Below, one piece after another: positions 1 through 64,000 of a DNA stretch of 64,000 nucleotides (the stretch's first letter is position 1; each line of letters opens with the position of its first letter). The stretch spans positions 1 to 64,000 of the forward strand of contig MEOQ01000045.1 in NCBI GenBank assembly GCA_001769275.1. The letters are read 5' to 3'. The position numbers and the translations under genes are program-made. The stretch comes from Bacteroidetes bacterium GWF2_43_63. GTDB lineage: Bacteria; Bacteroidota; Bacteroidia; Bacteroidales; DTU049. The notes under the pieces are model-generated. The model saw nothing but the letters and a program-made list of their open reading frames with translations. It was not told where the DNA came from and made no database searches.

Positions 1-187
1 TGAGTTCCTCTGTGAACCGAGCACCAGCGGTGCGAGCTCATGAGCACCTTGCAAAAGTGATTTAATGAGCGAATAAACTAGGATTCAGGAGGTTTTTGGT
101 ATGTTTAAATGCGTTGGTCCTGATAACATCCGTCCGGTGGATTCAATGATTCAAAAATTTATTATCTTTGCCTCCCCTTACAAAAGG

Positions 188-265
188 GGGTTGTTAGCTC
201 AGTCGGTTCAGAGCGCATGCTTCACACGCATGAGGTCACTGGTTCGAATCCAGTACAGCCCACCA
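188..265 (+). tRNA. tRNA-Val (CAC)
   Basis: The cloverleaf can be folded by eye. The acceptor stem GGGTTGT (188-194) pairs with ACAGCCC (255-261) with one G-U pair. The anticodon stem CATGC/GCATG closes the loop TTCACAC, giving anticodon CAC, which reads GTG. The T-loop GGTTCGAATCC is canonical. CCA is encoded at 263-265. It lies 8 bases before a second tRNA-Val and is probably co-transcribed with it. Confidence 0.93.
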
Positions 266-273
266 GTAAAAAC

Positions 274-348
274 GAGTCTTTAGCTCAGCTGGTTTAGAGC
301 GCTTGCTTGACAGGCAAGAGGTCGGCAGTTCGAACCTGCCAAGACTCA
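274..348 (+). tRNA. tRNA-Val (GAC), host of the island
   Basis: The acceptor stem GAGTCTT (274-280) pairs with AAGACTC (341-347), with A348 as discriminator. The anticodon stem CTTGC/GCAAG closes the loop TTGACAG, giving anticodon GAC (codon GTC). CCA is not encoded. The 3' part from position 304 is duplicated exactly at 37076-37126, so this tRNA is the integration site of the 36.8-kb island and remains intact after insertion. Confidence 0.93.
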
Positions 349-354
349 CGAAAA
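304..354 (+). repeat. attL: left 51-bp direct repeat of the island
   Basis: Bases 304-354 cover the anticodon loop to the 3' end of tRNA-Val(GAC) plus six bases. They are identical to 37076-37126. The flanking bases differ immediately to the left (T303 versus G37075) and right (T355 versus C37127). Looser similarity continues to the right for about 45 bases, through the terminator-like sequence. Target-site duplication of a tRNA 3' end is the normal outcome of integration by a tyrosine recombinase, and one is encoded next to the other copy. Confidence 0.92.
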
Positions 355-362
355 TGTAAAAC

Positions 363-394
363 GGCTTCAGACCTTGTGTTTGGGGCCTTTTTTT
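363..394 (+). terminator. Terminator-like sequence after the tRNA-Val pair
   Basis: GGCTTC pairs with GGGGCC (two G-U pairs) around an 11-14 base loop and is followed by seven T. The stem is weak. Its position just after the tRNAs and its near-copy at 37134-37157, after the second att repeat, support a terminator that travels with the attachment site. Confidence 0.45.
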
Positions 395-432
395 ATGGGC
401 TTTTGGCCATAATTTTGGCCTTTAAATTCAAG

Positions 433-454
433 CGGTTTACACATGGTTTACACA
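433..454 (+). promoter_or_regulatory. Left recombinase arm-type site (paired GTTTACACA)
   Basis: Two direct copies of GTTTACACA lie 11 bp apart, 79 bp inside the left att repeat. The same 22-bp block occurs in the same orientation at 36929-36950, just upstream of the integrase gene at the other end. Short direct repeats at both ends of an element, outside the core att sequence, are what arm-binding sites of lambda-type recombinases look like. The function is inferred. Confidence 0.7.
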
Positions 455-500
455 TTTGTCTTTTGTTTAGTTTCTTCGGGAAAAGAATGTATAATTGGAG

Positions 501-656
501 ATGTTTTTTAATGAAAAACCTGAGAACGAGCAAATCGAACTGTCCATTTTTCAGCATGAAGGAACTCTCAATCTTATAAAAAAAGAATTGCGAAAGCAGA
601 CTATTGATTTGATGATTGATAAAATACGAAATCTCACTGTTTTTTTAAGAAAGTAG
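501..656 (+). CDS. Small hypothetical ORF, 51 aa
   Basis: An ATG at 501 opens a 51-codon frame ending in TAG at 654-656. An in-frame TAA a few codons upstream makes 501 the only ATG start. The product is charged and looks helical (many Glu, Lys, Ile and Leu, ending KIRNLTVFLRK), with no cysteine or signal peptide. I recognise no family. It is the only coding-like stretch between attL and hsdM, so it may be a small island protein or a chance frame. Confidence 0.35.
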   Translation: MFFNEKPENEQIELSIFQHEGTLNLIKKELRKQTIDLMIDKIRNLTVFLRK

Positions 657-761
657 TATTTGGAAACAGTGTGTACTAAAAAACTAAAAATCCCCTTAGA
701 AATGTCCAAATGATCCGGAAATAAATCCATTTTAGGATCATTTTTGGTTCAAAAGTGGTCT

Positions 762-970
762 GTTTTTGGGCGAAATTCGGACAATTCCAGACGTTTTTGG
801 ACGATTTCGGGCGAAAATGGTCGAAATCCGGGCAATTTCGGACGATTTCGGACGATTTCGGGTAAATTCGGGCGATTTTCAGGCGATTCCGGGTAAATTC
901 GGGTAATTCCTGGTAATGTTCAAGTAATTTTCAGGTGAATTTGAGTAATTCTAAAAATTTTCAGGCGAAA
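762..970. repeat. Degenerate 10-11 bp tandem repeat array
   Basis: About 20 imperfect units of 10-11 bp follow each other without spacers. The typical unit is TTTCGGACGA or TTCGGGTAAA. The clearest copies are at 835-905, and units become more AT-rich towards 970. There is no open frame across it. It lies between the left att region and the first operon. The period is close to one helical turn, so a protein could bind all units on the same DNA face. Iterons, a partition or centromere-like site, or a decayed satellite are all possible. Confidence 0.75.
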
Positions 971-1247
971 ATTGTTTTAAAATTGAATGTTTTGTGGCGA
1001 TCTTAGCACGATTCCAAAATGATTCGATAGAAATTATGGCGAATTGTTCGCGAATTCAGAAATATTTTTCATCAAATTGTTTTTTCGGAAGAAAAGTTGG
1101 ATTTTTCTAAAACACAATTGAAGAAGTGCTTATTGATCTTCGGGAGTGTTCAAAAAAGTGTGTCATTTCGGACACAACTGATAAAATTCAGGGCAACGCA
1201 GAGGCTGTTTTGCACGGGCTTTTTTACACTCTCTTATTATTTTTTTC

Positions 1248-1255
1248 TACATTTG
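1248..1255 (+). promoter_or_regulatory. -7 box upstream of hsdM
   Basis: TACATTTG matches the Bacteroidetes -7 consensus TAnnTTTG and lies 23 bp before the hsdM ATG. No good TTTG -33 box is present at the usual distance, so strength is uncertain. It would drive the restriction-modification operon. Confidence 0.5.
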
Positions 1256-1278
1256 AGAGCTAAAACGATGACATAAAC

Positions 1279-2997
1279 ATGAAGAATGTAAAAGAATCCG
1301 CGAACTTTATCTGGTCAATCGCCGACCTGCTGCGCGGAGAATACAAACAAAGCGACTACGGAAAAGTAATACTACCACTCACTGTGCTCAGACGACTTGA
1401 TTGTGTGCTGGAAAAATCGAAAGAAAAGGTACTGGAGAAATTTGCGCAGACAAAATCAATGAAAATTGAAAACCTTGATCCGATTCTCAACAAAACTGCC
1501 GGATATAATTTTCACAACCGCAGCAAATTCGATTTCAATAAGCTCGTTGCCGATCCGGCCAATATTGCAGCCAATCTTCGAAACTACATCAATGGTTTTT
1601 CGGCCGAAGCCCGGGAAATTGTCGAACAATTTGAATTCGAAAATCAGATTGTGAAACTGGATGAAGCCAATCTACTGTTCATTGTCCTCAAGCGTTTTCA
1701 GGAAGTCGATCTGCATCCCGGCCGCATCAGCAATATCGAAATGGGATACATGTTCGAAGAATTGATACGTAAATTTTCAGAAATATCGAATGAAACCGCC
1801 GGAGAACATTTCACGCCCAGAGAAGTAATCCGCCTGATGGTAAACATTCTTTTTCTCAACGACCGCGATGTACTTACCAAAAAGGGCATCACTAAAACCA
1901 TTTACGACTGCTGCGCCGGCACCGGTGGAATGTTGTCTGTTGCCGAAGAGTATCTGCACGACCTCAATCCCGATGCCCGCCTTGAAATGTTCGGACAGGA
2001 GCTCAACCCTGAGTCGTATGCTATCTGCAAATCAGATATGCTCATCAAAGGCCAGAACGCCAGCAATATTAAAAAAGGCAATAGTATTTCCGAAGATCAT
2101 CTGAGCAACCTGAAATTCGATTACCTCATCACCAATCCGCCGTTTGGCGTGAAATGGGAAAAGTATGCAAAGAAAGTGAAAGACGAACATGAACAGCTGG
2201 GACACGGTGGCAGGTTCGGAGCCGGTTTGCCCGCCATGACCGACGGTTCGTTTCTGTTTCTGATGCACCTGATGAGTAAAATGAAACCCGATGGCTCGCG
2301 CCTGGCCATTGTTTTCAATGGTTCGCCTTTATTTTCCGGCTCGCCAAGTTCAAAGAAAAACGAAAGCAGCATACGCCAGTGGATCATCGAAAACGATATG
2401 CTCGAAGCCATTATAGCCCTGCCCAATCAATTGTTTTACAACACCGGTATAAGCACCTACAACTGGATCATTACCAACAAAAAACCGAAAGCAAGAAAAG
2501 GCAAGGTTCAACTCATTAATGCTGTCGATTTCTTCAAAAAAATGAGCAAGTCGTTAGGAGACAAACGCAACGAGCTCAGCGACGAACATATCACCGAAAT
2601 AACAAGATTATACGGTGAATTCAAGGAAAGCGAATACTGCAAGATATTCGACAATAAAGAATTTGGTTATTCAAAAGTGACCGTAGAGCGACCGGAGCGC
2701 AATAGCAAAGGCGAAATTGTGAAAGATAAAAACGGCAAACCAAAAGCCGACAGCAGCCTGCGCGATACCGAAAGCATTCCTCTCAAAGAAGACATACAGG
2801 AATACTTCAAACGTGAGGTTCTGCCTCATGTGCCCGATGCATGGATTGACGAAAGCAAAACCAACATCGGATACGAAATCAATTTCACCAAATACTTCTA
2901 CAAGTATAAGCCGCTACGCTCGCTCGAAGAAATTCGGGCTGATATTCTTGAGCTTGAACAGGAAACCGATGGTTTGATGAATGAAGTGCTGAACTGA
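1279..2997 (+). CDS. hsdM: Type I restriction-modification system, DNA methyltransferase subunit
   Basis: HsdM transfers a methyl group from S-adenosylmethionine to adenine in the HsdS-recognised site and forms the M2S core of the complex. The N-terminal HsdM helical domain covers about residues 1-150. The conserved GEHFTPREV (about 175-183) precedes the SAM-binding motif I YDCCAGTGG (209-217), and the catalytic motif IV is NPPFG (286-290), the N6-adenine signature. At 572 aa it is of normal length. The hsdS ATG begins one base after its stop codon, so the two are translationally coupled. It is the first gene of an operon that runs to hsdR. Confidence 0.95.
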   Translation: MKNVKESANFIWSIADLLRGEYKQSDYGKVILPLTVLRRLDCVLEKSKEKVLEKFAQTKSMKIENLDPILNKTAGYNFHNRSKFDFNKLVADPANIAANLRNYINGFSAEAREIVEQFEFENQIVKLDEANLLFIVLKRFQEVDLHPGRISNIEMGYMFEELIRKFSEISNETAGEHFTPREVIRLMVNILFLNDRDVLTKKGITKTIYDCCAGTGGMLSVAEEYLHDLNPDARLEMFGQELNPESYAICKSDMLIKGQNASNIKKGNSISEDHLSNLKFDYLITNPPFGVKWEKYAKKVKDEHEQLGHGGRFGAGLPAMTDGSFLFLMHLMSKMKPDGSRLAIVFNGSPLFSGSPSSKKNESSIRQWIIENDMLEAIIALPNQLFYNTGISTYNWIITNKKPKARKGKVQLINAVDFFKKMSKSLGDKRNELSDEHITEITRLYGEFKESEYCKIFDNKEFGYSKVTVERPERNSKGEIVKDKNGKPKADSSLRDTESIPLKEDIQEYFKREVLPHVPDAWIDESKTNIGYEINFTKYFYKYKPLRSLEEIRADILELEQETDGLMNEVLN

Positions 2998-2998
2998 T

Positions 2999-4348
2999 AT
3001 GAAAAAATACGATTCATATAAGGATTCTGGCATTGATTGGATTGGAGAGATTCCGAAACGATGGACTCTAGAGAAAATAAAGCATACAACGTATGTTAAA
3101 GGAAGAATTGGTTGGCAAGGCTTGACAACAAATGAATTTATTGAAGAAGGAGAAAGTCTTGTAGTTACAGGCACTGATTTTATAAATGGAAGTATTAATT
3201 GGGATACATGTTACCAAATCACAAAATCTAGATATGATGAGGATCCCTATATTCAATTAAGAGAAAAAGACTTATTGATAACAAAAGACGGTACTATCGG
3301 TAAAGTTGCAGTTGTAAATAAAATTCCCAAGATTGCTACTTTAAATAGTGGGATCTTTGTTACAAGGCCGGTATCCAATCATTACATTTCAGAATTTCTT
3401 TATTGGATGCTCGTTTCAGATGTGTTTATTTCTTTCTATAGATATAATCAATCAGGCTCGACAATTCAGCATTTATATCAAAATGTATTCAATGAGTTCA
3501 AGTTTTGTTGTCCCTCAATCCAAGAGCAAACAGCCATCGCCAACTACCTCGACCACAAAACCGCACAGATCGACGCCCTCATAAGCAAAAAGGAAAAGCT
3601 GATTGAATTGCTTAACGAAGAACGCACCGCGCTCATCAATCAGGCAGTAACAAAAGGCCTCAACCCCGATGTACCCATGAAAGATTCAGGAATCGAATGG
3701 ATTGGCGAGGTTCCGGCGCATTGGGAAATGTCAAAACTAAAACACCTGTCTTCAATTATTTCAAAAGGAACTACCCCATCAACAATTGGTAAAGACCTCA
3801 TTGAAGAAGGTGTAATTAAATTTATAAAAGCAGAGAACATCTTTGAAAATATAATTCGGGATCATCCTTCCTTTTTTATTGATGAGGAAACTAATGAATT
3901 ACTAAAGAGATCTAATCTGTGTGAAAATGACGTGCTATTTGTCATTGCTGGTGCTACAATTGGGAAAGTGGCGATTTTGCCAAAGTCTTTTTTGCCGGCA
4001 AATACTAATCAAGCTGTTTGTTTTATCCGCCTAAAGGACACCTCTCGTTCAATGTTTTTGTGGCTGTGGTTGCAATCAAATTACATAAGAGAAATTATTA
4101 AATTGCAATCCAATCAAGCAGCACAACCGAATATTTCAATGGAGGATATTGCGAATTTCAACATCCCTACTATGGATGATAATGAGCTCCAACAAATAGT
4201 TTCATTTATTGAACGACATTGCTCAAATTTAGATTCCATGAGTTCAAGAGTGTCGATGCAAATCGATCTCTTAAAAGAATACCGCACTGCCCTAATAAGC
4301 GAGGTAGTAACCGGGAAAGTGGATGTGAGAGATGAAATAATAAACTAA
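2999..4348 (+). CDS. hsdS: Type I restriction-modification system, specificity subunit
   Basis: HsdS chooses the bipartite DNA target of the complex. The 449-residue protein has two target-recognition domains. Each begins with the same signature, KDSGIDWIGEIP near residue 8 and KDSGIEWIGEVP near residue 228. Each is followed by a conserved helical spacer ending in the IDALISKKEKLIELLNEERTALI type of sequence. DNA coding the variable parts of both domains is visibly more AT-rich than the spacers, as expected if recognition domains are swapped by recombination. The gene is intact and sits one base after hsdM. The target sequence cannot be predicted from the sequence alone. Confidence 0.93.
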   Translation: MKKYDSYKDSGIDWIGEIPKRWTLEKIKHTTYVKGRIGWQGLTTNEFIEEGESLVVTGTDFINGSINWDTCYQITKSRYDEDPYIQLREKDLLITKDGTIGKVAVVNKIPKIATLNSGIFVTRPVSNHYISEFLYWMLVSDVFISFYRYNQSGSTIQHLYQNVFNEFKFCCPSIQEQTAIANYLDHKTAQIDALISKKEKLIELLNEERTALINQAVTKGLNPDVPMKDSGIEWIGEVPAHWEMSKLKHLSSIISKGTTPSTIGKDLIEEGVIKFIKAENIFENIIRDHPSFFIDEETNELLKRSNLCENDVLFVIAGATIGKVAILPKSFLPANTNQAVCFIRLKDTSRSMFLWLWLQSNYIREIIKLQSNQAAQPNISMEDIANFNIPTMDDNELQQIVSFIERHCSNLDSMSSRVSMQIDLLKEYRTALISEVVTGKVDVRDEIIN

Positions 4349-4358
4349 ATTGCACGCC

Positions 4359-6020
4359 ATGAATGAGCAGGAACTGAAGCAATTTTTAAAAGAAAAATAT
4401 CCGAAGGAAAACGAAGCCTGCGAATGGAAAGAATTCGGGTCATTGAAGAACTCCTTTTCAGGATCGGCAGGCGATGATATAATTTCTTACGTTTCGGCCA
4501 TAGCCAACATGGAAGGTGGCGCACTGGTTATTGGTGTTGAAGACAACACCTGCGAGATTAAAGGCATTCGCGATTTCAACAACCACACTACTCAAAAAAT
4601 CAAACTCAGAATACTGGAAAAATGCGCAAGTCTTTCTTCGGAAGGTTTGCACGCCGAAGATTTTACAACCAGCGATTCAAATAAAACGATTTGGATTATT
4701 CATATTCCGAAGCACCTGCCCCGCCAGCCGGTTATAGCCCATTCAAAGGCCTGGCAGAGAATTGAAGACAGTCTGGTAGAAATGAGGAAAGAGCGTAGAG
4801 ATGCCATTCTGAAAGAACCGGCGGGTTATGCCGAAGACTGGTCAGCAGCCATCATTCCAGTAGCAACCATTGATGACCTGGACCCGCTGGCCATAAAGAA
4901 AGCCCGCGAAGAATACAAAACAAAAAATCAAAACAGAGCTGCTGAATGTGATCAATGGGACGATGTTACTTTTCTGAATAAGGCCAAAGTCACCATAAAA
5001 GGAGCAATTACAAATACCGCCGTTTTATTGCTTGGAAACGAGGAATCCTCACATTTTCTGCAACCCGCAATTGCAAAAATCAGTTGGATTCTGAAAGATG
5101 ACAACAACACCGAATTGGATTATGAACATTTCGGAACGCCTTTCATTCTCAGTACGCAAAAAGTATTGGCCCGCATTAGGAATCTGACCTACAGATACCT
5201 CCCTGACAGCACGCTGTTTCCAACAGAAATACCACAGTATGATTCATATGTAATCAGAGAAGCCCTTCACAATTGCATTGCGCATCAGGATTACAGCATG
5301 CGTAGCAGAATTACTGTTGTTGAAAAAACGGATGAACTGGTTTTTACGAATGTAGGTCATTTTATACCTGAATCCGTTGAAATAGTAATTGAACAGGATG
5401 CTCCACAGGAGTTTTACCGCAATGCTTTTCTGGCTGAAGCAATGGTAAACCTCAATATGATAGATACCATTGGTAGTGGCATCAAACGTATGTTTAACAC
5501 TCAACGAAAAAGATTTTTCCCAATGCCCGACTATGATCTGTCGAACCCCGAAAAGGTTGCAGTACGTGTTCTTGGCCGGGTTTGGGATATCAATTACACG
5601 CGATTGCTGATTAAAAACACTGATCTTGATTTGAAGACTGTTGTATTGCTTGACCGGGTTCAGAAACATCAGCCCATTACTGATACAGAAGCGTCTGACC
5701 TCAGAAAACAACGTTTGATTGAAGGCCGGAAAAACAACCTGTATGTGTCTTCTCATGTTGCAAAAGTTACCGGTGATAAAGCATCTTATATTAAAAACAA
5801 GGGCTTCGATGATCAGTATTATAAAGATATGATTATTGAATACATCCGGAAATTTCATGCAGCTGCCCGGGCCGACATAGAAGCGCTTATTATTGAGAAG
5901 CTGCCTGCCGGACTAACTGAAAAACAAAAGAAAGACAAAGTGAAAAACCTGCTGCAGGATATGAAACGCAAGGACCTTTTAACACTAAACGAAGAGCAGA
6001 AATGGATACTAAAGAAGTAA
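4359..6020 (+). CDS. AlbA_2 (Schlafen-type) DNA-binding / ATPase-domain protein of the hsd operon
   Basis: Residues 15-130 resemble the AlbA_2 domain shared with Schlafen proteins (CEWKEF near the start, then MEGGALVIGVEDN). The middle (about 270-380) resembles the small GHKL ATPase region often following it, with REALHNCIAHQDY and IGSGIKRMF. The C-terminal part is winged-helix-like. Proteins of this kind are frequent passengers of type I restriction operons, and their role there is not settled. I chose the ATG at 4359, 10 bases after hsdS, rather than a TTG three codons earlier. A repeat array follows it, so hsdR may have separate control. Confidence 0.8.
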   Translation: MNEQELKQFLKEKYPKENEACEWKEFGSLKNSFSGSAGDDIISYVSAIANMEGGALVIGVEDNTCEIKGIRDFNNHTTQKIKLRILEKCASLSSEGLHAEDFTTSDSNKTIWIIHIPKHLPRQPVIAHSKAWQRIEDSLVEMRKERRDAILKEPAGYAEDWSAAIIPVATIDDLDPLAIKKAREEYKTKNQNRAAECDQWDDVTFLNKAKVTIKGAITNTAVLLLGNEESSHFLQPAIAKISWILKDDNNTELDYEHFGTPFILSTQKVLARIRNLTYRYLPDSTLFPTEIPQYDSYVIREALHNCIAHQDYSMRSRITVVEKTDELVFTNVGHFIPESVEIVIEQDAPQEFYRNAFLAEAMVNLNMIDTIGSGIKRMFNTQRKRFFPMPDYDLSNPEKVAVRVLGRVWDINYTRLLIKNTDLDLKTVVLLDRVQKHQPITDTEASDLRKQRLIEGRKNNLYVSSHVAKVTGDKASYIKNKGFDDQYYKDMIIEYIRKFHAAARADIEALIIEKLPAGLTEKQKKDKVKNLLQDMKRKDLLTLNEEQKWILKK

Positions 6021-6023
6021 CTG

Positions 6024-6167
6024 TTTTTAGACATACTCTTAGACATGTTTTTAGACGTGCTTTAGACGCTATTTTAGACGCCATGAGGTTATTAAGTGTT
6101 GATATTCAATGCAATACTACGTCATAAATCAACATTTTTAGACGCAACCTTAGACGCACTTTTAGAC
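6024..6167. repeat. Two clusters of a 12-bp TTTTAGACGC repeat
   Basis: TTAGAC occurs at 6027, 6039, 6051, 6062 and 6074, then after a 64-bp gap at 6138, 6150 and 6162. Spacing within clusters is 11-12 bp, and most copies read TTTTAGACGC or TTTTAGACAT. The array fills the gap between the stop of the AlbA gene and the hsdR start. It could bind a regulator of hsdR or be a slippage-prone satellite. No open frame spans both clusters. Confidence 0.8.
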
Positions 6168-6204
6168 GGATAGACTCAAAATGAGATAATAAAAGAAGAC
6201 AGTA

Positions 6205-9200
6205 ATGGCAAACGGAATTCACACAGAACAAACCTTTGAAGCAGTTATCGAAGAATCGCTGCTCAGCAAAGGTGGCTATATCAAAGGTCATTCGGACGAT
6301 TTTGATACACAGAAAGGTTTATTCCCCAAGTACATTACCGACTTTTTGAAAGAATCACAACCCAAGGCCTGGGAGAAAATCACGGCCACACATAAAGGCG
6401 AAGCCGAACAAAAAGTGGTGGCCCGCCTTATGAAAGAAATTGACCTTCGGGGCATTTTAGATGTAATCCGGAACGGTTTCACCGATTATGGTGTGAAATT
6501 CAACATGGCTTATTTCATGCCAGAAAGCTCACTCAACCCCGATGCAGAAACATTATACAACCTCAATAAACTATCAGTCACCCGCCAGCTTTTTTATGAG
6601 CGCAATGGCCGGAACTCGCTTGATATGGTGCTTGCACTCAATGGCCTGCCAATAGCTACCATCGAATTGAAAAATCAGTTTTCAGGGCAAACCGTTGCCA
6701 ATGCACAAAAACAATATGTGTATGACCGGGAGCCGGCCGAACCCATATTTCAGTTTAAAAAGCGGGCATTGGTGCACTTTGCCGTTGACACCGATGAATG
6801 TTTCATGACCACTAAACTGGCCGGAAAAGAAACACGCTATCTTCCATTCAATATGGGAAACAACAACGGCGCAGGCAATCCGGCAAATCCAAATGGCTAC
6901 AGAACTTCGTACCTGTGGGAATATGTCTGGGCAAAAGATAGCATTCTCGATATCATCGGAAAATTTCTTCACCTCAGAATTGAGGAATACAAGCTGGATG
7001 GCGTTATTAAGAAAAAAGAATCCATTATTTTTCCGCGCTTTCACCAAATGCAGGTGGTACGCATGCTCACCAAAGACGCCAAAGAATCCGGAGCCGGAAA
7101 AAATTACCTCATTCAGCATTCGGCCGGTAGTGGAAAATCAAATTCAATCGCCTGGCTCAGCTATCGCTTGTCGAGTCTGCACGATGCATCCGACAACAGA
7201 GTGTTTGATTCCGTTGTTGTCATTACCGACCGTCGGGTTCTCGACAGCCAGCTTCAAAATACAATCTATCAGTTTGAGCATAAAGAAGGCGTACTGCAGA
7301 AAGTCGACGAAGATTCCAATCAGCTTGCCGAAGCACTGGCCGCCGGGAAAAATATAATCATTACAACACTTCAGAAATTTCCCTTTATACTTGGCAAAGT
7401 ATCAGAACTCCCAACACGGAAATACGCTGTTATTGTTGATGAAGCCCATTCTTCACAAGGCGGTGAAGCCACTAAGAAAATGAAAGAAGTACTGGCTGCC
7501 AAAACGCTTGAAGAAGCTGTAGCCGAAGAAAAAGAAACGGGAATAGATGATGATGCCGAAGACGAAATCCGCAAATCAATGCAGGCACGCGGCAAACAGG
7601 ACAATCTGAGTTTCTTTGCATTTACGGCTACACCAAAATCAAAAACGGTAGAAGTATTTGGCACCAAAGGCTCCGACGGCCTCCCGCGCCCGTTTCACGT
7701 TTATTCAATGCGTCAGGCCATCGAAGAAGGTTTTATTCTGGATGTGCTGAAAAATTACACCACCTACAAAGCCTATTTCAAACTATCAAAACAAATAGAA
7801 GACGATCCCAAAGTAAATAAAAAACAAGCTGCACGCGCCATTGCCCGCTTCCTGTCGCTGCATCCGCACAACCTTGCACAAAAAACAGAAGTCATGGTTG
7901 AGCACTTCAGGCAGATTTCTTCAAAGAAAATTGGCGGAAAAGCAAAAGCAATGGTTGTAACAAGCTCGCGCCTGCATGCAGTCCGGTACAAAGAAGAATT
8001 TGATCACTATATCAAAGAAAAGGGATACACTGATATTCGCACGTTGGTTGCATTTTCAGGCAAAGTGTTGTGCGATGAATTCCCTGATGGTGTATCAGAA
8101 TCCGATTTCAACGGTTTCGGCGAAAAAGAACTTCCGAAAAAATTTGCAACGGACGAATATAATTTATTGCTTGTTGCAGACAAGTACCAGACAGGTTTTG
8201 ATCAGCCATTGCTGCACACTATGTATGTTGACAAAAAGTTGTCAGGGGTAAAAGCAGTGCAGACCCTTTCGCGTCTCAACCGCATGCACCCTGGCAAAGA
8301 AGACACTTTTATTCTTGATTTCACCAATGAAACCGATGATATACTGAATTCATTTCAGCCGTATTACGAACTCACCACCATCACTGAAAACTCCGATCCA
8401 AACAGGCTGTATGATCTTAAAGCAGAAATAGAGAAGCCCGGTATAATCTGGAATTCTGAGGTTGAAAATTTCTGTACTGTGTTTTTCAAATCATCAAAGA
8501 ACCTGAATGTATCAGAGCAGAGCAAACTAAATGCTTATATCGATCCCGCTGTTGAACGTTTTAAAAAGCTTGCGAAAGCATGTGCCGAAGACGATGTTAT
8601 CGGAACAGAACTCACACAGGAAGACTACAAAAACACGCTGCAGGCCTTCTATCGGGCATATTCATTCCTTTCGCAGATCATGCCTTTCTCCGATGTGGAG
8701 CTTGAAAAGTTATTTACGTATGTTCGTTTTCTGTTGAAAAAACTCCCGCGTACCAATCAGAATGACCGTTTCAGACTTGGCGACGAAGTATCTCTTGAGT
8801 ATTATCGGTTACAGAAAATATCAGAAAATACAATTGCGCTTGAGCCACTGCCAGAATACAAACTGGAACCAGCAACCGATTCCGGCATCCGGCTTTCGAA
8901 CGAAGAAAAAGCCGCGTTGTCTGAAATCATTGAGATATTGAATAAGCGCTTCCAGACTGAATTCAACGCAGCCGACAAGCTGTTTTTTGACCAGATAGAG
9001 CAAGAGCTCGTCGATGATGAAAAGTTATCCCTTCAGGCAAAAAACAACACAATGGAGAATTTTAGTTTCGGGTTCAACGACCTGTTTATGGACAAGCTCA
9101 TTTCGCGCATGGAACAGAATCAGGACATTTTCAGCAAAATGATGGACGATTCCGACTTCCGCGATATAGTCCAGACCTACATGCTGAAGAAGGTGTATGA

Positions 9201-9231
9201 GAGGTTGAATGCGGGGAGTGGTAATGTGTAG
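6205..9231 (+). CDS. hsdR: Type I restriction-modification system, restriction (translocase-nuclease) subunit
   Basis: HsdR pumps DNA past the bound complex and cuts it when translocation stalls. The 1008-residue protein has an N-terminal PD-(D/E)XK nuclease with D140 and the E154-L-K156 pair. A superfamily 2 motor follows, with Walker A HSAGSGKS (305-312), a DEAH box near 412-415, motif III FTATP, and a late helicase segment YQTGFDQP followed by QTLSRLNR. The helical C-terminal part contacts the methyltransferase. All key residues are present, so the system looks functional. It starts 184 bp after the previous gene, beyond the 12-bp repeat array. Confidence 0.95.
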   Translation: MANGIHTEQTFEAVIEESLLSKGGYIKGHSDDFDTQKGLFPKYITDFLKESQPKAWEKITATHKGEAEQKVVARLMKEIDLRGILDVIRNGFTDYGVKFNMAYFMPESSLNPDAETLYNLNKLSVTRQLFYERNGRNSLDMVLALNGLPIATIELKNQFSGQTVANAQKQYVYDREPAEPIFQFKKRALVHFAVDTDECFMTTKLAGKETRYLPFNMGNNNGAGNPANPNGYRTSYLWEYVWAKDSILDIIGKFLHLRIEEYKLDGVIKKKESIIFPRFHQMQVVRMLTKDAKESGAGKNYLIQHSAGSGKSNSIAWLSYRLSSLHDASDNRVFDSVVVITDRRVLDSQLQNTIYQFEHKEGVLQKVDEDSNQLAEALAAGKNIIITTLQKFPFILGKVSELPTRKYAVIVDEAHSSQGGEATKKMKEVLAAKTLEEAVAEEKETGIDDDAEDEIRKSMQARGKQDNLSFFAFTATPKSKTVEVFGTKGSDGLPRPFHVYSMRQAIEEGFILDVLKNYTTYKAYFKLSKQIEDDPKVNKKQAARAIARFLSLHPHNLAQKTEVMVEHFRQISSKKIGGKAKAMVVTSSRLHAVRYKEEFDHYIKEKGYTDIRTLVAFSGKVLCDEFPDGVSESDFNGFGEKELPKKFATDEYNLLLVADKYQTGFDQPLLHTMYVDKKLSGVKAVQTLSRLNRMHPGKEDTFILDFTNETDDILNSFQPYYELTTITENSDPNRLYDLKAEIEKPGIIWNSEVENFCTVFFKSSKNLNVSEQSKLNAYIDPAVERFKKLAKACAEDDVIGTELTQEDYKNTLQAFYRAYSFLSQIMPFSDVELEKLFTYVRFLLKKLPRTNQNDRFRLGDEVSLEYYRLQKISENTIALEPLPEYKLEPATDSGIRLSNEEKAALSEIIEILNKRFQTEFNAADKLFFDQIEQELVDDEKLSLQAKNNTMENFSFGFNDLFMDKLISRMEQNQDIFSKMMDDSDFRDIVQTYMLKKVYERLNAGSGNV

Positions 9232-9373
9232 AGGGTTGTATTAAAAACTCTTCTACTATTAAACACCAATAATTTTAATACCCTGTTCGTCAATTATGCA
9301 TTTGTGGGATTCGAGGTCGGTTACCAATAAATACCTATTCAATAAATAAACACGAGCCAAAATGATCATGGCT

Positions 9374-9401
9374 TTTGATAATCAAATAATCCCTAACTTT
9401 G
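9374..9401 (+). promoter_or_regulatory. Promoter for the 9420 gene
   Basis: TTTG at 9374-9377 and TAACTTTG at 9394-9401 match the Bacteroidetes -33 and -7 boxes with 16 bp between them. The expected transcript start is about 10 bases before the ATG at 9420. This is why I reject the upstream TTG at 9399 as a start, because it lies inside the -7 box. Confidence 0.6.
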
Positions 9402-9419
9402 AGTAAAATCATTTTTGAA

Positions 9420-9899
9420 ATGGTTGAAAAGATTTATCATTTTGAGTTGAAAGATTACCAACCCGACGGCGTTAATATAGAAACGCGGACTCCATTTGTA
9501 TTGCTTATTGGTGAGTGGGAAGTTGATTTCTACGAGGCAAACAAACCTTTCAAAGCCAATTCCGTTCATGGAAACTTTCGGTTTATGAAATTGCTGCAGA
9601 ACTCGTTTTTAATGGAGGATAACTACCGTCTTGGATTTGATGAGATTGACGGAAAAGTAGATCTGGATACCGCTATAAAAATGGATTTCCCGGCCTCGGA
9701 TCATCAAACAGTGTATGCCCTGGGTTCACATTTCGACGAAGACGAAGCCTTGTTTCTGATTTCAGATGAAACCCTTCCTGATGGAGTAGCGCTCTTGAAA
9801 TATACACCTGATGGGGACAGTGATGATCCGGAGCCCGAAATCAATCCGGCCGGAATTGGCGAAAATGAATTTAGCAAGTCAATAAAAAAGAAAGTGTAG
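9420..9899 (+). CDS. Hypothetical protein, 159 aa
   Basis: I do not recognise a family. The protein is soluble and acidic. It has aromatic-rich alternating stretches near the N terminus (VEKIYHFELKDYQ, GEWEVDFYEANKP) that suggest a beta-rich fold, and a Pro/Asp-rich tail (PDGDSDDPEPEINP) ending in a short basic patch. The start at 9420 is supported by the promoter just upstream. The following HAD gene begins one base after its stop, so the two form a small operon downstream of hsdR. Confidence 0.65.
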   Translation: MVEKIYHFELKDYQPDGVNIETRTPFVLLIGEWEVDFYEANKPFKANSVHGNFRFMKLLQNSFLMEDNYRLGFDEIDGKVDLDTAIKMDFPASDHQTVYALGSHFDEDEALFLISDETLPDGVALLKYTPDGDSDDPEPEINPAGIGENEFSKSIKKKV

Positions 9900-9900
9900 A

Positions 9901-10593
9901 ATGAAAAAGATAAGTGTAATTGCTTTTGATGCAGATGATACGCTATGGGTGAACGAACCGTATTATCAGGAAACGGAAAAATTGTTTTGCGCAATGATGC
10001 ATGAATATGCCTCGCCGGAGCGGGTTTCAGAGGTTTTATTGCAAACTGAAAAACAGAATATAGGTTTGTATGGCTTTGGGGCAAAGGGATTCACTTTGTC
10101 GATGATTGAAACAGCAATGCATTTGAGCGACGGCAAGGCGGGTGGAAATATTGTTTCCGGCATTATTTCATTGGGGAAAGCATTGCTGGACAAGCCCGTT
10201 GAATTGCTTGGAGATGTTCGCACAGTGCTATCGGATTTACACTCCCGGTATACTATGGTGATTGCCACCAAAGGTGATTTGCTCGATCAGCAGCGAAAGC
10301 TTTCAAAATCAGGTATTGAAAAAATGTTTCATCACATTGAAATCATGAGCGACAAAGCCGAAGTAGATTACCAGAAGTTGTTGGTGAAACTGAATGTAAA
10401 GCCAGAAGAATTCCTGATGATTGGCAACTCTCTGAAATCAGACGTGTTGCCGGTTGTAGCCATTGGAGGCACCGCCATACATATTCCGTATTCAGTCACC
10501 TGGCAGCACGAAGCAGACACAGAGCCGGTTTCACATCCGAAAATTCTGACTGCAAAACGGATGGGAGAGATTCTGCCGATGTTGGAGAATTGA
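9901..10593 (+). CDS. HAD-superfamily hydrolase
   Basis: The protein is a small haloacid-dehalogenase-type phosphatase. The nucleophile motif is FDADDTLW at residues 9-16, motif II is the Thr of VIATKGD near 120, and the late acidic motif is MIGNSLKSDVLP near 175-186. A helical cap lies between motifs I and II. The length of 230 aa fits YjjG-like nucleotide or sugar phosphatases, but the substrate cannot be read from the sequence. It follows the 9420 gene by one base. HAD enzymes occur in defence islands but are also common housekeeping genes. Confidence 0.85.
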   Translation: MKKISVIAFDADDTLWVNEPYYQETEKLFCAMMHEYASPERVSEVLLQTEKQNIGLYGFGAKGFTLSMIETAMHLSDGKAGGNIVSGIISLGKALLDKPVELLGDVRTVLSDLHSRYTMVIATKGDLLDQQRKLSKSGIEKMFHHIEIMSDKAEVDYQKLLVKLNVKPEEFLMIGNSLKSDVLPVVAIGGTAIHIPYSVTWQHEADTEPVSHPKILTAKRMGEILPMLEN

Positions 10594-10687
10594 TTTTGCC
10601 ACAAAAGGACCAACAAACCCCCGAAGTTGCATTTGCAAATTGAATTCAGAATTAAAACAAATTGCTGTTGAACAATCCCAACTGAAA

Positions 10688-11299
10688 TCAATGAGTTTCA
10701 AATGAATTCCAATAACTGCGTAGCTCACATGAAACAAAGACTTCGGCAATATGAAGAAGGAAGTTGTCATTTTCCGTAATAAATGTAATATCACATTTAC
10801 TAATTTTCTCTTTTTGAATAGTTGAAATTTCCTCACAGATTTCCTTATTCAGATTTTCTTTACTTGTAAATCCAAATTTGTCAATAGGCTCTTTGTTTTT
10901 CTTGTTCAAGACAGCATGCAATTTATTGTCTTTGTCGTTTTTAAGCATTGCAAATGCCCAGGTGGCTGTATATCTGTCGCCGGCCATAACGTGCTGTTTT
11001 ATTCTTTGAATTAAGTTCCTTGAAATTCCAGTATATAGAAAGAGTCTTTCCTCATGAACAATTTCAGAAAACACATACAATCCGGAGTATTTCTTGTCTT
11101 GATTTTCAGTTGCACCGCAGTTAAGTAATAGTTCTTTAATTTTTTTAGTGTTGTTTTCGCGTTTATCAAACAAATAGTTTACTGACTTGTGCTGTTCCGG
11201 ATTGGTAAATTGCTGTTTAATTTTTTTTACGAAATGAAACAACATTTCTTCTATGCCAGACATCGAAGGAAAAGACTCAGTTTTGTAATTGTTACTCAT
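10688..11299 (-). CDS. GIY-YIG nuclease-like protein
   Basis: Residues about 70-100 read GLYVF, then LFLYTGIS, then RNLIQRIKQHV. This is the GIY-YIG strand pair followed by the conserved Arg helix, and the family's metal-binding Glu could be the one in AEVFVSCEL near the C terminus. Family members nick or cut DNA. The N-terminal 65 residues are helical and unassigned. The gene overlaps the end of the UDG-like gene by 8 bp and is its translationally coupled second gene. A base-excision-like protein joined to a strand nuclease is suggestive, but the joint role is inference. Confidence 0.7.
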   Translation of the reverse strand: MSNNYKTESFPSMSGIEEMLFHFVKKIKQQFTNPEQHKSVNYLFDKRENNTKKIKELLLNCGATENQDKKYSGLYVFSEIVHEERLFLYTGISRNLIQRIKQHVMAGDRYTATWAFAMLKNDKDNKLHAVLNKKNKEPIDKFGFTSKENLNKEICEEISTIQKEKISKCDITFITENDNFLLHIAEVFVSCELRSYWNSFETH

Positions 11300-12008
11300 G
11301 ACAGTATTTCTTTATTAGAGAGCTAACATTCTCTGAAATTCTAAAGTATTCATCTTTACTAATTCTCCAACCAATATGTTTGGAGAAATAAATCTTTGCA
11401 CCAGCAAGGCTTGTTTCTTTTTTATTTCCGATAGTTTTTTTTTGCATTTCCTTTTTAATGGTGTATGATCCGTCATTGTTGTCTTCAAATGTATAACCAA
11501 GCCAGATGTTTGTAAATTCACCGTCAGCTTGCTTTTTGGGATGCAAACCCCAGAAATTGGATGCAAAACGATTGAAAACTAAAATCAAGGTTGGTTGTAT
11601 TTGCTCAATAACTTCTTGTGTTATTTCTAGCTGTTGCGCAATAAAATATTTTCCAGCATCAATTGAACAAAATTTCAGCAGATCATTTTGGTTGGAATGA
11701 CGCTGAACCAGCATGTCAATATATGTTGCTTTATGAGCATGTGATTTTGGCAATAGATCGTACCTTGTTTTGTAATAGGAGTCGGTTTTACAAACTTTAT
11801 AAAAATTAAACGGGTATGGTTCAATTTTATCATTTTTCCGATAAGACGGATTTATTCCGCAGATCAGTATTTTAGCAGATGAATCAAATTCTGACCAGAC
11901 ATAATTTCGTTCAAGAATTTCATTCAACTTCGGGTCTTCCATTTTCCCTTTATACTTTTCAAATAAATCATGGATTTTGTTCAGATACTTTTCTTCAAAT
12001 GTGTTCAT
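11292..12008 (-). CDS. Uracil-DNA-glycosylase-like fold protein
   Basis: ILICGINPSYRKND near residue 50 resembles the nucleotide-binding motif of the uracil-DNA glycosylase superfamily (G-x-N-P-S/D). It is followed by the helix-strand succession expected of that fold, including IQPTLILVFNRFAS near 135-150. The terminal His motif is not obvious, so activity is uncertain. The family name is my reading, not a search result. I start at the ATG at 12008, because the longer frame needs a TTG at 12026. It overlaps the GIY-YIG gene. A second protein of similar style is at 16090-16734. Confidence 0.55.
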   Translation of the reverse strand: MNTFEEKYLNKIHDLFEKYKGKMEDPKLNEILERNYVWSEFDSSAKILICGINPSYRKNDKIEPYPFNFYKVCKTDSYYKTRYDLLPKSHAHKATYIDMLVQRHSNQNDLLKFCSIDAGKYFIAQQLEITQEVIEQIQPTLILVFNRFASNFWGLHPKKQADGEFTNIWLGYTFEDNNDGSYTIKKEMQKKTIGNKKETSLAGAKIYFSKHIGWRISKDEYFRISENVSSLIKKYCHE

Positions 12009-12050
12009 AGTTATATTTTCTTGCAATTTAGTAAAAATTAGAACATTTAG

Positions 12051-14135
12051 TTATTTTTTCAGATTGGCATCATCCATATTCATCACGAGTTTCGGCATCT
12101 CGTCAAATGAGGAGTGGGGTTGGGGATTGGCTCCGGCAGCGCATTTTCGGCGGAGATGATCGCGGTAGGAAAAAGATGATTGTGCACTATTAGCGGCCAA
12201 CTGCGGGAATTGCGAACTCAGCAATTGAAGGATCTGCTTTTTGTCGATGCATGAATTTTCGGTCAGATGTGTGGCCAGTGCAAGCAATAGCGGAATATTT
12301 TCGTTCAGTATTTTCAATGATTTTGAAAATGAATCCTGCAACAGATTTTTTACTTCATCATTCAACTTGCCATCCAGGTCGAGGTAACTGTCATTTAGAA
12401 AAGGGGTGGGGAGATTAACAGCGCCCGGAAATGATCCCATGCCACAATTTCGGATGAGGAGAGCTGCTAATCGGGAGGCTCTTTCGATATCGGATCTTGA
12501 GCCTGAAGTCACATGCTCATGGCCGAAAATGATTTCTTCTGCGGCCATTCCACCAAACAAAGCAATCATGTCTTTTTTAAGCGTTTTCGCAGAATGGTAT
12601 TCGCGAAACTGGTGAATGTCGACAAATCCGCTCAAATCCGCAGAGGCGCTGCGCGAAAAAACCCGATCAGGAATGTAGTTCAGCAGAACAATATCAATAA
12701 CGGCATGTCCGGCTTCGTGTATGGCGACTATGGCCTGCCGGTCGTCGTCGCGTATTGCCCGGAGCTTCGACATTTCAAGATCAATTGGATATTTCATTGA
12801 ACCGAGAATCTCATGATCTTTCATTAGACTAACTGAAACGCTGTCTTCAAAAGCTTCGAAAACTGCTTTATTACAGGGTTTCCTGAATTTCGACATTTCG
12901 TTGATGACCAATCCTAAGTTGGACACAATCAGTTGATTGATTGTTGACTGGATGGGCCTGACTCCAAGCGAAGGCGTAACCCCTTCAGCGTAGACCATGT
13001 CTCGCATACTTTGGCTGAATTCGAATAATATTCCATGCTTCTCCAGATATCGGGTACTGATTGTATTTAACGCGCCCTGGATAATTTGTCTGAAAGCTTC
13101 TCCGCTAAGCGAAGGGTAGATAAGGTGGATATTGCCAAGTCTTGCAATCTGCTCATGCCGGAACGACTCGCTCAGTACCTTTTTAATATCAGATCTGTTT
13201 ATTCTGAGTGATTCAGCATGAAAATCATCGGCACTCATGTCTGGATTGTAGTTGCCACTCATAGAGTAAGCTCTGTCAAGGTTTCCAATAACGAAAACAA
13301 CACTTTTTCTGCAATCGTAGGTAATGGGTGTAAGAATCATTGAATAGATTTCGCTGATAAATTGAAGTGTTTCTTTTCCATTTAATGTGAGAATGAATGA
13401 CCGGAGGTCATATTCGGTTTTGAACCGGGGCCAGGCCGCTTCAATGATGCTGTCGATATATTCACTCTGAACAAATTGAAGATAGCCCTTAGATTCTTTT
13501 CGGGGTATCCATTTTCCATTGCATAAAATTTCTTCGGAGCCTTTTATATTCAGATAATCGAGAAACAGCATCTTGCCGCCGGTCACAACGCCATTTTTGA
13601 CAGTAACGCCTTTTCTCAGCAGTGATTCCAAAATCAGTTTGAGTTTCTGGATTTTATCAAACGTATAGAACCCTGACCTGAAATCGTTGAAAGTGCCACT
13701 ATCCAAAAGCTCCCAAACCAGCCTCGTGAGAGGCTTTTCAACGGATTCCCCTTTGCTGTCAATTGTGCTGGCATTTTGAAACTCATCAAATATGATCATC
13801 AGCTTTTTCTCGTTGTCTTTCGAAAGAACGTCGCAAAGCGTTCGACGCACTGACCAGCTGCTTGATGAGTCACCCATGTCGAAACGGTACAGCAGATCGT
13901 CCAGATTAAGAAGCTCGGCCAGCCTTTTCACCAGAGCAGTTTTGCCCACGCCGGTCATTCCCCAAAGGTTTATTATAAGCGGGCGTTCCTGCATGTCGGG
14001 GAATAGCACCCATGATTCGATGTTACGGCACAGCGAATCTATCACGGAGTCGATTCCGAAAAACTCATTTTTTAGTTTTGCGCAGGCTTCTTCAATCTGT
14101 CTGCGACGTGCGCTGATGTTTGATTTGTTGATCAT
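12051..14135 (-). CDS. HSP100-type AAA+ ATPase fused to an FtsH-type M41 metallopeptidase
   Basis: This soluble 694-residue protein appears to be an ATP-dependent protease of mixed ancestry. Residues 20-410 form an AAA+ module with Walker A GMTGVGKT (59-66), Walker B IIFDEF (114-119) and a ClpA/B-like sensor-2 GVRPIQ (391-396). Residues 460-660 form an M41 peptidase with HEAGH (473-477) and the third zinc-ligand region TSGSRSDIERA (D549), as in FtsH. Unlike FtsH it has no membrane helices and its ATPase is not the FtsH type. A region of about 130 residues (130-260) interrupts the AAA core. I start at 14135, because a promoter lies directly upstream and the 39 extra codons of the longer frame look non-coding. 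Confidence 0.85.
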   Translation of the reverse strand: MINKSNISARRRQIEEACAKLKNEFFGIDSVIDSLCRNIESWVLFPDMQERPLIINLWGMTGVGKTALVKRLAELLNLDDLLYRFDMGDSSSSWSVRRTLCDVLSKDNEKKLMIIFDEFQNASTIDSKGESVEKPLTRLVWELLDSGTFNDFRSGFYTFDKIQKLKLILESLLRKGVTVKNGVVTGGKMLFLDYLNIKGSEEILCNGKWIPRKESKGYLQFVQSEYIDSIIEAAWPRFKTEYDLRSFILTLNGKETLQFISEIYSMILTPITYDCRKSVVFVIGNLDRAYSMSGNYNPDMSADDFHAESLRINRSDIKKVLSESFRHEQIARLGNIHLIYPSLSGEAFRQIIQGALNTISTRYLEKHGILFEFSQSMRDMVYAEGVTPSLGVRPIQSTINQLIVSNLGLVINEMSKFRKPCNKAVFEAFEDSVSVSLMKDHEILGSMKYPIDLEMSKLRAIRDDDRQAIVAIHEAGHAVIDIVLLNYIPDRVFSRSASADLSGFVDIHQFREYHSAKTLKKDMIALFGGMAAEEIIFGHEHVTSGSRSDIERASRLAALLIRNCGMGSFPGAVNLPTPFLNDSYLDLDGKLNDEVKNLLQDSFSKSLKILNENIPLLLALATHLTENSCIDKKQILQLLSSQFPQLAANSAQSSFSYRDHLRRKCAAGANPQPHSSFDEMPKLVMNMDDANLKK

Positions 14136-14153
14136 AATAATGTCGTTTTCTGA

Positions 14154-14179
14154 CAAAATTAGGTTGTCACTACGACAAA
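14154..14179 (-). promoter_or_regulatory. Promoter with embedded palindrome for the AAA-M41 gene
   Basis: Read on the minus strand, TAATTTTG (14161-14154) is a -7 box and TTTG (14179-14176) a -33-like box, though the 14-bp spacing is short. Between them lies the inverted repeat TTGTC-ACTAC-GACAA (14164-14178). An operator overlapping the promoter is a reasonable guess, but no binding protein is identified. Confidence 0.45.
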
Positions 14180-14191
14180 GCGTGGCGGTGT

Positions 14192-14209
14192 TGAATATTG
14201 AACAAGGAA
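14192..14209. repeat. Dispersed 18-bp repeat, copy 1
   Basis: TGAATATTGAACAAGGAA occurs here and again at 61079-61096, outside the island. Both copies are intergenic. It looks like a member of a dispersed low-complexity repeat of the genome rather than a gene part. Confidence 0.5.
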
Positions 14210-14278
14210 CATGGAGGTGAGAATGATGAAGTTGAGCTTTTTGCCACACCATTCTTTTGTCGCTGCAGGTGGAGACCT

Positions 14279-14311
14279 GGAATCATTGCAATAAGAAAAC
14301 CCGACGATTCC
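14279..14311. repeat. GGAATC-GATTCC inverted element, copy inside the island
   Basis: GACCTGGAATC followed about 20 bases later by CGACGATTCC forms an inverted pair. A related unit, with the same GACCTGGAATC opening and ACGATTCC close, occurs at 40267-40306 outside the island. It overlaps a terminator-like hairpin. It may be a small degenerate intergenic repeat family. Confidence 0.4.
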
Positions 14312-14350
14312 ATGTTAGTCCTTCGGACGAACGATGAAATTTCGGGTTTG
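14296..14350 (-). terminator. Terminator of the 16734-14373 operon
   Basis: On the minus strand, AAACCCGA (14349-14342) pairs with TCGGGTTTT (14304-14296), with an inner hairpin GTCC/GGAC, and runs into T-rich sequence. It lies 22 bp after the stop of the last gene of the WYL-linked operon and separates it from the AAA-M41 gene. Confidence 0.55.
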
Positions 14351-14372
14351 AGGAAGAATTTTTAAACTATTT

Positions 14373-15074
14373 CTATTTCGGTTTTCTAAATTCCAGCAAT
14401 TTTATTGTTGCGGCTTCGGTGCAATCATAAATGGCTTTGGCGTATTTCCTTTTGAATTTGTTGTTTATTTTAAAGGAAACAGCCATAACGACATCGTCGC
14501 TAACTGATTCAGTTGAAATATCATAATGCCCCTTATATTTTGCAAGTGCATAACTCACGGCCTTTTTAACTGCTTCTTTTATTGTCGTAAGGTCTTGAAT
14601 TTCTACTGTGCCTTTTCCATAGTTTAGCGCATCGGCTAGAGTTTGTTTTGATATACATATGTACAAGTCCCCGTCCTCTAAAGGTTGCATTGGGACAAGT
14701 TTTGTCCTCATGGTCGATTTTTTGTTATCATTTGTCACAAACAAATACTCAAGTCCTTTTCCCTTTTCAGGATCATATCCTTCTCTGTTGTAGCGAGGTC
14801 CCATGAGGATTTGTGGGTGTTTGGCCTGTAATTGTTGCAGGGCATTTCGAGCCATTTCATAATGCGTTTCGGATTTCTGGCTGATTCGTATTGCCGCTAA
14901 AAACACGGCTAAAACTACAATAAGTCCTGCAATGTCTTTGATTGCGTCGAGCCAGTTTTCGTTTCCATAGCCTTTAATGTCAAGGTTTATGAAAATGGCA
15001 GCAATTCCAACAAAGCCGAAGACAGCTGTTAGAATTTTTTCGAGATCTTCGTTGTAATGGCTAATTAGCTTCAT
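14373..15074 (-). CDS. Membrane-anchored hypothetical protein with two N-terminal helices
   Basis: No family is recognised. Two hydrophobic segments (about residues 11-31 and 45-65, separated by a short polar loop) should anchor the protein in the inner membrane. The remaining 165 residues are soluble and mixed alpha/beta, rich in Lys and charged residues. The gene is the last of three (UDG-like, PD-(D/E)XK nuclease, this one) with 4- and 12-bp gaps, under a WYL regulator. A membrane protein downstream of a nuclease is a common layout for defence operons, where it could act as an effector or anchor. That is context only. Confidence 0.65.
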   Translation of the reverse strand: MKLISHYNEDLEKILTAVFGFVGIAAIFINLDIKGYGNENWLDAIKDIAGLIVVLAVFLAAIRISQKSETHYEMARNALQQLQAKHPQILMGPRYNREGYDPEKGKGLEYLFVTNDNKKSTMRTKLVPMQPLEDGDLYICISKQTLADALNYGKGTVEIQDLTTIKEAVKKAVSYALAKYKGHYDISTESVSDDVVMAVSFKINNKFKRKYAKAIYDCTEAATIKLLEFRKPK

Positions 15075-15078
15075 GTGG

Positions 15079-16077
15079 TTAGATTTTAAATGCGTTAATT
15101 AAATTTCCGTTGCTATCATATCCCAGCGTCTTGTTTTTAAAATAATGAAACATTTTGTCGGTGTCGCTGTTTGAAACGCCAGATTTAGCGATGAAATCAT
15201 AGACATCTTCCCAACACATTCTGCTGAATGTTCTGGTATCATTGGCCTGGATATGCTTGCTGAATTCAGTCTCAATGGCCTTTTCTTTTTCGCGAAGCAC
15301 AATATTAGCCAGAATAAATGGCTTATTCATTTGCAGGGCCATCCAGGTGCCGAGTAGCCAGAAACGAAGCAATTCGTATTTCTGAGCTTCAACGACCGTC
15401 TGGTAGTTGCTCCTGAACACCTGATCATACCAGCCATTGGCACCGGTAGTGTATCCATTCGGGACTTTCATGTGTCTGTCATAATTTTCTCCGGAACCGG
15501 AAGTGTCATTGCCCGAAGTTACTTTCGCCTCAATGAAAATCAAAGCTTTGTCTGTATTGATAATGATATCCGGCTCTGATCCGCGTGTAATTGTTTCGCC
15601 GAAAGCCAGTCTGGCTGAATTCAATTCGGACCAACCGGTGTATTTTTGGTCGTTTGCCGAATAGTATTCCAGTCTGGAAAATGACCAGAGAATCAGCTCT
15701 GCAGTATTTATGGCAGTACTGAAATAGTCGTTAAGAAATGACGGCAATAAGTTCTGCCGTTCCAGATACCTGAACACATTCCAGGTAACTGCATCTTCGC
15801 TGTTTTCGCGTGCAATGCGACTTTCGCGTTTAACGGTCTTGATAGCCGAAAACAACTCCATGTCCGAATCATCTGCCCAGAGCAGATTCTCTTCTTCTCT
15901 TTCATACTCATAGGTCGAAGGAGAAATAAATATCCGGTGCTCCGGACATTGAAAGCGCGGCTCTTTTTTAAATGAGTTTTTCTGTCGCTCCACTGTGTGC
16001 GTACAGCCTGCAACCGGACATTCGACAGTAGCGTCATCGATGGAGAGGAGGGGTTTGAGATTTGTTAAATTAAACAT
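15079..16077 (-). CDS. Zinc-ribbon PD-(D/E)XK nuclease-like protein
   Basis: The N terminus has a zinc-ribbon-like pattern (CPVAGC near residue 20 and CPEH near 44). The centre has EPDIIINTDKALIFIEAKV (about 172-190), a clear PD-(D/E)XK nuclease core with the metal-binding Asp, then Glu-x-Lys. The flanking helices fit restriction-endonuclease-like folds. The protein probably cleaves or binds DNA. It is the middle gene of the WYL-linked operon, 12 bp after the UDG-like gene and 4 bp before the membrane protein. It could equally be a non-catalytic DNA-end-binding protein, but the active-site residues look complete. Confidence 0.7.
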   Translation of the reverse strand: MFNLTNLKPLLSIDDATVECPVAGCTHTVERQKNSFKKEPRFQCPEHRIFISPSTYEYEREEENLLWADDSDMELFSAIKTVKRESRIARENSEDAVTWNVFRYLERQNLLPSFLNDYFSTAINTAELILWSFSRLEYYSANDQKYTGWSELNSARLAFGETITRGSEPDIIINTDKALIFIEAKVTSGNDTSGSGENYDRHMKVPNGYTTGANGWYDQVFRSNYQTVVEAQKYELLRFWLLGTWMALQMNKPFILANIVLREKEKAIETEFSKHIQANDTRTFSRMCWEDVYDFIAKSGVSNSDTDKMFHYFKNKTLGYDSNGNLINAFKI

Positions 16078-16089
16078 GGCAAGAAATAC

Positions 16090-16734
16090 TTATCGTACAC
16101 TTTTTTGTTTTTGAATTTCTGCTTTTTTAAATGCATTAATTACTTCATTGAAGTGCTTTTCATGTGTGTAATTCTTTTTTCTTACATTCGGATGCCAAGA
16201 ATTTATCCAAATTCTGTTTTGTGAGTCTACATATGTCCAATCATCATCAAAATCAAAATTCTCATCCTTGACTACGTTTGTCAAGTGAAAAGTATTTCCA
16301 CAAATAATTATTTCTGGTTTTATTTGGGTATTAATCTGATCAAATATTTTTTCTGCACAATTCTCTTTTTCAATTTCTCTTTTGAAAAGATTCATATCTG
16401 TATAAGAAATTCCAGGCGATTTTTTCAAATTGGCAACAGCAATATAGTCGAGTATGTCCGTTAGTTTCTTGTCGTCAAATTCATTGATTTCATCAAAGGA
16501 ATTTGTGGTAAGAATGCCCCATGACACTTTGCACAAAAGGCCAAAGGTGTTTTTCCATTTTTCGTAACTAAATAGACCTTCTTTTGAATCTCTGACTCTT
16601 AAAAATTCAGTTAGATCCCAGTCCTTTTTTCCTTTTGGATCATTTACTTCTTTTAGAACCCACAGAAGTTTCTTTTTGTTTCCAAGCTTACCAAATTTGT
16701 CTTCGTTGATAATTCCGTCTTTAATTTTACTCAT
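16090..16734 (-). CDS. Hypothetical protein with a UDG-superfamily-like layout
   Basis: The 214-residue protein begins with LLWVLKEVND near residue 20. It has IAVANLKKSPG at about 100-110 and IIICGNTFHL near 145, then WINSWHPN near 180. This order, with a strand-loop motif, an NLxxxPG-like segment, a buried strand ending in Cys-Gly and a late His, recalls uracil-DNA-glycosylase-like folds. No strict motif proves it. I start at the ATG at 16734 because the longer frame lacks an ATG. It lies 62 bp downstream of the WYL gene and heads the three-gene operon. Confidence 0.5.
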   Translation of the reverse strand: MSKIKDGIINEDKFGKLGNKKKLLWVLKEVNDPKGKKDWDLTEFLRVRDSKEGLFSYEKWKNTFGLLCKVSWGILTTNSFDEINEFDDKKLTDILDYIAVANLKKSPGISYTDMNLFKREIEKENCAEKIFDQINTQIKPEIIICGNTFHLTNVVKDENFDFDDDWTYVDSQNRIWINSWHPNVRKKNYTHEKHFNEVINAFKKAEIQKQKSVR

Positions 16735-16796
16735 TTTGGGTTTTTTAGTTTGTAAATTTATTTTGTCTCTCCGCCAAAACACGTCGTAGCGGAAAA

Positions 16797-17699
16797 TTAT
16801 TTGTATTTCTTCGCCATGGCGTCAATGGTTTTCTTAATGTCTTTTACCAGCCATACTGGCTCCAGTAGCTTCGCGCGGTCGCCCATCATGAGCAGCTGCT
16901 GTTTGAATTCGAAATTGGGTTTAATGCGCAGACTTATTCGAAGCTCTTTATCATCATCAATCAGAATCTGCTGCGAAGGATGCAGGGGTAGGGTCTTTAA
17001 ATATTTTCCCTGAAACGGATCGAGAGAAATTACCACTGTCTCGACCTTGCTGTTGCTGTAAGTGAGTCCGACAATGTTTTCGAAATCAGCCAGCGGATCG
17101 CGCTTCTTGTCGTGTTTGAAGACTTCGGGCAGTACCTGCAGATTTTCCATCCGGTCGATGCCAAAGGTTCTGAATTCGTTTATTCCATGCGGCATTCCGA
17201 CCAGATACCAGCGGTTTTGATATTCTTTCAAAAGGTAAGGCGCCACCTGGAATTTTCGCGTTTTACCGGTACCGAAATTCTCATGAACAAAGCTCAACAG
17301 CTGTCTGTTGTGGATGGCCTGAAGAATGTGTTTGAGGTTTTCAATCCCTTTCAATCGGCCCTGCGCATCGAAAACAATATAGGATAAAGCTTCTTTACTG
17401 TCCCTGAGACTCGCACTCAGCACGTCAGCAGTGCCAATGATCTCGAAAAACCGCATGACTGATTCAAAATTCGGTGAGCGTTCATGGTCAACGCAATAGC
17501 CACCCAGGCTTCTGTTGTAAACGATCTCAATACCAAATTCGTCTCTTATTTGCTCAATGTCGCGCTGCAGCGTGCGTGTCGATATTTCAAAGTCGGAGTC
17601 ATGGAGAAAAGACCTGATTTCTTCGAACGACGGATGCCGGTCTCCACCTATTTTCTGCAGCAGCAACAGCCAGCGGTGTAATGTACCTTGGTATGACAT
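16797..17699 (-). CDS. WYL-domain transcriptional regulator
   Basis: The N terminus (about 1-70) is a DeoR/HTH_11-type winged helix, with STRTLQRDIEQIRDEFG as recognition region. The C-terminal two-thirds is a WYL domain with YQNRWYLVGMPH near 165 and a WCX-type tail. WYL regulators usually sense nucleotides or nucleic-acid ligands and often control phage-defence operons. This one lies directly upstream of the UDG-like/PD-(D/E)XK/membrane operon on the same strand, and a palindrome overlaps its own promoter. It is therefore probably an autorepressor and the operon's switch. Confidence 0.88.
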   Translation of the reverse strand: MSYQGTLHRWLLLLQKIGGDRHPSFEEIRSFLHDSDFEISTRTLQRDIEQIRDEFGIEIVYNRSLGGYCVDHERSPNFESVMRFFEIIGTADVLSASLRDSKEALSYIVFDAQGRLKGIENLKHILQAIHNRQLLSFVHENFGTGKTRKFQVAPYLLKEYQNRWYLVGMPHGINEFRTFGIDRMENLQVLPEVFKHDKKRDPLADFENIVGLTYSNSKVETVVISLDPFQGKYLKTLPLHPSQQILIDDDKELRISLRIKPNFEFKQQLLMMGDRAKLLEPVWLVKDIKKTIDAMAKKYK

Positions 17700-17715
17700 G
17701 GATACTTAAATAATT

Positions 17716-17731
17716 TTTGTAAATATACAAA
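17716..17731. promoter_or_regulatory. Candidate operator of the WYL regulator
   Basis: TTTGTA-AATA-TACAAA is a perfect 6-bp inverted repeat 17 bp upstream of the WYL start. It overlaps the minus-strand -7-like sequence TATATTTAC. Autoregulation by the WYL protein is the simplest explanation, but it is not demonstrated. Confidence 0.5.
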
Positions 17732-17759
17732 TTGCGATTAATCTCGTGAATAGTTGATA

Positions 17760-18803
17760 TCACAAAAGAATTTTCTTAATCATATCCCCAAGCTTCAAAA
17801 TCTGATACTGCTGTAGATCTGCTTGCGAGGCCTCTTCGTTGCCCATCAGCCGATGCAGGTTGCCACGGCATTCCCACGCGGTAGCATATTCTTTATTCAT
17901 TTCTATCGCACGGTTGAATTCAAACATTGCATCGTCGAAACGTTGTTCACTGATGTATAATATTCCCCGGTTGACAATGGCCGGGACATATACAGGATTA
18001 AGTTCCAGCGCAGTTTTCAGATCCTCTCTGGCGCTGTCAATATTTTGAAGGATCAGAAATATTTCGCCTCTTTCGTTGTGAAACACACTACTGCTGCCGA
18101 ACTTCATTATGGCCTGCTGTGCGGTTTGCAAAGCCTTGTCATACTCCTGCTGTTTTTTCAGCGCAACGATTTTATACTGCCATGCGCGTTCATCTTCCGG
18201 CAAAATCCGCAAATGGTTTTCAAGCATCTCCATTGCGTCTTCCATCTGTTTTCCCTTATTATACCGCTGAATAATCGTAATAGCACATTGCAGATATATA
18301 GTCGGGTGATTGGGTTCCGCAGCAACAAATGCATTGAAATATTCATCGGCATAAGTGAAACGCGACAAAGCAATTTTAGCCATCACAGCTTCATAATTCA
18401 GTTCTTTGCTTTTTTCCGGAAAATCAAACAATGCCATTGGCATTATTGCACCAGGTAAACGCCGCGAATAAATCAGCCTCAGATACTGTTCATATGCGAG
18501 TTCGCGGTCACCACACAAGCAATTCAGATGTCCGGCAAATTTCAGCACAATGCCTTGGTACGGATATTTTTCAAGAAGCTCACTCACAATCTCAAAGCTT
18601 TTCTTCAGTTTTTCCGCATCGCGTGAATGCCGCTCTACAAAATCGAGCATAACATCCTTTGCAAAATGAAATGAATTGTAATACTGATTCAACGTAAGAT
18701 CCAAGCCCGAGCACTCCGGAAATCCAAGGATTTCCAGGACTTTCAGAAGCTTTTCGCGCACTTCATCGTCAACGGGGTTTGGGAGTGGGTAGATGATTTT
18801 CAT
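17760..18803 (-). CDS. TPR-repeat protein
   Basis: The 347-residue soluble protein is made of tetratricopeptide repeats. The clearest are in the last 150 residues, with AWQYKIVALKKQQEYDKALQ, PAIVNRGILYISEQRFDDAM and AWECRGNLHRLMGNEEA at about 34-residue steps. TPR arrays bind other proteins, so no reaction is implied. I use the ATG at 18803, because the longer frame needs a TTG. It is a single gene upstream of the WYL regulator on the same strand, with 60 bp between them. It could belong to the WYL operon or be independent. Confidence 0.8.
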   Translation of the reverse strand: MKIIYPLPNPVDDEVREKLLKVLEILGFPECSGLDLTLNQYYNSFHFAKDVMLDFVERHSRDAEKLKKSFEIVSELLEKYPYQGIVLKFAGHLNCLCGDRELAYEQYLRLIYSRRLPGAIMPMALFDFPEKSKELNYEAVMAKIALSRFTYADEYFNAFVAAEPNHPTIYLQCAITIIQRYNKGKQMEDAMEMLENHLRILPEDERAWQYKIVALKKQQEYDKALQTAQQAIMKFGSSSVFHNERGEIFLILQNIDSAREDLKTALELNPVYVPAIVNRGILYISEQRFDDAMFEFNRAIEMNKEYATAWECRGNLHRLMGNEEASQADLQQYQILKLGDMIKKILL

Positions 18804-19023
18804 TGGGGGTAAAGGTACGGATAAAGTGTTTGTTTCAAACGAAGTGCTCAATTTCCGACGCCAGTATTTTATTTGAGGATAGATGTTCAGACACTATTAC
18901 TTGAGAAGAATGAAATTCATGAAATTTCAAAAAGCAAGTTCTGTCCGATTCAGGCTAAAGACAGGCTCTTGCACATTCAGAAACCATTATACCATACTGA
19001 CCAATAAAAGAGCTTACGACCTA

Positions 19024-19821
19024 TTATAATTTATGAGAGGGTACTCCATCTTCTTCTGAGGACACTATGTCTACATAGTCCAACCTGGACCGCAAATTCA
19101 TAAAACAGGAAAACCTTCTGACTTGCTTTAGCAGCATAAATAATTTGTTTTCTATTTCATTAATGTTTTGCCGCTCATCTAAACTTAAAGTAAAACCACC
19201 TGACTTAAGGGGCTGCAAAATGCTTCCAACTGGGTCAACAACATTTACACAAACAATGGCCCTGCCAAAATAGTCTTCGGAATAAATTCTGCGAATTTTC
19301 CATGAGTTAACTACAAAATCATCAATTGAGTGACCTTGCAAATCTAAAAATGAAAATGAAAACTTCTGCGAAATTAAGTTCTGCGAATTATCATGCTTAA
19401 TTAATATGCGGTAGGCAACTTCATTGTAAGGCTCCTCTGAATCATAATTATCAAAGTCAGCTGTATACTCAAATATTTTCTTCATATTCGAAATATTAAT
19501 TTTACGTACAAATATAATAATAATCAGAAATTTAACCACCACCCCTAAATGTGTTGAGTTACTAAACTGAATTAAAAACAAATTGATGGCCAGCTTGAAT
19601 AGTATTAAGAAAATTGAAATACTTGATTCGTCAAGCAAGGAAGACGTCCGTTTTACTCGGCCATAATTGATAAATGCAGCCATGGAGGAGCTTAGGACAG
19701 TAAATATCATTGGAACTGACTTGAATGGCAGAAAGAGCCAAGAGAAAAAATGAGAGAAGCTGAAAATCATAGAGAGCGAAATTGAACAGAAATAGAAAAA
19801 TGTGGGGCTAAAAACATTCAT
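19024..19821 (-). CDS. Hypothetical protein, possibly membrane-anchored; start uncertain
   Basis: The frame encodes 265 residues. The first 110 contain four hydrophobic stretches (for example ISIFLILFKLAINLFLIQF), and the rest is soluble. There are two readings. In the first it is a membrane protein starting at 19821. In the second the gene starts at the internal ATG at 19488 and encodes a 154-residue soluble protein (MKKIFEYTADF...), because TATATTTG, a good -7 box, lies about 25 bp before that ATG on the minus strand. No family is recognised. It is divergent from the DUF488 trio. Confidence 0.5.
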   Translation of the reverse strand: MNVFSPTFFYFCSISLSMIFSFSHFFSWLFLPFKSVPMIFTVLSSSMAAFINYGRVKRTSSLLDESSISIFLILFKLAINLFLIQFSNSTHLGVVVKFLIIIIFVRKINISNMKKIFEYTADFDNYDSEEPYNEVAYRILIKHDNSQNLISQKFSFSFLDLQGHSIDDFVVNSWKIRRIYSEDYFGRAIVCVNVVDPVGSILQPLKSGGFTLSLDERQNINEIENKLFMLLKQVRRFSCFMNLRSRLDYVDIVSSEEDGVPSHKL

Positions 19822-19878
19822 TAATACATTTTAAACCACATCCACCAAATAAATAAATTTTAGTAACTTGCCGATTAA

Positions 19879-20433
19879 ATGAAAAAGAACCCTATATATA
19901 CAATTGGCCATGGACACAGGAAACAAGATGAATTCCTTGGGCTTTTGAAGCAGTTTGAAATTCAATATTTGATAGATGTACGGTCTCAACCCTATTCTAA
20001 ATTCAACCCTGATTTTAACCAAAATGAGATAAAATTGTTTCTTGAAAAAAACTCGGTGAAGTACGTCTATATGGGAGATACTCTTGGCGGTATGCCAAAA
20101 GATCTTTCATGCTATACCCCTAAGGGTATTGTAGATTATGAAATATTGAAATCAAAGGATTTTTTCCTGAAAGGAATTGATCGGTTGATAATTGCAAATG
20201 ATCAAGATTTGAAGATTGTTATTTTGTGTAGTGAAAGCAAGCCGACTGAATGCCATCGCACTAAGCTTATTGGGCGAGTTCTGAGTGAACATGAAATTGC
20301 TGTTGTACATATTGATGAAAAGGGAAAATTGAAAGACCAAATCACGGTCATAAATGAGTTAAATAAGGGCTACTCAGAGATTGACTTATTTGGCGAAAAG
20401 AAAAATACAACTTCAAGAAAACCACATCTTTGA
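19879..20433 (+). CDS. DUF488-family protein (first of pair)
   Basis: The N-terminal YTIGHGHRKQDEFLGLL, the central LIDVRSQPYSKFNPDF and the late ILCSESKPTECHR are the three hallmarks of DUF488, a Rossmann-like family of unproven biochemistry. Conserved Asp, Arg, Cys and His suggest an active or binding site. The length of 184 aa is typical. The next DUF488 gene begins 3 bp after its stop and a dual-OB-type gene 1 bp after that, so the three form one operon. Paired, non-identical DUF488 proteins could act as a heterodimer. Confidence 0.85.
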   Translation: MKKNPIYTIGHGHRKQDEFLGLLKQFEIQYLIDVRSQPYSKFNPDFNQNEIKLFLEKNSVKYVYMGDTLGGMPKDLSCYTPKGIVDYEILKSKDFFLKGIDRLIIANDQDLKIVILCSESKPTECHRTKLIGRVLSEHEIAVVHIDEKGKLKDQITVINELNKGYSEIDLFGEKKNTTSRKPHL

Positions 20434-20436
20434 AAT

Positions 20437-20916
20437 ATGGAAATTTTTACCATAGGCGTTTATAACTCAACTGAAAAAGAGTTTTTTGAAAAATTGACCA
20501 CTTTAAAAATTGATACATTTTGTGACGTTCGTCAGCGGCGTGGCGTGCGAGGTTCAAAATATGCTTTCGTAAATAGCATCCGTCTTCAGAAAAGACTTGC
20601 GGAATTGAATATACAATACCTTTATGAGCCTGGGCTTGCACCTACGACCGAAATAAGAAATCTTCAAAAAGAAGTTGATTTGAACTTGGGGGAACAAAAA
20701 AGAGATAGACAGCAATTGGGAAAGGTCTTTATACTAGAGTTTAGTAATAGAATCATCAACAAATTTGATTTGACTCGGTTTAATTCCTTCTTGATATCTT
20801 CGGGCGCAAAAAAAGTTGTGTTTTTTTGCGTCGAGGAGTTTCCCAATGCATGTCACAGATCTTTAGTCGCAAATAAAATAAGAGATGAATTTAATTATGA
20901 GGTAAAACACCTATAA
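20437..20916 (+). CDS. DUF488-family protein (second of pair)
   Basis: The protein begins IFTIGVYNSTEKEFFEKL, continues FCDVRQRRGVRGSKYAF and ends VVFFCVEEFPNACHRSLVA. The DUF488 pattern is therefore kept, but the His of the TIGH motif is replaced by Val. It is shorter (159 aa) than its neighbour and only distantly similar to it, so the two arose by old duplication or separate recruitment rather than a recent tandem copy. It lies between the first DUF488 gene (3-bp gap) and the dual-OB gene (1-bp gap). Confidence 0.83.
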   Translation: MEIFTIGVYNSTEKEFFEKLTTLKIDTFCDVRQRRGVRGSKYAFVNSIRLQKRLAELNIQYLYEPGLAPTTEIRNLQKEVDLNLGEQKRDRQQLGKVFILEFSNRIINKFDLTRFNSFLISSGAKKVVFFCVEEFPNACHRSLVANKIRDEFNYEVKHL

Positions 20917-20917
20917 C

Positions 20918-21532
20918 ATGGAAGTTCTAATTGTTGCTAAAACGCATATGAGAAATGGGAGCTGCGTTGGAGGTTATGACATTACAAGTAAAAGAAATGT
21001 AAGGCTGTTAAATGCAAATGCTGAAAACCAGCCACATGACACTGAATTTAATGTAGGTCAGGTGTGGGAAATTGAGTACGCTATCAGACCGGTTCTAAAT
21101 CCACCTCACATTGAAGATGTCCTTGTTTTATCAAAGAATTTTATCAGAGAAGAAAAAAACCCTTACACTTTTTTGCTTAACAGTGTAAAAATTTGGAAAG
21201 GTGATCCAACTTGCATTTTTGATGGCAAAGTGAATTTTCCTCGGGGAAAGAGCTGTTTTGTGACAAATACAAGAGGAATTCCATCTCAAAGTGTTGGATT
21301 TTGGATGGCAGACAAAGATCTCGAACTTACAATTTTTGGAGACCAGAAGCACTTTTACTACTTTGGTGAATACGGCGATGTTTATGCAATCCCTTTTGTT
21401 GGTTTTCAACCTGTAGAAGACAAAATTAAAAAAGGCTCTATAATCAGGGTGTCCCTTGCAAGATGGTGGAATCCAAATCCAAATGAAGACAAAAGGTGCT
21501 ATTGTCAGCTGTCTGGTTGGTTTATGCAATAA
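20918..21532 (+). CDS. Dual-OB-domain-like protein of the DUF488 operon
   Basis: The 204-residue protein opens with EVLIVAKTHMRNGSCVGGYDI, continues with NVRLLNA and has later beta-rich stretches (VGQVWEIEYAI, GSIIRVSLARWW, YCQLSGWF). This layout matches proteins annotated as containing a dual OB fold, but I identify it from memory of the pattern and not from a search. OB folds bind nucleic acid or oligonucleotides. It begins one base after the second DUF488 gene. The repeated joining of DUF488 proteins with a nucleic-acid-binding partner points to a compact conflict or RNA/DNA-processing module, which is inference. Confidence 0.6.
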   Translation: MEVLIVAKTHMRNGSCVGGYDITSKRNVRLLNANAENQPHDTEFNVGQVWEIEYAIRPVLNPPHIEDVLVLSKNFIREEKNPYTFLLNSVKIWKGDPTCIFDGKVNFPRGKSCFVTNTRGIPSQSVGFWMADKDLELTIFGDQKHFYYFGEYGDVYAIPFVGFQPVEDKIKKGSIIRVSLARWWNPNPNEDKRCYCQLSGWFMQ

Positions 21533-21661
21533 TTAGATAATCCCTTATTTGCAATATTAATGGATTAGCCATTTTTATTCAATCCATAATGTTGTAGAAA
21601 ATTCCCGACATTCAATCTATTTGTCTGAATTTCAAAATGTGATTGTATCACAAAAAGCAGA

Positions 21662-22690
21662 TTATTTACTGGCGTTTTTTTGCGTATAAATTTTAATCAA
21701 TTCCATAACCCTATTCGTTATACGCGAGACCATGTGAGTTGGGCTGATTACTTTCACATTTTCCCCATACGACAACACCAATTGCTCAAATTCATAATTA
21801 ATGATCAGGTTTAATCTGACTTCCAGGCAATCCGGGGATAACCATTTTGACTTTTGCGAACCATGAAGAGGTTTTGTTTCTATGTATTTACCGGATAGTC
21901 CGAAAAACAACAAAACTACTTCTTCCACTTTTCCGTTTTCCGGAATTGTGACGCCAACAATGTCATCAAAAAATTCGTCCCAGTTCTCGTCTGTTTTTAC
22001 ATATTTTGCTCTTGTCAACTCTTCAACAGAAACAACGCGATCCAAAGCAAGAGTCCATATTTTATTCTGCTGCATATTCAGCCCTAAAACAAACCAGCGA
22101 TTGTTGTATTGCTTGAGGTAATATGGATGAAACTCTACTTCAATGGGCGCTTGCAAATCAAATGGATGATATTCAAGTTTCAGAACCTGCTTATATGTTA
22201 TTGCGGAATACAAAACGCCGACATATTCTACCCCCTTTAAGTACTCATTGCTGTCAAAAGATATTACTGATGGCTGAGTTGAATTACTTTCCATCCCCTG
22301 TTGCAACTTTGGTATCAACTCGTAAACCCACTCAAACTGCGGCATCCCTTTGAATTGGCTCAGAATTGAAACTGCATCTTTAAGCTGGTTGATTTCTACT
22401 TCGTTCAAAGGCATGTTATTGATTGAAAAAGACATGTCGGCATACCGGTAAAACACTTTATGCCCCTCCCTGATTTTGTTCAACTCAACCGCCCAGCCGT
22501 CGCAACTCTCCATAAATTCTATATCATAGAGAAGTTGTCGCCGGCTTATTCCTTTCTTCTCCGGGTTAATTTCCTGCAGGACAGTATCGACTTCTCTCAT
22601 TAGATCCTCAAGAAAGTACTTTCGGCCAGGGTTTCGAAAACAATTGTCGAGAATTTTATATCGAATAAGTGCATGTTTTGTGTCAGGCAT
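21662..22690 (-). CDS. WYL-domain transcriptional regulator (retron-adjacent)
   Basis: Residues 1-90 form a winged-helix DNA-binding domain (ISRRQLLYDIEFME). Residues about 140-330 form WYL and WCX domains, with YLKQYNNRWFVLGLN near 190. At 342 aa it is a full-length member of the family that commonly regulates phage-defence loci. It is transcribed divergently from the retron. Its -7 box (22715-22722) and the retron promoter (22745-22773) share about 60 bp, so a single bound regulator could control both. It is distinct from the WYL protein at 16797, with a longer N terminus. Confidence 0.88.
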   Translation of the reverse strand: MPDTKHALIRYKILDNCFRNPGRKYFLEDLMREVDTVLQEINPEKKGISRRQLLYDIEFMESCDGWAVELNKIREGHKVFYRYADMSFSINNMPLNEVEINQLKDAVSILSQFKGMPQFEWVYELIPKLQQGMESNSTQPSVISFDSNEYLKGVEYVGVLYSAITYKQVLKLEYHPFDLQAPIEVEFHPYYLKQYNNRWFVLGLNMQQNKIWTLALDRVVSVEELTRAKYVKTDENWDEFFDDIVGVTIPENGKVEEVVLLFFGLSGKYIETKPLHGSQKSKWLSPDCLEVRLNLIINYEFEQLVLSYGENVKVISPTHMVSRITNRVMELIKIYTQKNASK

Positions 22691-22714
22691 ATAGAAGATT
22701 TATTACATTTGAAG

Positions 22715-22745
22715 CAAATATATTAAATTTTCGCAACAATGCAAA
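22715..22745 (-). promoter_or_regulatory. Promoter of the WYL regulator
   Basis: On the minus strand, TATATTTG (22722-22715) is a perfect TAnnTTTG -7 box 25 bp before the start codon. TTTG (22745-22742) or TTG (22739-22737) serves as the upstream box. It lies back-to-back with the retron promoter. Confidence 0.6.
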
Positions 22746-22773
22746 TTGATTGCACTATTATAATATAGTTTTG
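22745..22773 (+). promoter_or_regulatory. Promoter of the retron ncRNA-RT transcript
   Basis: ATTG (22745-22748) and TAGTTTTG (22766-22773) fit the Bacteroidetes promoter with 17-bp spacing. The predicted start, near 22780, falls only a few bases before the a1 repeat at 22787, as expected if the retron RNA is at the 5' end of the transcript. Confidence 0.65.
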
Positions 22774-22786
22774 CTGCAGTTCTTTG

Positions 22787-23046
22787 AAACACCTGCCTAA
22801 GATATTGATTCCGGATGCTGGGAGTAATTGGGAAACCAATGAAACAATGATCGGCATCTCTTCCCGCCCTTGAGGTCCTTGTGGCACTTGTGGCTGGGAT
22901 AAATGTCCATTGGACATGTCTGGAGCCTGCATAGCATTTATAGCAATGAATGAAATTCAAGATATGAAGCTATGTAAGCTAGATATGATTGAGATCTTGT
23001 GAGATCAAGCACGAGCTCATACATAAAGAGTATCAGGCAGGTGTTT
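22787..23046 (+). ncRNA. Retron non-coding RNA (msr-msd)
   Basis: AAACACCTGCCT (22787-22798) is the exact reverse complement of AGGCAGGTGTTT (23035-23046). This 12-bp pair brackets 236 nt and matches the a1/a2 stem that closes retron RNAs. Inside are hairpins such as ATTGG-GAAA-CCAAT, ATGTCC-ATT-GGACAT and CATAGC...GCTATG (8 bp with one G-U). The 3' repeat ends 23 bp before the RT start, the standard retron order. I cannot assign the branching guanosine or the msr/msd boundary with confidence. The RT would copy part of this RNA into msDNA. Confidence 0.8.
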
Positions 23047-23069
23047 TCGAGGAGCTAAAAAGCTAAAAA

Positions 23070-24239
23070 ATGCAAATTGAACAAAAACATATTGACACAT
23101 TAAGAGCACACTTTGCCGAAATGCAAAACAAAGAGGAATTGGCCTTGCTTTTAAGCGCTGCAAAAAATATTCTTTACGGAAAAGTGTGCAAACCAATAAG
23201 TGTAAAGTCTCTGAATTATTATGCAAATCCCGAGTATTGCAAACAGAGATATAAAACATTTGCAATAAAAAAGAAGTCGGGAGGAACACGCACTATTCAT
23301 GCTCCTGTTGAAGGTTTAAAAACTAAACTGCGCGCATTAAACTTCGCATTACAATGTCTTTATGACCCGCACAAAGCTGCAACCGGGTTTGTGAGAGAAA
23401 AATCAATTGTCGACAATGCAAAATGTCATGTCGGACACAATTATGTTTTTAATATTGATTTGAAAGATTTTTTTCATTCATTCGACAGAAACAGGGTGAA
23501 GATTGGATTCATGTCCGAACCATTTAATTTAAATGGCGAAAAAGAGCCACTAGCATTCTTACTCGCAAGTCTTTGCACGCATCCCTTTGAAATTGATGGC
23601 ATACAGCAAATAGTATTGCCTCAGGGCAGTCCCACATCTCCAACTATAACCAATATTCTATGCAGAAAACTGGACCATCGGTTAAGTGGCCTCGCTAAAA
23701 GATTTGGGGCAACATATACTCGTTATGCTGATGATATGACATTCTCTTCAGACCACAACATATACGGCAATGAAGATTTTAGAAATGAATTAGTTAGAAT
23801 TATTGAAGAGGATCAAAAGTTGAAGATCAATCCTGATAAGACCAGGTTGCAAAAAACTGGTTACCGGCAGGAAACCACTGGGCTGGTCGTAAATGACAAA
23901 GTGAACGTTACGAGAAGGTATGTCAAGCAAATTCGAATGTATATCTATTATTGGGAAAAATACGGATATGAGAAAGCTGAGCAAGTTTTCAAAAAAGATT
24001 ATACATTAGACAAGGGTTCTACAAAAAAGAAAACCCCAAGTCTTATCAACGTAATTGATGGGAAATTGAATTTTTTGAAAATGGTGAAAGGCTCTGAAGA
24101 TGGAACCTATAAGGGTTTAAGAGGCAGGTTTGATTCTTTAGCCGGAGTTTTTGATCCCATTAATGAAGTGTTGGATGCCTGGGAAAAGAATGGAATAGAT
24201 GAGGCAGTGAGTTTGTACTTTAAATTAAATGCGGACTAA
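23070..24239 (+). CDS. Retron-type reverse transcriptase
   Basis: The enzyme primes from its own RNA and makes an RNA-linked single-stranded DNA. Visible marks are the retron NAxxH motif NAKCH (116-120), FNIDLKDFF (127-135, catalytic Asp), QGSPTSP (185-191), the catalytic YADD box (219-222) and TTGLVVN (269-275) where most retrons have VTG. At 389 aa it is somewhat longer than average, with a C-terminal extension from about 300. It lacks maturase or HNH domains, which argues against a group II intron. The next gene's ATG overlaps its TAA stop by one base. The locus is AT-rich compared with hsd genes, consistent with separate acquisition. Confidence 0.93.
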   Translation: MQIEQKHIDTLRAHFAEMQNKEELALLLSAAKNILYGKVCKPISVKSLNYYANPEYCKQRYKTFAIKKKSGGTRTIHAPVEGLKTKLRALNFALQCLYDPHKAATGFVREKSIVDNAKCHVGHNYVFNIDLKDFFHSFDRNRVKIGFMSEPFNLNGEKEPLAFLLASLCTHPFEIDGIQQIVLPQGSPTSPTITNILCRKLDHRLSGLAKRFGATYTRYADDMTFSSDHNIYGNEDFRNELVRIIEEDQKLKINPDKTRLQKTGYRQETTGLVVNDKVNVTRRYVKQIRMYIYYWEKYGYEKAEQVFKKDYTLDKGSTKKKTPSLINVIDGKLNFLKMVKGSEDGTYKGLRGRFDSLAGVFDPINEVLDAWEKNGIDEAVSLYFKLNAD

Positions 24240-25390
24240 TGGCAAAAGATAAATACGACTTTATTTTGGAGTTGATTGCAAATAAAAAATTAAGCTTGAA
24301 TCAAAAAGATCGGGTATTAAATTTGTATGCATTGGAATTAAAGAAAGATGGCCAATTGTTGAACGAAAGACTAGAAATGATTATTAGTGAGAATAAAATT
24401 GATTTGGAATTAATAAAAAGAATTGAAGAGGTTGAAAGCAAGATGCGAAAGTTAAATGACGAACAAAATGCACCTCTTAAACCTGCTGAAGAAACAAAAA
24501 TAAGAATAGAACCAAATCCAAAACATGTTGCTGATTTCATGTCTTTATTTAATCAACGAGATGGGCTTAAGTATCTAACTCATGATTATGATGAAAATGA
24601 CGACTTTGAAATTGATAAAATTCTTATTCAGGCAAACAAAGTTTTCACTGAAGCAACAAAAAAACTATTTATTCCACAAAGCTTGTGGCGAACAGTTAAA
24701 CAATTTGCTTTTGACAGTAAGCAAACAGAGTGGACATCAATATCGGCAGATTACACAAAACCCATCCCAATAACAATCGGCTGGGCTACAAAAGAATTAA
24801 GAAATTGGTCAAAGCAAAACAAGTTACACCCTATCAGAAATAATGAGTATAAAAACATCATTAAAGATTTTAAAAGAATTACAAGAATTGAAGCTCCTGA
24901 TTTTGAAATACTTATTGACAAAACCCTGGGTTCCGTTTTTGCAGATGATATAGAAAATTTCGAAGTTCAAAAAAACGCGTTAGAAAAAGCAGACTTTTAT
25001 TCGCATGTGGGTTATTTGAAAGCAGCCTTAGAAGCTATATTCGAAGAAATAAAAAAACGATCAGATTCTTCTTTAAACAAGAAAATATCAATTCATTACG
25101 AACGATCTATTTCCGATGAAGGATATTACTTGAGAGAAGTTCTCATTACTCATCACAATTCATTTCCATCTAAAGAACTTAAACTAATATTACAAGAATG
25201 GAATGAAAAAGGTAACATGGGGAAAATCAAAGAGAAACTTAGAGGGTACTGCCATTGGTCTGTTGAAACCATTATTGAAGAAAAAGCCACTAAAGTTAAC
25301 ATTCTAAGAGATAAAGAATCCCCTGATTTCGAACTTATTGATAAAGTACCCGTTGGGTTTACTCATATATTAACCTTTTACTACAAATAG
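24239..25390 (+). CDS. Retron-associated protein, possible degenerate sensor-kinase-like ATPase
   Basis: No family is certain. Residues 1-80 are strongly helical and charged, probably a coiled coil. The last 130 residues (from about FYSHVGYLKAALEAIFEEI to GFTHILTFYY) have the helix-strand order of a GHKL histidine-kinase ATPase domain. A Gly-poor segment GNMGKIKEKLRGYCHWSVE stands where the G2 region and following helix would be. The N and G1 boxes are not convincing, so ATP binding is doubtful. Its start overlaps the RT stop by one base and the next gene follows by 2 bp. The two following genes carry receiver-like domains, which supports a kinase-like or scaffold role. Confidence 0.55.
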   Translation: MAKDKYDFILELIANKKLSLNQKDRVLNLYALELKKDGQLLNERLEMIISENKIDLELIKRIEEVESKMRKLNDEQNAPLKPAEETKIRIEPNPKHVADFMSLFNQRDGLKYLTHDYDENDDFEIDKILIQANKVFTEATKKLFIPQSLWRTVKQFAFDSKQTEWTSISADYTKPIPITIGWATKELRNWSKQNKLHPIRNNEYKNIIKDFKRITRIEAPDFEILIDKTLGSVFADDIENFEVQKNALEKADFYSHVGYLKAALEAIFEEIKKRSDSSLNKKISIHYERSISDEGYYLREVLITHHNSFPSKELKLILQEWNEKGNMGKIKEKLRGYCHWSVETIIEEKATKVNILRDKESPDFELIDKVPVGFTHILTFYYK

Positions 25391-25392
25391 GC

Positions 25393-26127
25393 ATGATTTA
25401 CCTAATAGATGACAATCAAAATAATCAGCGACTCAGCAACTATAATATTACGTTTATAGAAGAAGGCGCATTTGATGAGTATTTAATTTCAATTGACAAA
25501 CTTGAAATAGGAAGCAGCTTTTCTAGCACTTCACACTTAGATTTTTTAAAAAATGCAGACTGTATTCTTTTACATACCACAACAGAGGATTTTTTACCAG
25601 GAAAAGGGTTTATTCCAGGATCTAAAACCAATGTCCTAAAAATAAAGGAAATCATATCCCAAGAAGGGGAATTAATTCCGATTGTATTATTTAGCAATTC
25701 AATGGGAGAAACAGAATATAACTCTGATAAGAACCCAAACTATATAAGCTCTATTAAAAAGAATTTGTTTTATGAAAGACTCTTTGATTTTTTAGAAAAT
25801 TACAAAAACTCAGGGATAGTTGATTTAAGAATTATAGCTTGGGGCAGCAATTTTGCATGTAAAGAAGTATCAAGACTTGCGATTGAAATACTAAGTGCTT
25901 TTGAGTCAAAGGATAATTCGGACAGATTAAAATTAAGCGATTTGTCGCCGATTATTAAAAGTTTCAAAACATTTCTTGAGCTTTCCTTCTCTAATAGCAA
26001 AGTTAATGAAATCTTGAACGACATAGAGGATAATCCAATTAGGATTAAAGAATTTAAGGACAAAATTAAACATATAACTGAATGTTATGCCAAATATGGA
26101 AAAAACACTTGTAATTGGAAACAGTAA
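25393..26127 (+). CDS. Pseudo-receiver protein of the retron module
   Basis: The N terminus MIYLIDDNQNN matches the first strand and acidic pair of response-regulator receiver domains, and PIVLFSNSMGE resembles strand 4. At the phospho-acceptor position the sequence reads ADCILLHTTTEDF, so the Asp expected at the end of strand 3 is absent. This is probably a receiver fold without normal phosphorylation. The C-terminal 100 residues are helical. The last 41 bases overlap the start of the REC-HEPN gene, indicating coupled translation and near-equal amounts of the two proteins. Confidence 0.6.
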   Translation: MIYLIDDNQNNQRLSNYNITFIEEGAFDEYLISIDKLEIGSSFSSTSHLDFLKNADCILLHTTTEDFLPGKGFIPGSKTNVLKIKEIISQEGELIPIVLFSNSMGETEYNSDKNPNYISSIKKNLFYERLFDFLENYKNSGIVDLRIIAWGSNFACKEVSRLAIEILSAFESKDNSDRLKLSDLSPIIKSFKTFLELSFSNSKVNEILNDIEDNPIRIKEFKDKIKHITECYAKYGKNTCNWKQ

Positions 26128-27748
26128 ATTGTTGAATGATTTGGGTGGTGCTTTTATTGAACTGCCTAGCTTAAACAACGAAATCGAAATGCATAACTGG
26201 ATAGTTGATGTATTTCGTAAAAAAGAAATTGAAAAAGTTGTAATTGAAATTGCAGACAATCCAATACTTTCCCTTAAAATTGGTTATCATATTCGTCTTA
26301 GCATTGAAGATCTAAACAATAGAAGCCTTGTTCCAATTCTATTTATTTGTAAGCTGTCCTTAAATACATTAATAATTCAAACAACAATATTTAGTCATAT
26401 TTTATCTACCAAAGGAGTTTCCTTTTCAGAATATAATTTACAAGAAAATAAAGCGGAAATTGATAATTTGGTTGGTATTAATGAAAGCGAATTCAAAACA
26501 AGGTTTCTTGACATTATTCACATTCAACCTGATGAAACAGTGGGGCGACATTCTTTGGCAAATATTTGGGGAGCTTATTCTATGGATAAAGCTTCTAATG
26601 CCAATGCTCTGCAAGCAAATTCTGAATTTAAAAAATCACTCTATTTTAAGTATGTTTCAGCATTTAATAATCTTAGTAAATTAAAACCAACTACACTGAA
26701 AATACTGGGAAAAATAAATGTTGGCAGTATAAAAAAAATTGAAGCAATTAATAAAAGAATTCTACTTATTGATGATGAAGCTGATAAGGGTTGGGAATTA
26801 GTATTAAGAAAGGTGTTTAATACTTCTTGCGATAAAGATTTTATAGTAATAAAAGAAAAGGTAAAAGATTTTGATACGCTCTCGGAAGAAAGTAAACGAA
26901 TCATTAAATCAGAAAAATTTGATTTGTATCTTGTAGATTTACGTCTTAACGGATTGGACGAAGAAACAAACAATACAATTGAAGCGTTTTCAGGAATGAA
27001 AATGTTAAAAGAAATTAAATCTATAAACAATGGTAATCAGGTTATAATTTTTACTGCTTCGAATAAATCTTGGAACTTGAAATCCCTTTTTGATGCTGGA
27101 GCGGATGGTTATTACATGAAGGAATCGCCAGAATATAATTTTTCAAAAGCAATTTCCGAACAGAATTATATTGATTTCAAAGAAAGTGCTGAAAAATGCT
27201 TTAAAAAGAATTATTTGAGTGCAGTGTACATTCATTGGAGGAGCGCGAAAGAAATGAAATCTAATTTGATTAGTGATTTTATTATTGAATCGGACACTTC
27301 TTTAACTATTGCATGGAAATTAATATATCAGGAGTATCTTGATTTTGGATATTTAATATTATTCCAGATTATTGAATCTTATGCAGACTCCTTATTTCAA
27401 AGTGATGAATCAGGAGAAGATTGTAAAATAAATGACATCATTGTTATAAAAAAAATAGGCGATAATAAGAAAGAATGGGCACTTAAGCATATGCATAATG
27501 GTGCAAATGGAGATTATTTCACTTCTCGAGAAAAAGTGGAACAACATGCAACTCAAAAACCAACAGCTTTATTTAAGGCTTCTTGTATGTTGTATTTCAA
27601 ATACAAAAAAGATGATGTTTTTCTACAAAACTTTGGCAAATTGAACAGAATGAGAAATGACATAGCCCATGGAAAAGGAATCGGAATTGCAAACCATAAT
27701 AAATTGATTGAACTTTTGAAGATTATTAAAGAAATTAGAGAGAAATAA
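26087..27748 (+). CDS. Receiver-domain HEPN effector protein of the retron module
   Basis: Three parts can be seen in 553 residues. Residues 1-125 are alpha/beta and may be a second, degenerate receiver. Residues 223-350 are a complete receiver domain with acidic pair D229/D230, acceptor D284 (YLVDLRL), T323 (IFTAS) and K345 (YYMKE). Residues about 385-553 are all-helical and end with RMRNDIAHG, in which R523 to H528 fits the R-x4-H catalytic motif of HEPN ribonucleases. The start at 26087 (or 26096) lies inside the preceding gene. A HEPN domain behind a phosphorylatable receiver suggests an RNA-cutting abortive effector. The motif is seen, and the function is inferred. Confidence 0.75.
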   Translation: MPNMEKTLVIGNSKLLNDLGGAFIELPSLNNEIEMHNWIVDVFRKKEIEKVVIEIADNPILSLKIGYHIRLSIEDLNNRSLVPILFICKLSLNTLIIQTTIFSHILSTKGVSFSEYNLQENKAEIDNLVGINESEFKTRFLDIIHIQPDETVGRHSLANIWGAYSMDKASNANALQANSEFKKSLYFKYVSAFNNLSKLKPTTLKILGKINVGSIKKIEAINKRILLIDDEADKGWELVLRKVFNTSCDKDFIVIKEKVKDFDTLSEESKRIIKSEKFDLYLVDLRLNGLDEETNNTIEAFSGMKMLKEIKSINNGNQVIIFTASNKSWNLKSLFDAGADGYYMKESPEYNFSKAISEQNYIDFKESAEKCFKKNYLSAVYIHWRSAKEMKSNLISDFIIESDTSLTIAWKLIYQEYLDFGYLILFQIIESYADSLFQSDESGEDCKINDIIVIKKIGDNKKEWALKHMHNGANGDYFTSREKVEQHATQKPTALFKASCMLYFKYKKDDVFLQNFGKLNRMRNDIAHGKGIGIANHNKLIELLKIIKEIREK

Positions 27749-27804
27749 ACAATGCATATACATTGCACTGGAGTTAGCAACCTTTGCATCAAACATTAAC
27801 AACA

Positions 27805-30021
27805 ATGAAGATCTTTGATCACTTCCAACATATCAACCTCACAAGCGATCAACAATATGCGTTGGAAATGCTTCAGGAGTTTTTGGAGAGTGATGAAAGT
27901 GTTTTCATTCTTCAGGGATATGCCGGCAGTGGTAAAACTACACTCCTAAAAGGATTGGTTGAATATTTAAATGAAATTGGTCGTAAGTCTCAATTAATGG
28001 CTCCAACAGGAAGGGCGGCAAAAGTAATTAAACAAAAAACCGGATTTGAGGCCACCACAATTCACAAAGGCATTTACAGCTTTGATACTCTTGTCGAATA
28101 TGAGGCCTCTGAAACAGAAAACAACTCAGAGAGTTATAAATACTTTTACAAAACCAAATATAACCCAAATATTCATGAAACGGTGCTGATTATTGATGAA
28201 GCATCAATGATCTCAAATATTTCAAATGAAGAAGAATATTTTCGGTTTGGCAGTGGATGCTTATTAAATGATCTTATCGATTATTCTCAGATTAAAGCCC
28301 ATCATTCAGGTTCAAAAATAATTTTTGTCGGAGATCCGGCCCAGCTTCCTCCAATCGGCATGAACTTTTCGCCGGCCCTTGATAAAAATTATCTAGCTGA
28401 AAAATACGAGTTAAAAATTGTTGACGCGGAACTCAAAGAAGTCAAACGCCACAATGCAGATAATGGGATACTTAGTTCTGCCACCAAAATCCGTAAGTGT
28501 CTGACCTCTGGGTTTTTTAATGACTTTGATGTTAGAGAAAACGGAAATGATGTTTTTAATCCAAAGTTTGAAGAATTTATCCCTTCGTATAATGCTCAAC
28601 AAGGAACTAAGGTTGTTGTTTCATTTAAGAATAAAACAGCGTCTGACCTAAATCAAATTATACGCAAACATAAATACGGTTCTGATATTCCCATATTGGC
28701 CGGTGATATTATTCTTGTTGGTGGCAACCATTATCGGCTTGATATCATGAATGGTGAGTTTGGCGTTGTTTCAGCTGTAGCATCTGATACTATTAAACGA
28801 GAGGTAAGGTTTAATTTGAGAGATGGCCGCAAAGCATCGGTTTTACTCAAATGGAGACAGGTTGAATTGGTATTCCCTTCTGAAGGCGGTAACAGTAAAA
28901 TGGCAAAAGGTTACATGCTGGAAAACTTTCTATATGGAGATAGTTCTCTTAATCGTGAAGAAAAGCAAGCCTTATATATAGATTTTAAAAATCGAAACCC
29001 CAACATAAAACCAAAGACTCCGGAGTTTAAAGACGCCATAATTAATGACCCTTTTTTCAATTGCATTTTGCTAAAATATGGTTACGCTGTAACTTGCCAT
29101 AAAGCTCAAGGGGGAGAATGGGACTCGGTTTATGTTTTTTGGGATAAGGGAGTAAAAGAGAACTTTAACTTTTTGGATTCAGAACATAATCGATCCGGGA
29201 AAACAAATTCTGAATTCTATCGTTGGGCATACACCGCCATCACAAGAGCTTCTGGAAAACTTTTCTGCATTAATCCGCCTTATTTCAATTCATTCTCGCA
29301 AATGGCAATGGTTGAAGCTACTGTTCAGAACTCATTAAAAGAGTTGACGGGTCATGAAGCCAACCCAATTGAGGTTGTGATTTCAACTGAGGACAAAAAA
29401 CAACTTGAAAAATTTAATCTCACAAACGCTCCTTTATCATTTCAGAATCACTTTCTCCTAGTGAATTTCGCTATTGGAAAGCATTGCATTGATATATTGA
29501 AATGGGAAAAGGTTGGGTATGAAGTCCGATATCTGCTGAAACGAGAAAATGATACTTGCAAGCTCAAGTTTTGGATAAACGTTGACAATAAGTTTAATTC
29601 GAATTTTCAGAAAATTCCTACTAATACAAATTCCGAGACATTTTTTGAAGAAATATCCGCATTGATAAATGCCACCCCTGCAATTATTTTTTCAAGAAAT
29701 ACGGTTGACACAATAATTCCCAGAATTGTATTTGATGTAGCTATTGAAGAAGAAAAACCTTTTCTTGGGGTTCTGTTTGACTCATTGCAAAGATTGCACG
29801 AGAAATCAAGCATAACAATTGATTTTGTCGAGCATCTGAATTATAGAGAACGCTACACTTTTACAAAAGATGGCGAAACCGCCGTTATTGATTTTGAATA
29901 CAATGGTGATGGTTTCTTCGGAAGGGTTTTACCAATTGAAAACAAGTGTAGTAATATTGAATTGCTGAAAACTGTCTTGGATTCGGTTTCAAAATTAAAG
30001 GAGATGGATTATGTCATTTAA
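27805..30021 (+). CDS. RecD-like superfamily 1 helicase
   Basis: The protein is a 5'-3' type SF1B helicase by motif set. Walker A GYAGSGKTTL is near residue 37. PTGRAAKVI (motif Ia), LIIDEASM (II, near 130), FVGDPAQLPPIG (III), VTCHKAQGGEWDSV (V) and YTAITRA (VI) follow in order. The last 230 residues, after motif VI, are an unassigned mixed domain. I start at ATG 27805, since the longer frame adds only seven codons in the intergenic region. The downstream TPR gene overlaps its end by 11 bp, and the pair looks like a two-gene module separate from the retron genes. Confidence 0.88.
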   Translation: MKIFDHFQHINLTSDQQYALEMLQEFLESDESVFILQGYAGSGKTTLLKGLVEYLNEIGRKSQLMAPTGRAAKVIKQKTGFEATTIHKGIYSFDTLVEYEASETENNSESYKYFYKTKYNPNIHETVLIIDEASMISNISNEEEYFRFGSGCLLNDLIDYSQIKAHHSGSKIIFVGDPAQLPPIGMNFSPALDKNYLAEKYELKIVDAELKEVKRHNADNGILSSATKIRKCLTSGFFNDFDVRENGNDVFNPKFEEFIPSYNAQQGTKVVVSFKNKTASDLNQIIRKHKYGSDIPILAGDIILVGGNHYRLDIMNGEFGVVSAVASDTIKREVRFNLRDGRKASVLLKWRQVELVFPSEGGNSKMAKGYMLENFLYGDSSLNREEKQALYIDFKNRNPNIKPKTPEFKDAIINDPFFNCILLKYGYAVTCHKAQGGEWDSVYVFWDKGVKENFNFLDSEHNRSGKTNSEFYRWAYTAITRASGKLFCINPPYFNSFSQMAMVEATVQNSLKELTGHEANPIEVVISTEDKKQLEKFNLTNAPLSFQNHFLLVNFAIGKHCIDILKWEKVGYEVRYLLKRENDTCKLKFWINVDNKFNSNFQKIPTNTNSETFFEEISALINATPAIIFSRNTVDTIIPRIVFDVAIEEEKPFLGVLFDSLQRLHEKSSITIDFVEHLNYRERYTFTKDGETAVIDFEYNGDGFFGRVLPIENKCSNIELLKTVLDSVSKLKEMDYVI

Positions 30022-31558
30022 AGAAGTCAAAGAGCTTAGAACATCAGGAAAGCTTGAAGAAGCATTAACAATGGCGTCCTCGGATTTGGAGAATGATCCT
30101 TCAAATATCTGGAACAAACGTTCCATTGCTTGGGTGTATTACGATTATCTTAAAACGAATGCATATAAAGAATCCTTTGATAAATTTTCGGAAGTTTTGT
30201 CCAAGATAAATGAATTGGAATTGCCGGAAGATGAGAAAATGCTGTTCGATACTTTTTCGTACCAAATTGCAAAAATTATTTTTCATATATCAAAAGAGGA
30301 AAATATTGATTATTCGAAGTTAAATTCGATTTTTGATCAAATACAAAAATTTCATTTCACGAAACCATCAGAAGCTTATTCAATAGTTTATAAAGCTTTT
30401 CACAAAGGATATAAATCCTGGGCTAATTACATTCAATTCGCCGATTGGTGGGATTTTTCAAATTTTCGATCTGAGGATTATCTCAGTGAGGAATTTAAAG
30501 ACAAAAAAATGATGTCGATCGCTGAGCAAGCCTACATCGCATATTCTAAAAAGCTGCTTGACGGAGAAGCAAAAGAAGAAAGTAGTTGGATTGTACAAAA
30601 TAGTATCAACAAAGAAAAAATTCAAGCGTTTCTTCCAAAATTAAATACTATCATTGACCAACATCCGGAGTATCAGTATCCACCATATTTTAAAGCAAAA
30701 CTGTTGTTATCGCTTGGATTGGATCAAAATATTCTTTCCACATTTCTTCCTTTTGCCAGACAAAAAAGAAATGATTTTTGGGTTTGGGAATTAATAACTG
30801 AAATATTTCCTAATGATAAGGATGTGCAGTTTGCTTGCTTCTGCAAAGCGTTAAGTCTTAAAACCCCTGAAGACTTCCTGGTAAAAACGAGGCAATCACT
30901 TGCAAAAATTCTTATTGATCTACAACAATATGACGAAGCAAAAACAGAAATTCAACAAGTTGTTGCAACAAGAGAGAAAAACAAATGGCCAATTCCAAAT
31001 ATTATTGGCAAATGGACTGGAGAAGAATGGTATAAAACCGCCGTTATAAAGACCAACAATCAGGAATTGTATTTAAAACATATTACCAAAGCTGAAGAAG
31101 TAATATTTCAGGACATTGCAGAAGAGATTGTGCTAATTGACTATATTAATCTTGATAAAAAGATGATATCATTTGTCTCGGCTTCAGAAAAATTTGGGTT
31201 TTTTAAATACATGTATATTCCCGGGAAATTGTTTCAGGGAGATGCATTGAAAGTTAGATTCTCGAACAAAAATGATGGTGAACGATTTTTTATTTACACT
31301 ATTTCGCGGTATGATGAGAAAGCTGAAATACCTGGATTGACAAAAACGGTCAGCGGAAACATAAGAATAGGTGAAGGTAAAGATTTTGGGTTTGTCGATG
31401 ATGTGTTTGTTTCTCCACAGCTTATAAAAAACAATAATCTTACTAACAAGCAAGCGGTGTCTGGTCTCGCAATGAAATCATTCGATAAAAAGAAAAATAA
31501 TTGGAGCTGGAAAATGTATTGCATAAAACAGGTAAATAAAGATAACATTCACAACTAA
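30011..31558 (+). CDS. Helical-repeat protein with C-terminal OB/cold-shock-like domain
   Basis: Residues 1-360 are TPR-like helical repeats, starting with KELRTSGKLEEALTMA and continuing with segments such as DLQQYDEAKTEIQQV. The last 140 residues are beta-rich and read KFGFFKYMYIPG, GDALKVRFSN and GKDFGFVDDVFV. The KxFGF(V)xD style is typical of cold-shock or S1-like OB folds that bind RNA or single-stranded DNA. It overlaps the helicase gene by 11 bp, so the helicase and this protein are made together and probably work as a complex. The specific function is unknown. Confidence 0.7.
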   Translation: MSFKEVKELRTSGKLEEALTMASSDLENDPSNIWNKRSIAWVYYDYLKTNAYKESFDKFSEVLSKINELELPEDEKMLFDTFSYQIAKIIFHISKEENIDYSKLNSIFDQIQKFHFTKPSEAYSIVYKAFHKGYKSWANYIQFADWWDFSNFRSEDYLSEEFKDKKMMSIAEQAYIAYSKKLLDGEAKEESSWIVQNSINKEKIQAFLPKLNTIIDQHPEYQYPPYFKAKLLLSLGLDQNILSTFLPFARQKRNDFWVWELITEIFPNDKDVQFACFCKALSLKTPEDFLVKTRQSLAKILIDLQQYDEAKTEIQQVVATREKNKWPIPNIIGKWTGEEWYKTAVIKTNNQELYLKHITKAEEVIFQDIAEEIVLIDYINLDKKMISFVSASEKFGFFKYMYIPGKLFQGDALKVRFSNKNDGERFFIYTISRYDEKAEIPGLTKTVSGNIRIGEGKDFGFVDDVFVSPQLIKNNNLTNKQAVSGLAMKSFDKKKNNWSWKMYCIKQVNKDNIHN

Positions 31559-31570
31559 AACAAAACAACC

Positions 31571-32053
31571 ATGATTAAGCACAACGAAATTGTTTCCGAG
31601 CTAAAAATTACTATTCAGGGAGACATGTATGGCAAAGTAAAATATCATATTCTTGGCCGCTTCAATGATGAAGACAATGCGCCTGTTTCGGGGCTATATG
31701 ACAAAAAAATTGACGAACTATTGGCCGCAAACAGACTAACAACAGATCATGACAACCTGGATGATAATTTAAAAATCATCCCGATTGTACTTTTGAATGA
31801 TTTGTTACTAAATGGTAGTTTCCGGTTTGTTGAGAAAGGATCGGAATATCGCTACACCCAAGAAAAACTGGATAAAATGAAGTACAAGCCAAAAGGTACA
31901 ACGAAAGATGGCACTATCGAACTTATTAAATCAGATACTAATTATATTGTCCAACGGTCAAAATGGATTGTTTCTGATGCAAATTCATTAACACTAGAGC
32001 TGTCTGATAAAATTTTAGAGGTGTTTGAAAAACTTAAAAGTCATGATGATTAA
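31571..32053 (+). CDS. Hypothetical protein, 160 aa
   Basis: I do not recognise it. The protein is soluble and charged, with a mixed helix/strand pattern (SELKITIQGDMYGKVKYHILGRF, KIIPIVLLNDLLLNGSFRFVEKG) that could be a small winged-helix or OB-like fold. The start ATG lies 12 bp after the TPR/OB gene stop, so it probably belongs to the helicase operon. There are no cysteines, signal peptide or membrane segment. Confidence 0.6.
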   Translation: MIKHNEIVSELKITIQGDMYGKVKYHILGRFNDEDNAPVSGLYDKKIDELLAANRLTTDHDNLDDNLKIIPIVLLNDLLLNGSFRFVEKGSEYRYTQEKLDKMKYKPKGTTKDGTIELIKSDTNYIVQRSKWIVSDANSLTLELSDKILEVFEKLKSHDD

Positions 32054-32191
32054 TTGTTCATTTTAACTGGTTCAGAGTTAGCTTTCGCGGATTTGCCTTG
32101 TTTTAGTGTTCCATATACAGCCAGTTAGTAATATTGCTATGCAGGATGGTTGCACAATTGGGTTGTAATCTTGTGGTCAAACAGAATAAAA

Positions 32192-32464
32192 ATGACAGAC
32201 AACGCAATATATTTATGTAGTTCACTGCCGGACTGCAAAAGCAGTTCGCCAGCAATAAATTTCATTTCAGTCGATTTGAAAAGAAGCACGGGATATATTG
32301 ATAAAGTCGGTTCCCGTTGGAAAATGTACATTAGCGGCAAGTATATGTTGGATGAATATAAGCCTCTGCTAAATGATAATAAATACTATTTCTATTCAAA
32401 TTCGCTTACGGAATGTTGTCTGGAACTCGAAAAATTAACAGGTCGTACGATTGATATGATTTAA
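32192..32464 (+). CDS. Hypothetical protein, 90 aa
   Basis: The short protein starts MTDNAIYLCSSLPDCKSS and has four Cys residues, two of them (C9 and C15) close together and two adjacent near the C terminus (ECCLELEKL). No family is recognised. I prefer the ATG at 32192. The longer frame from 32150 adds 14 residues that look untranslated. It lies 139 bp after the preceding gene and 10 bp before the DUF3127 gene. Confidence 0.55.
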   Translation: MTDNAIYLCSSLPDCKSSSPAINFISVDLKRSTGYIDKVGSRWKMYISGKYMLDEYKPLLNDNKYYFYSNSLTECCLELEKLTGRTIDMI

Positions 32465-32474
32465 AATAAATAAC

Positions 32475-32834
32475 ATGGAAACAACCGCCAAACTCAAAAA
32501 AATCTTCCCAATCGTCACCGGACAAGGGAAAAACGGAACATGGAAGAAGCAGGAATTGTTGTTTGAGATCGGAGGACAATACCCGAAATCCTTATTTGGA
32601 GCGATTTGGGGCGATAAGGTAGATACAACGCTGTTGAAAGAAGGAAACACGCTTCGGCTGTTTTTTGATATCGAAAGCCGAGAATTCAATGGTCGCTGGT
32701 ACACCGATGTGAAAATATGGAAACTGGAGCCCGAAACCGGAAGCACTTCTTCACCGTTGCAAGATTCACCACCAGTGTCTGATGTCGCTCCGGACGATCT
32801 GGGATATGATCCTATGGATCCGCTGCCGTTTTAA
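32475..32834 (+). CDS. DUF3127 single-strand-binding-like OB protein
   Basis: The first 85 residues match the Bacteroidetes DUF3127 OB-fold family (IFPIVTGQGKNGTWKKQELLFEI, then FFDIESREFNGRWYTDVKIWKL). The C-terminal 30 residues are disordered, Pro/Ser/Asp-rich, and end DDLGYDPMDPLPF. That resembles the acidic tip with terminal Phe of SSB proteins that recruits partner enzymes. It therefore probably coats single-stranded DNA of the element. It precedes a 374-residue hypothetical by 23 bp. Similar genes are common on Bacteroidetes phages and integrative elements. Confidence 0.8.
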   Translation: METTAKLKKIFPIVTGQGKNGTWKKQELLFEIGGQYPKSLFGAIWGDKVDTTLLKEGNTLRLFFDIESREFNGRWYTDVKIWKLEPETGSTSSPLQDSPPVSDVAPDDLGYDPMDPLPF

Positions 32835-32857
32835 TTTTTTTGTATTTGTAAAGCATC

Positions 32858-33982
32858 ATGCAAAAAAGAAACTCCAAACACGACCTCATCTTCAACGCAG
32901 CAGCCATTGAGTTGTACAAGCTCCGGCCACCGGTGGCACCCGATGATTTATTGGAAGAGTATAGTGATTTTGGAAAGTATCGCTGGTTTATCGATCTGGT
33001 TCAATATGATGAACGACTGATGTCGTGCATGGCTGTTATGCTCAGGGATAACCTTGAGAAACGCGGCAAAATTAACCGGCGCGATCTATTCAGCTCACTG
33101 CGTAAGATGGCTGCTCGGATGCCGGATAAGCTGATAACGGATCATGAGCTGAGTGACGTGCTGTTTGAAATTTTCGAGAGACTTATGATTTCGGGTAGGC
33201 ACAATTTCAGTAAAACCTGTATAAATGGATATCAGCAGGCCATAGATACAGTGTTGAAGAAAGTGGTGTTGGGTGATGATGCTGTAAAAACACTGTTGTC
33301 GCATGCATCGGACTCGTTCAGGATTCTGAACAGGATTGTGAATTATCCGGTTTCAAACAGCATGGTCAGCATGTGGGCTCTGGCCAATTTCGAAACGGAT
33401 ATTTTCAGACATAAGCGCATCAAGCTTCTGGCGCTTATTCTCAATGATGATCCGGATTACAGAATATCCCTGCAAATCATTGATGACGATCATGAGTATT
33501 TCAATCGGCACGACATGGCCGTGTACAAGGAGGCGGGAATTGACATTCAGCTGGGCCGGATATTTTCTGGAAGGTTTTTGCAGGAGCGCGATGACTTTGA
33601 GATTATATCCGATTTCGATCCGGCAAAAGAGAACTGGCTTTCAAAGGGCGGATCAATGCATATCAATGACTATTTTTCGAAAGATCATAAAAAACGATAT
33701 CTGTTAGAAAGACTGGCGCGCAGGTACTATTACCGCTATCCGTCGGTGATGGAAAATCCGGACGATTACATCATGGAACTAAACAGGCATTTCGAAAGAG
33801 AGAAAGTGAAAACGTACATCACGGTGCGCATATACGCCATACTTTATTCGCATCTGGAGATGAACATAAAAACGCAGCTGATGAAAAACTGTTACACGGT
33901 CACAAAAGACACAGGATTGATCTACGTTGCGCGGCGGATGGGGAATGTGGAGTTTCTGGAATGGATGATGCGAAATTATTGA
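32858..33982 (+). CDS. Hypothetical protein, 374 aa
   Basis: The product is soluble, helical and rich in Arg and Asp, with no recognised domain. Visible features are a Tyr/Arg cluster (RRYYYRYPSV near 285) and acidic loops (IIDDDHEYFNRHD near 208). The C terminus ends RRMGNVEFLEWMMRNY. It follows the DUF3127 protein in the same direction and closes the plus-strand payload, facing the minus-strand recombination genes. A role in element maintenance is possible on position alone. Confidence 0.6.
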   Translation: MQKRNSKHDLIFNAAAIELYKLRPPVAPDDLLEEYSDFGKYRWFIDLVQYDERLMSCMAVMLRDNLEKRGKINRRDLFSSLRKMAARMPDKLITDHELSDVLFEIFERLMISGRHNFSKTCINGYQQAIDTVLKKVVLGDDAVKTLLSHASDSFRILNRIVNYPVSNSMVSMWALANFETDIFRHKRIKLLALILNDDPDYRISLQIIDDDHEYFNRHDMAVYKEAGIDIQLGRIFSGRFLQERDDFEIISDFDPAKENWLSKGGSMHINDYFSKDHKKRYLLERLARRYYYRYPSVMENPDDYIMELNRHFEREKVKTYITVRIYAILYSHLEMNIKTQLMKNCYTVTKDTGLIYVARRMGNVEFLEWMMRNY

Positions 33983-34016
33983 ACAGGAACATGCGCTCCT
34001 TTAATTCAGGTGCACA

Positions 34017-34214
34017 TTAAACACTGCTTTTTACCTCATCCACAGTTGCCCTACGACCATTTTTTTCATGCGGGATCTGGCGCTTAAAGACCAATCCATA
34101 GATGGTTGATGCCGAGCAATCCGGGAAATCTGCTGTTTCTTCTACATTCTGACTATTTCTGACTAAACGGCTCCACTCATTTCGGAGCAAACGGTGCCAT
34201 TCGTTTCGGAGCAA
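34017..34214 (-). pseudogene. Decayed excisionase-like helix-turn-helix fragment
   Basis: The part ADFPDCSASTIYGLVFKRQ followed by IPHEKNGRR resembles the HTH_17 fold of the intact gene at 34265 (AAAFLNRAVSTIYALVQQG, then LPHYKRGRQ). The N terminus is instead made of an eight-residue repeat (LRNEWHRL, LRNEWSRL) produced by a 24-bp DNA repeat. It looks like the remnant of an older excisionase-type gene whose 5' part was replaced. Confidence 0.5.
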
Positions 34215-34218
34215 AGGG
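34151..34218. repeat. 24-bp tandem repeat
   Basis: On the minus strand the units CACCCTTTGCTCCGAAACGA and CACCGTTTGCTCCGAAATGA, each followed by a GTGG or ATGG end, lie 24 bp apart. A diverged third unit (GCCGTTTAGTCAGAAATAG) follows. The array sits between two excisionase-like genes. Its role is unknown, and a binding site set for the HTH proteins is one option. Confidence 0.6.
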
Positions 34219-34264
34219 TGCTTTTGAAAATTCGTGAATCCATCGATCAGGCCTTTTCAATTTG

Positions 34265-34558
34265 TTAGATCTGTTTTCCGTCATTGATCCATTTAATCAG
34301 TTCGCTTCTGCGAAATATCAGCTGGCGCCCTCTCTTATAGTGTGGGAGCAATCCTTGCTGAACAAGAGCATAAATTGTCGAGACAGCGCGATTGAGAAAT
34401 GCCGCCGCATCCTGAACGAACATTATTTCTTTTTCGTTTTCTTGCTTAGGCTGATTAGTCAGCTCGTTTTTTATCTGCGAGAGCTCTTCTTTGATGCTGT
34501 CCTTAATAATTGTCTGTAGGAATACCCTGGCCGACTCAATAAAATCTTCGCTTTTCAT
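34265..34558 (-). CDS. Excisionase-like HTH_17 DNA-binding protein
   Basis: Residues 45-97 form a MerR/excisionase-type winged helix: IMFVQDAAAFLNRAVSTIYALVQQ, then LLPHYKRGRQ, then FRRSELIKWIN. The first 40 residues are a charged helix, probably for dimerisation. Proteins of this type in Bacteroidetes elements act with the integrase as recombination directionality factors or as regulators. It is encoded near the integrase on the same strand, separated by a 307-residue hypothetical. Confidence 0.8.
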   Translation of the reverse strand: MKSEDFIESARVFLQTIIKDSIKEELSQIKNELTNQPKQENEKEIMFVQDAAAFLNRAVSTIYALVQQGLLPHYKRGRQLIFRRSELIKWINDGKQI

Positions 34559-34747
34559 TTTTCTGGAATTTTGATGATTGAAAACAGATTAACTGATTTG
34601 CTACGATCAAAATTAATTACACAAGCGCGAAGCTCAAAAACATAAGTATTGAATTGGTGAAACGATTATATTTTCCGGGAAAAAAGTAACTTGTTTGCAC
34701 TTTGATTAAGTTGCAAAGTCATGTTTAACTTGATAATTGTGATTGAA

Positions 34748-35671
34748 TTACTGCTCGTACGGTTTTTTCTTTCCAGATAGCAAAATGTATTTTTTCATCT
34801 GTCCATCCGTGTTTTCCTTTTTTGAAACGAAGTTGTGAAACACTGTCGGATACTCAAATCCATCGAAATAGTCAGTTAATAAGCGCACATAATATTGTTT
34901 TGAGCTTTTTCTTGTTTCATATATTGGTGAACTGCAGGATAGCTTGTGGAAATAATGAAAAAACTCATGAATCAGGAGTTTCTCCTTGCTTGAAATATTA
35001 AGCTTTATCTTGAAACAGGTGGGAGGGGGATTGGTTTTGTAGAATGCTGAATATATAAAATGAAAGAGATAAACCTCATCAACATATGGTTCTCCCTTTT
35101 TGTTTTTTTCGAAAAATAAGGCTGAAAAGTATTTCACAACGTCTTCCATCGGCATTCCGTTGAAGTTGTTTTTGCATTTTAGTGCTCTGTTTTTGCTCAA
35201 TTCGAATTGTGTCGGAATCTGAAGTGTTGAGACTATATTGCTGAATTGAAACATCTGATTTTTCTCTTTTGGAACTCCTTCGATTGCGAGTATTTTAAAT
35301 AGAAAAGGATCAATATAGCTGCAAAATTCCTGAATGTTTTCCTGGCAAAGGTCATTGGTTCTCAGCTCAAGAAAATAGACGGTTGTAATTCTCATTAGTT
35401 TTAACAGCACTTCGTTATATTCGTCTTCAGATGACCCCTTAAAATCAAATTTTGTATCGATATTTTCCATAGCTGTTTTACGGTAGCACTCATATAGTAA
35501 ACACTCGGGATTTAGAAGCATTCCAACATGAAGCTCCATCGAACGAACTGGCGCAATCAGTTTTTTGATGGCATCTCTGTAATTCGTAACATTATAATGA
35601 GAAAATATATTTGCCAGAATTTCTTTTTCCTTGCCCAGAAACAGGTTTTCAATGTTTTTGAGGTCAATCAT
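34748..35671 (-). CDS. Hypothetical protein in the integrase operon
   Basis: I recognise no family for these 307 residues. The protein is soluble and mostly helical, with aromatic-rich segments (VYLFHFIYSAFYK near 200, LLIHEFFHYFHKL near 232). HEFFH matches the bare HExxH pattern, but no other peptidase feature is seen and the context does not support a protease. The gene begins 7 bp after the integrase stop, so it is co-transcribed with it. Genes of this size and position recur next to Bacteroidetes tyrosine recombinases and may assist recombination. Confidence 0.6.
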   Translation of the reverse strand: MIDLKNIENLFLGKEKEILANIFSHYNVTNYRDAIKKLIAPVRSMELHVGMLLNPECLLYECYRKTAMENIDTKFDFKGSSEDEYNEVLLKLMRITTVYFLELRTNDLCQENIQEFCSYIDPFLFKILAIEGVPKEKNQMFQFSNIVSTLQIPTQFELSKNRALKCKNNFNGMPMEDVVKYFSALFFEKNKKGEPYVDEVYLFHFIYSAFYKTNPPPTCFKIKLNISSKEKLLIHEFFHYFHKLSCSSPIYETRKSSKQYYVRLLTDYFDGFEYPTVFHNFVSKKENTDGQMKKYILLSGKKKPYEQ

Positions 35672-35678
35672 TGCTTAA

Positions 35679-36926
35679 CTATTTAAGAAGTGCGGCCTTG
35701 CTTGCTTTATCCATTATTTCATCTTCAAAATCCTTCAGGTAGATTTCAGTCGTTTTGCTGTCTTTATGTCCCATTCCCTGCTGGATGATTTCAACAGGAA
35801 CTCTTTCGTATTTCATAATAGTGGCCCAGCTGTGTCTGCTTACATAGGTTGTAATATCGCCCCTGACACCTGCCATATGGGCAATTTCTTTCAATTCTTT
35901 ATTCACCCTTGTGCGGATCTTTCCAACCCGGTTTCTTTTGCTTTGCTCTGTCATATGAATTTTTTCATCCAGTATCGGGAAAATATATTTACTGTCTGAA
36001 TTATAACGCTTATAATATTCAATTATTTCTAATGCTGGTTCAAGAAGAAGAATTGTGTATAATTTTCCTGTTTTGGCCCGCACATACGATACTCTGCCGT
36101 CAATAATGTTTTCCCACTTTAAATTGGCAAGATCGATAAAATTGATGCCCCGTAAATAGTAGCTGAACAGAAAGTAGTTTTTCGTATGGAACAAATGATC
36201 ATTGTTGTCGAATTGCAAGGAGTCAATACGCGTCATATCAGCCTTGCTGATTGCTATCTTTCTGGCGGTGGGCTTAAGTTTTTGGATTTTATATTTTGCG
36301 AATGGATATGAGTTTTTTGGGCAGATTTCTTCGTCAATAGCTCGGTTTATCAATGCGCGAAATGTTCTCATGTGTGTACTGATGGAGCTTTCCTTTAAGT
36401 TTTTCTCCCGGAAAAACTGTTCAAAATCGTTTATCATACGAACATTTATGTCAGTAAATTTCAGATCTTTCCCATTTCTGAAACTTTTTAATTCTCTGAA
36501 AAGATTGTTGTAGACATCAGCATTTCCCAGATTATTTGTTTTTTTTAAGTCGCTGATTCTGGATTGTAGATATTCGAAGACCCATTCATTTGTCGTTTTT
36601 GGGAAAATCATGTTTAATAAGTGCTCATGAGTCAGCGGAATAGAATCAGCCCTGCATTGCACTTCTGCCTTTAATGCCTTGGTTTCCAATTCTGAGATAA
36701 ATATTTTGATTTGTTCTACTTTGAGTATGTCATTTTTTGGTATCCTTTTTTTTGGATCATTCTTCTTTGGTTTTCTATTGGAAATAATATCCCATATTTC
36801 TTTTGTGCAGGAAAACGGAGTTGCTTTATAAACTCTTTTTCTGTCGATTGTTATTCGGAGCAAGATGGGACTTTCGCCATTTGAAAGAACCTTTGAGGGA
36901 TAAAAAATTACTTTTGCTGCTGACAT
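35679..36926 (-). CDS. Tyrosine recombinase (integrase) of the island
   Basis: This enzyme would insert and excise the island at tRNA-Val(GAC). The N-terminal 90 residues form the arm-DNA-binding domain (AKVIFYPSKVLSNGESPILLRI), residues about 110-210 the SAM-like core-binding domain, and the rest the catalytic domain. Catalytic residues are the Arg in YYLRGINFIDLANLKW, the box SRHSWATIM, and GHKDSKTTEIYLKDF with the nucleophilic Tyr. At 415 aa it is full length and intact. Its leader contains the arm-type repeats. It lies 150 bp inside the right att repeat and reads inward. Confidence 0.93.
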   Translation of the reverse strand: MSAAKVIFYPSKVLSNGESPILLRITIDRKRVYKATPFSCTKEIWDIISNRKPKKNDPKKRIPKNDILKVEQIKIFISELETKALKAEVQCRADSIPLTHEHLLNMIFPKTTNEWVFEYLQSRISDLKKTNNLGNADVYNNLFRELKSFRNGKDLKFTDINVRMINDFEQFFREKNLKESSISTHMRTFRALINRAIDEEICPKNSYPFAKYKIQKLKPTARKIAISKADMTRIDSLQFDNNDHLFHTKNYFLFSYYLRGINFIDLANLKWENIIDGRVSYVRAKTGKLYTILLLEPALEIIEYYKRYNSDSKYIFPILDEKIHMTEQSKRNRVGKIRTRVNKELKEIAHMAGVRGDITTYVSRHSWATIMKYERVPVEIIQQGMGHKDSKTTEIYLKDFEDEIMDKASKAALLK

Positions 36927-36928
36927 AT

Positions 36929-36956
36929 CGGTTTACACATGGTTTACACAAATATA
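36929..36956 (-). promoter_or_regulatory. Integrase promoter overlapping right arm-type sites
   Basis: On the minus strand TATATTTG (36956-36949) is a perfect -7 box, and the two GTTTACACA arm repeats (36929-36950) lie between it and the start codon. The repeat block is identical to 433-454. Recombinase bound there would cover the transcript start, so the integrase probably represses its own gene. Confidence 0.65.
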
Positions 36957-37075
36957 CTGAATATTTACTAATAAATCGTTATAAATGATAAATTAATTTT
37001 CAGCACTACCCTCTGAAAGATAGAAATAGTGCGAATTGCCTAAATCAATGTTTTTATATGTTAATTCTCGTTCAG

Positions 37076-37126
37076 TGCTTGACAGGCAAGAGGTCGGCAG
37101 TTCGAACCTGCCAAGACTCACGAAAA
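37076..37126 (+). repeat. attR: right 51-bp direct repeat of the island
   Basis: The block is identical to 304-354 and contains the 3' part of tRNA-Val(GAC) without its 5' half, so it is not a functional tRNA. It marks the right end of the island, 150 bp beyond the integrase start codon. Confidence 0.92.
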
Positions 37127-37227
37127 CGAAAATCGGCTTCATACCTTGTGTTTGGGGCCGTTTTTTATGGGGTGAAATTTCATTAGTTTTTTTGATTTTC
37201 GGGTCCGGTTTGAACAGGGTTTGAACA
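37127..37227 (+). mobile_element. Left-end scar of a second related element
   Basis: After attR come a near-copy of the terminator-like sequence (37134-37157) and, 80 bp from the repeat, two direct copies of GTTTGAACA 11 bp apart (37206-37227). The island's own left end has the same order with GTTTACACA and 79-bp spacing. This is what a second element, integrated at the same tRNA with a different recombinase specificity, would leave. Its integrase is not seen in the window. Confidence 0.6.
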
Positions 37228-37297
37228 AAACAGCCCTGCACCATCAAATCAAATCGTTGATACCCATCCCAAACAAAAAATTCTGTAGTTTTACGAT

Positions 37298-38539
37298 GTG
37301 AAAACGATGCGGAAAATAGAGTGCTTTGGGTGGCTGACTGAGATATCCGCTGTCTCCTTCGATGGAGATTGTCTTGTGGGACGCCGGGACCTGTGGGACA
37401 GCGGAGCTGCTGCATGCGGCATCCGGGTGGGCATTCATAAGATGGCAGGCATTTCTTCTCGCGGGGGACATGAGCGCGCGTTCACGTATGATTATGTTAA
37501 GCTGCACATAGCGCAGCGGCCGCAGGCATTGGAGCTCCCAGCCCCGCACGACCTCTCTGCATCGCAGAGCGAAGCGGCGCGATCTGAGTGCGTCGTGTTA
37601 GATAAAGCCACTCAGCACGACCTTCTATCGTCTGGCGGCAACAAGGTTTGGTTTGCGACAATTCCGCCGGACATGGAAGCGTCGTGCAGGCCAAATCAGC
37701 AAAACGGCTACAGCAGCCGTTACACCTTCTCCGCAAAAGAAAAGGATGATGAAACACAATACAGCTATTTCGGTGCGAGATATTATGACTCGGATTTGAG
37801 TGTGTGGTTGAGTGTGGATCCGATGAGTGATGATTATCAGAATCTTTCACCGTTTGCTTATTGTGCGAATAATCCAGTGATGTTGGTGGATCCAGATGGG
37901 ATGAAAATTGATCCGACAAAGTTCATTGAAAATGCTGAGGGAGGACAAGCTAATTACGATCTTCTTGAAGCTGATTTAGAATCAAAGACTGGTTTAAAAC
38001 TTGAATATCATTCAGATGGAAAAGGTGGAGGATCTATTTCTTATGAAACAACAAAAGGATTTCTTGGCAGAAATAAACCCGTGATTGATAAAGAAGGAAC
38101 ATCAGGTAAAGCGCGAAGAATGTTATTAAGAGCTATTAATAGTGATGAAACATTAGATGTTGATTATGGCGAATACAATGAAGGGTTCTATAAGAAAAAT
38201 CTGATATTGCTTAACCCAAAAACAATTCAAGAGCAAATTGACAATACATCCTCAGATTTGAATAACACGACATTTGGATGGGCGTTAACATACTTTCATG
38301 AATTTTCTCATACACCACTTGGTGATCAGCACAAAGATCCGTCTCAATCTAATCTTAGTAATAAATATAAGCTTGGTGGGGCTGTAAGAAGCACTAATAG
38401 AATAAGAGGTCAATTAGGAACTGACTATGGCAGAAGATCAATGTATTTTGTAATTGATAACGTATTGCCATTTAGCAGAGAAGGAAGAAGACAAATAAAA
38501 CATTTTCTTGAGCCAACTGAGAAGATAATTAAGTATTAA
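37298..38539 (+). pseudogene. Orphan Rhs core tip with HEFSH metallopeptidase toxin domain
   Basis: Residues about 136-205 are the Rhs repeat-associated core end (RYTFSAKEKD, YSYFGARYYDSDLSVWLSVDPMSD, NPVMLVDPDG), after which Rhs proteins carry a variable toxin. The following 208 residues contain HEFSH (334-338), a zinc-metallopeptidase-type HExxH, with D343 and H345 shortly after. The first 130 codons have no Rhs features and a much higher GC content, and the long Rhs shell is missing. This is therefore a displaced 3' cassette and probably not expressed as a secreted toxin. The toxin part itself is intact, so it could be recombined onto a full Rhs gene. Confidence 0.75.
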
Positions 38540-38550
38540 ATCTTATTTAA

Positions 38551-39099
38551 ATGAGACGTATACTACTTGTTGTATTGACAACACTACAGCTGTTCAATAT
38601 CGATGCGAAAGCTAATAAGATTGAATATGGTATGTATTTTACAATATCTTGTAATTCTGGTGGTTCAAATTGCATTAATGCATACTATCACCGTATAAGA
38701 TTAATAAACGATTCTACATTAGAGTATTCGATCATTCGAGTAAGTGAAGTCACATTCAATTTTTCCTATAATTCAATAGACACCTTAACTCTTGTAGGGA
38801 AATATAGTCTTTTGAAAAACAATTTGACAATAAGTATTGATGATGAAAAGATTTGCACATTTATAAAGCAAAAAAGTGATTCAGGTTTCAATTTTATAAT
38901 ATCAGGCATGTATAAAATGAAGTCTAACTATCTTAGAATGAAACCTAAACAGCTTTCAGTTTTTTCAAATCAAGTGTTGTTTATTGATAAATCTTCAATC
39001 CAAAAGAGTAAATGTTTCAAAAGACGCTTGAAGGATGGACAAAAATTGGGTGTGATTATTTGCTTAAATACTTTTTGGTTTTGGGAGCAAATTTTTTAA
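38551..39099 (+). CDS. Putative partner of the Rhs toxin tip (candidate immunity protein)
   Basis: The gene begins 11 bp after the toxin stop, the standard place of an immunity gene. The 182-residue product has an N-terminal hydrophobic segment (RRILLVVLTTLQLFNIDAKA) that looks like a signal peptide. It continues with a beta-rich body and one CNSGGSNC pattern, and its C terminus (IICLNTFWFWEQIF) is hydrophobic. I recognise no family. Export to the periplasm would fit protection against a metallopeptidase acting there. That is inference. Confidence 0.5.
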   Translation: MRRILLVVLTTLQLFNIDAKANKIEYGMYFTISCNSGGSNCINAYYHRIRLINDSTLEYSIIRVSEVTFNFSYNSIDTLTLVGKYSLLKNNLTISIDDEKICTFIKQKSDSGFNFIISGMYKMKSNYLRMKPKQLSVFSNQVLFIDKSSIQKSKCFKRRLKDGQKLGVIICLNTFWFWEQIF

Positions 39100-39160
39100 T
39101 ACATATCCTTGCAACACTGCACTGCAACATCCAAGACAAATCCAAAACACCCAATATCAT

Positions 39161-39185
39161 CAAGCGGTCAGAAAATGGCCGCTTG
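39161..39185 (+). terminator. Possible terminator after the Rhs cassette
   Basis: CAAGCGG (39161-39167) pairs with CCGCTTG (39179-39185) across an 11-base loop, followed by a moderately T-rich tract. It lies 60 bp downstream of the putative immunity gene. Confidence 0.4.
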
Positions 39186-39206
39186 TTGATTTTAGATATC
39201 CGATAG

Positions 39207-39227
39207 TAGATATTTGATTTTAGATTT
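39207..39227. repeat. Dispersed ATCTAAAATC-type repeat, copy 1
   Basis: The complement of this stretch reads AAATCTAAAATCAAATATCT, nearly identical to 58446-58465. Both copies are in intergenic DNA beside convergent gene ends. It is probably a dispersed low-complexity repeat of this genome. Confidence 0.45.
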
Positions 39228-39305
39228 TTTTGGAAAAAATATTTTGCTTCCGCAAGTTTTCTCATTTCCCAATGTCCAAGAATCAAATCAACCAAAAATC
39301 ACGTT

Positions 39306-39677
39306 ATGAAATTATCGAAAAATCTCTTGTCAGTTGCTTTGCCGGTTATCGCTTTTTTCTTATTCAGTTGCAGCGGAAACGCACAGACTTCCGTAGCAAC
39401 CTCTGAATTGAAGGTCAAAACAGAGTTTCATTGCAATGGAGGAAAAAATAAAATTGAAACCGAAATCGCAAAACTGGACGGTGTTTCATCTGTTGTTGCC
39501 GATCTGGAAACAAAAATTGTAACCATTGTTTACGATTCAGCAAAACAAAGCAAAGAAACACTGGTGGCGGCCATTGATGCAACGGGTCATATGACTGAAT
39601 TCTCGAAAACAGAAGTGAAAAGCACTTGTGGTTCACATGGCAAGGATAACAAAAACTGCGATACGGACAAAGAGTAA
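39306..39677 (+). CDS. Exported heavy-metal-associated (HMA) domain protein
   Basis: A lipoprotein-style signal (ALPVIAFFLFSCSGNA) precedes an HMA-like ferredoxin fold of about 70 residues: LKVKTEFHCNGGKNKIETEIAKLDGV, then VADLETKIVTIVYD. The usual CxxC metal site is reduced to one Cys (HCNGGK). The tail has a second Cys/His-rich patch (STCGSHGKDNKNCD). The protein may bind a metal in an unusual way at the outer side of the inner membrane or beneath the outer membrane. It is a single gene with its own terminator. Confidence 0.75.
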   Translation: MKLSKNLLSVALPVIAFFLFSCSGNAQTSVATSELKVKTEFHCNGGKNKIETEIAKLDGVSSVVADLETKIVTIVYDSAKQSKETLVAAIDATGHMTEFSKTEVKSTCGSHGKDNKNCDTDKE

Positions 39678-39700
39678 TATCCTTTTGCAAGTAAAAAGTT

Positions 39701-39726
39701 AGCGACATTTTTTGTCGCTTTTTTTT
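39701..39726 (+). terminator. Rho-independent terminator of the HMA gene
   Basis: AGCGACA pairs with TGTCGCT around a T-rich loop and is followed by eight T. It lies 23 bp after the HMA stop codon. This is a textbook hairpin. Confidence 0.85.
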
Positions 39727-40478
39727 GCACTAAGGTTTAAATTTAAAAAAGATTTCGCCACCAGGACACTACGTGTCACGTTTTACGTGAAGACTCATTT
39801 TTTTTCGTAGTAAAATTTAGTTGTCACAAAAGTATTTGCAAAAACATCAGATTGCATAATCGAACATTATTACATTACGATGACAAGGCTACGCATTATG
39901 AATAAACACTAATCATTTTATAATAGTGGTTAAAGTGATTATTCAAATTCAGTCTTGATTTTAGGGTTTTTGACAATTTTCTGACGTATGTGAATTCATC
40001 CATTCAATATAATATGGCTACATCTTTTTTTGTTGTGCCAATGAAATTATTAAGACACATTAGCACGAGTTAATTCGAATTCTAATACCGAAAAAGCAAT
40101 AGGCTTTTATATGCAAAAAGTTGAATGTTCATCGACATTTTAGCCACGCCACTGTCATCCTGAGTTTCGCTTCTGTAGCGCTTTTTGTGAAATAGCTTGC
40201 GAAGTATCGAAGGAGACAGCGCAGTAAACTCCAGCAAGAGAAGGTTGAGGTATGATTTGCTGACCTGGAATCGTCGGTGTACGAGTCCAAAGCACCCAAC
40301 GATTCCGTGTCCGCGCTTAGTTTCAAATCAGTGTCGGGTCCCGCTTCCAGCGGGATAAACTCCGCGCCAAAATGTTGGGTGCGCAGCAAAAACTTTGCGT
40401 TACATCAATTAATTTCAGCACCTCGAAAAAAAAATGCCTATAATTTCATGCGACGGTGTTCCCAATGTTTGAATTGAT
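39727..40478. other. 750-bp region without a recognisable gene
   Basis: I see no convincing reading frame on either strand. The first 350 bases are AT-rich. Around 40140-40400 the sequence becomes GC-richer and holds a GGAATC...GATTCC pair and an imperfect hairpin GTCGGGTCCC GCTTCC AGCGGGA, which look like remnants of dispersed repeats. The last bases contain the -7 box of the beta-galactosidase gene. Confidence 0.5.
40267..40306. repeat. GGAATC-GATTCC inverted element, copy outside the island
   Basis: GACCTGGAATCGTCG is followed 20 bases later by CAACGATTCC, forming an inverted pair like that at 14279-14311. Spacing differs (40 versus 33 bp), so the copies are diverged. Confidence 0.4.
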
Positions 40479-40506
40479 TAAATTTGCTACCCAATCCCCC
40501 CCCCCC
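40479..40506 (+). promoter_or_regulatory. -7 box and 11-base poly-C tract before the beta-galactosidase gene
   Basis: TAAATTTG (40479-40486) matches the -7 box. An uninterrupted run of 11 C (40496-40506) fills the expected short leader and ends two bases before the ATG at 40509. Poly-C tracts slip during replication, so leader length and translation could vary between cells. Confidence 0.6.
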
Positions 40507-40508
40507 AA

Positions 40509-42320
40509 ATGAAATTCAATTCATTCATAGGTGTGTTGCTGCTATTTTCTGCTGCATCACTTAGTGCGCAGAAAGAAACCCGACATACATTTGCCATGGA
40601 TTCCGTAAACTTTTTGCTCGACGGAAAACCATATCAGATAATTTCAGGTGAAATGCATTATGCGCGTATTCCGCATGAATACTGGCGTCACCGCATACAA
40701 ATGGCAAAGGCCATGGGCTGCAACACCATTGCTACTTATGTTTTCTGGAATTACCATGAAACAAGCGAAGGTGTTTTTGATTTCGAAACAGAAAACCGCA
40801 ATCTTGCTGAATACCTTGAGATAGCGAAAGAAGAAGGCATGTGGGTGTTGCTACGTCCGGGCCCGTATGCATGTGCTGAATGGGATTTGGGCGGTATTCC
40901 GCCATACCTGCTGAGTATTCCCGACATAAAACTCCGTTGCATGGACACAAGGTACATGGCGGCCGTTGAACGGTACGTGCAAAATCTGGCGGCAGTAGTC
41001 AAGCCGTATCTGATTACCAACGGCGGCAACGTCATTATGCTGCAGGTGGAGAATGAGTATGGCAGTTATGGCAATGACCGGAATTACATGAATGCAATGA
41101 AAAATCTGTGGAGTGCGCAGGGAATAGATGTTCCCTTTTATACTTCAGATGGAGCCACCGAATATATGCTCGAAGCCGGCGCACTGCCTGGTTGTGCAGT
41201 CGGTCTTGATCCATGTGGAAATATGGATGATTATAATCTTGCACGGAAAATGAACCCCGGCGTCCCTGTATTTGGAAGTGAAATTTATCCGGGCTGGCTC
41301 ACACATTGGGGCGAAGAATGGCAGCGTCCCGACACCGCGGATCTGTTGAACAATGTTCGCTTCTTGCTCGAAAATAAAATTTCTTTCAACCTTTATGTTT
41401 TGCACGGCGGCACAAATTTCGATTTTTATGCGGGAGCCAATTCGGGTGGAACCGGCTATCAGCCAGATATTACAAGCTATGATTACGATGCGCCCATCAA
41501 TGAGCAGGGACAACCGACACCGAAATATTTTGCATTGCAAAAAGAAATATTGAAATACAAAACAAAATCAGAAAAACGCTTCAAAATGCCTGAGCCGGTA
41601 CCGGCTATGGAGATTCCTGAAATTGCAATGACAGAATTTGCATCTGTGTGGAATGCGCTTCCGGAGCCGGTTTTATCAGTTCAGCCAAAACCATTCGAAG
41701 CCTACAATTTGTATTACGGATTTGCAGTTTACAAAACCACTTTGATTGGACATAAATCGGGAAACCTCGCCATAACTGACTTGCATGACTATGCCACTGT
41801 TTTTCTGGATGGAAAATTTGTTGGAACAATCGACAGAAGTAAAGGCGAAACATCAATAAAACTACCAGCTTCGGAAAGCAAAAATCCTGTTCTTGAAATT
41901 TTTGTTGAAGGTATGGGGCGTATCAATTTCGCGCAGCAGCTTATCGACCGAAAGGGAATCACGGAGCGCGCTACATTGAATGGCATGACCCTGATGAATT
42001 GGGAAGTGTACTGTTTGCCTATGGACTCAGCGTACATCGCCCGGCTCGACAATACAAAATCAGAAAACAGGCCGGGGAAATTTTTCAAAGGAACTTTTTC
42101 TCTTGAGAAGACCGCAGACACATTCATCGATATGTCGCAGTACACCAAAGGTGTTGTCTGGGTGAATGGTCACAATCTGGGCCGATACTGGAACATTGGT
42201 CCGCAACAACGTTTGTATTGTCCGGCGCCTTTTTTAGAAGAAGGAAAAAACGAAATTATTATTTTAGATTTGTTGCAAATGGATGCGAAGTCGGTGACCG
42301 GGAAGAAGAATCTTTATTGA
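40509..42320 (+). CDS. Glycoside hydrolase family 35 beta-galactosidase
   Basis: The enzyme removes terminal beta-galactose from oligo- or polysaccharides outside the inner membrane. A signal peptide (residues 1-20, ending SLSAQ) is followed by the GH35 barrel: FLLDGKPYQIISGEMHYARIP, GPYACAEWDLGG, the acid/base Glu in ENEYGS (E183) and the nucleophile Glu in FGSEIYPGW near 258. A beta-sandwich C-terminal part ends in GVVWVNGHNLGRYWNIGPQQ, also typical of the family. The 603-residue length is usual. It stands alone without SusC/SusD partners. The poly-C tract in front may make expression variable. Confidence 0.93.
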   Translation: MKFNSFIGVLLLFSAASLSAQKETRHTFAMDSVNFLLDGKPYQIISGEMHYARIPHEYWRHRIQMAKAMGCNTIATYVFWNYHETSEGVFDFETENRNLAEYLEIAKEEGMWVLLRPGPYACAEWDLGGIPPYLLSIPDIKLRCMDTRYMAAVERYVQNLAAVVKPYLITNGGNVIMLQVENEYGSYGNDRNYMNAMKNLWSAQGIDVPFYTSDGATEYMLEAGALPGCAVGLDPCGNMDDYNLARKMNPGVPVFGSEIYPGWLTHWGEEWQRPDTADLLNNVRFLLENKISFNLYVLHGGTNFDFYAGANSGGTGYQPDITSYDYDAPINEQGQPTPKYFALQKEILKYKTKSEKRFKMPEPVPAMEIPEIAMTEFASVWNALPEPVLSVQPKPFEAYNLYYGFAVYKTTLIGHKSGNLAITDLHDYATVFLDGKFVGTIDRSKGETSIKLPASESKNPVLEIFVEGMGRINFAQQLIDRKGITERATLNGMTLMNWEVYCLPMDSAYIARLDNTKSENRPGKFFKGTFSLEKTADTFIDMSQYTKGVVWVNGHNLGRYWNIGPQQRLYCPAPFLEEGKNEIIILDLLQMDAKSVTGKKNLY

Positions 42321-42334
42321 AAAAAATCATCATG

Positions 42335-42757
42335 CTACCACTCGCAGTATTCCTCAAAGGCGACTTCGGCATCTGAATAACCCAGTAAAATAGCCTGATA
42401 CAGGTCGATGCAGGCTTTTTCGTAATAACGATAATCGAAATAGGTCAGGCCACGGTAATAATAAGCTTTTCCGCTTGTTGAGTCTATAGAAATGGCAGCA
42501 TCAAAGTCTTTCCAGGCGCCGTCCAGATCCTTATTGTCCCATTTTGAAATTCCTCTGGCAATGTAGGCTTCGGTATATTTTGGATCAAGCGAAATGGCAT
42601 AATCAAAATCAGCAATGGCACCAACATGATTTTCCTGGGCCTCTTTTTCAATGCCGCTGGAATAATAGTTAACGGCAGTTTGATCGGACACCGGCTCCTG
42701 ACACTGTGCTGCAAGAGCAAATGAGATGAATAATAGTAGCGCGAGTATTTTTTTCAT
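42335..42757 (-). CDS. Exported TPR protein
   Basis: A signal peptide (MKKILALLLFISFALAAQCQ) precedes three tetratricopeptide repeats, visible as AIADFDYAISLDPKYTEAYIARG, AWKDFDAAISIDSTSGKAYYYRG and ACIDLYQAILLGYSDAE at about 34-residue steps. The Cys near the cleavage site might make it a lipoprotein. I use the ATG at 42757, where the signal peptide begins, because the longer frame adds 20 unlikely residues. It is convergent with the beta-galactosidase gene, 14 bp apart, with no strong terminator between them. Confidence 0.8.
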   Translation of the reverse strand: MKKILALLLFISFALAAQCQEPVSDQTAVNYYSSGIEKEAQENHVGAIADFDYAISLDPKYTEAYIARGISKWDNKDLDGAWKDFDAAISIDSTSGKAYYYRGLTYFDYRYYEKACIDLYQAILLGYSDAEVAFEEYCEW

Positions 42758-42937
42758 CAGTATAATGTTTTGAATTATTAGACAAATATAATCATTTGTG
42801 TTATTTACATCATACAAGGATGTGAAATATTGAAGGCCTCAACTGTTGTTATTCTCTTCGGTATTGTCAGTTATCTGAAGAAATAAGTTACTATGAACCG
42901 CCTACAAATATTATCTTTGAATTCAAATTCAATCAAT

Positions 42938-43474
42938 ATGTCTGTTCTAAGTTTTGGATACTACATTGACGGAAAACCCTACAAAGTTTTAGATGAAAGG
43001 CGCATGAGGGCTAGCGCCGGCATCATGATGCTGCTGGGAACCATTGCAACAATCAACGGATTCGTTCTGCATCAGTATGCAATCATACCATACATCATGG
43101 GGTTTTTTGTGATTAATTTTTTGATTGGTCTTTTTATTAACCCCTTGTTTTCGCCAACTGTCTTGTTGGCATGGTTATTTGTCCGGCGGCAGTCGCCGAT
43201 ACCCATTGGCGCGGTTCAGAAAAAATTTGCATGGAGCATTGGGTTTATGCTTTCAACAGCTATTTTTATTTTATCACTTTACCTGCAGACCGACGAGTCG
43301 TATTTTCACAATGTATGCATGCTTTGCATGTTGTGTCTGTTGATGCTTTATCTCGAAACAGCATTTGCCATCTGTGTTGGTTGTAAAGTATATGATCTGG
43401 CTATTAGAGCAAGGCTGCTCCCCAAGCCCAAAGAAAGACCCAATTGCATGGGCGACAGCTGCGAAACGAAATAG
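42938..43474 (+). CDS. DUF4395 membrane protein
   Basis: After a polar start with VLDERRMRA come four hydrophobic segments (about residues 32-52, 52-74, 106-126 and 131-152), as in the DUF4395 family of inner-membrane proteins. The loop sequence NPLFSPTVLLAWLFVRRQ is typical. A Cys-rich stretch lies in the last membrane helix (CMLCMLC) and CVGCK follows, then a cytoplasmic Lys/Pro tail with NCMGDSC. The paired cysteines suggest thiol or metal chemistry, but the function is unknown. I start at the ATG at 42938; a start 45 bp upstream is possible. Confidence 0.75.
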   Translation: MSVLSFGYYIDGKPYKVLDERRMRASAGIMMLLGTIATINGFVLHQYAIIPYIMGFFVINFLIGLFINPLFSPTVLLAWLFVRRQSPIPIGAVQKKFAWSIGFMLSTAIFILSLYLQTDESYFHNVCMLCMLCLLMLYLETAFAICVGCKVYDLAIRARLLPKPKERPNCMGDSCETK

Positions 43475-43507
43475 GAGGGAATTGTGTGTTTGGATAAACT
43501 GCTTGCA

Positions 43508-43873
43508 TTACAGATTCAGTCGTTGATTCCGTAGTGCATTGATCATTCTTGAAGTTTTTTCAATCTGGTCGCGACTTTGATTTGCAATAGTCTCTTCAAT
43601 GAATTCCAGTTCGGTTGAAATAATTATTTGATTGAGCAGTTCCATTAAACTACTATAAGCATATTGATAGAAATGCGCTTGATCTTTCGCACTGGTTCTC
43701 GAGCTTCCTTCTGCAAGATTGGAGCATACGGAAATGGAGGCACGTCTCATTTGTGTTACCAGACCAAACTTTTCATAGTCTGGAAATGTGACAGTGAATT
43801 TATACACCATCTTCGACAAAATTTTGCTTTCTTTCCAAGCTTCCAGCTTTTCAAAACTATAAGTAAATCCCAT
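43508..43873 (-). CDS. Four-helix-bundle protein (23S rRNA intervening-sequence family)
   Basis: The 121 residues match the S23/IVP four-helix family common in Bacteroidetes: FEKLEAWKESKILSKMVYKFT, then QMRRASISVCSNLAEGSSR, then FYQYAYSSLMELLNQ. These proteins are often free-standing in the chromosome and may bind RNA or other proteins. Their role is not established. The start is the only ATG near the family's usual N terminus. The 8-bp repeat array lies directly upstream. Confidence 0.88.
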   Translation of the reverse strand: MGFTYSFEKLEAWKESKILSKMVYKFTVTFPDYEKFGLVTQMRRASISVCSNLAEGSSRTSAKDQAHFYQYAYSSLMELLNQIIISTELEFIEETIANQSRDQIEKTSRMINALRNQRLNL

Positions 43874-43898
43874 TTTATTTTGATTTTAAATTGAACTT

Positions 43899-43973
43899 CT
43901 CAACTTCTCAACTCCTCAACCTCTAAACCTCTAAACTCCTAAACCTCTAAACTTCTCAACCCCTAAACCTCTA
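43899..43973. repeat. 8-bp tandem repeat beside polA
   Basis: About 9.5 units of CTCAACTT or CTAAACCT follow each other at an exact 8-bp period and run into the polA stop codon. Variation is limited to two or three positions per unit. Copy number changes would move the polA stop context or the upstream region of the four-helix gene. Confidence 0.85.
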
Positions 43974-46760
43974 ATGCGCTTCCAGCCACGTCATTCCATG
44001 TCTCACGTCTACTTCCACCGGAACTTTCAGCGGTAGTGCGGCTTTCATCAGTCTTTCAATCTCCGGTTTTACAATATCAATTTCTTCTTTCGGCACATCG
44101 AACACCAATTCATCATGCACCTGCAAAATCATTTTTGTTTGCAGCCCGCTGTTTTGAAGCCATTCGTAAATGTTGATCATGGCCAGTTTGATCATGTCGG
44201 CCGAAGAGCCCTGAATGGGGGCATTGATGGCATTGCGTTCTGCAAATCCGCGCACAAAACTATTGGTCGAATGAATGTCTTTCAGATAGCGCCGGCGATG
44301 TTTCAGTGTTTCAACAAATCCGTTCGCACGTGCAAACAGAATGGTGTCGTCCATATATTTTTTTATTCCGGGAAATTGTTCAAAATAATTTTCGATGATA
44401 TCCGCAGCTTCTTTTCTGCCAATTCCAAGTCGCTCCGAGAGCCCGAATGCAGAAATGCCGTAAATGATTCCGAAGTTCACCATTTTTGCATGTCGGCGTT
44501 GTTCTGGTTTGACATCGCTTAATGAAACCCCATACACTTTTGCAGCAGTGGCTGTGTGAATATCAATGCCTTGTCTGAATGCATCCACCATATGCTCATC
44601 GTTTGCAATCGAAGCAATGATGCGGAGTTCAATCTGGCTGTAGTCGGCCGAAATCAACACGTGGTTTTCGTCGCGCGGGACAAATGCTTTACGTATTTCC
44701 TGTCCGAGCTCAGTGCGAATGGGTATGTTTTGTAAATTCGGATTCGTAGAGCTGAGGCGGCCTGTAGAAGTCACTGCCTGATTGTAATTGGTGTGTACAC
44801 GTCCTGTTTTAGGATGAATCAATTCGGGCAATGCATCCACGTAGGTGTTCTGAAGCTTTGACAGACCGCGGAATTCCAGCACTTTGGCAACAATCGGATG
44901 CCGCGAAATGTATTTTTGTAATACATCTTCTGATGTTGAATATTGTTTTGTCGCTGTCTTTTTTGGTTTCTCGGCAATCTGTAATTTGTCAAAAAGAATA
45001 TCTCCCAATTGTTTCGGACTGGCAACATTGAAGGGCTGTCCGGCGAGCTGATGAATTTCGGACTCGAGCCGCAAAATTTCTTTTCCGAGCGTCAATGAAA
45101 ATTCATTCAATGATTTTTGATCTATTCGAACGCCGCTCCGTTCCATGTCTTCAAGCACTTCTATCAACGGCGTTTCCATGTCGTAAAACAAATCGGTCAT
45201 GCCATAAGTGTCGAGTTCCGGTTCAAGAATTTTCCACAATTTCAACGTCACATCGGCATCTTCGCAAGCGTAGTCTTTAAGCTTTTCTGGATCCACATCA
45301 AAAATTGAAATTTTCTGTTTTCCGCTTCCCAGCAGCTCTTCAAATGTGATGGTTTTATAGTTCAGATAGTTCTCGCTTAAAAAATCCAGATTGTGTCTGA
45401 GCTCAGGATGTAGGAGATAATGAGCCAGCATAGTGTCGGCGAGCTTTCCTCTAACGGTGACTCCATGCGTGCGTAGAACGGCAATATCGTATTTTAAATT
45501 CTGCCCGACTTTTATGATTTTTTCATTTTCAAATATCGGCTTTAGTTTTTCCAGTGCGATTTTTCGAAAATCATCATCTTTTGTATGAACAAAAAACGCC
45601 TTGCCTGGTTCAGTGCTAAATGAGATTCCAACTAGTTTTACAATCAGTGTGTCGAGTGAATCCGTTTCGGTGTCAAAGCAAATCAGATCTTTCTTTTTCA
45701 AGTCTGCAACTAGCGTTTCAAGACTTTGAATATTGTCTATCAACTGGTATTCATGCTCGGTACTGTTGATGTTGCTGATGATGGAATCGAGTCCGGCTCT
45801 GGCTTCTACGAAGTCCTGATCGAACAACGTCGATTGACCGATGGCAACAGCCGGTGTTTTTTCGGCAATAACACCCATAGTATCCCACCAGCGTTTAGCG
45901 AAAGTCTTGAATTCCATTTCTTCGAAAAACTTCTGTAAAGGCGCGAAGGGAGGCACTTTCCATTCAAGGTGCGAAGGCATGAATTGTATGGGGACATCGA
46001 TAATAATGGTTGCAAGCTGCTTTGAAATCATGGCCGATTCTTTTCCCGCCAAAACCTTTTGTTTCATGGTGGGATTTTTTATTTCTTCGGCATGCGCAAG
46101 CAAATTTTCTACGGTTCCATATTCGGCAAGTAATTTTTTTGCGCCCACTTCACCAATGCCAAAAATCCCAGGAATATTATCAGCCGAATCACCCATGATG
46201 GCTAGAATATCTATTACTTGTTCTGGTCTTTCAATCATGAACCGGTCACACACTTCACGCACCCCCCACACTTCAGCTGCAGCACCGAATTTGGCAGGTT
46301 TGTACATGAAAATATTTTCGCTCACCAATTGTCCGAAATCTTTGTCGGGTGTCATCATATAAGTTTGATATCCGCGTGCTTCAGCTTCTTTGGCGAGCGT
46401 GCCAATCACATCGTCGGCTTCGTATCCATCCACTTCGAGGATTGGAATATCCATCAGCTGCAACATTTCCTTTATATATGGAAGTGAGATGGACAGATCG
46501 TCAGGCATTGGCTGGCGATTGGCTTTATAAAAATCAAACTCATCGTGACGTGCAGTAGGAGCTATGGTATCAAAAGCAACTCCAAGCAGATGGGGTTTTT
46601 CCTTATTAATCAAATCGAGAACTGTATTGCCAAACCCCAATATGGCACTTGTATTTAATCCTTTTGAATTGCGAACAGGATTTTTTATCATCGCGAAATA
46701 GGCCCTGTAAGCCAATGCCATGGCGTCGAGCAGAAATAATACCGGTCTCTTTTCTTCCAT
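43971..46760 (-). CDS. polA: DNA polymerase I
   Basis: The enzyme fills gaps and removes RNA primers. The N-terminal 5'-3' exonuclease domain covers about residues 1-290 (FLLDAMALAYRAYFAM, GDSADNIPGIFGIGEVGAKKL). A 3'-5' exonuclease domain follows (about 340-530) with FDTETDSLD and its metal-binding Asp and Glu intact, so it should proofread. The polymerase domain has DYSQIELRIIA (motif A), the O-helix RRHAKMVNFGIIYGISAFGL and QVHDELVFDVP (motif C). The length of 929 is normal. It is monocistronic. The stop codon abuts the 8-bp repeat array. Confidence 0.97.
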   Translation of the reverse strand: MEEKRPVLFLLDAMALAYRAYFAMIKNPVRNSKGLNTSAILGFGNTVLDLINKEKPHLLGVAFDTIAPTARHDEFDFYKANRQPMPDDLSISLPYIKEMLQLMDIPILEVDGYEADDVIGTLAKEAEARGYQTYMMTPDKDFGQLVSENIFMYKPAKFGAAAEVWGVREVCDRFMIERPEQVIDILAIMGDSADNIPGIFGIGEVGAKKLLAEYGTVENLLAHAEEIKNPTMKQKVLAGKESAMISKQLATIIIDVPIQFMPSHLEWKVPPFAPLQKFFEEMEFKTFAKRWWDTMGVIAEKTPAVAIGQSTLFDQDFVEARAGLDSIISNINSTEHEYQLIDNIQSLETLVADLKKKDLICFDTETDSLDTLIVKLVGISFSTEPGKAFFVHTKDDDFRKIALEKLKPIFENEKIIKVGQNLKYDIAVLRTHGVTVRGKLADTMLAHYLLHPELRHNLDFLSENYLNYKTITFEELLGSGKQKISIFDVDPEKLKDYACEDADVTLKLWKILEPELDTYGMTDLFYDMETPLIEVLEDMERSGVRIDQKSLNEFSLTLGKEILRLESEIHQLAGQPFNVASPKQLGDILFDKLQIAEKPKKTATKQYSTSEDVLQKYISRHPIVAKVLEFRGLSKLQNTYVDALPELIHPKTGRVHTNYNQAVTSTGRLSSTNPNLQNIPIRTELGQEIRKAFVPRDENHVLISADYSQIELRIIASIANDEHMVDAFRQGIDIHTATAAKVYGVSLSDVKPEQRRHAKMVNFGIIYGISAFGLSERLGIGRKEAADIIENYFEQFPGIKKYMDDTILFARANGFVETLKHRRRYLKDIHSTNSFVRGFAERNAINAPIQGSSADMIKLAMINIYEWLQNSGLQTKMILQVHDELVFDVPKEEIDIVKPEIERLMKAALPLKVPVEVDVRHGMTWLEAH

Positions 46761-46853
46761 CGAAAAAGTTGTTTTTGTAAAAGTAGTAAATTTTTAGTAG
46801 CCAGTTGAATTCAGCTTTGTTCATTCATAGTTACAATCGTTACGCGTTACAAT

Positions 46854-46886
46854 CACATAGCGCGGATTTGAAATCCGTGCTATGTG
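46854..46886. repeat. Hairpin element upstream of polA
   Basis: CACATAGC and GCTATGTG bracket CGGATTTGAAATCCG to give a nearly perfect 33-base hairpin. The region 46761-47185 holds no gene. It also contains a shorter palindromic piece around 46998-47020 (TCACGTGAAACGTGA), as if several small dispersed repeats had accumulated. Confidence 0.6.
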
Positions 46887-47185
46887 TATCACTGTCACGG
46901 TTGTCATATCCGCGCCAGTGAAGATAAATTTTCAAATCATCTCGTATTCACACATTGGAATTTAATCCGCGGAAGGCGGATCATTTGCGACCGTGTCATC
47001 ACGTGAAACGTGACAAGCTGTCTCACGTAAAGCAACACATTTTCACATTAAAAGTATTTTCCATGCTCTACGGCTTTATGACTTCACAATTCAGTAACCT
47101 TTTCTTGTCCCATTATTATTTGTTCCGTAATGATCAGCTAATATGTGCATGTTTACTTTGCAACAGAAACTAAACGAAAAGAAAA

Positions 47186-48781
47186 ATGAAAAATGTATTG
47201 ACTATTGCAATGGGCTTTTTAATGTCTGCTGGATTGTTTGCGCAGCACAGTATTGAAAACCCGTTTTTTGATCAGGTAAGTTATCGTGGCGCTTTCGATG
47301 CCACCACTTTATGGACCGATGGCTGGACAACGTGGAATGCCGAAAACACAGCTTATCCTGCAACAACCGTGACAAAATCGGGCGAAATTTCTGCCAATGA
47401 AACATGGACAGCATCGAATGTGTATAAAATTCAGGGCTTTTTATATGTGCGTTCTGGTGCGACCTTGACCATTGAGCCAGGCACTGTTATAAGAGGTGAC
47501 AAGGCCAGTAAAGGCACTTTAATTATTGAACGTGGCGGAAAGCTTAATGCAATCGGAACAGCTTTAAATCCCATTGTTTTCACCTCGAACGAAGCTGCTG
47601 GCTCACGCGATTATGGTGACTGGGGCGGAATTATTCTTTGCGGAAAAGCAGCCATTAATGTTCCTGGCGGGGAAGCACAGATTGAAGGCGGTCCTACCTC
47701 TTATTATGGCGGCGCTTCAGCTCCCGATAATGCTGACAACAGTGGAGCTTTGAGTTATATCCGCATTGAATTTCCGGGCGTTCCTTTTGTAACCGACAAG
47801 GAAATCAATGGGCTTACCATGGGTGGCGTTGGTAGCGGAACTACGATTGATCATATTCAAGTGTATCGCTGTGGCGATGATGCTTTCGAATGGTTCGGAG
47901 GAACGGTGAATGCAAAACATCTTGTCTCTTCTTTTACCTGGGACGATGATTTTGACACCGATTACGGATACTCCGGAATGATTCAGTATGCAGTGGCATT
48001 GCGCGATTCGTCTATTGCCGATCCGGGTTCAGGCTCCAATGGTTTCGAAAGCGATAACGATGGTGCAGGTTCAACCAACACCCCAATCACCAATCCTATT
48101 TTTTCAAATGTTTCGATGTTTGGTCCTAAAGTTACTCCTTCAACAGCCATCAACTCCAACTACAAACGCGCTATGCACCTGCGTCGCAACACGCAGATCG
48201 ATATTTACAATTCGTTTTTTGCAGGATATAAAGATGGGCTGTTTGTCGATGGTTCGGCTGCAAGGCAAAATCTGGCCGATGGCGAATTAATGTTGTATGG
48301 TGTTACACTCGCCTATTGCGCTGGTAATTATTTTCCTGATGATACCCTAAATGTGGTTCGCAATTATTTCAATCACGCATCAAGAGGTAATGACACTTTA
48401 CTCGCACACACAGCCTTGCAAATTTCCGATCCTTTTAATTATGGCAATCCCGATTTTCGTCCAATGGCTTCAAGTCCGGTGTTGAGCGGTTCTGTTTTCG
48501 CAGGAATCGAAAACAGCCAGGTCGGAGTTTTCGGCGATGTGGTTCTTTATCCAAATCCAGCAACCGATGTTGTGAATGTTGAATATTTCCTCAACAACTC
48601 TGGTTGTGTAAGCATAGAAGTTCTCGATATTCAGGGACGTTCGATTGGTCTTGGATTCAACGAAAACCAAAGGCCCGGCAACCAGCATGTTCAGCTTAAT
48701 GTGGCTGCGCTACACACTGGATTATATTTCATTCGCATCATCTCGGCCAACAGCAGCAATGTAGTTCGCTTTTTCCGATAG
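47186..48781 (+). CDS. Secreted protein with type IX secretion sorting domain
   Basis: A signal peptide (residues 1-19, ending SAGLFAQ) leads a 430-residue beta-helix-like body with repeated Gly-rich turns (GTVIRGDKASKGTLIIERGGKLNA, GDWGGIILCGKAAINV). The C-terminal 75 residues, from VVLYPNPATDVVNVEY to FIRIISANSSNVVRFFR, are the type A sorting domain. This shows export across the outer membrane by the type IX system, with removal of the tail. The binding target is unknown. A TACTTTG -7-like box lies about 25 bp upstream. A strong terminator follows. Confidence 0.88.
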   Translation: MKNVLTIAMGFLMSAGLFAQHSIENPFFDQVSYRGAFDATTLWTDGWTTWNAENTAYPATTVTKSGEISANETWTASNVYKIQGFLYVRSGATLTIEPGTVIRGDKASKGTLIIERGGKLNAIGTALNPIVFTSNEAAGSRDYGDWGGIILCGKAAINVPGGEAQIEGGPTSYYGGASAPDNADNSGALSYIRIEFPGVPFVTDKEINGLTMGGVGSGTTIDHIQVYRCGDDAFEWFGGTVNAKHLVSSFTWDDDFDTDYGYSGMIQYAVALRDSSIADPGSGSNGFESDNDGAGSTNTPITNPIFSNVSMFGPKVTPSTAINSNYKRAMHLRRNTQIDIYNSFFAGYKDGLFVDGSAARQNLADGELMLYGVTLAYCAGNYFPDDTLNVVRNYFNHASRGNDTLLAHTALQISDPFNYGNPDFRPMASSPVLSGSVFAGIENSQVGVFGDVVLYPNPATDVVNVEYFLNNSGCVSIEVLDIQGRSIGLGFNENQRPGNQHVQLNVAALHTGLYFIRIISANSSNVVRFFR

Positions 48782-48798
48782 ACAATATGCAACTGAAA

Positions 48799-48838
48799 AA
48801 AATACGGGCTTCAGAAGAAATTCTGAGCCCGTATTTTC
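48799..48838. terminator. Bidirectional terminator
   Basis: ATACGGGCTTCAGAA pairs with TTCTGAGCCCGTAT (one unpaired base) around a GAAA loop, with A-rich sequence before and T-rich sequence after. It lies between convergent genes ending at 48781 and 48857 and would stop transcripts from both sides. Confidence 0.88.
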
Positions 48839-48856
48839 GCAATGTAAATGGAGTGA

Positions 48857-49054
48857 TTATTTTTCAGCCTTCTTTCGCGGGCAGGTTGATATGCCCAGCA
48901 AAGCATATATGCCGCAAAAGCCGGTAAATGCAGTTAGTAAAGGCACCAGCCCAATCAGTCCAAGCCAGCTTTCATAATACCAGCCAGCAGCGCCAATGCC
49001 CAGACCTATGATAATTCGAATAATGGTGTCGGTTTGTCCAATGTTTTTTTTCAT
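48857..49054 (-). CDS. DUF2892 (YgaP-type) small membrane protein
   Basis: The 65-residue protein begins MKKNIGQTDTIIRIIIGLGI, then has two hydrophobic segments, and ends GFCGIYALLGISTCPRK, the hallmark layout of DUF2892 inner-membrane proteins. The two conserved cysteines are kept. It follows the lipoprotein gene by 2 bp and is co-transcribed with it. The function is not known. Confidence 0.85.
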   Translation of the reverse strand: MKKNIGQTDTIIRIIIGLGIGAAGWYYESWLGLIGLVPLLTAFTGFCGIYALLGISTCPRKKAEK

Positions 49055-49056
49055 GA

Positions 49057-49461
49057 TTATATTTTTTCAAATGTTAGCAACTCGGTGCTGTTATCACTGT
49101 CATCTTCTAATTCAATTTTACTGTTGCTTTGTTCAAGAATAACCCAGTCATCGCTGATTTCAATAAGTTTGTCCGGACTACTGAATGTCAGATAAAGTCT
49201 GTCCTGAGAGTCATCGACGCCTGTACTCCAGGTGCCTGAAACATTTCCCGATGAGGTAGTGGCCATAATGGTTCCATCGTCATTAAAGGTGAAGGTGTAT
49301 CCGGCATAGTCAGTGGTTTCTTCATGATCTTTGTCGTAGAAATACGTTATTTTCCACTCGCCGGATTCCAGGTTTTTCTGCACTACTGCAGGGGTGTCTT
49401 TGCTGCATGAGGAAAACGCAAGTACAGACAAAAGGCCGAGGATTAATATGCTTGTTTTCAT
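49057..49461 (-). CDS. Lipocalin-like lipoprotein
   Basis: MKTSILILGLLSVLAFSSCSKD is a lipoprotein signal with the lipobox Cys at residue 19 or so. The mature part of about 115 residues is beta-rich: GEWKITYFYDKDHEETTDYAGYTF, then GTIMATTSSGNVSGTWS. This matches lipocalin-like domains frequent in Bacteroidetes, probably binding a small hydrophobic ligand at the outer membrane. I start at the ATG at 49461, since the longer frame adds 21 residues before the signal peptide. Confidence 0.78.
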   Translation of the reverse strand: MKTSILILGLLSVLAFSSCSKDTPAVVQKNLESGEWKITYFYDKDHEETTDYAGYTFTFNDDGTIMATTSSGNVSGTWSTGVDDSQDRLYLTFSSPDKLIEISDDWVILEQSNSKIELEDDSDNSTELLTFEKI

Positions 49462-49686
49462 TGTAAGTTTGATTTTTGTCAAAGATACGACCGGCATTGT
49501 AGCTACTTCTTCAGCAAATGACATATATCAGCCGGTTTGCTTTTGTAACAGCCGGTTCGCTATTGATTATTTGCTGGCAAAAACAATGTTGGTAACATTG
49601 TTCTAACACAAAAACCAGAAAATGATAATCTGTGTTTCACGCTGAGGTAATATTGAATAGCGAATTTTGTACAGAAAATAATCTGT

Positions 49687-52542
49687 ATGAAAAAGTCACT
49701 TTTAATTTTGCTTTTTATAATACTCAACATGTTTGTTCAGGCACAAACTAATTTCCATGCTGCATCTCCTCTGAGTCAGGGAACGATGGCGGTAAATGGT
49801 CGTGTGATTGATGCAAAAACGAACGAGCCCATTATTGGTGCAAATGTTGTGATCAAAGGCACATACAGCGGATCATCAACCGACCTTGATGGAAACTTCA
49901 CACTGTCTTCAATTCCAAAGGGCGATCTGACGGTGACCGTTTCCTATGTTTCATACAAGCCTTTTGAACAAACATTTTTTATTTCAGATGAAGAAAATCT
50001 GTTTTTGGATATTAAGCTTGTGGAAAGTATCACGCAAATGCAGACTGTGAATGTTGTAAGCAACCGCGTTACTGGTACTGAAATTTCCATGATGCAGACT
50101 ATTCGTCAGAGCAATCTGGTGGTGAATGGTGTTCCTTCGCAATTGATTAAAAAAACACAGGACCGCGATGCGGGCGAAGTGGTAAAGCGCATTCCTGGCA
50201 TTACCATTCAGGACGGACGCTTTGTAATCATTCGCGGATTGAATGAACGATATAATTCTGTTTGGTTGAATGACCTTCCTGCACCCAGCTCTGAAGCGGA
50301 TGTCCGTGCGTTTTCATTCGATTTGATTCCGGCCTCAATGATTGATAATGTGGTTGTTTACAAAACTTTTTCTCCGGAACTGCCTGGTGATTTTGCCGGA
50401 GGACTTGTACAAATTTCAACCATCAGTAATCCTGAAAAAAACTTTTTGCAGGTATCGTATTCCAATGGGTTTTCAGAAGGATCAACCTTCCAGCAACATC
50501 TGATTTATCCGGTTAATGGAGCAGGTTTTACGAATAGCACTTCTTTATTGAATCTGCCGGGAGGACTTCCGGAAAATGTTTCCACAATCCCATCCACCGA
50601 GGCGGGAAAAGATGAAAAGACTTTCTGGGGTCAGACCATGAATAAAATCTGGACGCCCCATTCATTTACGGCTCCAACCGATCAGCGATTTTCAGTTGCC
50701 GGAGCCTGGCGCAAAGACCTGGCTAATGCACGGCTGGTTAATTACACGCAAATCAATTACAGCACTACTTTTCAACAGGACTCCATTTTTAGAGCAAGCT
50801 ACAATGCGTATGACGAAATCGCTCAAAAACCCGACACCAGTTATTGCTTCAGTGATGTTCAGTTTAATAATTCAGTGAAAGCCGGCGCTATGATGAACTG
50901 GTCGCTGATAAAAGGAAAGTCCACGCTTGATTTTAGAAATCTTTTTAATTTTCAGACGTCGAATCGTGTGACTGAGCGTGAAGGAAAAGACTTTTATGGC
51001 GGACTTACCATTAAAGGTTTGGAAATGGCTGTAAAAAAGAGACAGTTGTATTCGGGCCAGCTGAGCGGAACTCACACGTTTGGAAAGAAAGAATCAAAAC
51101 TGAAATGGTTTGCCGGATATTCTGCGTCGTCGCAGCAAATGCCGGATGCAAAGCGATTGACCTGGGTGCTGAATGACCAGCAAGACAGCCCGTATTACGG
51201 ACAGTATGGTCTGAATTTTTCGTTCGCAGCCAACTCGAATCTTTCAGGTCGAATCTTTCACGACATGAATGAGCAGATAGTGAATGCAGGATCAGATTTC
51301 AATTCAAAATTTACAATTGGCAAGAAAAAATTTGACTACAAGGCCGGATTGTTTTTCGAAAACCGCAATCGCTCATTCAGTGCAAGGAATCTGGGCTACA
51401 AGATTGCTAAAACCTCATTGTTCGACTGGAATATTCCATATCAAAGTGTTGAAGAAATCTTCAGCAATGAAAATATTAATGCTACCGATGGAATTATGCT
51501 TGACGAGCAAACAAGTCCATCAGATTCTTATGTGTCAAACTCAAACATGATTGCTGGTTATTTTACTGCAACAATTTCAGTTGGCTCGCGAATTAAAATT
51601 CATACGGGGGTAAGAGCAGAACAAAGCAGCGTTATTCTTGATTCTTACAAAACCGATGCTACCAATCCACCAACCGTTGAAGACGAAGTTCATTATCGTT
51701 CCGATACACTTTTGTTGTTGCCGGCTCTTAATTTATCGTGTTCTCTGACTGAAAAAAGTTTGCTGCGATTTGCCTATGGTCAGACAGTAAACCGGCCTGA
51801 ATATCGCGAAATTGCTCCGATGGCTTTTTATGACTATGAAATGAAAGCGGTAGTATCAGGCAATGATAGTCTTACTTTTGCTACAATACATAATTATGAT
51901 TTTCGCTATGAATTTTATCCAAACTCGAACAGCATGTTCAGTTTGGGTGCTTTTCACAAGCAATTCGTCAATGCAATCGAATATCAGATTATCCCGACGG
52001 GTAGCGGTTTGCAATACACTTTTCAGAATACGCCCAAAGCCAGTGTAAGTGGAATTGAAGCAGAAATGAGGCTTTCAGCAGCATCCACAAATGCTTCAAA
52101 ATTGCTGAAAAATTTCACAGTGATTTTTAATGCCGCCTATATGAAAAGCCGGATTTTGTTTAGTGAGAAAAGTCTGGAAGATGATCGCCCATTGCAGGGT
52201 CAATCGCCTTTTATTATGAATGCATCGCTTTTCTATCAGAACGACTCATTGGGTTTGAATGCAGGCTTAATGTTTAATATTGTAGGCAAGCGAATCAGCT
52301 TTGTTGGAGATCCTTTTACAGGGAACCCTCATATATATGAGATGCCGTCCAATCAGCTTGATTTGAGTCTGAGTAAAAAATTCGGCAAAAAAATCGAATT
52401 GAAAGCGCAGGTAAGAAATCTTCTGAATAGCAACGTAAATTACAGTCAGAATGTCGAAACGGCATCTGGGATGGTCACTCAGACCACCATGCAATACAGG
52501 CCCGGAAGATATTATCTGCTGGGACTTGTCTGGAAAATGTAA
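49687..52542 (+). CDS. TonB-dependent outer-membrane receptor
   Basis: The receptor imports an unknown ligand across the outer membrane with energy from TonB. A signal peptide (1-19) is followed by a carboxypeptidase-regulatory-like domain (about 33-118: VNGRVIDAKTNEPIIGANVVIKG). The plug follows (about 150-255, with RIPGITIQDGRFVIIRGLNERYNS), then a beta-barrel ending in YLLGLVWKM with a C-terminal aromatic-containing strand. At 951 residues it is of usual length. No SusD partner is next to it, so a metal chelate or protein ligand is as likely as a glycan. A hairpin follows the stop. Confidence 0.92.
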   Translation: MKKSLLILLFIILNMFVQAQTNFHAASPLSQGTMAVNGRVIDAKTNEPIIGANVVIKGTYSGSSTDLDGNFTLSSIPKGDLTVTVSYVSYKPFEQTFFISDEENLFLDIKLVESITQMQTVNVVSNRVTGTEISMMQTIRQSNLVVNGVPSQLIKKTQDRDAGEVVKRIPGITIQDGRFVIIRGLNERYNSVWLNDLPAPSSEADVRAFSFDLIPASMIDNVVVYKTFSPELPGDFAGGLVQISTISNPEKNFLQVSYSNGFSEGSTFQQHLIYPVNGAGFTNSTSLLNLPGGLPENVSTIPSTEAGKDEKTFWGQTMNKIWTPHSFTAPTDQRFSVAGAWRKDLANARLVNYTQINYSTTFQQDSIFRASYNAYDEIAQKPDTSYCFSDVQFNNSVKAGAMMNWSLIKGKSTLDFRNLFNFQTSNRVTEREGKDFYGGLTIKGLEMAVKKRQLYSGQLSGTHTFGKKESKLKWFAGYSASSQQMPDAKRLTWVLNDQQDSPYYGQYGLNFSFAANSNLSGRIFHDMNEQIVNAGSDFNSKFTIGKKKFDYKAGLFFENRNRSFSARNLGYKIAKTSLFDWNIPYQSVEEIFSNENINATDGIMLDEQTSPSDSYVSNSNMIAGYFTATISVGSRIKIHTGVRAEQSSVILDSYKTDATNPPTVEDEVHYRSDTLLLLPALNLSCSLTEKSLLRFAYGQTVNRPEYREIAPMAFYDYEMKAVVSGNDSLTFATIHNYDFRYEFYPNSNSMFSLGAFHKQFVNAIEYQIIPTGSGLQYTFQNTPKASVSGIEAEMRLSAASTNASKLLKNFTVIFNAAYMKSRILFSEKSLEDDRPLQGQSPFIMNASLFYQNDSLGLNAGLMFNIVGKRISFVGDPFTGNPHIYEMPSNQLDLSLSKKFGKKIELKAQVRNLLNSNVNYSQNVETASGMVTQTTMQYRPGRYYLLGLVWKM

Positions 52543-52569
52543 TTTGATTTAGAAATACTAATTTTTCAG

Positions 52570-52608
52570 TTATCTTTCGAAGGGCTATACCAGCCTTTTG
52601 AAAGATAA
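52570..52608 (+). terminator. Hairpin after the TonB receptor gene
   Basis: TTATCTTTC pairs with GAAAGATAA, with an inner AAGG/CCTT extension. It is followed by a short TTTG run only, so it may be a weak terminator or an mRNA-stabilising hairpin. Confidence 0.6.
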
Positions 52609-52621
52609 TTTGTTTGAATTA

Positions 52622-52650
52622 ATTGATAGTCCGAAAAAATTGTATTTTTG
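52622..52650 (+). promoter_or_regulatory. Promoter of the 52689 gene
   Basis: ATTG (52622-52625) and TATTTTTG (52643-52650) match the Bacteroidetes -33 and -7 boxes with 17-bp spacing. The ATG is about 38 bp downstream. Confidence 0.6.
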
Positions 52651-52688
52651 TGAATTGTCTCATAATGCTGTTTTAATTATTGTTAATT

Positions 52689-53459
52689 ATGGAAACACAG
52701 GTTTCAGAAAATGTTGAAATCAAAAGAAAAATCTATCGTGAGAAATCCATCTGGGTAGGCACCATGCTTGGAAGTCCTTTGGTTGGCGGGTATATGATGG
52801 CTTCAAACTTCCGTGCTTTTAATGAAAAAAGCAAAGTCGGACAGACCTGGATAATCTCAGTTCTGATAACCGTGGTGGCGTTGTATTTGGCGTCTTTGAT
52901 TCCGGATAGTTTCAGCAGGTTGGCAAATTTTCTGGTTCCTTCAATCAATGCCGGAATTGCAGCTGTGATTGCAAATAAATTGCAGGGCGACAGGATTGCA
53001 GAACATATTCGACAGGGTGGAAAAATATTTTCCGGATGGAGAGTGTTTCTGATCACTGTAATTGCGGTGGCTGCCATACTGACTGTAATTTTCGGATTTC
53101 TCTTTTTGGTAGTCGGGTCGCAGGAAATGTCCTGCAATTATTATGGCCCGGTCCAAAATGAACTTTGTTATAATGAATCGGAAGTTAGTCAGGCTGAAGT
53201 GGACCGGATGTCTCATTATTTGTACAGTACCGGTGTTTTTACTGATGACCAGATGATGTCGGTTCTTATGGAAAAATCCGGTGATACCTATTCAATTTCA
53301 ATGATGTTTAACGATGGAGTGGAAAAAGATCCTGATTTTGTGATGATGGTGGAGTATCTGCGGCAGGATCTTGAAAAAGGAATGCAGAGTCCGGTATTTG
53401 TAAACATTTGTGCTCCAGACGATGTGTCAGATGTCAGGATGTGTGTTGATGGCAAATAG
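52689..53459 (+). CDS. Hypothetical inner-membrane protein
   Basis: The first 35 residues are cytoplasmic and charged. Hydrophobic segments follow at about 55-73, 80-98 and 118-142 (VFLITVIAVAAILTVIFGFLFLVVG). The last 110 residues, presumably outside the membrane, contain three or four Cys (EMSCNYYGPVQNELCYNE, NICAPDDVSDVRMCVDG) that could form disulfides. No family is recognised. I use the ATG at 52689, because the longer frame starts at a TTG. Confidence 0.7.
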   Translation: METQVSENVEIKRKIYREKSIWVGTMLGSPLVGGYMMASNFRAFNEKSKVGQTWIISVLITVVALYLASLIPDSFSRLANFLVPSINAGIAAVIANKLQGDRIAEHIRQGGKIFSGWRVFLITVIAVAAILTVIFGFLFLVVGSQEMSCNYYGPVQNELCYNESEVSQAEVDRMSHYLYSTGVFTDDQMMSVLMEKSGDTYSISMMFNDGVEKDPDFVMMVEYLRQDLEKGMQSPVFVNICAPDDVSDVRMCVDGK

Positions 53460-53578
53460 AAGGTCTGAATGGCTTTTTCTATCTCAGTAAAGAATCATAC
53501 TCATATTATCGACAAAACAATAAATACAGTAGTCAAAATTTAATTTTCAACATTCAGAAATCCGACCGGGATATATCG

Positions 53579-53586
53579 TATTTTTG
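53579..53586 (+). promoter_or_regulatory. -7 box just before dnaB
   Basis: TATTTTTG matches TAnnTTTG and ends only four bases before the dnaB ATG. If used, it would give a nearly leaderless message. A similar layout precedes aroD. Confidence 0.5.
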
Positions 53587-53590
53587 AAAC

Positions 53591-55138
53591 ATGGAAGAGA
53601 ACAAGGATAAAAAGTATACAAAGCGTAACGTGAAACCTGCGCCAGTAAAGGCCTCTGCGTTGGATCACGGTCGCGTTCCGCCGCAGGCTGTCGATCTTGA
53701 AGAGGTTATTTTAGGCGCATTGATGCTTGAACAGAATGCATTAAATACTGTTATTGATATCATTCAACCCGACTCATTTTATAAAGAGGCTCATCGTTAT
53801 ATTTTCGAAGCCATTCAGTCTTTGTTTGCCCGCAGTTCGCCCATCGATATGCTGACCGTAATCGAAGAGCTCAAAAAACAAAGTAAACTTGAGCTGGTTG
53901 GTGGTGCTTATTATATTACCTACCTTACAAACCGGGTTGTGTCGAGTGCCAACATTGAATATCATGCTCGTATCGTTGCACAAAAATATATTCAGCGCCG
54001 CTTAATTGAAATTTCGACCGAAATCATCAATGATTCTTTTGAAGAAAGCACCGATGTTTTTGATTTGCTTGATAGTGCCGAAGATAAATTATTCAAGATA
54101 AACGAAGAAAATCTCCGTCGCAAAACAAACGGAATGGCGCAGCTGTTGCGGTCTGCCCGTGAAATGGTTGAATCGGCTTCGAAAAACGAAAACTCATTGT
54201 CTGGTGTGCCCAGTGGTTTTAAATCGCTTGACGCTGTAACAGCGGGTTGGCAGCGGTCCGATCTCATCATTCTTGCTGCCCGTCCGGGTATGGGGAAAAC
54301 AGCATTTGTACTTTCAATGGCCCGCAACATGGCCATGGTCAACGAAGTTCCGGTGGCACTTTTTTCTCTTGAAATGAGTGCCATTCAGCTTGTTATGCGA
54401 CTTATTGCATCTGAAGCCCGCATCAGCAGTGAGCGCCTGCGTACAGGAAAGCTGACAGCGCAGGAATGGAAAAGTCTGAACGACAATATGGACAATCTGT
54501 CCAAAGCCAAACTGTATCTCGATGATACACCCGCCTTGTCTGTATTTGAGCTTCGTGCAAAGGCCCGTCGTTTGAAACAGCAATACGATATTCAATGTGT
54601 GATTGTTGACTACCTGCAACTCATGACTTCTAAGGTGGATAAGAATGCTAACCGTGAGGTTGAAATTTCCACTATTTCGCGTTCACTGAAAGCTTTGGCG
54701 AAAGAACTAAGTATCCCGGTCATTTGTTTGTCTCAGCTGAGTCGTGAAGTTGAAAAACGCCCCGGCAGCAAACGTCCGCAGCTGTCCGATCTTCGTGAAT
54801 CCGGTGCCATTGAGCAGGATGCCGATATCGTCATGTTTATTTATCGTCCTGAATATTACTTTAAAGAAGATGACAAAAACACAGATATTGAAGCTATCCG
54901 GAATAAAGCTGAATTGATTATTGAAAAACACCGTAACGGTCCTCTGACAACAATCAATCTGAAATTTCTCGGCGCCTATGCGCGTTTTTATGAAGAGAAT
55001 GATGAAGATTTTTCGCAGGCTATACGAATACTTTCCGAAAGCGGGGCTTCAAATTCCGGCAGTTCATTTACCGTGCAATCAAAAATGAACAGCGATGGTC
55101 CCGGCGACGATTTTTCAATTCGTCATGGAGGTATCTGA
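53591..55138 (+). CDS. dnaB: Replicative DNA helicase DnaB
   Basis: DnaB is the hexameric helicase that unwinds DNA at the replication fork. The N-terminal DnaB domain (about 30-130) begins PPQAVDLEEVILGALMLEQNA. The RecA-like domain has Walker A ARPGMGKT (near 232-239), Walker B VIVDYLQLM and the late LSQLSREVEKR and SGAIEQDADIV motifs. At 515 residues it is normal, with no intein. The N terminus has a short Lys-rich extension and the tail is Ser/Gly-rich. Confidence 0.97.
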   Translation: MEENKDKKYTKRNVKPAPVKASALDHGRVPPQAVDLEEVILGALMLEQNALNTVIDIIQPDSFYKEAHRYIFEAIQSLFARSSPIDMLTVIEELKKQSKLELVGGAYYITYLTNRVVSSANIEYHARIVAQKYIQRRLIEISTEIINDSFEESTDVFDLLDSAEDKLFKINEENLRRKTNGMAQLLRSAREMVESASKNENSLSGVPSGFKSLDAVTAGWQRSDLIILAARPGMGKTAFVLSMARNMAMVNEVPVALFSLEMSAIQLVMRLIASEARISSERLRTGKLTAQEWKSLNDNMDNLSKAKLYLDDTPALSVFELRAKARRLKQQYDIQCVIVDYLQLMTSKVDKNANREVEISTISRSLKALAKELSIPVICLSQLSREVEKRPGSKRPQLSDLRESGAIEQDADIVMFIYRPEYYFKEDDKNTDIEAIRNKAELIIEKHRNGPLTTINLKFLGAYARFYEENDEDFSQAIRILSESGASNSGSSFTVQSKMNSDGPGDDFSIRHGGI

Positions 55139-55171
55139 TTTTCGCATGATATTTGACAAGCGCCCGAAATT

Positions 55172-56437
55172 ATGAAAGTTCGCATTTTTCTGATATTGAT
55201 TTTTTTTGCCGTGTTGCCGCTTAGTTTGCAGGCAACTTATCTGTTGATTCCAATGGACAATTCGCAAAAAAATCATTTGAAAGCCTATGGAATAACTTTC
55301 TGGATTCTGACTAATAATGAGGAGGCCGAGTGGTTACTCAACTACAGAGGTGGAAGTTTTTTATGTTCGTTCTCAAAAACCATTCAGGAAGAATGTAATA
55401 TTCGCGGGGTTTCGGTTGAAGTGATTTCTGATGCACAGGCAGCTTCCATCCGCTCCGAAATTGCCGATCCGTCCGTCAACATGGATGTCATTAAACTTTC
55501 GAAAGCGCCAAAAGTTGCTGTTTACGCGCCAAAAACGAACCTTCCATGGGATGACGCTGTGACACTCGTGCTCACGTATGCCGAAATTCCCTATGAGCAG
55601 ATTTATGACGAAGAAGTGCTGCGTGGCGATCTGCCCAAATACGACTGGTTGCATCTTCATCACGAAGATTTCACCGGACAGTATGGAAAATTCTGGGCGA
55701 ACTATCAGAATACAGATTGGTATCAGCACGATGTGGCTGAATCGGAAAAAGCGGCCAAATCGCTTGGGTTTTCAAAGGTCTCGCAAATGAAACTGAGTGT
55801 CGCAAAAAAAATCCGTGATTTTGTAGCGGGTGGCGGTTATCTTTTTTCAATGTGCAGTGCACCCGACAGCTATGATATTGCATTAGCTGCTGAAGGTGTC
55901 GATATCTGTGCTTCGCAGTTCGATGGTGATCCGATGGATCCGCAGGCGCAGAGCAAACTTGATTATTCCAAAACTTTTGCATTTGAGAATTTTAAAATCA
56001 GCACCAATCCCTACGAATACGAAGTTTCTAACATAGATGTGTCTCTTACACGCCGCGCTATGAGCCCGAAAGATGATTATTTCGCACTCTTTGAGTTTTC
56101 GGCAAAATGGGACCCAGTGCCAACAATGCTTTGTCAGGATCATGAAAAAATCATTAAGGGTTTTATGGGTCAGACAACTGCTTTTAATTCTGCGACCCTG
56201 AAATCGTCGGTGCTTGTAATGGGCGAATTTAAATCCATCAAAGAAGCCCGATACATTCATGGAGAATATGGCAAGGGAACATGGACTTTTTTGGCCGGTC
56301 ATGATCCGGAAGATTATCAGCATTTTGTGTATGATCCACCGACGGAACTGGACCTGTTTCCAAACTCTCCGGGATACCGGCTTATTTTGAACAATGTTTT
56401 ATTTCCTGCAGCAAAAAAGAAACTGCAGAAAACGTAG
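55172..56437 (+). CDS. Exported protein of the family often labelled asparagine synthetase B
   Basis: A signal peptide (ILIFFAVLPLSLQA) leads a 400-residue body. The N-terminal part (TYLLIPMDNSQKNHLKAYGITFW) and the KVAVYAPKTNLPWDDAVTLVL region resemble Bacteroidetes proteins that databases often call asparagine synthetase B. No glutaminase Cys at position 2 or ATP-pyrophosphatase motif is visible, so that label is almost certainly wrong. The middle has the flavour of a glutamine-amidotransferase-like alpha/beta domain (VAGGGYLFSMCSAPDS). The function is unknown, in the cell envelope. It lies 33 bp after dnaB. Confidence 0.65.
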   Translation: MKVRIFLILIFFAVLPLSLQATYLLIPMDNSQKNHLKAYGITFWILTNNEEAEWLLNYRGGSFLCSFSKTIQEECNIRGVSVEVISDAQAASIRSEIADPSVNMDVIKLSKAPKVAVYAPKTNLPWDDAVTLVLTYAEIPYEQIYDEEVLRGDLPKYDWLHLHHEDFTGQYGKFWANYQNTDWYQHDVAESEKAAKSLGFSKVSQMKLSVAKKIRDFVAGGGYLFSMCSAPDSYDIALAAEGVDICASQFDGDPMDPQAQSKLDYSKTFAFENFKISTNPYEYEVSNIDVSLTRRAMSPKDDYFALFEFSAKWDPVPTMLCQDHEKIIKGFMGQTTAFNSATLKSSVLVMGEFKSIKEARYIHGEYGKGTWTFLAGHDPEDYQHFVYDPPTELDLFPNSPGYRLILNNVLFPAAKKKLQKT

Positions 56438-56536
56438 TATATATAACGGCTTCAAGTCATTCGTGGAAAACGGTTTTCTCAGTGCACTTCAATCCCATTA
56501 ATAATTCTTTTCTTTGTTTTGAAATTCGGAAATCAG

Positions 56537-58366
56537 ATGGCTTTTTATTCACTCAGCGAAATAGTTGAATTGCTACGCAAACGCGGTCTGGTTGCGGAAA
56601 TCCGAACGGAGGTCAATACTGAACTTGAAGCATCCGAAATAGCAGATCGTTTTGCAAGTGATGAAAATCGCAGCAGGCCTTTGTTGTTCACTCAAAACGG
56701 AACAGATTTTCCGCTGCTGATGAATTTGTTTGCGAATAAAAAAATTACTGACGAATTACTGAATCTGAATGGCGCAGAAGGATATTTTTCGCGTGTGCAG
56801 AATCTGCTCTCGATGATGGACTCAAAGCCGCGCCTGTCGCGCAAAAGCATTGGGTCGCTGATGAGTCTTCGAAAAACATCACCAAAGAAATTGCATCGCC
56901 GCGGCAAGTGCATGAAGGTTGTTCAGAAAGAGCCCGATCTGAATTTGCTTCCAATTATCAAGTGCTGGCCGCATGATGGCGGGCGTTTTCTGACGCTCCC
57001 TTTGGTTCATACGATTGATCCGGACACCGGACAACAGAACACCGGAATGTACCGAATGCAGGTTTTCGACGGACAGTCAACAGGCATGCACTGGCACCGG
57101 CACAAAGGGGGTGCAGCGCATTTCGAAGCCTGGAAGAAAAAAGGAAAACGCATGCCGGTAACGGTGACCCTGGGCGGAGATCCGGTGCTGACCTATGTTT
57201 CAACGGCACCACTGCCCGAAGGAATAAGCGAATACATGCTCGCCGGTTTTCTCAAAAACGAACGCGCACGTTTAGTAAAAAGTCACAACAGCAATATCTG
57301 GATTCCTGAATGCAGCGATTTTGTAATCGAAGGATATATCGATCCTGCCGAGCCATTGCGCACCGAAGGCCCATTTGGTGATCATACAGGGTTTTATTCT
57401 TTGCCTGATGAATATCCGGTATTTCACATCACGCGCATTTCGCACCGCAAAAAAGCGGTTTATCCGGCAACATTGGTTGGCGTTCCTCCAAAAGAAGATC
57501 AATTTCTTGGACATGCAACTTCGCAGATTTTCTTTCCATTGATTCAGAAAATATTTGTACCCGAAATTCTTGATATGTATTTGCCGGCTGCAGGCGGATT
57601 TCATAATCTCGCGCTGGTGAAAATCAAAAAGAGTTTTCCCGGTCAGGCTGTGAAAGTGATGCATGCTTTATGGGGGGCCGGGCAGATGATGTTCACTAAA
57701 GTAATTATGGTTTTCAGCGAAGATGTGGATATCCGTAATCCGCGTGCAGTGCTCGATGCAATAGATGCCAATTTCAGTCCGGTGCATGATCTTCATTTAT
57801 CTGCCGGCCCGTACGATGTGCTCGATCATGCAGCTCAATCATTCTCGCATGGCGGAAAGGCGGGATTCGATTGTACTTTGAAAACGGAAGAAAGAAAATC
57901 GAAATCAGCGAAAGAAACAGATGAAATCAACGAATCAATGCTGGTTTTCGGAAAGTCGGTACATGTAATATTTTCTGATCATGCAGTGGCCGAAAGTGGA
58001 AACTTGTTTCTGAACATGTCTGCCGGAGCTGATTCTGTAAAAAAAGGAATTTATATCATTACGGATACCCGCATGAAAGAAGCTTCGGATGATATTCTTC
58101 TGTGGTACGTTCTTGCAGCCATTGATCCAGCCAGAGATTTTTCACTGATTCGAAGTCTCCCGACAGAAGGTGTGTTGGTCATCAATGCCTGTGTGTATGG
58201 AAAACGCGCAGTGCCCGGCGGACGCTGGCCTGCAGCCACAATAATGAGTGACGAAATCATTCAGCTGGCCGATGAAAAATGGAATGACTATGAAATTGGC
58301 CCGCTCATCGAAAGCCCTTCAAAAAGACTGAGATTTCTGAAAAGCGATTCATATTTGAACCGGTGA
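56537..58366 (+). CDS. UbiD-family decarboxylase
   Basis: UbiD enzymes use prenylated FMN to decarboxylate aromatic or unsaturated acids. In bacteria such as this one the usual substrate is a menaquinone or ubiquinone precursor. The protein begins AFYSLSEIVELLRKRG. The middle has TGMYRMQVFDGQSTGMHWHRHKGGAAH and the catalytic-region EGPFGDHTGFYS, with the metal/prFMN-binding Glu and His residues present. At 609 residues it is a typical long bacterial form. I use the ATG at 56537; the frame can be read from a TTG 18 bp earlier. No ubiX gene is next to it in the window. Confidence 0.88.
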   Translation: MAFYSLSEIVELLRKRGLVAEIRTEVNTELEASEIADRFASDENRSRPLLFTQNGTDFPLLMNLFANKKITDELLNLNGAEGYFSRVQNLLSMMDSKPRLSRKSIGSLMSLRKTSPKKLHRRGKCMKVVQKEPDLNLLPIIKCWPHDGGRFLTLPLVHTIDPDTGQQNTGMYRMQVFDGQSTGMHWHRHKGGAAHFEAWKKKGKRMPVTVTLGGDPVLTYVSTAPLPEGISEYMLAGFLKNERARLVKSHNSNIWIPECSDFVIEGYIDPAEPLRTEGPFGDHTGFYSLPDEYPVFHITRISHRKKAVYPATLVGVPPKEDQFLGHATSQIFFPLIQKIFVPEILDMYLPAAGGFHNLALVKIKKSFPGQAVKVMHALWGAGQMMFTKVIMVFSEDVDIRNPRAVLDAIDANFSPVHDLHLSAGPYDVLDHAAQSFSHGGKAGFDCTLKTEERKSKSAKETDEINESMLVFGKSVHVIFSDHAVAESGNLFLNMSAGADSVKKGIYIITDTRMKEASDDILLWYVLAAIDPARDFSLIRSLPTEGVLVINACVYGKRAVPGGRWPAATIMSDEIIQLADEKWNDYEIGPLIESPSKRLRFLKSDSYLNR

Positions 58367-58384
58367 TTTGTATTTTGAAGATAT

Positions 58385-58414
58385 AAAAAAAGCGCCGTAC
58401 TTCCGCACAGCGCC
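58385..58414 (-). terminator. Terminator of the threonine dehydrogenase gene
   Basis: On the minus strand a 9-bp stem (GCGCTGTGC with GTACGGCGC, two G-U pairs) encloses GGAA and is followed by seven T. It lies 58 bp beyond the minus-strand gene stop and would also receive the end of the convergent UbiD transcript. Confidence 0.8.
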
Positions 58415-58445
58415 TTCAAAATTTTAAAATCAAAGATTTCAGTTG

Positions 58446-58471
58446 AAATCTAAAATCGAATATCTAAAATC
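58446..58471. repeat. Dispersed ATCTAAAATC-type repeat, copy 2
   Basis: AAATCTAAAATCGAATATCT followed by AAAATC abuts the stop codon of the minus-strand gene. A near-identical copy in inverted orientation is at 39207-39227. Confidence 0.45.
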
Positions 58472-59431
58472 TTATATCAATCCCTGTTCGTGTTTGATCT
58501 TGATATTTTTGAGCATATCCTGGGTCATAGCATCGAGGTCGAACGACGGTTTCCATCCCCATTCCAGACGTGCGGCGCTGTCATCGATGCTTTCGGGCCA
58601 GCTGTTGGCAATGGCCTGTCGATAATCCGGTTCGTAAGTGATTGAAAAATCGGGTTGATATTTTTTAATGCTTTCTGCCAATTCTGCGGCCGAAAAACTC
58701 ATTGCGCCAACATTGAAGTTTGAATGATGTTTCAATGATGTAAAATCTGCTTTCAATAAATCAATAGTAGCTTTGATACAATCGGGCATATACATCATCG
58801 GGAGTCGTGTTTCAGCGCTGACAAAGCAATTGTACTTATTGAATTTTACTGCATCGTAATAGATTGCGACTGCATAATCTGTTGTGCCGCCGCCGGGAAG
58901 TGTTTCATGGCTTATGATGCCGGGATAACGGAGTCCGCGGACATCAAGACCAAATTTCCGTACATAGTAATCGCCAAGTAATTCTCCGGCCACTTTCGTG
59001 ATTCCATACATGGTGGAGGGCTCAAGAATAGTTTCCTGCGGAGTGTTTACACGCGGCGTGGTTGGTCCGAAAGCCGCTATGGAACTTGGAACCAGAACGC
59101 GATCCATTTTCATTTCGCGCGCCACTTCAAATGTATTTATAAGTGCATTTATGTTAACATCCCAGGCCAGTGCTGGATTTTTCTCGCCATTGGCTGAGAG
59201 AATAGCTGCGAGATTGATGATGGTATCAATGCTGTATTTTTTGCTTATTTCAGCAATGGCGTTGCGGTCACGGGCATCAAGAACCACCATGGGTCCTGTC
59301 GCCAGCGGTGAATTCTCGCGGATATTGATATCTGAAGCAATTACATGTTCGTTGCCGAAATCTTTTCTAAGAGCAAGAGTGAGTTCAGAGCCAATTTGCC
59401 CGAAGGCGCCTATAACAAGAATGTTTTTCAT
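58472..59431 (-). CDS. SDR-type L-threonine 3-dehydrogenase (NAD-dependent epimerase family)
   Basis: The enzyme oxidises L-threonine to 2-amino-3-ketobutyrate with NAD. It is of the extended short-chain dehydrogenase type and not the zinc type found in E. coli. The Rossmann motif GAFGQIGSEL is at residues 8-17, the Ser of VPSSIAAFGPTTPR is near 117, and the catalytic pair is in TMYGITKVAGE (Tyr and Lys four apart, near 143-147). The family also contains sugar epimerases. The assignment rests on the divergent neighbour, the next enzyme of the pathway. The 319-residue length fits. Confidence 0.83.
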   Translation of the reverse strand: MKNILVIGAFGQIGSELTLALRKDFGNEHVIASDINIRENSPLATGPMVVLDARDRNAIAEISKKYSIDTIINLAAILSANGEKNPALAWDVNINALINTFEVAREMKMDRVLVPSSIAAFGPTTPRVNTPQETILEPSTMYGITKVAGELLGDYYVRKFGLDVRGLRYPGIISHETLPGGGTTDYAVAIYYDAVKFNKYNCFVSAETRLPMMYMPDCIKATIDLLKADFTSLKHHSNFNVGAMSFSAAELAESIKKYQPDFSITYEPDYRQAIANSWPESIDDSAARLEWGWKPSFDLDAMTQDMLKNIKIKHEQGLI

Positions 59432-59674
59432 CAGGATGCGTTTGTTTTCTTGCGCAAAATTAGATTATTTTCACAGGAAATTTAGATTATTCTGCGATAT
59501 TTTTGCAGCAATATACCTGATTGTCATCAATTGGCGCCGATATTAGTGTTGAAGCAATAGGCCAATTGTCTGTATTTGTATTTAATGTTCACGTGTTTGT
59601 TTCAAGTCCTGGAGGAAACAACTGTTAAAACTTAAAGAGTGACAGGTTCTGATATTTTCGATAGTTGGGCACTG

Positions 59675-59702
59675 ATTGATCTTAAAAAAAAGTGTAGATT
59701 TG
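59675..59702 (+). promoter_or_regulatory. Promoter of kbl
   Basis: ATTG (59675-59678) and TAGATTTG (59695-59702) fit the Bacteroidetes boxes with 16-bp spacing. The kbl ATG lies 21 bp downstream. Confidence 0.65.
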
Positions 59703-59723
59703 CCGGTATAAAATATTACAACC

Positions 59724-60971
59724 ATGCAAGGGAAAGTGAAAGAATATCTGACAAAGGAACTGGCAGCCATACGCGAAGCTGGTCTTTTTAAAAATGAACG
59801 TATCATTGAAAGCGTACAGGGTGCAGAAATCACCGTAAAGGGGAAAAGAGTTCTGAATTTCTGCGCCAACAACTATCTGGGTCTTTCATCACATCCGGAA
59901 CTGATTAAAGCTGCGCACGAAGAAATTGATCACCGCGGCTATGGACTTTCATCGGTCCGTTTCATTTGTGGAACACAGGACATTCACAAAGTTCTTGAGC
60001 AAAAAGTTTCTGACTTCCTGGGCATGGAAGACACTATCCTTTTCTCTTCTTGCTTCGATGCAAACGGTGCTGTTTTCGAACCACTTTTGGGTGAAAATGA
60101 CGCAATCATCAGCGACGCACTCAATCATGCTTCAATCATTGATGGTGTGCGTCTTTGCAAAGCTCAGCGCTGGGCGTACAAACACAGCGACATGCGTGAT
60201 ATTGAGGAAGAAGATCAGGCTACCGGAAAAATGGCCAAAGGCCTTGAGCGCTGTCTAAAAGAAGCCCGCGAAAAAGGTTGTCGCTTCATTATGATTGCTA
60301 CCGATGGCTCTTTCAGCATGGATGGCGACATTGCTGTTCTTGATAAAATTTGCGATCTGGCGGATAAATATGACGCTATGGTAATGGTCGATGACAGTCA
60401 TTCAACCGGATTCCTTGGTAAAACAGGCCGTGGAACGCACGAATACCGCGGCGTTATGGGCCGGGTGGATATTATAACCACTACATTCGGAAAAGCATTG
60501 GGTGGCGCATCAGGCGGCTGCATCAGCAGTTCAAAGGAAATCATTGACTGGATGCGCAATAAAGCCCGTCCGTATTTGTTCTCAAACACCGTTGCTCCTT
60601 CTGTAGTTGGCGCGACCATTAAAGTTATGGATATTCTGACAGCTTCAACCGAGCTGCGCGACAAACTGGAAGCCAACACCAAAATGTTCCGCTCGAAAAT
60701 GACCGAAGCTGGCTTTGATATTGTTCCGGGCGAGCATCCCATCACACCAATCATGTTCGGTAAATATCCGGATTGTTCAAAACTGGCTGTCAAATTTGCT
60801 GACCGCATGCTCGAAGAAGGCATTTATGTAATTGCTTTTTCGTTCCCGGTTGTTCCAAAAGGCAAAGACCGCATCCGCGTTCAGATTTCAGCCGGACATA
60901 GCACCGAGCAGATTGAAAAAGCCATTGCTGCTTTCACCAAGGTTGGCAAGGAACTCGGAATGCTAAAATAA
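59724..60971 (+). CDS. kbl: 2-amino-3-ketobutyrate CoA ligase (glycine C-acetyltransferase)
   Basis: This PLP enzyme splits 2-amino-3-ketobutyrate with CoA into glycine and acetyl-CoA. The alpha-oxoamine synthase family pattern is clear: NFCANNYLGLSSHPELI (about 48-64), HASIIDGVRL, DDSHSTGFLGKTGRG and the PLP lysine in TTFGKALGGASGG near residue 255. At 415 residues it is a little longer than E. coli Kbl (398). It faces away from the SDR threonine dehydrogenase, 292 bp apart, and together they make a threonine-to-glycine pathway. The codon use appears highly biased, suggesting strong expression. Confidence 0.95.
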   Translation: MQGKVKEYLTKELAAIREAGLFKNERIIESVQGAEITVKGKRVLNFCANNYLGLSSHPELIKAAHEEIDHRGYGLSSVRFICGTQDIHKVLEQKVSDFLGMEDTILFSSCFDANGAVFEPLLGENDAIISDALNHASIIDGVRLCKAQRWAYKHSDMRDIEEEDQATGKMAKGLERCLKEAREKGCRFIMIATDGSFSMDGDIAVLDKICDLADKYDAMVMVDDSHSTGFLGKTGRGTHEYRGVMGRVDIITTTFGKALGGASGGCISSSKEIIDWMRNKARPYLFSNTVAPSVVGATIKVMDILTASTELRDKLEANTKMFRSKMTEAGFDIVPGEHPITPIMFGKYPDCSKLAVKFADRMLEEGIYVIAFSFPVVPKGKDRIRVQISAGHSTEQIEKAIAAFTKVGKELGMLK

Positions 60972-61012
60972 TTGTTGCTTGGCGACATTTGTATTTATAA
61001 GTAAAGGGTAAG

Positions 61013-61036
61013 AGCCGGAGAAATCCGGCTTTTTTT
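61013..61036 (+). terminator. Rho-independent terminator of kbl
   Basis: AGCCGGA and TCCGGCT form a perfect stem around GAAA-type bases, followed by seven T. It lies 42 bp after the kbl stop. Confidence 0.88.
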
Positions 61037-61078
61037 GTGCGCTTGAATTTTGCCACAAGGACACGAAGGCACAAAAAC

Positions 61079-61096
61079 TGAATATTGAACAAGGAA
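61079..61096. repeat. Dispersed 18-bp repeat, copy 2
   Basis: TGAATATTGAACAAGGAA is identical to 14192-14209. The surrounding 61037-61260 has no gene and reads like low-complexity repeat material (AAGTAAGAAGTAAGTTTGAA). Confidence 0.5.
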
Positions 61097-61263
61097 TAAG
61101 GAAATTTGAAGTAAGAAGTAAGTTTGAAGTAAATAGCCTTCAATATTCTCACTTCATTGTTATTTATTCAGGGTTCAAAGGACCGGGATCTCCCAGAAAA
61201 CCAACGCGCGCCCAATATAGCTGCAGTGAGAATTGCCAAGAGGACACAAAAATATCCAATGCT

Positions 61264-61295
61264 TTTGCAGTTCAAAAATAATTTATGTACTTTTG
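61264..61295 (+). promoter_or_regulatory. Promoter of the aroD-aroA pair
   Basis: TTTG (61264-61267) and TACTTTTG (61288-61295) are good -33 and -7 boxes, 20 bp apart. The -7 box ends only four bases before the aroD ATG at 61300, implying a leaderless or very short-leader transcript. Confidence 0.6.
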
Positions 61296-61299
61296 AATT

Positions 61300-62007
61300 A
61301 TGAGATTTGTTCCGGCCGATTCATATCGCAGACGCATTTGCTTATCCCTGTCGGGTAAAAGTTTTGATGAATGCCGCAGACAGCTGGGCGATGCGGTTTT
61401 TGCTGAACTTCGGCTTGACCGGATTGATATGTCTGAACTGGAAATCCGCAATCTGATTCAGGACGGATATGAATGGATTATTTCAGTCAGAGAACCCTTT
61501 TTACTTAAGAATAATTTTCGGGAATTATTCAAAGCTTCTTTGACTGGTAAAATTCGTTTTGTTGATTTTGATTTTCAGCTGATTTCTGACCCCCGCATGC
61601 AGGAGTTGCTTAAAATTGCACGTGATGCTGATTACAAAATTATGTATTCGTGGCACGACTTTGAAAAAACACCCAACCGTGAATATTTGTTGAAGAAACG
61701 CGAAGAGATTTTTGCTACAGGCCCCGATGCCATAAAAATGGTTTGCATGGCAAATACGATGGATGATGCTGCAACCATTTTATTTGCCTATCGCAATTTT
61801 AAAAATATTACAGCGTTTTGTTTAGGTGAAGAATGTAGTGAAACCCGCATTACAGCGATGAAATGGGGGCTTGGAATTTCGTATGCTCATCCGGACGATG
61901 CTGAAAGCACGGCTCCAGGCCAGTTTTCGTATTCCGACATGTTGGCTTTTGGTGAAATATTGGACAGAAAAGGAGAATTTTATGATCGAGCAGATTCAGC
62001 CATATAA
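61300..62007 (+). CDS. aroD: Type I 3-dehydroquinate dehydratase
   Basis: The enzyme removes water from 3-dehydroquinate in the shikimate pathway through a Schiff-base lysine. Recognisable segments are VFAELRLDRIDM (near 33), WIISVREP, the catalytic His in YSWHDFEKTP (about 123-132) and the Lys in PDAIKMVCMAN (near 148). The C-terminal part with GLGISYAHP and STAPGQFSY closes the barrel. At 235 residues it is normal length. The next gene, aroA, starts inside its last 26 bases, so both shikimate enzymes are coupled in translation. Confidence 0.93.
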   Translation: MRFVPADSYRRRICLSLSGKSFDECRRQLGDAVFAELRLDRIDMSELEIRNLIQDGYEWIISVREPFLLKNNFRELFKASLTGKIRFVDFDFQLISDPRMQELLKIARDADYKIMYSWHDFEKTPNREYLLKKREEIFATGPDAIKMVCMANTMDDAATILFAYRNFKNITAFCLGEECSETRITAMKWGLGISYAHPDDAESTAPGQFSYSDMLAFGEILDRKGEFYDRADSAI

Positions 62008-63229
62008 AATTGAAGGTGTGCTGCAGGCCGTTGCTTCGAAAAGCTATCTGCAGCGGGCGCTGGCTATTGCCGGACTTGCAATGGGACCAACATTTATCCG
62101 CAATTACAATGCATCCGCAGATGCCATTGCTGCACAAAATATCATTTCGAAACTTGGCGCAAAAGTCAGGGGTGGAAGCCGTCTGCATATTGTTCCCGGC
62201 AAACCTGACCCCTCTTCTGAAATTATTTTTGATGCGGATGAATCTGGTCTGAGTTTACGCATGTTTTCTTTTATTGCAGCACTCTACGGAAGAGCAATCA
62301 TGATGACTGGCAAGTATTCACTTTTGGCGCGGCCGGTCGAGCCCCTCGTTGAAGCATTGTTGCAATGCGGAATTCAGGTTAAAACCACCAATGGCGCATT
62401 GCCGCTCACGATTTGCGGACCGATTTCGAAAAATAAAATTGAGCTGGATGGTTCTTTCAGTTCACATATGCTGTCGGGCTTATTGATTGCTGCTCCGCTC
62501 CTGGAGCACGATACAGAAATTTCAGTACGCAATCTGGTGAGCCGGCCTTATATTGCAATGACGCTGAATATTATGCGGCAATTTGGTGTTGCCATCGAAA
62601 ACAATAATTTCAGACAGTTCTATGTAAAAGGCCGTCAGCAGTATCAAGGGCAGGAATATAGTATTGAAGGTGACTGGAGCGCAGCTGCTAATTTTTTGGT
62701 AGGCGCTGCAGTTTCCGGAAAAGTTGAAATGACTGGATTGAATCAGAATTCGCTTCAGGCTGATATGAAAATCCGGGAGATTCTGGTTGACTTTGGTGCG
62801 CATGTAAATGTGCTCAATAATTTCATAAGTGTTAGTAAAAACGAGGCCAGGCCTTTCAAAGCCGACCTGACCGATTGTCCCGATTTATTTCCACCAGTGG
62901 TGGTACTTGCAGCCGCAGCAAATGGTGCTTCGGTGTTAACCGGCACTCAGCGCCTCATTCATAAAGAGTCGAACCGGTTTAAATCATTGCTTGCTGTGTT
63001 TTCGAAACTCGGGCTGAAGCTTGAACCACAGGGAAACGACCTGCATGTTTTTGGCGTCGGCTCGCTCCAGGGTGGTGAAGTTGACAGCTTCAACGATCAC
63101 CGAATTGCCATGTGTGCAGCTATTGCCGCAACGCTGGCAAATTCGGAAATTAAGATCAGCAATGCTGAAGCAGTGAGTAAATCGTATCCCGATTTTTTTG
63201 CAGATCTGAGAAAAGTGATGGCGAAATAA
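61982..63229 (+). CDS. aroA: 3-phosphoshikimate 1-carboxyvinyltransferase (EPSP synthase)
   Basis: The enzyme joins phosphoenolpyruvate to shikimate 3-phosphate. The protein begins IEQIQPYKIEGVLQAVASKSYLQRALAIA, the substrate-binding N-terminal signature with SKS in place. It has ESGLSLRMFSFIAALYG where the more usual GTALR-type loop stands, LDGSFSSHMLSGLLIAAP, and the late SNRFKSLLAVFSKLG and FNDHRIAMCAAIAAT. At 415 residues it is slightly short compared with E. coli (427). I start at the ATG at 61982 inside aroD, because the longer frame from 61871 is out-of-frame aroD sequence. Confidence 0.93.
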   Translation: MIEQIQPYKIEGVLQAVASKSYLQRALAIAGLAMGPTFIRNYNASADAIAAQNIISKLGAKVRGGSRLHIVPGKPDPSSEIIFDADESGLSLRMFSFIAALYGRAIMMTGKYSLLARPVEPLVEALLQCGIQVKTTNGALPLTICGPISKNKIELDGSFSSHMLSGLLIAAPLLEHDTEISVRNLVSRPYIAMTLNIMRQFGVAIENNNFRQFYVKGRQQYQGQEYSIEGDWSAAANFLVGAAVSGKVEMTGLNQNSLQADMKIREILVDFGAHVNVLNNFISVSKNEARPFKADLTDCPDLFPPVVVLAAAANGASVLTGTQRLIHKESNRFKSLLAVFSKLGLKLEPQGNDLHVFGVGSLQGGEVDSFNDHRIAMCAAIAATLANSEIKISNAEAVSKSYPDFFADLRKVMAK

Positions 63230-63283
63230 TAAATATAAACTAAGCCATTCAAGACGGCTTTTTCTAACGGGTAGATGTTACGA

Positions 63284-63415
63284 CATTCCACCGTTTCGGC
63301 TAACTTCCGGGTTGACGTTTGACTTTATAAGCCGAAACATGGAACCGTCGTAACTACTGCAAAAACAACGGTTCCATGTTCTTCAGCTCCGGCGTCGCTT
63401 TCGAACGGTGGAATG
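63284..63415. repeat. Nested inverted-repeat element
   Basis: The outer arms CATTCCACCGTTTCG (63284-63298) and CGAACGGTGGAATG (63402-63415) are complementary except for one extra T. The inner arms AACATGGAACCGT (63336-63348) and ACGGTTCCATGTT (63368-63380) are perfect. The whole can fold into a long hairpin with a 19-base inner loop. It lies in the 237-bp gap between aroA and the SRAP gene, and no frame crosses it. A small non-autonomous transposon or a structured RNA is possible. Confidence 0.7.
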
Positions 63416-63466
63416 TTGTTTTTGCATCCGACAACAATTTTTTGAAAGCCCCGATAAAATGTCGGG

Positions 63467-64000
63467 TTAGAACAGCGTCTCCCGAAACTCATTCAGTAAG
63501 CTTTCGTCGTCGTTTTTCGGATTGTTCACCCGCGAAGAAACGGGATAAAAATCAAATTCGAGTTGCCCGGATATTTTTGCAATGGTTGCTGCATCGGTAT
63601 TGTTTGAAAGCCACTCATGCTGCAGTTCTTTGGGCACTACAAGGGGCATGCGTTCGTGAATATGTCTGATGTTTTGAGCAGCTTCGGTGGTGATGATGGT
63701 GAAAGTATTTACTTGTTGTCCGTCGGCATCCAGCCATGTATCCCAGAGCCCGGCCATAGCAAAGAGTTTTGCTTCTTTTGGTTTTATTACAAATGGCTGA
63801 CGGTTTTTATCCTGCATCCATTCAAACCACGATGTGGCGGGAATAAGGCAGCGAGCGGTCTGTACAAGTTTGCGAAACGATGGTTTTTCGTGCAGTGTTT
63901 CAACCCGGGCATTGATCATTTTATTTCCGATGGCGGGATCCTTGGCCCACGAAGGAACAAGTCCCCAGCGAAACAACGACAGTGCACCGGGTTTAGTATT
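63467..64000 (-). CDS. SRAP (YedK/HMCES-type) abasic-site processing protein, truncated by the window edge
   Basis: SRAP proteins form a covalent link to abasic sites in single-stranded DNA. The visible part has RWGLVPSWAKD, NARVETLHEKPSFRK, ARCLIPATSWFEWM (with the conserved Glu and hydrophobic pocket), TFTIITTEA and the catalytic-type His in HERMPLVV. This is the C-terminal three-quarters of the family. The frame is open to the end of the window (PGALSLFRWGL), so the start and the catalytic Cys2 lie outside. The stop is at 63467. Confidence 0.92.
   Translation of the reverse strand, partial: NTKPGALSLFRWGLVPSWAKDPAIGNKMINARVETLHEKPSFRKLVQTARCLIPATSWFEWMQDKNRQPFVIKPKEAKLFAMAGLWDTWLDADGQQVNTFTIITTEAAQNIRHIHERMPLVVPKELQHEWLSNNTDAATIAKISGQLEFDFYPVSSRVNNPKNDDESLLNEFRETLF

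Follow-up and report, generated by a model that had tools for sequence, protein, structure and literature searches.

Among the systems described so far, Detocs and the type IX retron are two with which the locus discussed here can be compared. Detocs follows a logic of kinase, receiver buffer and receiver effector, with a TPR-type sensor; to our knowledge, it has no retron. The type IX retron (retron-Kva2) joins a HEPN RNase effector to a winged-helix protein and, according to the accessible part of the preprint, holds the HEPN dimer in its complex and releases the effector directly (PMC13405049). Here, we describe a cassette from Bacteroidetes bacterium GWF2_43_63 (contig MEOQ01000045.1), found in a stretch of 64,000 nucleotides that we refer to as the window. 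With a probability of about 0.6, we consider it a new retron type, in which surveillance by msDNA is coupled to a HEPN RNase via a relay resembling a two-component system.

The cassette spans positions 22,780 to 27,748 and comprises, in this order, an ncRNA, a reverse transcriptase (RT), a HisKin-conflict protein, a pseudo-receiver and an iREC-REC-HEPN protein. All four genes lie on the plus strand and are tightly packed. The RT (389 aa; 23,070..24,239) overlaps the frame of the kinase-like HisKin-conflict protein (383 aa; 24,239..25,390) by 1 bp, the pseudo-receiver (244 aa; 25,393..26,127) follows after 2 bp and itself overlaps the effector frame (553 aa; 26,087..27,748) by 41 bp, and 23 bp separate arm a2 of the ncRNA from the RT start. 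Re-reading the frames and spacings thus returned the two overlaps and the largest gap of 23 bp given by the earlier note. The true start of the effector gene may lie at 26,096, because the Met common to all 15 aligned effector relatives is M4. In the 11 cassettes checked, neighbouring genes overlap or lie no more than 11 bases apart. The counts below refer to 20 relay systems, a set without L022, which belongs to the same species as L012 and has nearly the same DNA; L021 was left out of the fold jobs and of alignments A4, A5, A8 and A9.

Upstream and divergent from the cassette lies a gene for a WYL-domain transcriptional regulator (21,662..22,690, minus strand; PADLOC WYL, 4.2e-20), the probable regulator of the cassette; a WYL gene occurs in the stretch examined around 11 of the 20 relay systems. 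A putative operator, TGCA-N7-TGCA (22,740..22,754, plus strand), is marked by its recurrence upstream of related loci: 11 of 18 loci have it in the 120 nt that precede the ncRNA or the first gene (mononucleotide-shuffle mean 0.016), with a spacer of 7 in every upstream case. Across the whole window, the motif is not enriched (4 versus 2.1 expected). The promoter-like element TAnnTTTG (TAGTTTTG; 22,766..22,773, plus strand), of the Bacteroidota type, starts 14 nt 5' of the ncRNA. In 12 of 17 loci it recurs no more than 60 nt upstream, versus 0.74 expected from mononucleotide shuffles, with the identical placement at -14 only in the window, L010, L016 and L019. For the promoter that had been claimed in this region, a sigma-70 type was rejected, its scan score not being above chance.

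The ncRNA (msr-msd; 22,780..23,060, plus strand, with approximate ends that are those of the aligned stretch) had been described as bracketed, and this description holds. Its arms a1 (22,787..22,798) and a2 (23,035..23,046) form a perfect 12-nt inverted repeat upstream of the RT, as in other retrons, and its fold has a z-score of -6.1, equalled by none of 200 shuffles. In the ncRNA alignment, made without L018 (start unclear) and L086 to L090 (added later), double changes occur at 16 of 20 pairs. Helix 1, formed by a1 and a2, has 91.9% of its cells paired and double changes at 8 of 10 pairs; helix 2, a conserved hairpin at 22,814..22,858, has them at 5 of 7. The covariation score is 0.526 versus 0.253, a level that 0 of 500 shuffles reach, and covariation beats chance on four of five measures, the fifth (further pair types) being at chance (28 versus 27.9; 299 of 500 shuffles). 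A lenient search for the two arms does not discriminate from mononucleotide shuffles, of which 2 of 40 equal the score of the window and at least 10 of 40 match the real score in L013, L016, L017, L018, L021 and L009. The TTGA invariant in all 13 aligned ncRNAs holds G22807, a candidate branching G for 2'-OH priming.

Outside its training rows, the ncRNA model matched at the RT 5' end in L050 (6e-08), L088 (2.6e-05) and L087 (0.0025), with other matches in L022 (1.2e-28), L051 (0.027), L018 (0.064) and L086 (0.44), and none at E ≤ 1 in L089, L090, L009, L049, L052, L053, L054 and L065. In a scan of the organism's own genome, this model was applied to 150 of 1725 first-look candidates. Rfam at gathering thresholds returned the two tRNAs and nothing else.

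The RT matches RVT_1 of Pfam (7.7e-18), and its best PADLOC models are those of the retron RTs XI, XII and I-C (7.4e-99, 6.2e-94, and 1.5e-89 to 4.7e-89). A group II maturase or other non-retron RT was rejected, at 6.4e-17 versus 7.4e-99 for the retron models. Together with the NAKCH, YADD and TTGLVVN motifs, this confirms the retron RT that had been read from the window; we take motifs of the NAxxH, YADD and VTG type to be marks of such enzymes. Among 19 RTs (none was found in L009), NAxxH is present in 18, and YADD and [VT]TG in all 19. The RT falls below the NCBIfam cut-offs of related models (270 versus 600 bits and 240 versus 450 bits), and a scan of viral contigs with it gave no relative. 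Together with the ncRNA, the RT would produce msDNA.

The next protein in the operon, proposed earlier to be possibly kinase-like, indeed matches Pfam HisKin-conflict (PF22561; 7.9e-63). Its structure model (pLDDT 77.1) comprises an N-terminal helical segment, H115 and a kinase-catalytic-like (HATPase) fold at residues 214-383, for which the fold search gave 9epn_B as the best match (Z 13.5, rmsd 2.3, 131 aligned), so that the predicted fold is that of the catalytic part of a histidine kinase. H115 is invariant in all 20 relay systems; in the model, it directly follows a short helix (111-114), outside any long DHp helix. The N-box Asn and the DxGxG/GxG ATP motifs seem lost or degenerate, so that any phosphotransfer is putative. 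An hhalign mapping of the kinase profile onto nine ordinary kinases from this genome, which is too weak for reliance (prob 0.4%), places an Asn at the N-box position in 1 of 20 systems and a His at 305 in 14 of 20. A PDB profile search with the kinase alignment gave no sensible relative.

These seemingly unconserved ATP motifs would suit a pseudokinase adaptor, in which case the RT-msDNA, the kinase-like protein and the pseudo-receiver would simply hold the REC-HEPN toxin in a complex, and the receiver would be a conformational or nucleotide-responsive latch that takes no phosphate from H115. The type IX retron, which keeps its HEPN dimer in a complex in the accessible part of its preprint (PMC13405049), lends this some plausibility. 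A mere scaffold, however, would need neither the full receiver active site described below nor an H115 found in 20 of 20 systems, and we regard such an adaptor as rather doubtful.

The idea that the N-terminal 48-aa segment of the kinase-like protein is a general docking module was dropped: E ≤ 0.05 was reached in 7 of 295 genomes, with values of 2.7e-25 for the genome of the window itself and 0.009-0.045 for the remaining six. Its identity to the window is 52-67% in L008, L010 to L013 and L021 and 26-27% in L007, L016 and L019, a conservation that is biased because those loci had been found with MAKDKYDF as one search pattern. It does not clearly follow that of the RT (r = 0.29 with 35 of 5000 permutations in ten systems; r = 0.15 with 561 of 5000 in eight).

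Receiver-like domains had been claimed for the last two genes, and both proteins bear this out. An hhalign comparison of the pseudo-receiver alignment with the effector receiver pairs H61 with D284 (prob 59%, E 9.1e-5), and this His at the phospho-Asp place is found in 20 of 20 systems. The receiver-only alignment was used since a comparison with the whole effector had aligned an artefact. Neither a convincing Pfam match for the window's 244-aa protein nor a sensible relative in a PDB profile search with the pseudo-receiver alignment was obtained.

The effector matches iREC (PF22563; 1.1e-11), a domain that 7 of 10 other effectors also matched, and PF00072 (2e-07); its structure model has a pLDDT of 83.9 and a pTM of 0.80. 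Residues 221-378 (26,747..27,220, plus strand) form the receiver domain, whose predicted CheY fold (Z 11.5, rmsd 2.6, 120 aligned to 2qr3) carries what a response regulator has, namely an acidic pair (D229, D230), the phospho-Asp (D284), a T/S (T323) and a Lys (K345). All five residues are present as had been listed, four of them in 20 of 20 systems, and position 323 holds T in 15 systems and S in the other 5. No relative turned up when viral contigs were scanned with the profile of the receiver.

The C-terminal R-x4-H motif reported earlier is likewise there, as R523-x4-H528 in a HEPN domain at 27,254..27,745 (plus strand). R523 and H528 are found in 20 of 20 systems and RN in 18 of 20, and in the 14 rows listed the spacing is 4-6, in line with R-x4-6-H. 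In the model of this region, helices at 396-552 surround a beta insert, H528 directly follows the helix at 510-527, and nothing speaks against a HEPN topology. The four C-terminal Pfam matches of the window's effector, all below cut-off, are all HEPN families, and HEPN_RiboL-PSP is matched by 4 of 14 members (best 2.1e-08). A PDB profile search with the HEPN alignment gave no sensible match, and the HEPN part has no fold match of its own among the matches listed for the effector, which are receiver matches. From motif and model, we infer that the effector is a HEPN RNase.

The arrangement recurs in related bacteria. The retron RT lies directly upstream of or is fused to the kinase in 19 of the 20 relay systems (fused in eight). 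PF22561 was matched in 12 distinct whole genomes (6 among 148 relatives, 2 among 395 of the phylum and 6 among 400 of another order, with G000 and G524 each counted in two genome sets), and in every one of them the RT is beside or fused to the kinase, as it is in six of seven genome-contig loci and in the two plasmid records that matched. A quick RT tree shows at least four changes between the fused and the split state, with fusions in several branches. The accessory genes are thus not usually without an RT, as would have spoken against a joint system; the exceptions are L009, the sole relay system without an RT, with TPR repeats on the kinase instead, and a relative of the effector in L049. 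The effector search matched 7 of 295 genomes: six carry relay systems, and in the seventh (G100, L049) the effector relative stands among other receiver proteins in an operon that lacks an RT. A related RT (E ≤ 1e-20) is found in 18 of the 295 relatives, relay systems being only 6 of these 18.

Similarities of the kinase core and the effector are strongly correlated (r = 0.92; 0 of 2000 permutations), and those of the RT correlate with neither the kinase (r = 0.09) nor the effector (r = 0.11). Kinase core and effector thus coevolve while the RT does not track them, which makes the relay look like an output cassette that can be exchanged; the pattern fits exchange and offers no hint of a specific interface between RT and kinase. 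The same lack of correlation, the relay of L009 and the RT relatives without a relay could also be read as a retron that merely clusters in an island beside an independent kinase-receiver-HEPN defence system. Retron-Sda1 offers, in the accessible part of the source, a precedent for a retron neighbour acting without the RT (PMC12548924). We find such a pair of unrelated neighbours very improbable given the eight RT-kinase fusions in several branches, the RT upstream or fused in 19 of 20 and the tight gene packing in the cassettes checked; a chance neighbour was rejected on the fusions and the 19 of 20.

L009, which couples the same relay to TPR repeats, and the multi-receiver operon without an RT (L049) would also suit a Detocs-like two-component module whose sensor has been replaced by a retron, with the novelty lying in the sensor only. 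This is compatible with our main reading, and we keep it as a tentative possibility, any homology to Detocs being putative.

Downstream of the effector, a second TGCA-N7-TGCA copy (27,753..27,767, plus strand) lies 5' of a TOTE-like operon; by raw count, the motif is present in 6 of 9 effector-to-M16A gaps, two of which come from near-identical plasmids (L012, L022). On the plus strand, the operon encodes a TOTE-like helicase (PDC-M16A, TBP-TOTE; 27,784..30,021; PADLOC 8.9e-275, Pfam TBP-TOTE 1.2e-34) and its TPR and S1/CSD partner (PDC-M16B; 30,011..31,558; PADLOC 9.1e-215, Pfam DUF7017 and S1CSD-TOTE). M16A and/or M16B adjoin 9 of the 20 relay systems. As an obligatory component, the pair was rejected, not being found in the stretch examined around the other 11, of which the L010 contig ends after the effector and L087 has about 1.1 kb left. 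The M16A match in L013 is a 91-aa piece. Of the six strongest M16A matches in the 148 relatives (>560 bits; one of them, G028, cut by the contig end), all but that of G102 (L065) adjoin this retron; weaker helicase matches, present in 146 of 148 genomes, were left out. The pair is most likely a separate unit, co-located rather than a component.

In the two-component-like relay that we favor, the ncRNA and RT would yield msDNA, and the RT-msDNA complex would hold, or be read by, the adjacent or fused HisKin-conflict protein. The latter would relay the state of the retron to the effector receiver, most likely from H115 through altered phosphorylation of D284, with the His-substituted receiver (H61) acting as its buffer or partner. 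A phage that disturbs the msDNA complex would then switch the receiver and free the HEPN dimer, which would cut RNA so that the cell stops (abortive infection). If true, a retron output via receiver chemistry would connect two kinds of signalling that are each well understood, and such a gate could allow thresholded or reversible abortive infection. A bolder variant, a His/His/Asp phosphorelay (H115-H61-D284) in an exchangeable cassette that recombines between retrons and moved once onto a TPR sensor, strikes us as unlikely; were it correct, different invader sensors would plug into a common phosphate-gated HEPN RNase. D284, H115, H61 and H528 are ready targets for point mutants, and the independent evolution of RT and relay makes retron modularity testable by natural module swaps.

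How does the cassette compare with known systems? The type-defining accessory of the PADLOC retron types is absent from this operon; the 383-aa and 244-aa proteins match no PADLOC model at E ≤ 1, and the 553-aa protein has weak non-retron matches only (0.0015, 0.042). The cassette would be a retron type without a PADLOC model. The types XI, XII and I-C share the best-scoring RT models and, by their names, carry a partner on the RT chain, comparable to the eight RT-kinase fusions, but the partners there are a protease, TIR or Toprim. TOTE/PDC-M16 stands beside 9 of 20 relay systems and has the operator motif in common with them, yet is a separate pair of a helicase and a TPR/S1 protein. By score, the kinase-like protein and the effector N-terminal domain are members of the Pfam conflict modules PF22561 and PF22563, although Pfam names domains only. 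Because it already names these two (HisKin-conflict, iREC), priority for the arrangement of retron and relay is uncertain, with no paper on a retron coupled to them among the matches listed in the literature search. The new retron logic that the earlier note had proposed is supported, and is qualified by the degenerate-looking ATP motifs, by the named domains and by a HEPN effector already known from type IX. Detocs shares, in layout, the logic of kinase, buffer and effector, and a TPR-type sensor as in L009. The type IX retron likewise combines a HEPN RNase effector with a retron RT and ncRNA; the RT matches its PADLOC model RT_IX at 1.9e-45, poorer than XI, XII and I-C, and the separate HEPN and winged-helix genes that mark this type are not in the operon. 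In the accessible part of the preprint, the type IX HEPN is a separate protein without a canonical R-x4-6-H-type motif, complexed with the winged-helix protein, and is held and released directly in that one complex (PMC13405049), whereas the HEPN domain here is fused to a receiver and linked via a kinase-like protein.

The retron ncRNA (22780-23060) and RT (23070-24239) are followed on the forward strand by genes for a kinase-like protein of 383 aa (24239-25390), a pseudo-receiver of 244 aa (25393-26127), and an effector of 553 aa (26087-27748). The window sequence bears out the earlier note on all four reading frames, on how they overlap, and on the inverted repeat upstream. The RT matches Pfam RVT_1 (7.7e-18), and its best PADLOC models are the retron RT types XI (7.4e-99), XII (6.2e-94), and I-C (1.5e-89). 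The signature motifs, which we take to mark retron RTs, are retained in 18 or 19 of 19 RTs. That the 383-aa protein may be kinase-like is borne out by its Pfam match (HisKin-conflict, PF22561, 7.9e-63) and by its structural model (pLDDT 77.1), in which residues 214-383 adopt the catalytic fold (Z 13.5, rmsd 2.3, 131 aligned). The effector matches iREC (1.1e-11) and Response_reg (2e-07).

The association between RT and relay is recurrent. PF22561 was found in 6 of 148 relatives, 2 of 395 genomes of the phylum, and 6 of 400 genomes of another order; as G000 and G524 each belong to two of these genome sets, the matches amount to 12 distinct genomes, and in all 12 the RT adjoins the kinase or is fused to it. 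The same holds for 6 of 7 genome_contigs loci and for the only two matching plasmids among 72,556 records, whose public annotation reads, in order, reverse transcriptase, hypothetical, hypothetical, response regulator. The comparison covered twenty relay systems (the window, L007-L013, L015-L021, and L086-L090). An RT is present in 19 of them, so the accessory genes do not usually occur without a retron RT, and in eight (L017, L018, L020, and L086-L090) it is fused to the kinase. All named hosts are Bacteroidota. The exception, L009, encodes a 764-aa protein combining TPR repeats with HisKin-conflict, next to the same pseudo-receiver and effector, and none of the ORFs in the 12.9 kb read at this locus matches an RT. 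Here (L009:4642-9311) the kinase/pseudo-receiver/REC-HEPN relay is attached to a TPR-repeat protein in place of a retron. Separately, the kinase-like protein at L019:4493-6439 carries about 250 additional N-terminal residues between RT and relay.

The RT is preceded by a structured ncRNA. In an alignment of 13 ncRNAs (the window plus 12 related loci; 281 window bases), 16 of 20 consensus pairs show double-sided changes, and the helix of the complementary arms a1 and a2 (22787-22798 and 23035-23046) has 8 of its 10 pairs doubly changed. Paired cells reach 88.5%; shuffles give 72.3%, and sliding the partners gives no more than 44.7%, the structure having an advantage over the slid versions since it was taken from the same alignment. 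None of 500 shuffles equalled the covariation score, whereas the count of further pair types was at chance level (299 of 500 shuffles). Outside the training rows, a covariance model matched at the 5' end of the RTs of L050 (6e-08) and L088 (2.6e-05) and in L087 (0.0025, overlapping the annotated RT start), with weaker matches in L051 (0.027), L018 (0.064), and L086 (0.44). At E<=1 it found no ncRNA in L089, L090, L052, L053, or L054, nor in the RT-less loci L009, L049, and L065. The window's genome is matched at this single place (150 of 1725 candidates scored). For 12 of 17 loci, the 60 nt preceding the ncRNA contain a TAnnTTTG motif, against an expectation of 0.74.

Conservation within the relay proteins, with the L011 fusion of pseudo-receiver and effector counted among the 20, extends to the receiver and HEPN residues that the earlier note had named. 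D229, D230, D284, and K345 of the effector receiver are found in 20/20, position 323 holds T (15 systems) or S (5), and both residues of R523-x4-H528 are invariant. In the effector model (pLDDT 83.9, pTM 0.80), the N-terminal alpha/beta domain corresponds to the iREC match and residues 221-378 form a receiver (Z 11.5, rmsd 2.6, 120 aligned to 2qr3). The C-terminus is predicted to have HEPN topology, being helical with a beta insert and with R523-x4-H528 ending a long helix. Because the receiver took up the fold-match list, the HEPN assignment draws on the motif, the topology of the model, and Pfam matches. All four Pfam matches of the window protein here are HEPN families, below cut-off (0.004, 0.026, 0.065, 0.14); among 14 effector members, four match HEPN_RiboL-PSP (best 2.1e-08) and two HEPN_MAE_28990 (best 6.9e-05).

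The claim that both last genes are receiver-like stands for the 553-aa protein by fold and residues; for the 244-aa protein, which has no convincing Pfam match, it depends on a weak profile score and a strongly conserved histidine. Compared with the effector receiver, H61 aligns with D284 and S101 with T323 (probability 59%, E 9.1e-5), and H61, F100, Y127, and F133 are invariant in 20/20. Judged by sequence, it looks like a receiver relative with an invariant His in place of Asp. In the kinase-like protein H115 is invariant (20/20); by a weak mapping, the N-box Asn is at its aligned place in 1/20 and the G1 Asp place is His in 14/20.

Retron and relay do not appear to have travelled strictly together. 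Across the 19 RT-bearing systems, pairwise identities of kinase core and effector are closely correlated (r=0.92, 0/2000 permutations), whereas those of the RT follow neither kinase (r=0.09, 371/2000) nor effector (r=0.11, 250/2000). Relative to the window, L010 has an RT 72% identical and a kinase core of 24%; in L007 the values are 53% and 74%. An RT search (E<=1e-20) hit 18 of 295 genomes, of which only six hold relay systems, and the effector search hit 7 of 295, six being relay systems and the seventh G100 (L049). The RT family is therefore wider than the relay, and relay parts are wider than the retron. The L049 operon (L049:3-10954) lacks an RT; of the three proteins with receivers that it encodes, one has a HerA/TraG-like ATPase and another is related to the window effector, with R-x4-H near its end. 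The operon is apparently a relative of the relay logic. In an RT tree (n=31), the 19 cassette RTs and L050-L053 form one group of 23 (fork support only 90/75). Within it, a single small accessory gene 3' of the RT replaces the relay in L050 (2863-5054), L051 (4184-6784), and L052 (3305-5492). The accessories of L050 (RNKSSH) and L052 (RNEGEH) carry RNxxxH; that of L051 (RNMNH, RNxxH) is one residue shorter and fails an R-x4-6-H scan. Since none matches the effector HEPN profile or, at E<=0.05, any Pfam family of HEPN type, their HEPN identity is a lead only. The simplest reading of these comparisons is that retron and relay would be separate modules, exchanged between systems.

A WYL regulator, in the window encoded divergently (21662-22690, reverse strand), is present in the neighbourhood read for 11 of the 20 relay systems. 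In 11 of 18 loci the palindrome TGCA-N7-TGCA occurs 40-72 nt upstream of the ncRNA (window, L008, L010-L012, L016, L017, L019, L021, and L050) or of the first gene (L009); its spacer is 7 in every case, and no copy with 4-6 or 8-12 was seen. The window has it at 22740-22754, before the ncRNA, and at 27753-27767, between the effector and a TOTE-like helicase; it is not enriched across the whole window (4 vs 2.1). Such a copy is found in 6 of 9 effector-helicase gaps, a count without shuffle control and including two near-identical plasmids. The palindrome is likely a putative operator of the adjoining WYL regulator, common to the TOTE-like operon. That operon, a helicase with a TPR/S1 partner (PADLOC PDC-M16A/B, 27784-31558), directly follows the effector and adjoins 9 of 20 relay systems; five of the six strongest M16A matches in the 148 relatives adjoin this retron. 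Another candidate conflict module lies upstream of the WYL gene, at 19879-21532; it comprises a dual-OB (DuOB) protein and two genes of DUF488 type (PDC-M45-like).

Gene order, RT-kinase fusions, and residues support a wiring in which sensing would most likely fall to the RT-ncRNA/msDNA complex, transduction to the kinase-like protein, and the effector role to the REC-HEPN protein, gated at D284, with the pseudo-receiver serving as partner or buffer; the direction of the signal and its chemistry are what we infer. Regarding known systems, PADLOC holds no accessory model for this gene set, in line with the earlier note, which did not recognise this logic among retron types, and a full-text literature search gave, among the matches listed, no retron linked with both a histidine kinase and a receiver. 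Since two of the domains already carry Pfam names that mark them as parts of conflict systems, the link between RT and HisKin-conflict may have been noted previously by others. HEPN as a retron effector is already known from type IX, according to a preprint (PMC13405049). On balance, we consider the cassette a new type of retron, one whose output would be indirect and gated by a receiver.

Follow-up and report, generated by a model that had tools for sequence, protein, structure and literature searches.

Does the long inverted repeat that precedes a reverse transcriptase (RT) gene in the genome of Bacteroidetes bacterium GWF2_43_63 enclose the RNA of a retron, and if it does, what might that retron do together with the genes that follow it? 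The window, that is, the whole 64,000-nucleotide stretch of contig MEOQ01000045.1 that was analysed, had been read in an earlier note as containing an msr-msd RNA bounded by a 12-bp pair of arms (a1 and a2), preceded by a -7 box and followed by the RT. The landmarks of that reading are placed exactly: on the forward strand, the a1 arm AAACACCTGCCT (22787–22798) and the a2 arm AGGCAGGTGTTT (23035–23046) are perfect complements of one another across a spacer of 236 nt, the box TAGTTTTG (22766–22773) ends 13 nt 5′ of a1, and the RT gene opens with the ATG at 23070, 23 nt 3′ of a2.

The RNA and its flanking stem span positions 22779–23060 of the forward strand, as judged from folding, from covariation and from a match of 82 bits to a covariance model (R1) that is described below. 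Its minimum free energy is -101.2 kcal/mol (z -5.74), a stability equalled by none of 200 shuffles, and when the 330-nt upstream region is shuffled with its dinucleotides kept, only 2 of 1000 versions contain a long-range arm of 12 bp; by themselves, these shuffle and fold statistics are suggestive. The pair itself stands as described, but it belongs to a stem longer than the 12 bp allotted to it, which is prolonged outward by the pairing of 22782–22786 with 23047–23052 (G-U pairs included) and inward, past a 2-nt bulge, by the pairing of GATATT (22801–22806) with AGTATC (23029–23034), and this inner part covaries too. Within the stem lie msr stem-loop 1 (22813–22859), composed of a conserved GTGCTGG...CGGCA stem and a variable, covarying apical helix; msr stem-loop 2 (22862–22900); and a putative msd template region, placed provisionally at 22908–23028, which is variable in sequence, forms two hairpins and has a folding energy of -35.6 kcal/mol on its own (z -3.0 against shuffles). 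Internal hairpins are thus present, as the earlier note had it, although the fold contains more than the three that were counted there.

A scan of genome contigs with the window RT yielded 25 related loci, mostly from Bacteroidota and 48–75% identical, and further relatives came from two Chryseobacterium plasmids and from genomes G119, G150, G169 and G379; no relative of the RT was found on viral contigs. The closest relative (L033, 75%) lies on a contig labelled as part of an ‘archaeon’ MAG; the contig probably comes from a Bacteroidota genome and the bin is probably mixed.

The earlier note had named the conservation or covariation of the 12-bp pair in closely related RT loci as the test of its reading. 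The relatives retain the pair over RT identities of 48–75%, with compensatory changes at 8 of the 12 base pairs and 94% of cells paired in an alignment of 26 sequences. In the same alignment the inner extension is paired in 94.2% of cells, with compensatory changes at 3 of its 6 pairs, the basal helix of msr stem-loop 1 is paired in 100% of cells, and stem-loop 2, paired in 92.7%, has compensatory changes at all 7 of its 7 consensus pairs. Across the consensus structure, changes on both sides support 24 of 33 pairs, and 92% of the cells of the named structure are paired as against 39–48% when it is slid, a result that was matched by 0 of 500 shuffles. An inverted repeat of 8–16 bp, ending 14–35 nt 5′ of the RT, is present in most relatives, and its sequence differs among loci (AAACACCTGCCT, AAACACTTGCC, AAATACTTGTCTGAA, AAGCCTGTTTT and GAAAACCTAAAC are examples). 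In L002, whose RT is 42% identical, the arms are wholly different (GAGCCTACC/GGTAGGCTC) and the msr core GTGCTGG...CAATGATCGGCA is retained; the same core occurs in L056 (RT 48%). These observations support the window RNA as a genuine, evolutionarily conserved retron RNA. In a further locus, L035, a 187-aa ORF (5399–5962) lies between a complete retron RNA (5096–5380) and the RT, so the RNA need not abut the RT gene.

The same alignment points to a priming site. G22807, the first base past the extended a1/a2 stem, is a G in 26 of 26 RNAs, and no such conservation is seen at the more proximal G22801; invariant and situated at the end of the extended stem, G22807 is the natural candidate for the branch guanosine and probably serves as such. 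When the covariance model R1, built from the msr half, was run on 395 whole Bacteroidota genomes, five matches were strong. Each lies immediately 5′ of an RT of this clade, and those outside the training set were found in G169 (56 bits) and G150 (54 bits). A weak match in G021, near which there is no RT, was attributed to chance. The R1 search found no further copy of the RNA in its own genome. Of the covariance-model search that the earlier note had suggested, the part relying on Rfam came up empty, both at the gathering threshold and at E 5, and the element was recovered by R1.

Upstream of the RNA, the box TAGTTTTG is of the Bacteroidota-type TAnnTTTG form expected of a -7 box, and in the window and about half of the relatives such a box stands 5 nt 5′ of a conserved RNA start, GTTCTTTG. 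Further upstream, at 22740–22754, lies a palindrome, TGCA-N7-TGCA, and most loci have a TGCA palindrome 5′ of the promoter; 20 of 26 have a stricter pattern, GTGCA-N-TGCA, ahead of the RNA, compared with 0.2% of shuffles, a pattern that the window palindrome itself fails because an A replaces the first G. The palindrome is probably an operator, and probably that of the divergent WYL/WCX transcriptional regulator encoded on the reverse strand at 21662–22690 (342 aa; Pfam WYL and WCX), homologues of which, mostly 39–55% identical, are found in 24 of 30 RT loci. A second WYL/WCX regulator (16797–17699) is encoded, together with genes without a Pfam match, on the reverse strand at 15079–17699, possibly within the same defence island, and two DUF488 genes with a dual-OB (DuOB) gene after them, all on the forward strand (19879–21532), resemble another conflict-type operon beside the retron.

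The RT (23070–24239, forward strand, 389 aa), recognised by PADLOC models, motifs and its place in the tree, has the motifs NAxxH (as NAKCH), PQGSPTS and YADD, and a VTG-like TTG where members of the clade have VTG, ATG or TTG. With the covariation in relatives, these motifs and the best match to retron models support the earlier claim that position, order and pairing are those of a retron RNA. There is no fused protease, TIR or Toprim in the window RT, of which PADLOC matches the RT part and Pfam RVT_1 only.

Of what type is this retron? The best PADLOC matches of the window RT are to models XI (330 bits), XII (313) and I-C (299), and a maximum-likelihood tree places the clade inside the XI/XII/I-C supergroup, both of which would suit a plain retron of type XI (protease), XII (TIR) or I-C (Toprim) whose fused effector has been lost and whose downstream genes are unrelated to it. 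We regard this as improbable, since same-phylum RTs of XIII, III-A, II-A and XI/XII reach about 400–590 bits with their own models whereas this clade scores 289–344, since the clade forms one separate branch (100/99 support) with a conserved msr of its own, and since most relatives have kinase and receiver genes after the RT and the kinase has been fused to the RT three times. Cyanobacterial and Herpetosiphon RTs fall outside the branch. The low scores and the separate branch together argue for a retron RT that the PADLOC type models do not cover. It is quite improbable that the RNA is instead a non-branched template or scaffold of a DRT/Abi-like RT, with DNA primed by another route: DRT2 and DRT9 do employ structured ncRNAs without msDNA (PMC12039810, PMC12483538), but here the RNA is flanked by covarying arms, an invariant G stands at the base of the stem, the msd is variable and hairpin-forming, the RT has the NAxxH and VTG-like motifs of retrons, and the DRT2 model gives 46 bits against a cut-off of 390. 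As for a 5′-UTR regulatory element or the inverted repeat of a mobile element, the repeat does sit between promoter and gene, yet such an origin is scarcely credible for a single-copy element with a conserved internal msr, covariation and no Rfam match, whose counterpart in L035 is complete although an ORF parts it from the RT.

The genes that follow the RT lie on the same strand. A histidine-kinase-like protein of the HisKin-conflict family (24239–25390; PF22561, E 7.9e-63) is followed by a 244-aa protein (25393–26127), encoded between kinase and receiver, that has no Pfam match and has homologues or fused equivalents in relatives; its position, and the fact that in L036 and L054 it is fused to the receiver protein, suggest that it is receiver-like. 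Next comes an iREC-REC protein (26087–27748; PF22563, PF00072) with a putative C-terminal HEPN-like domain (R523 N..H528), and then, both recognised by PADLOC and Pfam, a RecD-like SF1 helicase with a TBP-TOTE domain (PDC-M16A; 27784–30021) and a TPR protein with two S1/CSD-TOTE domains (PDC-M16B; 30011–31558). A DUF3127 protein (32475–32834; PF11325) is an occasional member of the operon, with homologues in L039, L052, L055 and L084; its position after the TOTE genes is possibly relevant, since some retrons sense single-stranded-DNA-binding proteins. HisKin-conflict is rare, being found among 198 genomes in its own genome only and in plasmids only at the two RT loci. The helicase and TPR genes occur widely without this RT, and in a family search that otherwise returned mostly generic helicases, close PDC-M16A relatives appeared in only about 12 genomes, 2 of them adjoining this RT.

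Comparison of the loci reveals which parts of the operon are fixed and which are exchanged. Kinase and receiver genes lie 3′ of the RT in most relatives, and in L038, L040, L042, L046, L047, G169 and G150 they are replaced by one gene (cassette B) of about 260–295 aa, the L047 copy being shorter. The RT and the kinase are fused in L037, L041, L044, L002 and L056, with three independent origins on the RT tree, and the cassette has changed on that tree at least four times when L048 is taken as a third state. These repeated cassette changes and fusions point to a constant core of RNA and RT on which the effector cassette is exchanged. In L040 (8293–9291) and L048 (8044–9042), a gene for a YhcG/DUF1016 PDDEXK nuclease separates the effector cassette from the TOTE helicase.

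What, then, is the effector? A moderate-confidence structural model of the cassette B protein (pLDDT 70, from five sequences) had no match under E 0.1 in a plain Foldseek search; with VIA-align, AbiA, HepT/HEPN toxins and a HEPN domain protein came out on top (Z 8–9.6), with Roquin and Csm6 next (Z about 7). R206 and H210 are invariant in 6 sequences, the RX3-4H spacing being short, and the protein is predicted from its model to have a HEPN fold. In the receiver protein of the other cassette, a C-terminal RNxxxH is nearly invariant among relatives, and motifs of this kind are typical of HEPN RNases. The profile of this C-terminus matched no PDB sequence, and hhalign aligned it with cassette B weakly (19% probability) and in register, a weak but in-register correspondence that suggests a HEPN-like domain. 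The remainder of the receiver is more conventional: VIA-align, in rows that covered the REC domain only, gave a canonical REC fold (Z 13.5), and the phosphoacceptor and metal-site residues D229, D230, D284 and K345 are invariant in 14 sequences. His115 of the kinase is invariant in 17 aligned homologues, an alignment in which N and G boxes, the canonical ATP-binding boxes, are not recognisable; this makes phosphotransfer by the kinase doubtful, and the protein may act as an adaptor. The killing enzyme of the clade is probably an RNase-like HEPN protein.

In the reading that we consider best, and hold with reasonable confidence, the msDNA complex of a retron keeps a HEPN effector in check, here by way of a phosphorelay. 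The RT would fold the RNA through a1/a2, prime from the 2′-OH of a guanosine where the extended stem ends (G22807 is the probable one) and copy the msd into msDNA, and the complex of RNA, RT and msDNA would hold the HEPN RNase silent. In L038, L040, L042, L046, G169 and G150 the presumed HEPN protein comes directly after the RT; in the window, as in most relatives, the receiver protein would end in the HEPN domain and would be connected to the RT by the histidine-kinase-like protein, itself RT-fused in three lineages. Disturbance of the msDNA or the RT by a phage could then release the HEPN domain, or activate it through a change in the receiver, and the freed domain would cleave cellular RNA so that growth stops. 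The WYL regulator would control the operon via the palindrome over the promoter, and the TOTE helicase and the TPR-S1/CSD protein would be a frequent add-on with a probable direct function on nucleic acids. Abortive defence against phages is the likeliest function, by analogy with retron-Kva2 (type IX), whose HEPN dimer stays bound in an RT-msDNA complex until the msDNA is engaged by a phage protein (PMC13405049), and with Eco8, in which phage SSB pulls on the msDNA (PMC13158370).

A different division of labour, in which the kinase-like and receiver proteins merely regulate expression and the TOTE helicase/TPR pair is the true effector, has to be weighed against this. In its favour, the helicase and TPR genes are linked to the RT at 20 of the 27 loci that have enough flank, and with both cassettes; however, they are missing from the other seven, among them L085, with RT and cassette B alone, and L086 and L056, with an RT-kinase fusion, a small protein and a receiver alone, and the output domain of the receiver appears HEPN-like, not DNA-binding. 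We therefore think it unlikely that the helicase and TPR proteins are the effector, and prefer a restrained HEPN domain. A bolder form of the HEPN reading would make this a new type of retron, in which the RT-msDNA gates the kinase, the receiver switches the HEPN RNase, the cassettes are exchanged and a TOTE helicase is added. This we put forward tentatively, as a possibility; if true, it would mean that a retron can signal by phosphorylation and not by simple sequestration.

How much of this is new? The clade is a group of Bacteroidota retrons from many lineages with an RNA family of its own, and is represented in neither Rfam nor the PADLOC type models. Retrons, and retrons armed with HEPN proteins, are already known. 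In the literature covered, whose scope did not extend to the 2020 retron classification or to the papers that named HisKin-conflict and TOTE, no description was found of a retron clade that combines this RNA with TOTE genes and a kinase-receiver-HEPN cassette, nor was any paper that links HisKin-conflict/iREC to a retron; an earlier mention of this operon is possible. The compact, conserved msr could seed tools for producing RT-DNA in Bacteroidota, and the repeated swapping of a direct HEPN protein and a kinase-receiver-HEPN cassette on one RNA-RT core makes the communication between msDNA complex and effector testable.

Each part of the operon has its counterpart among known systems. The window kinase and receiver match the HisKin-conflict and iREC models (PF22561, PF22563), which come from prokaryotic conflict contexts, and the downstream pair matches PDC-M16A and PDC-M16B of the TOTE conflict system at 912 and 712 bits; PDC-M16 is usually without this RT, whereas the window copy is linked with a retron. 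Types XI (RT-protease), XII (RT-TIR) and I-C (RT-Toprim) have the nearest RTs by model score and by tree, but the effector in the window is unfused (the kinase is fused in some relatives), the msr is its own and the scores are far lower. Two cyanobacterial plasmid loci, L088 and L089, likewise have an RT, a 10-bp a1/a2 pair and a downstream gene for a HEPN-like protein of 262–301 aa; they differ in belonging to another branch of the RT tree, in having no R1 match and in having an AAA/KTI12-type ATPase gene in place of the TOTE helicase. L088 has a weak WYL match as well, and the two loci represent a sister arrangement outside Bacteroidota. With type IX, in which Kva2 comprises RT, ncRNA, HEPN and winged-helix components, the clade would share a HEPN RNase effector held by RT-msDNA (PMC13405049). 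The differences are several: the RT_IX model gives the window RT 153 bits compared with 330 for XI, Pfam finds no winged-helix gene among the window neighbours, the presumed effector lies 3′ of the RT, kinase/receiver and TOTE genes are added, and the HEPN protein of Kva2 is without the canonical motif whereas the window protein has RNxxxH. The clade would stand beside type IX as a second retron lineage with HEPN-type effectors.
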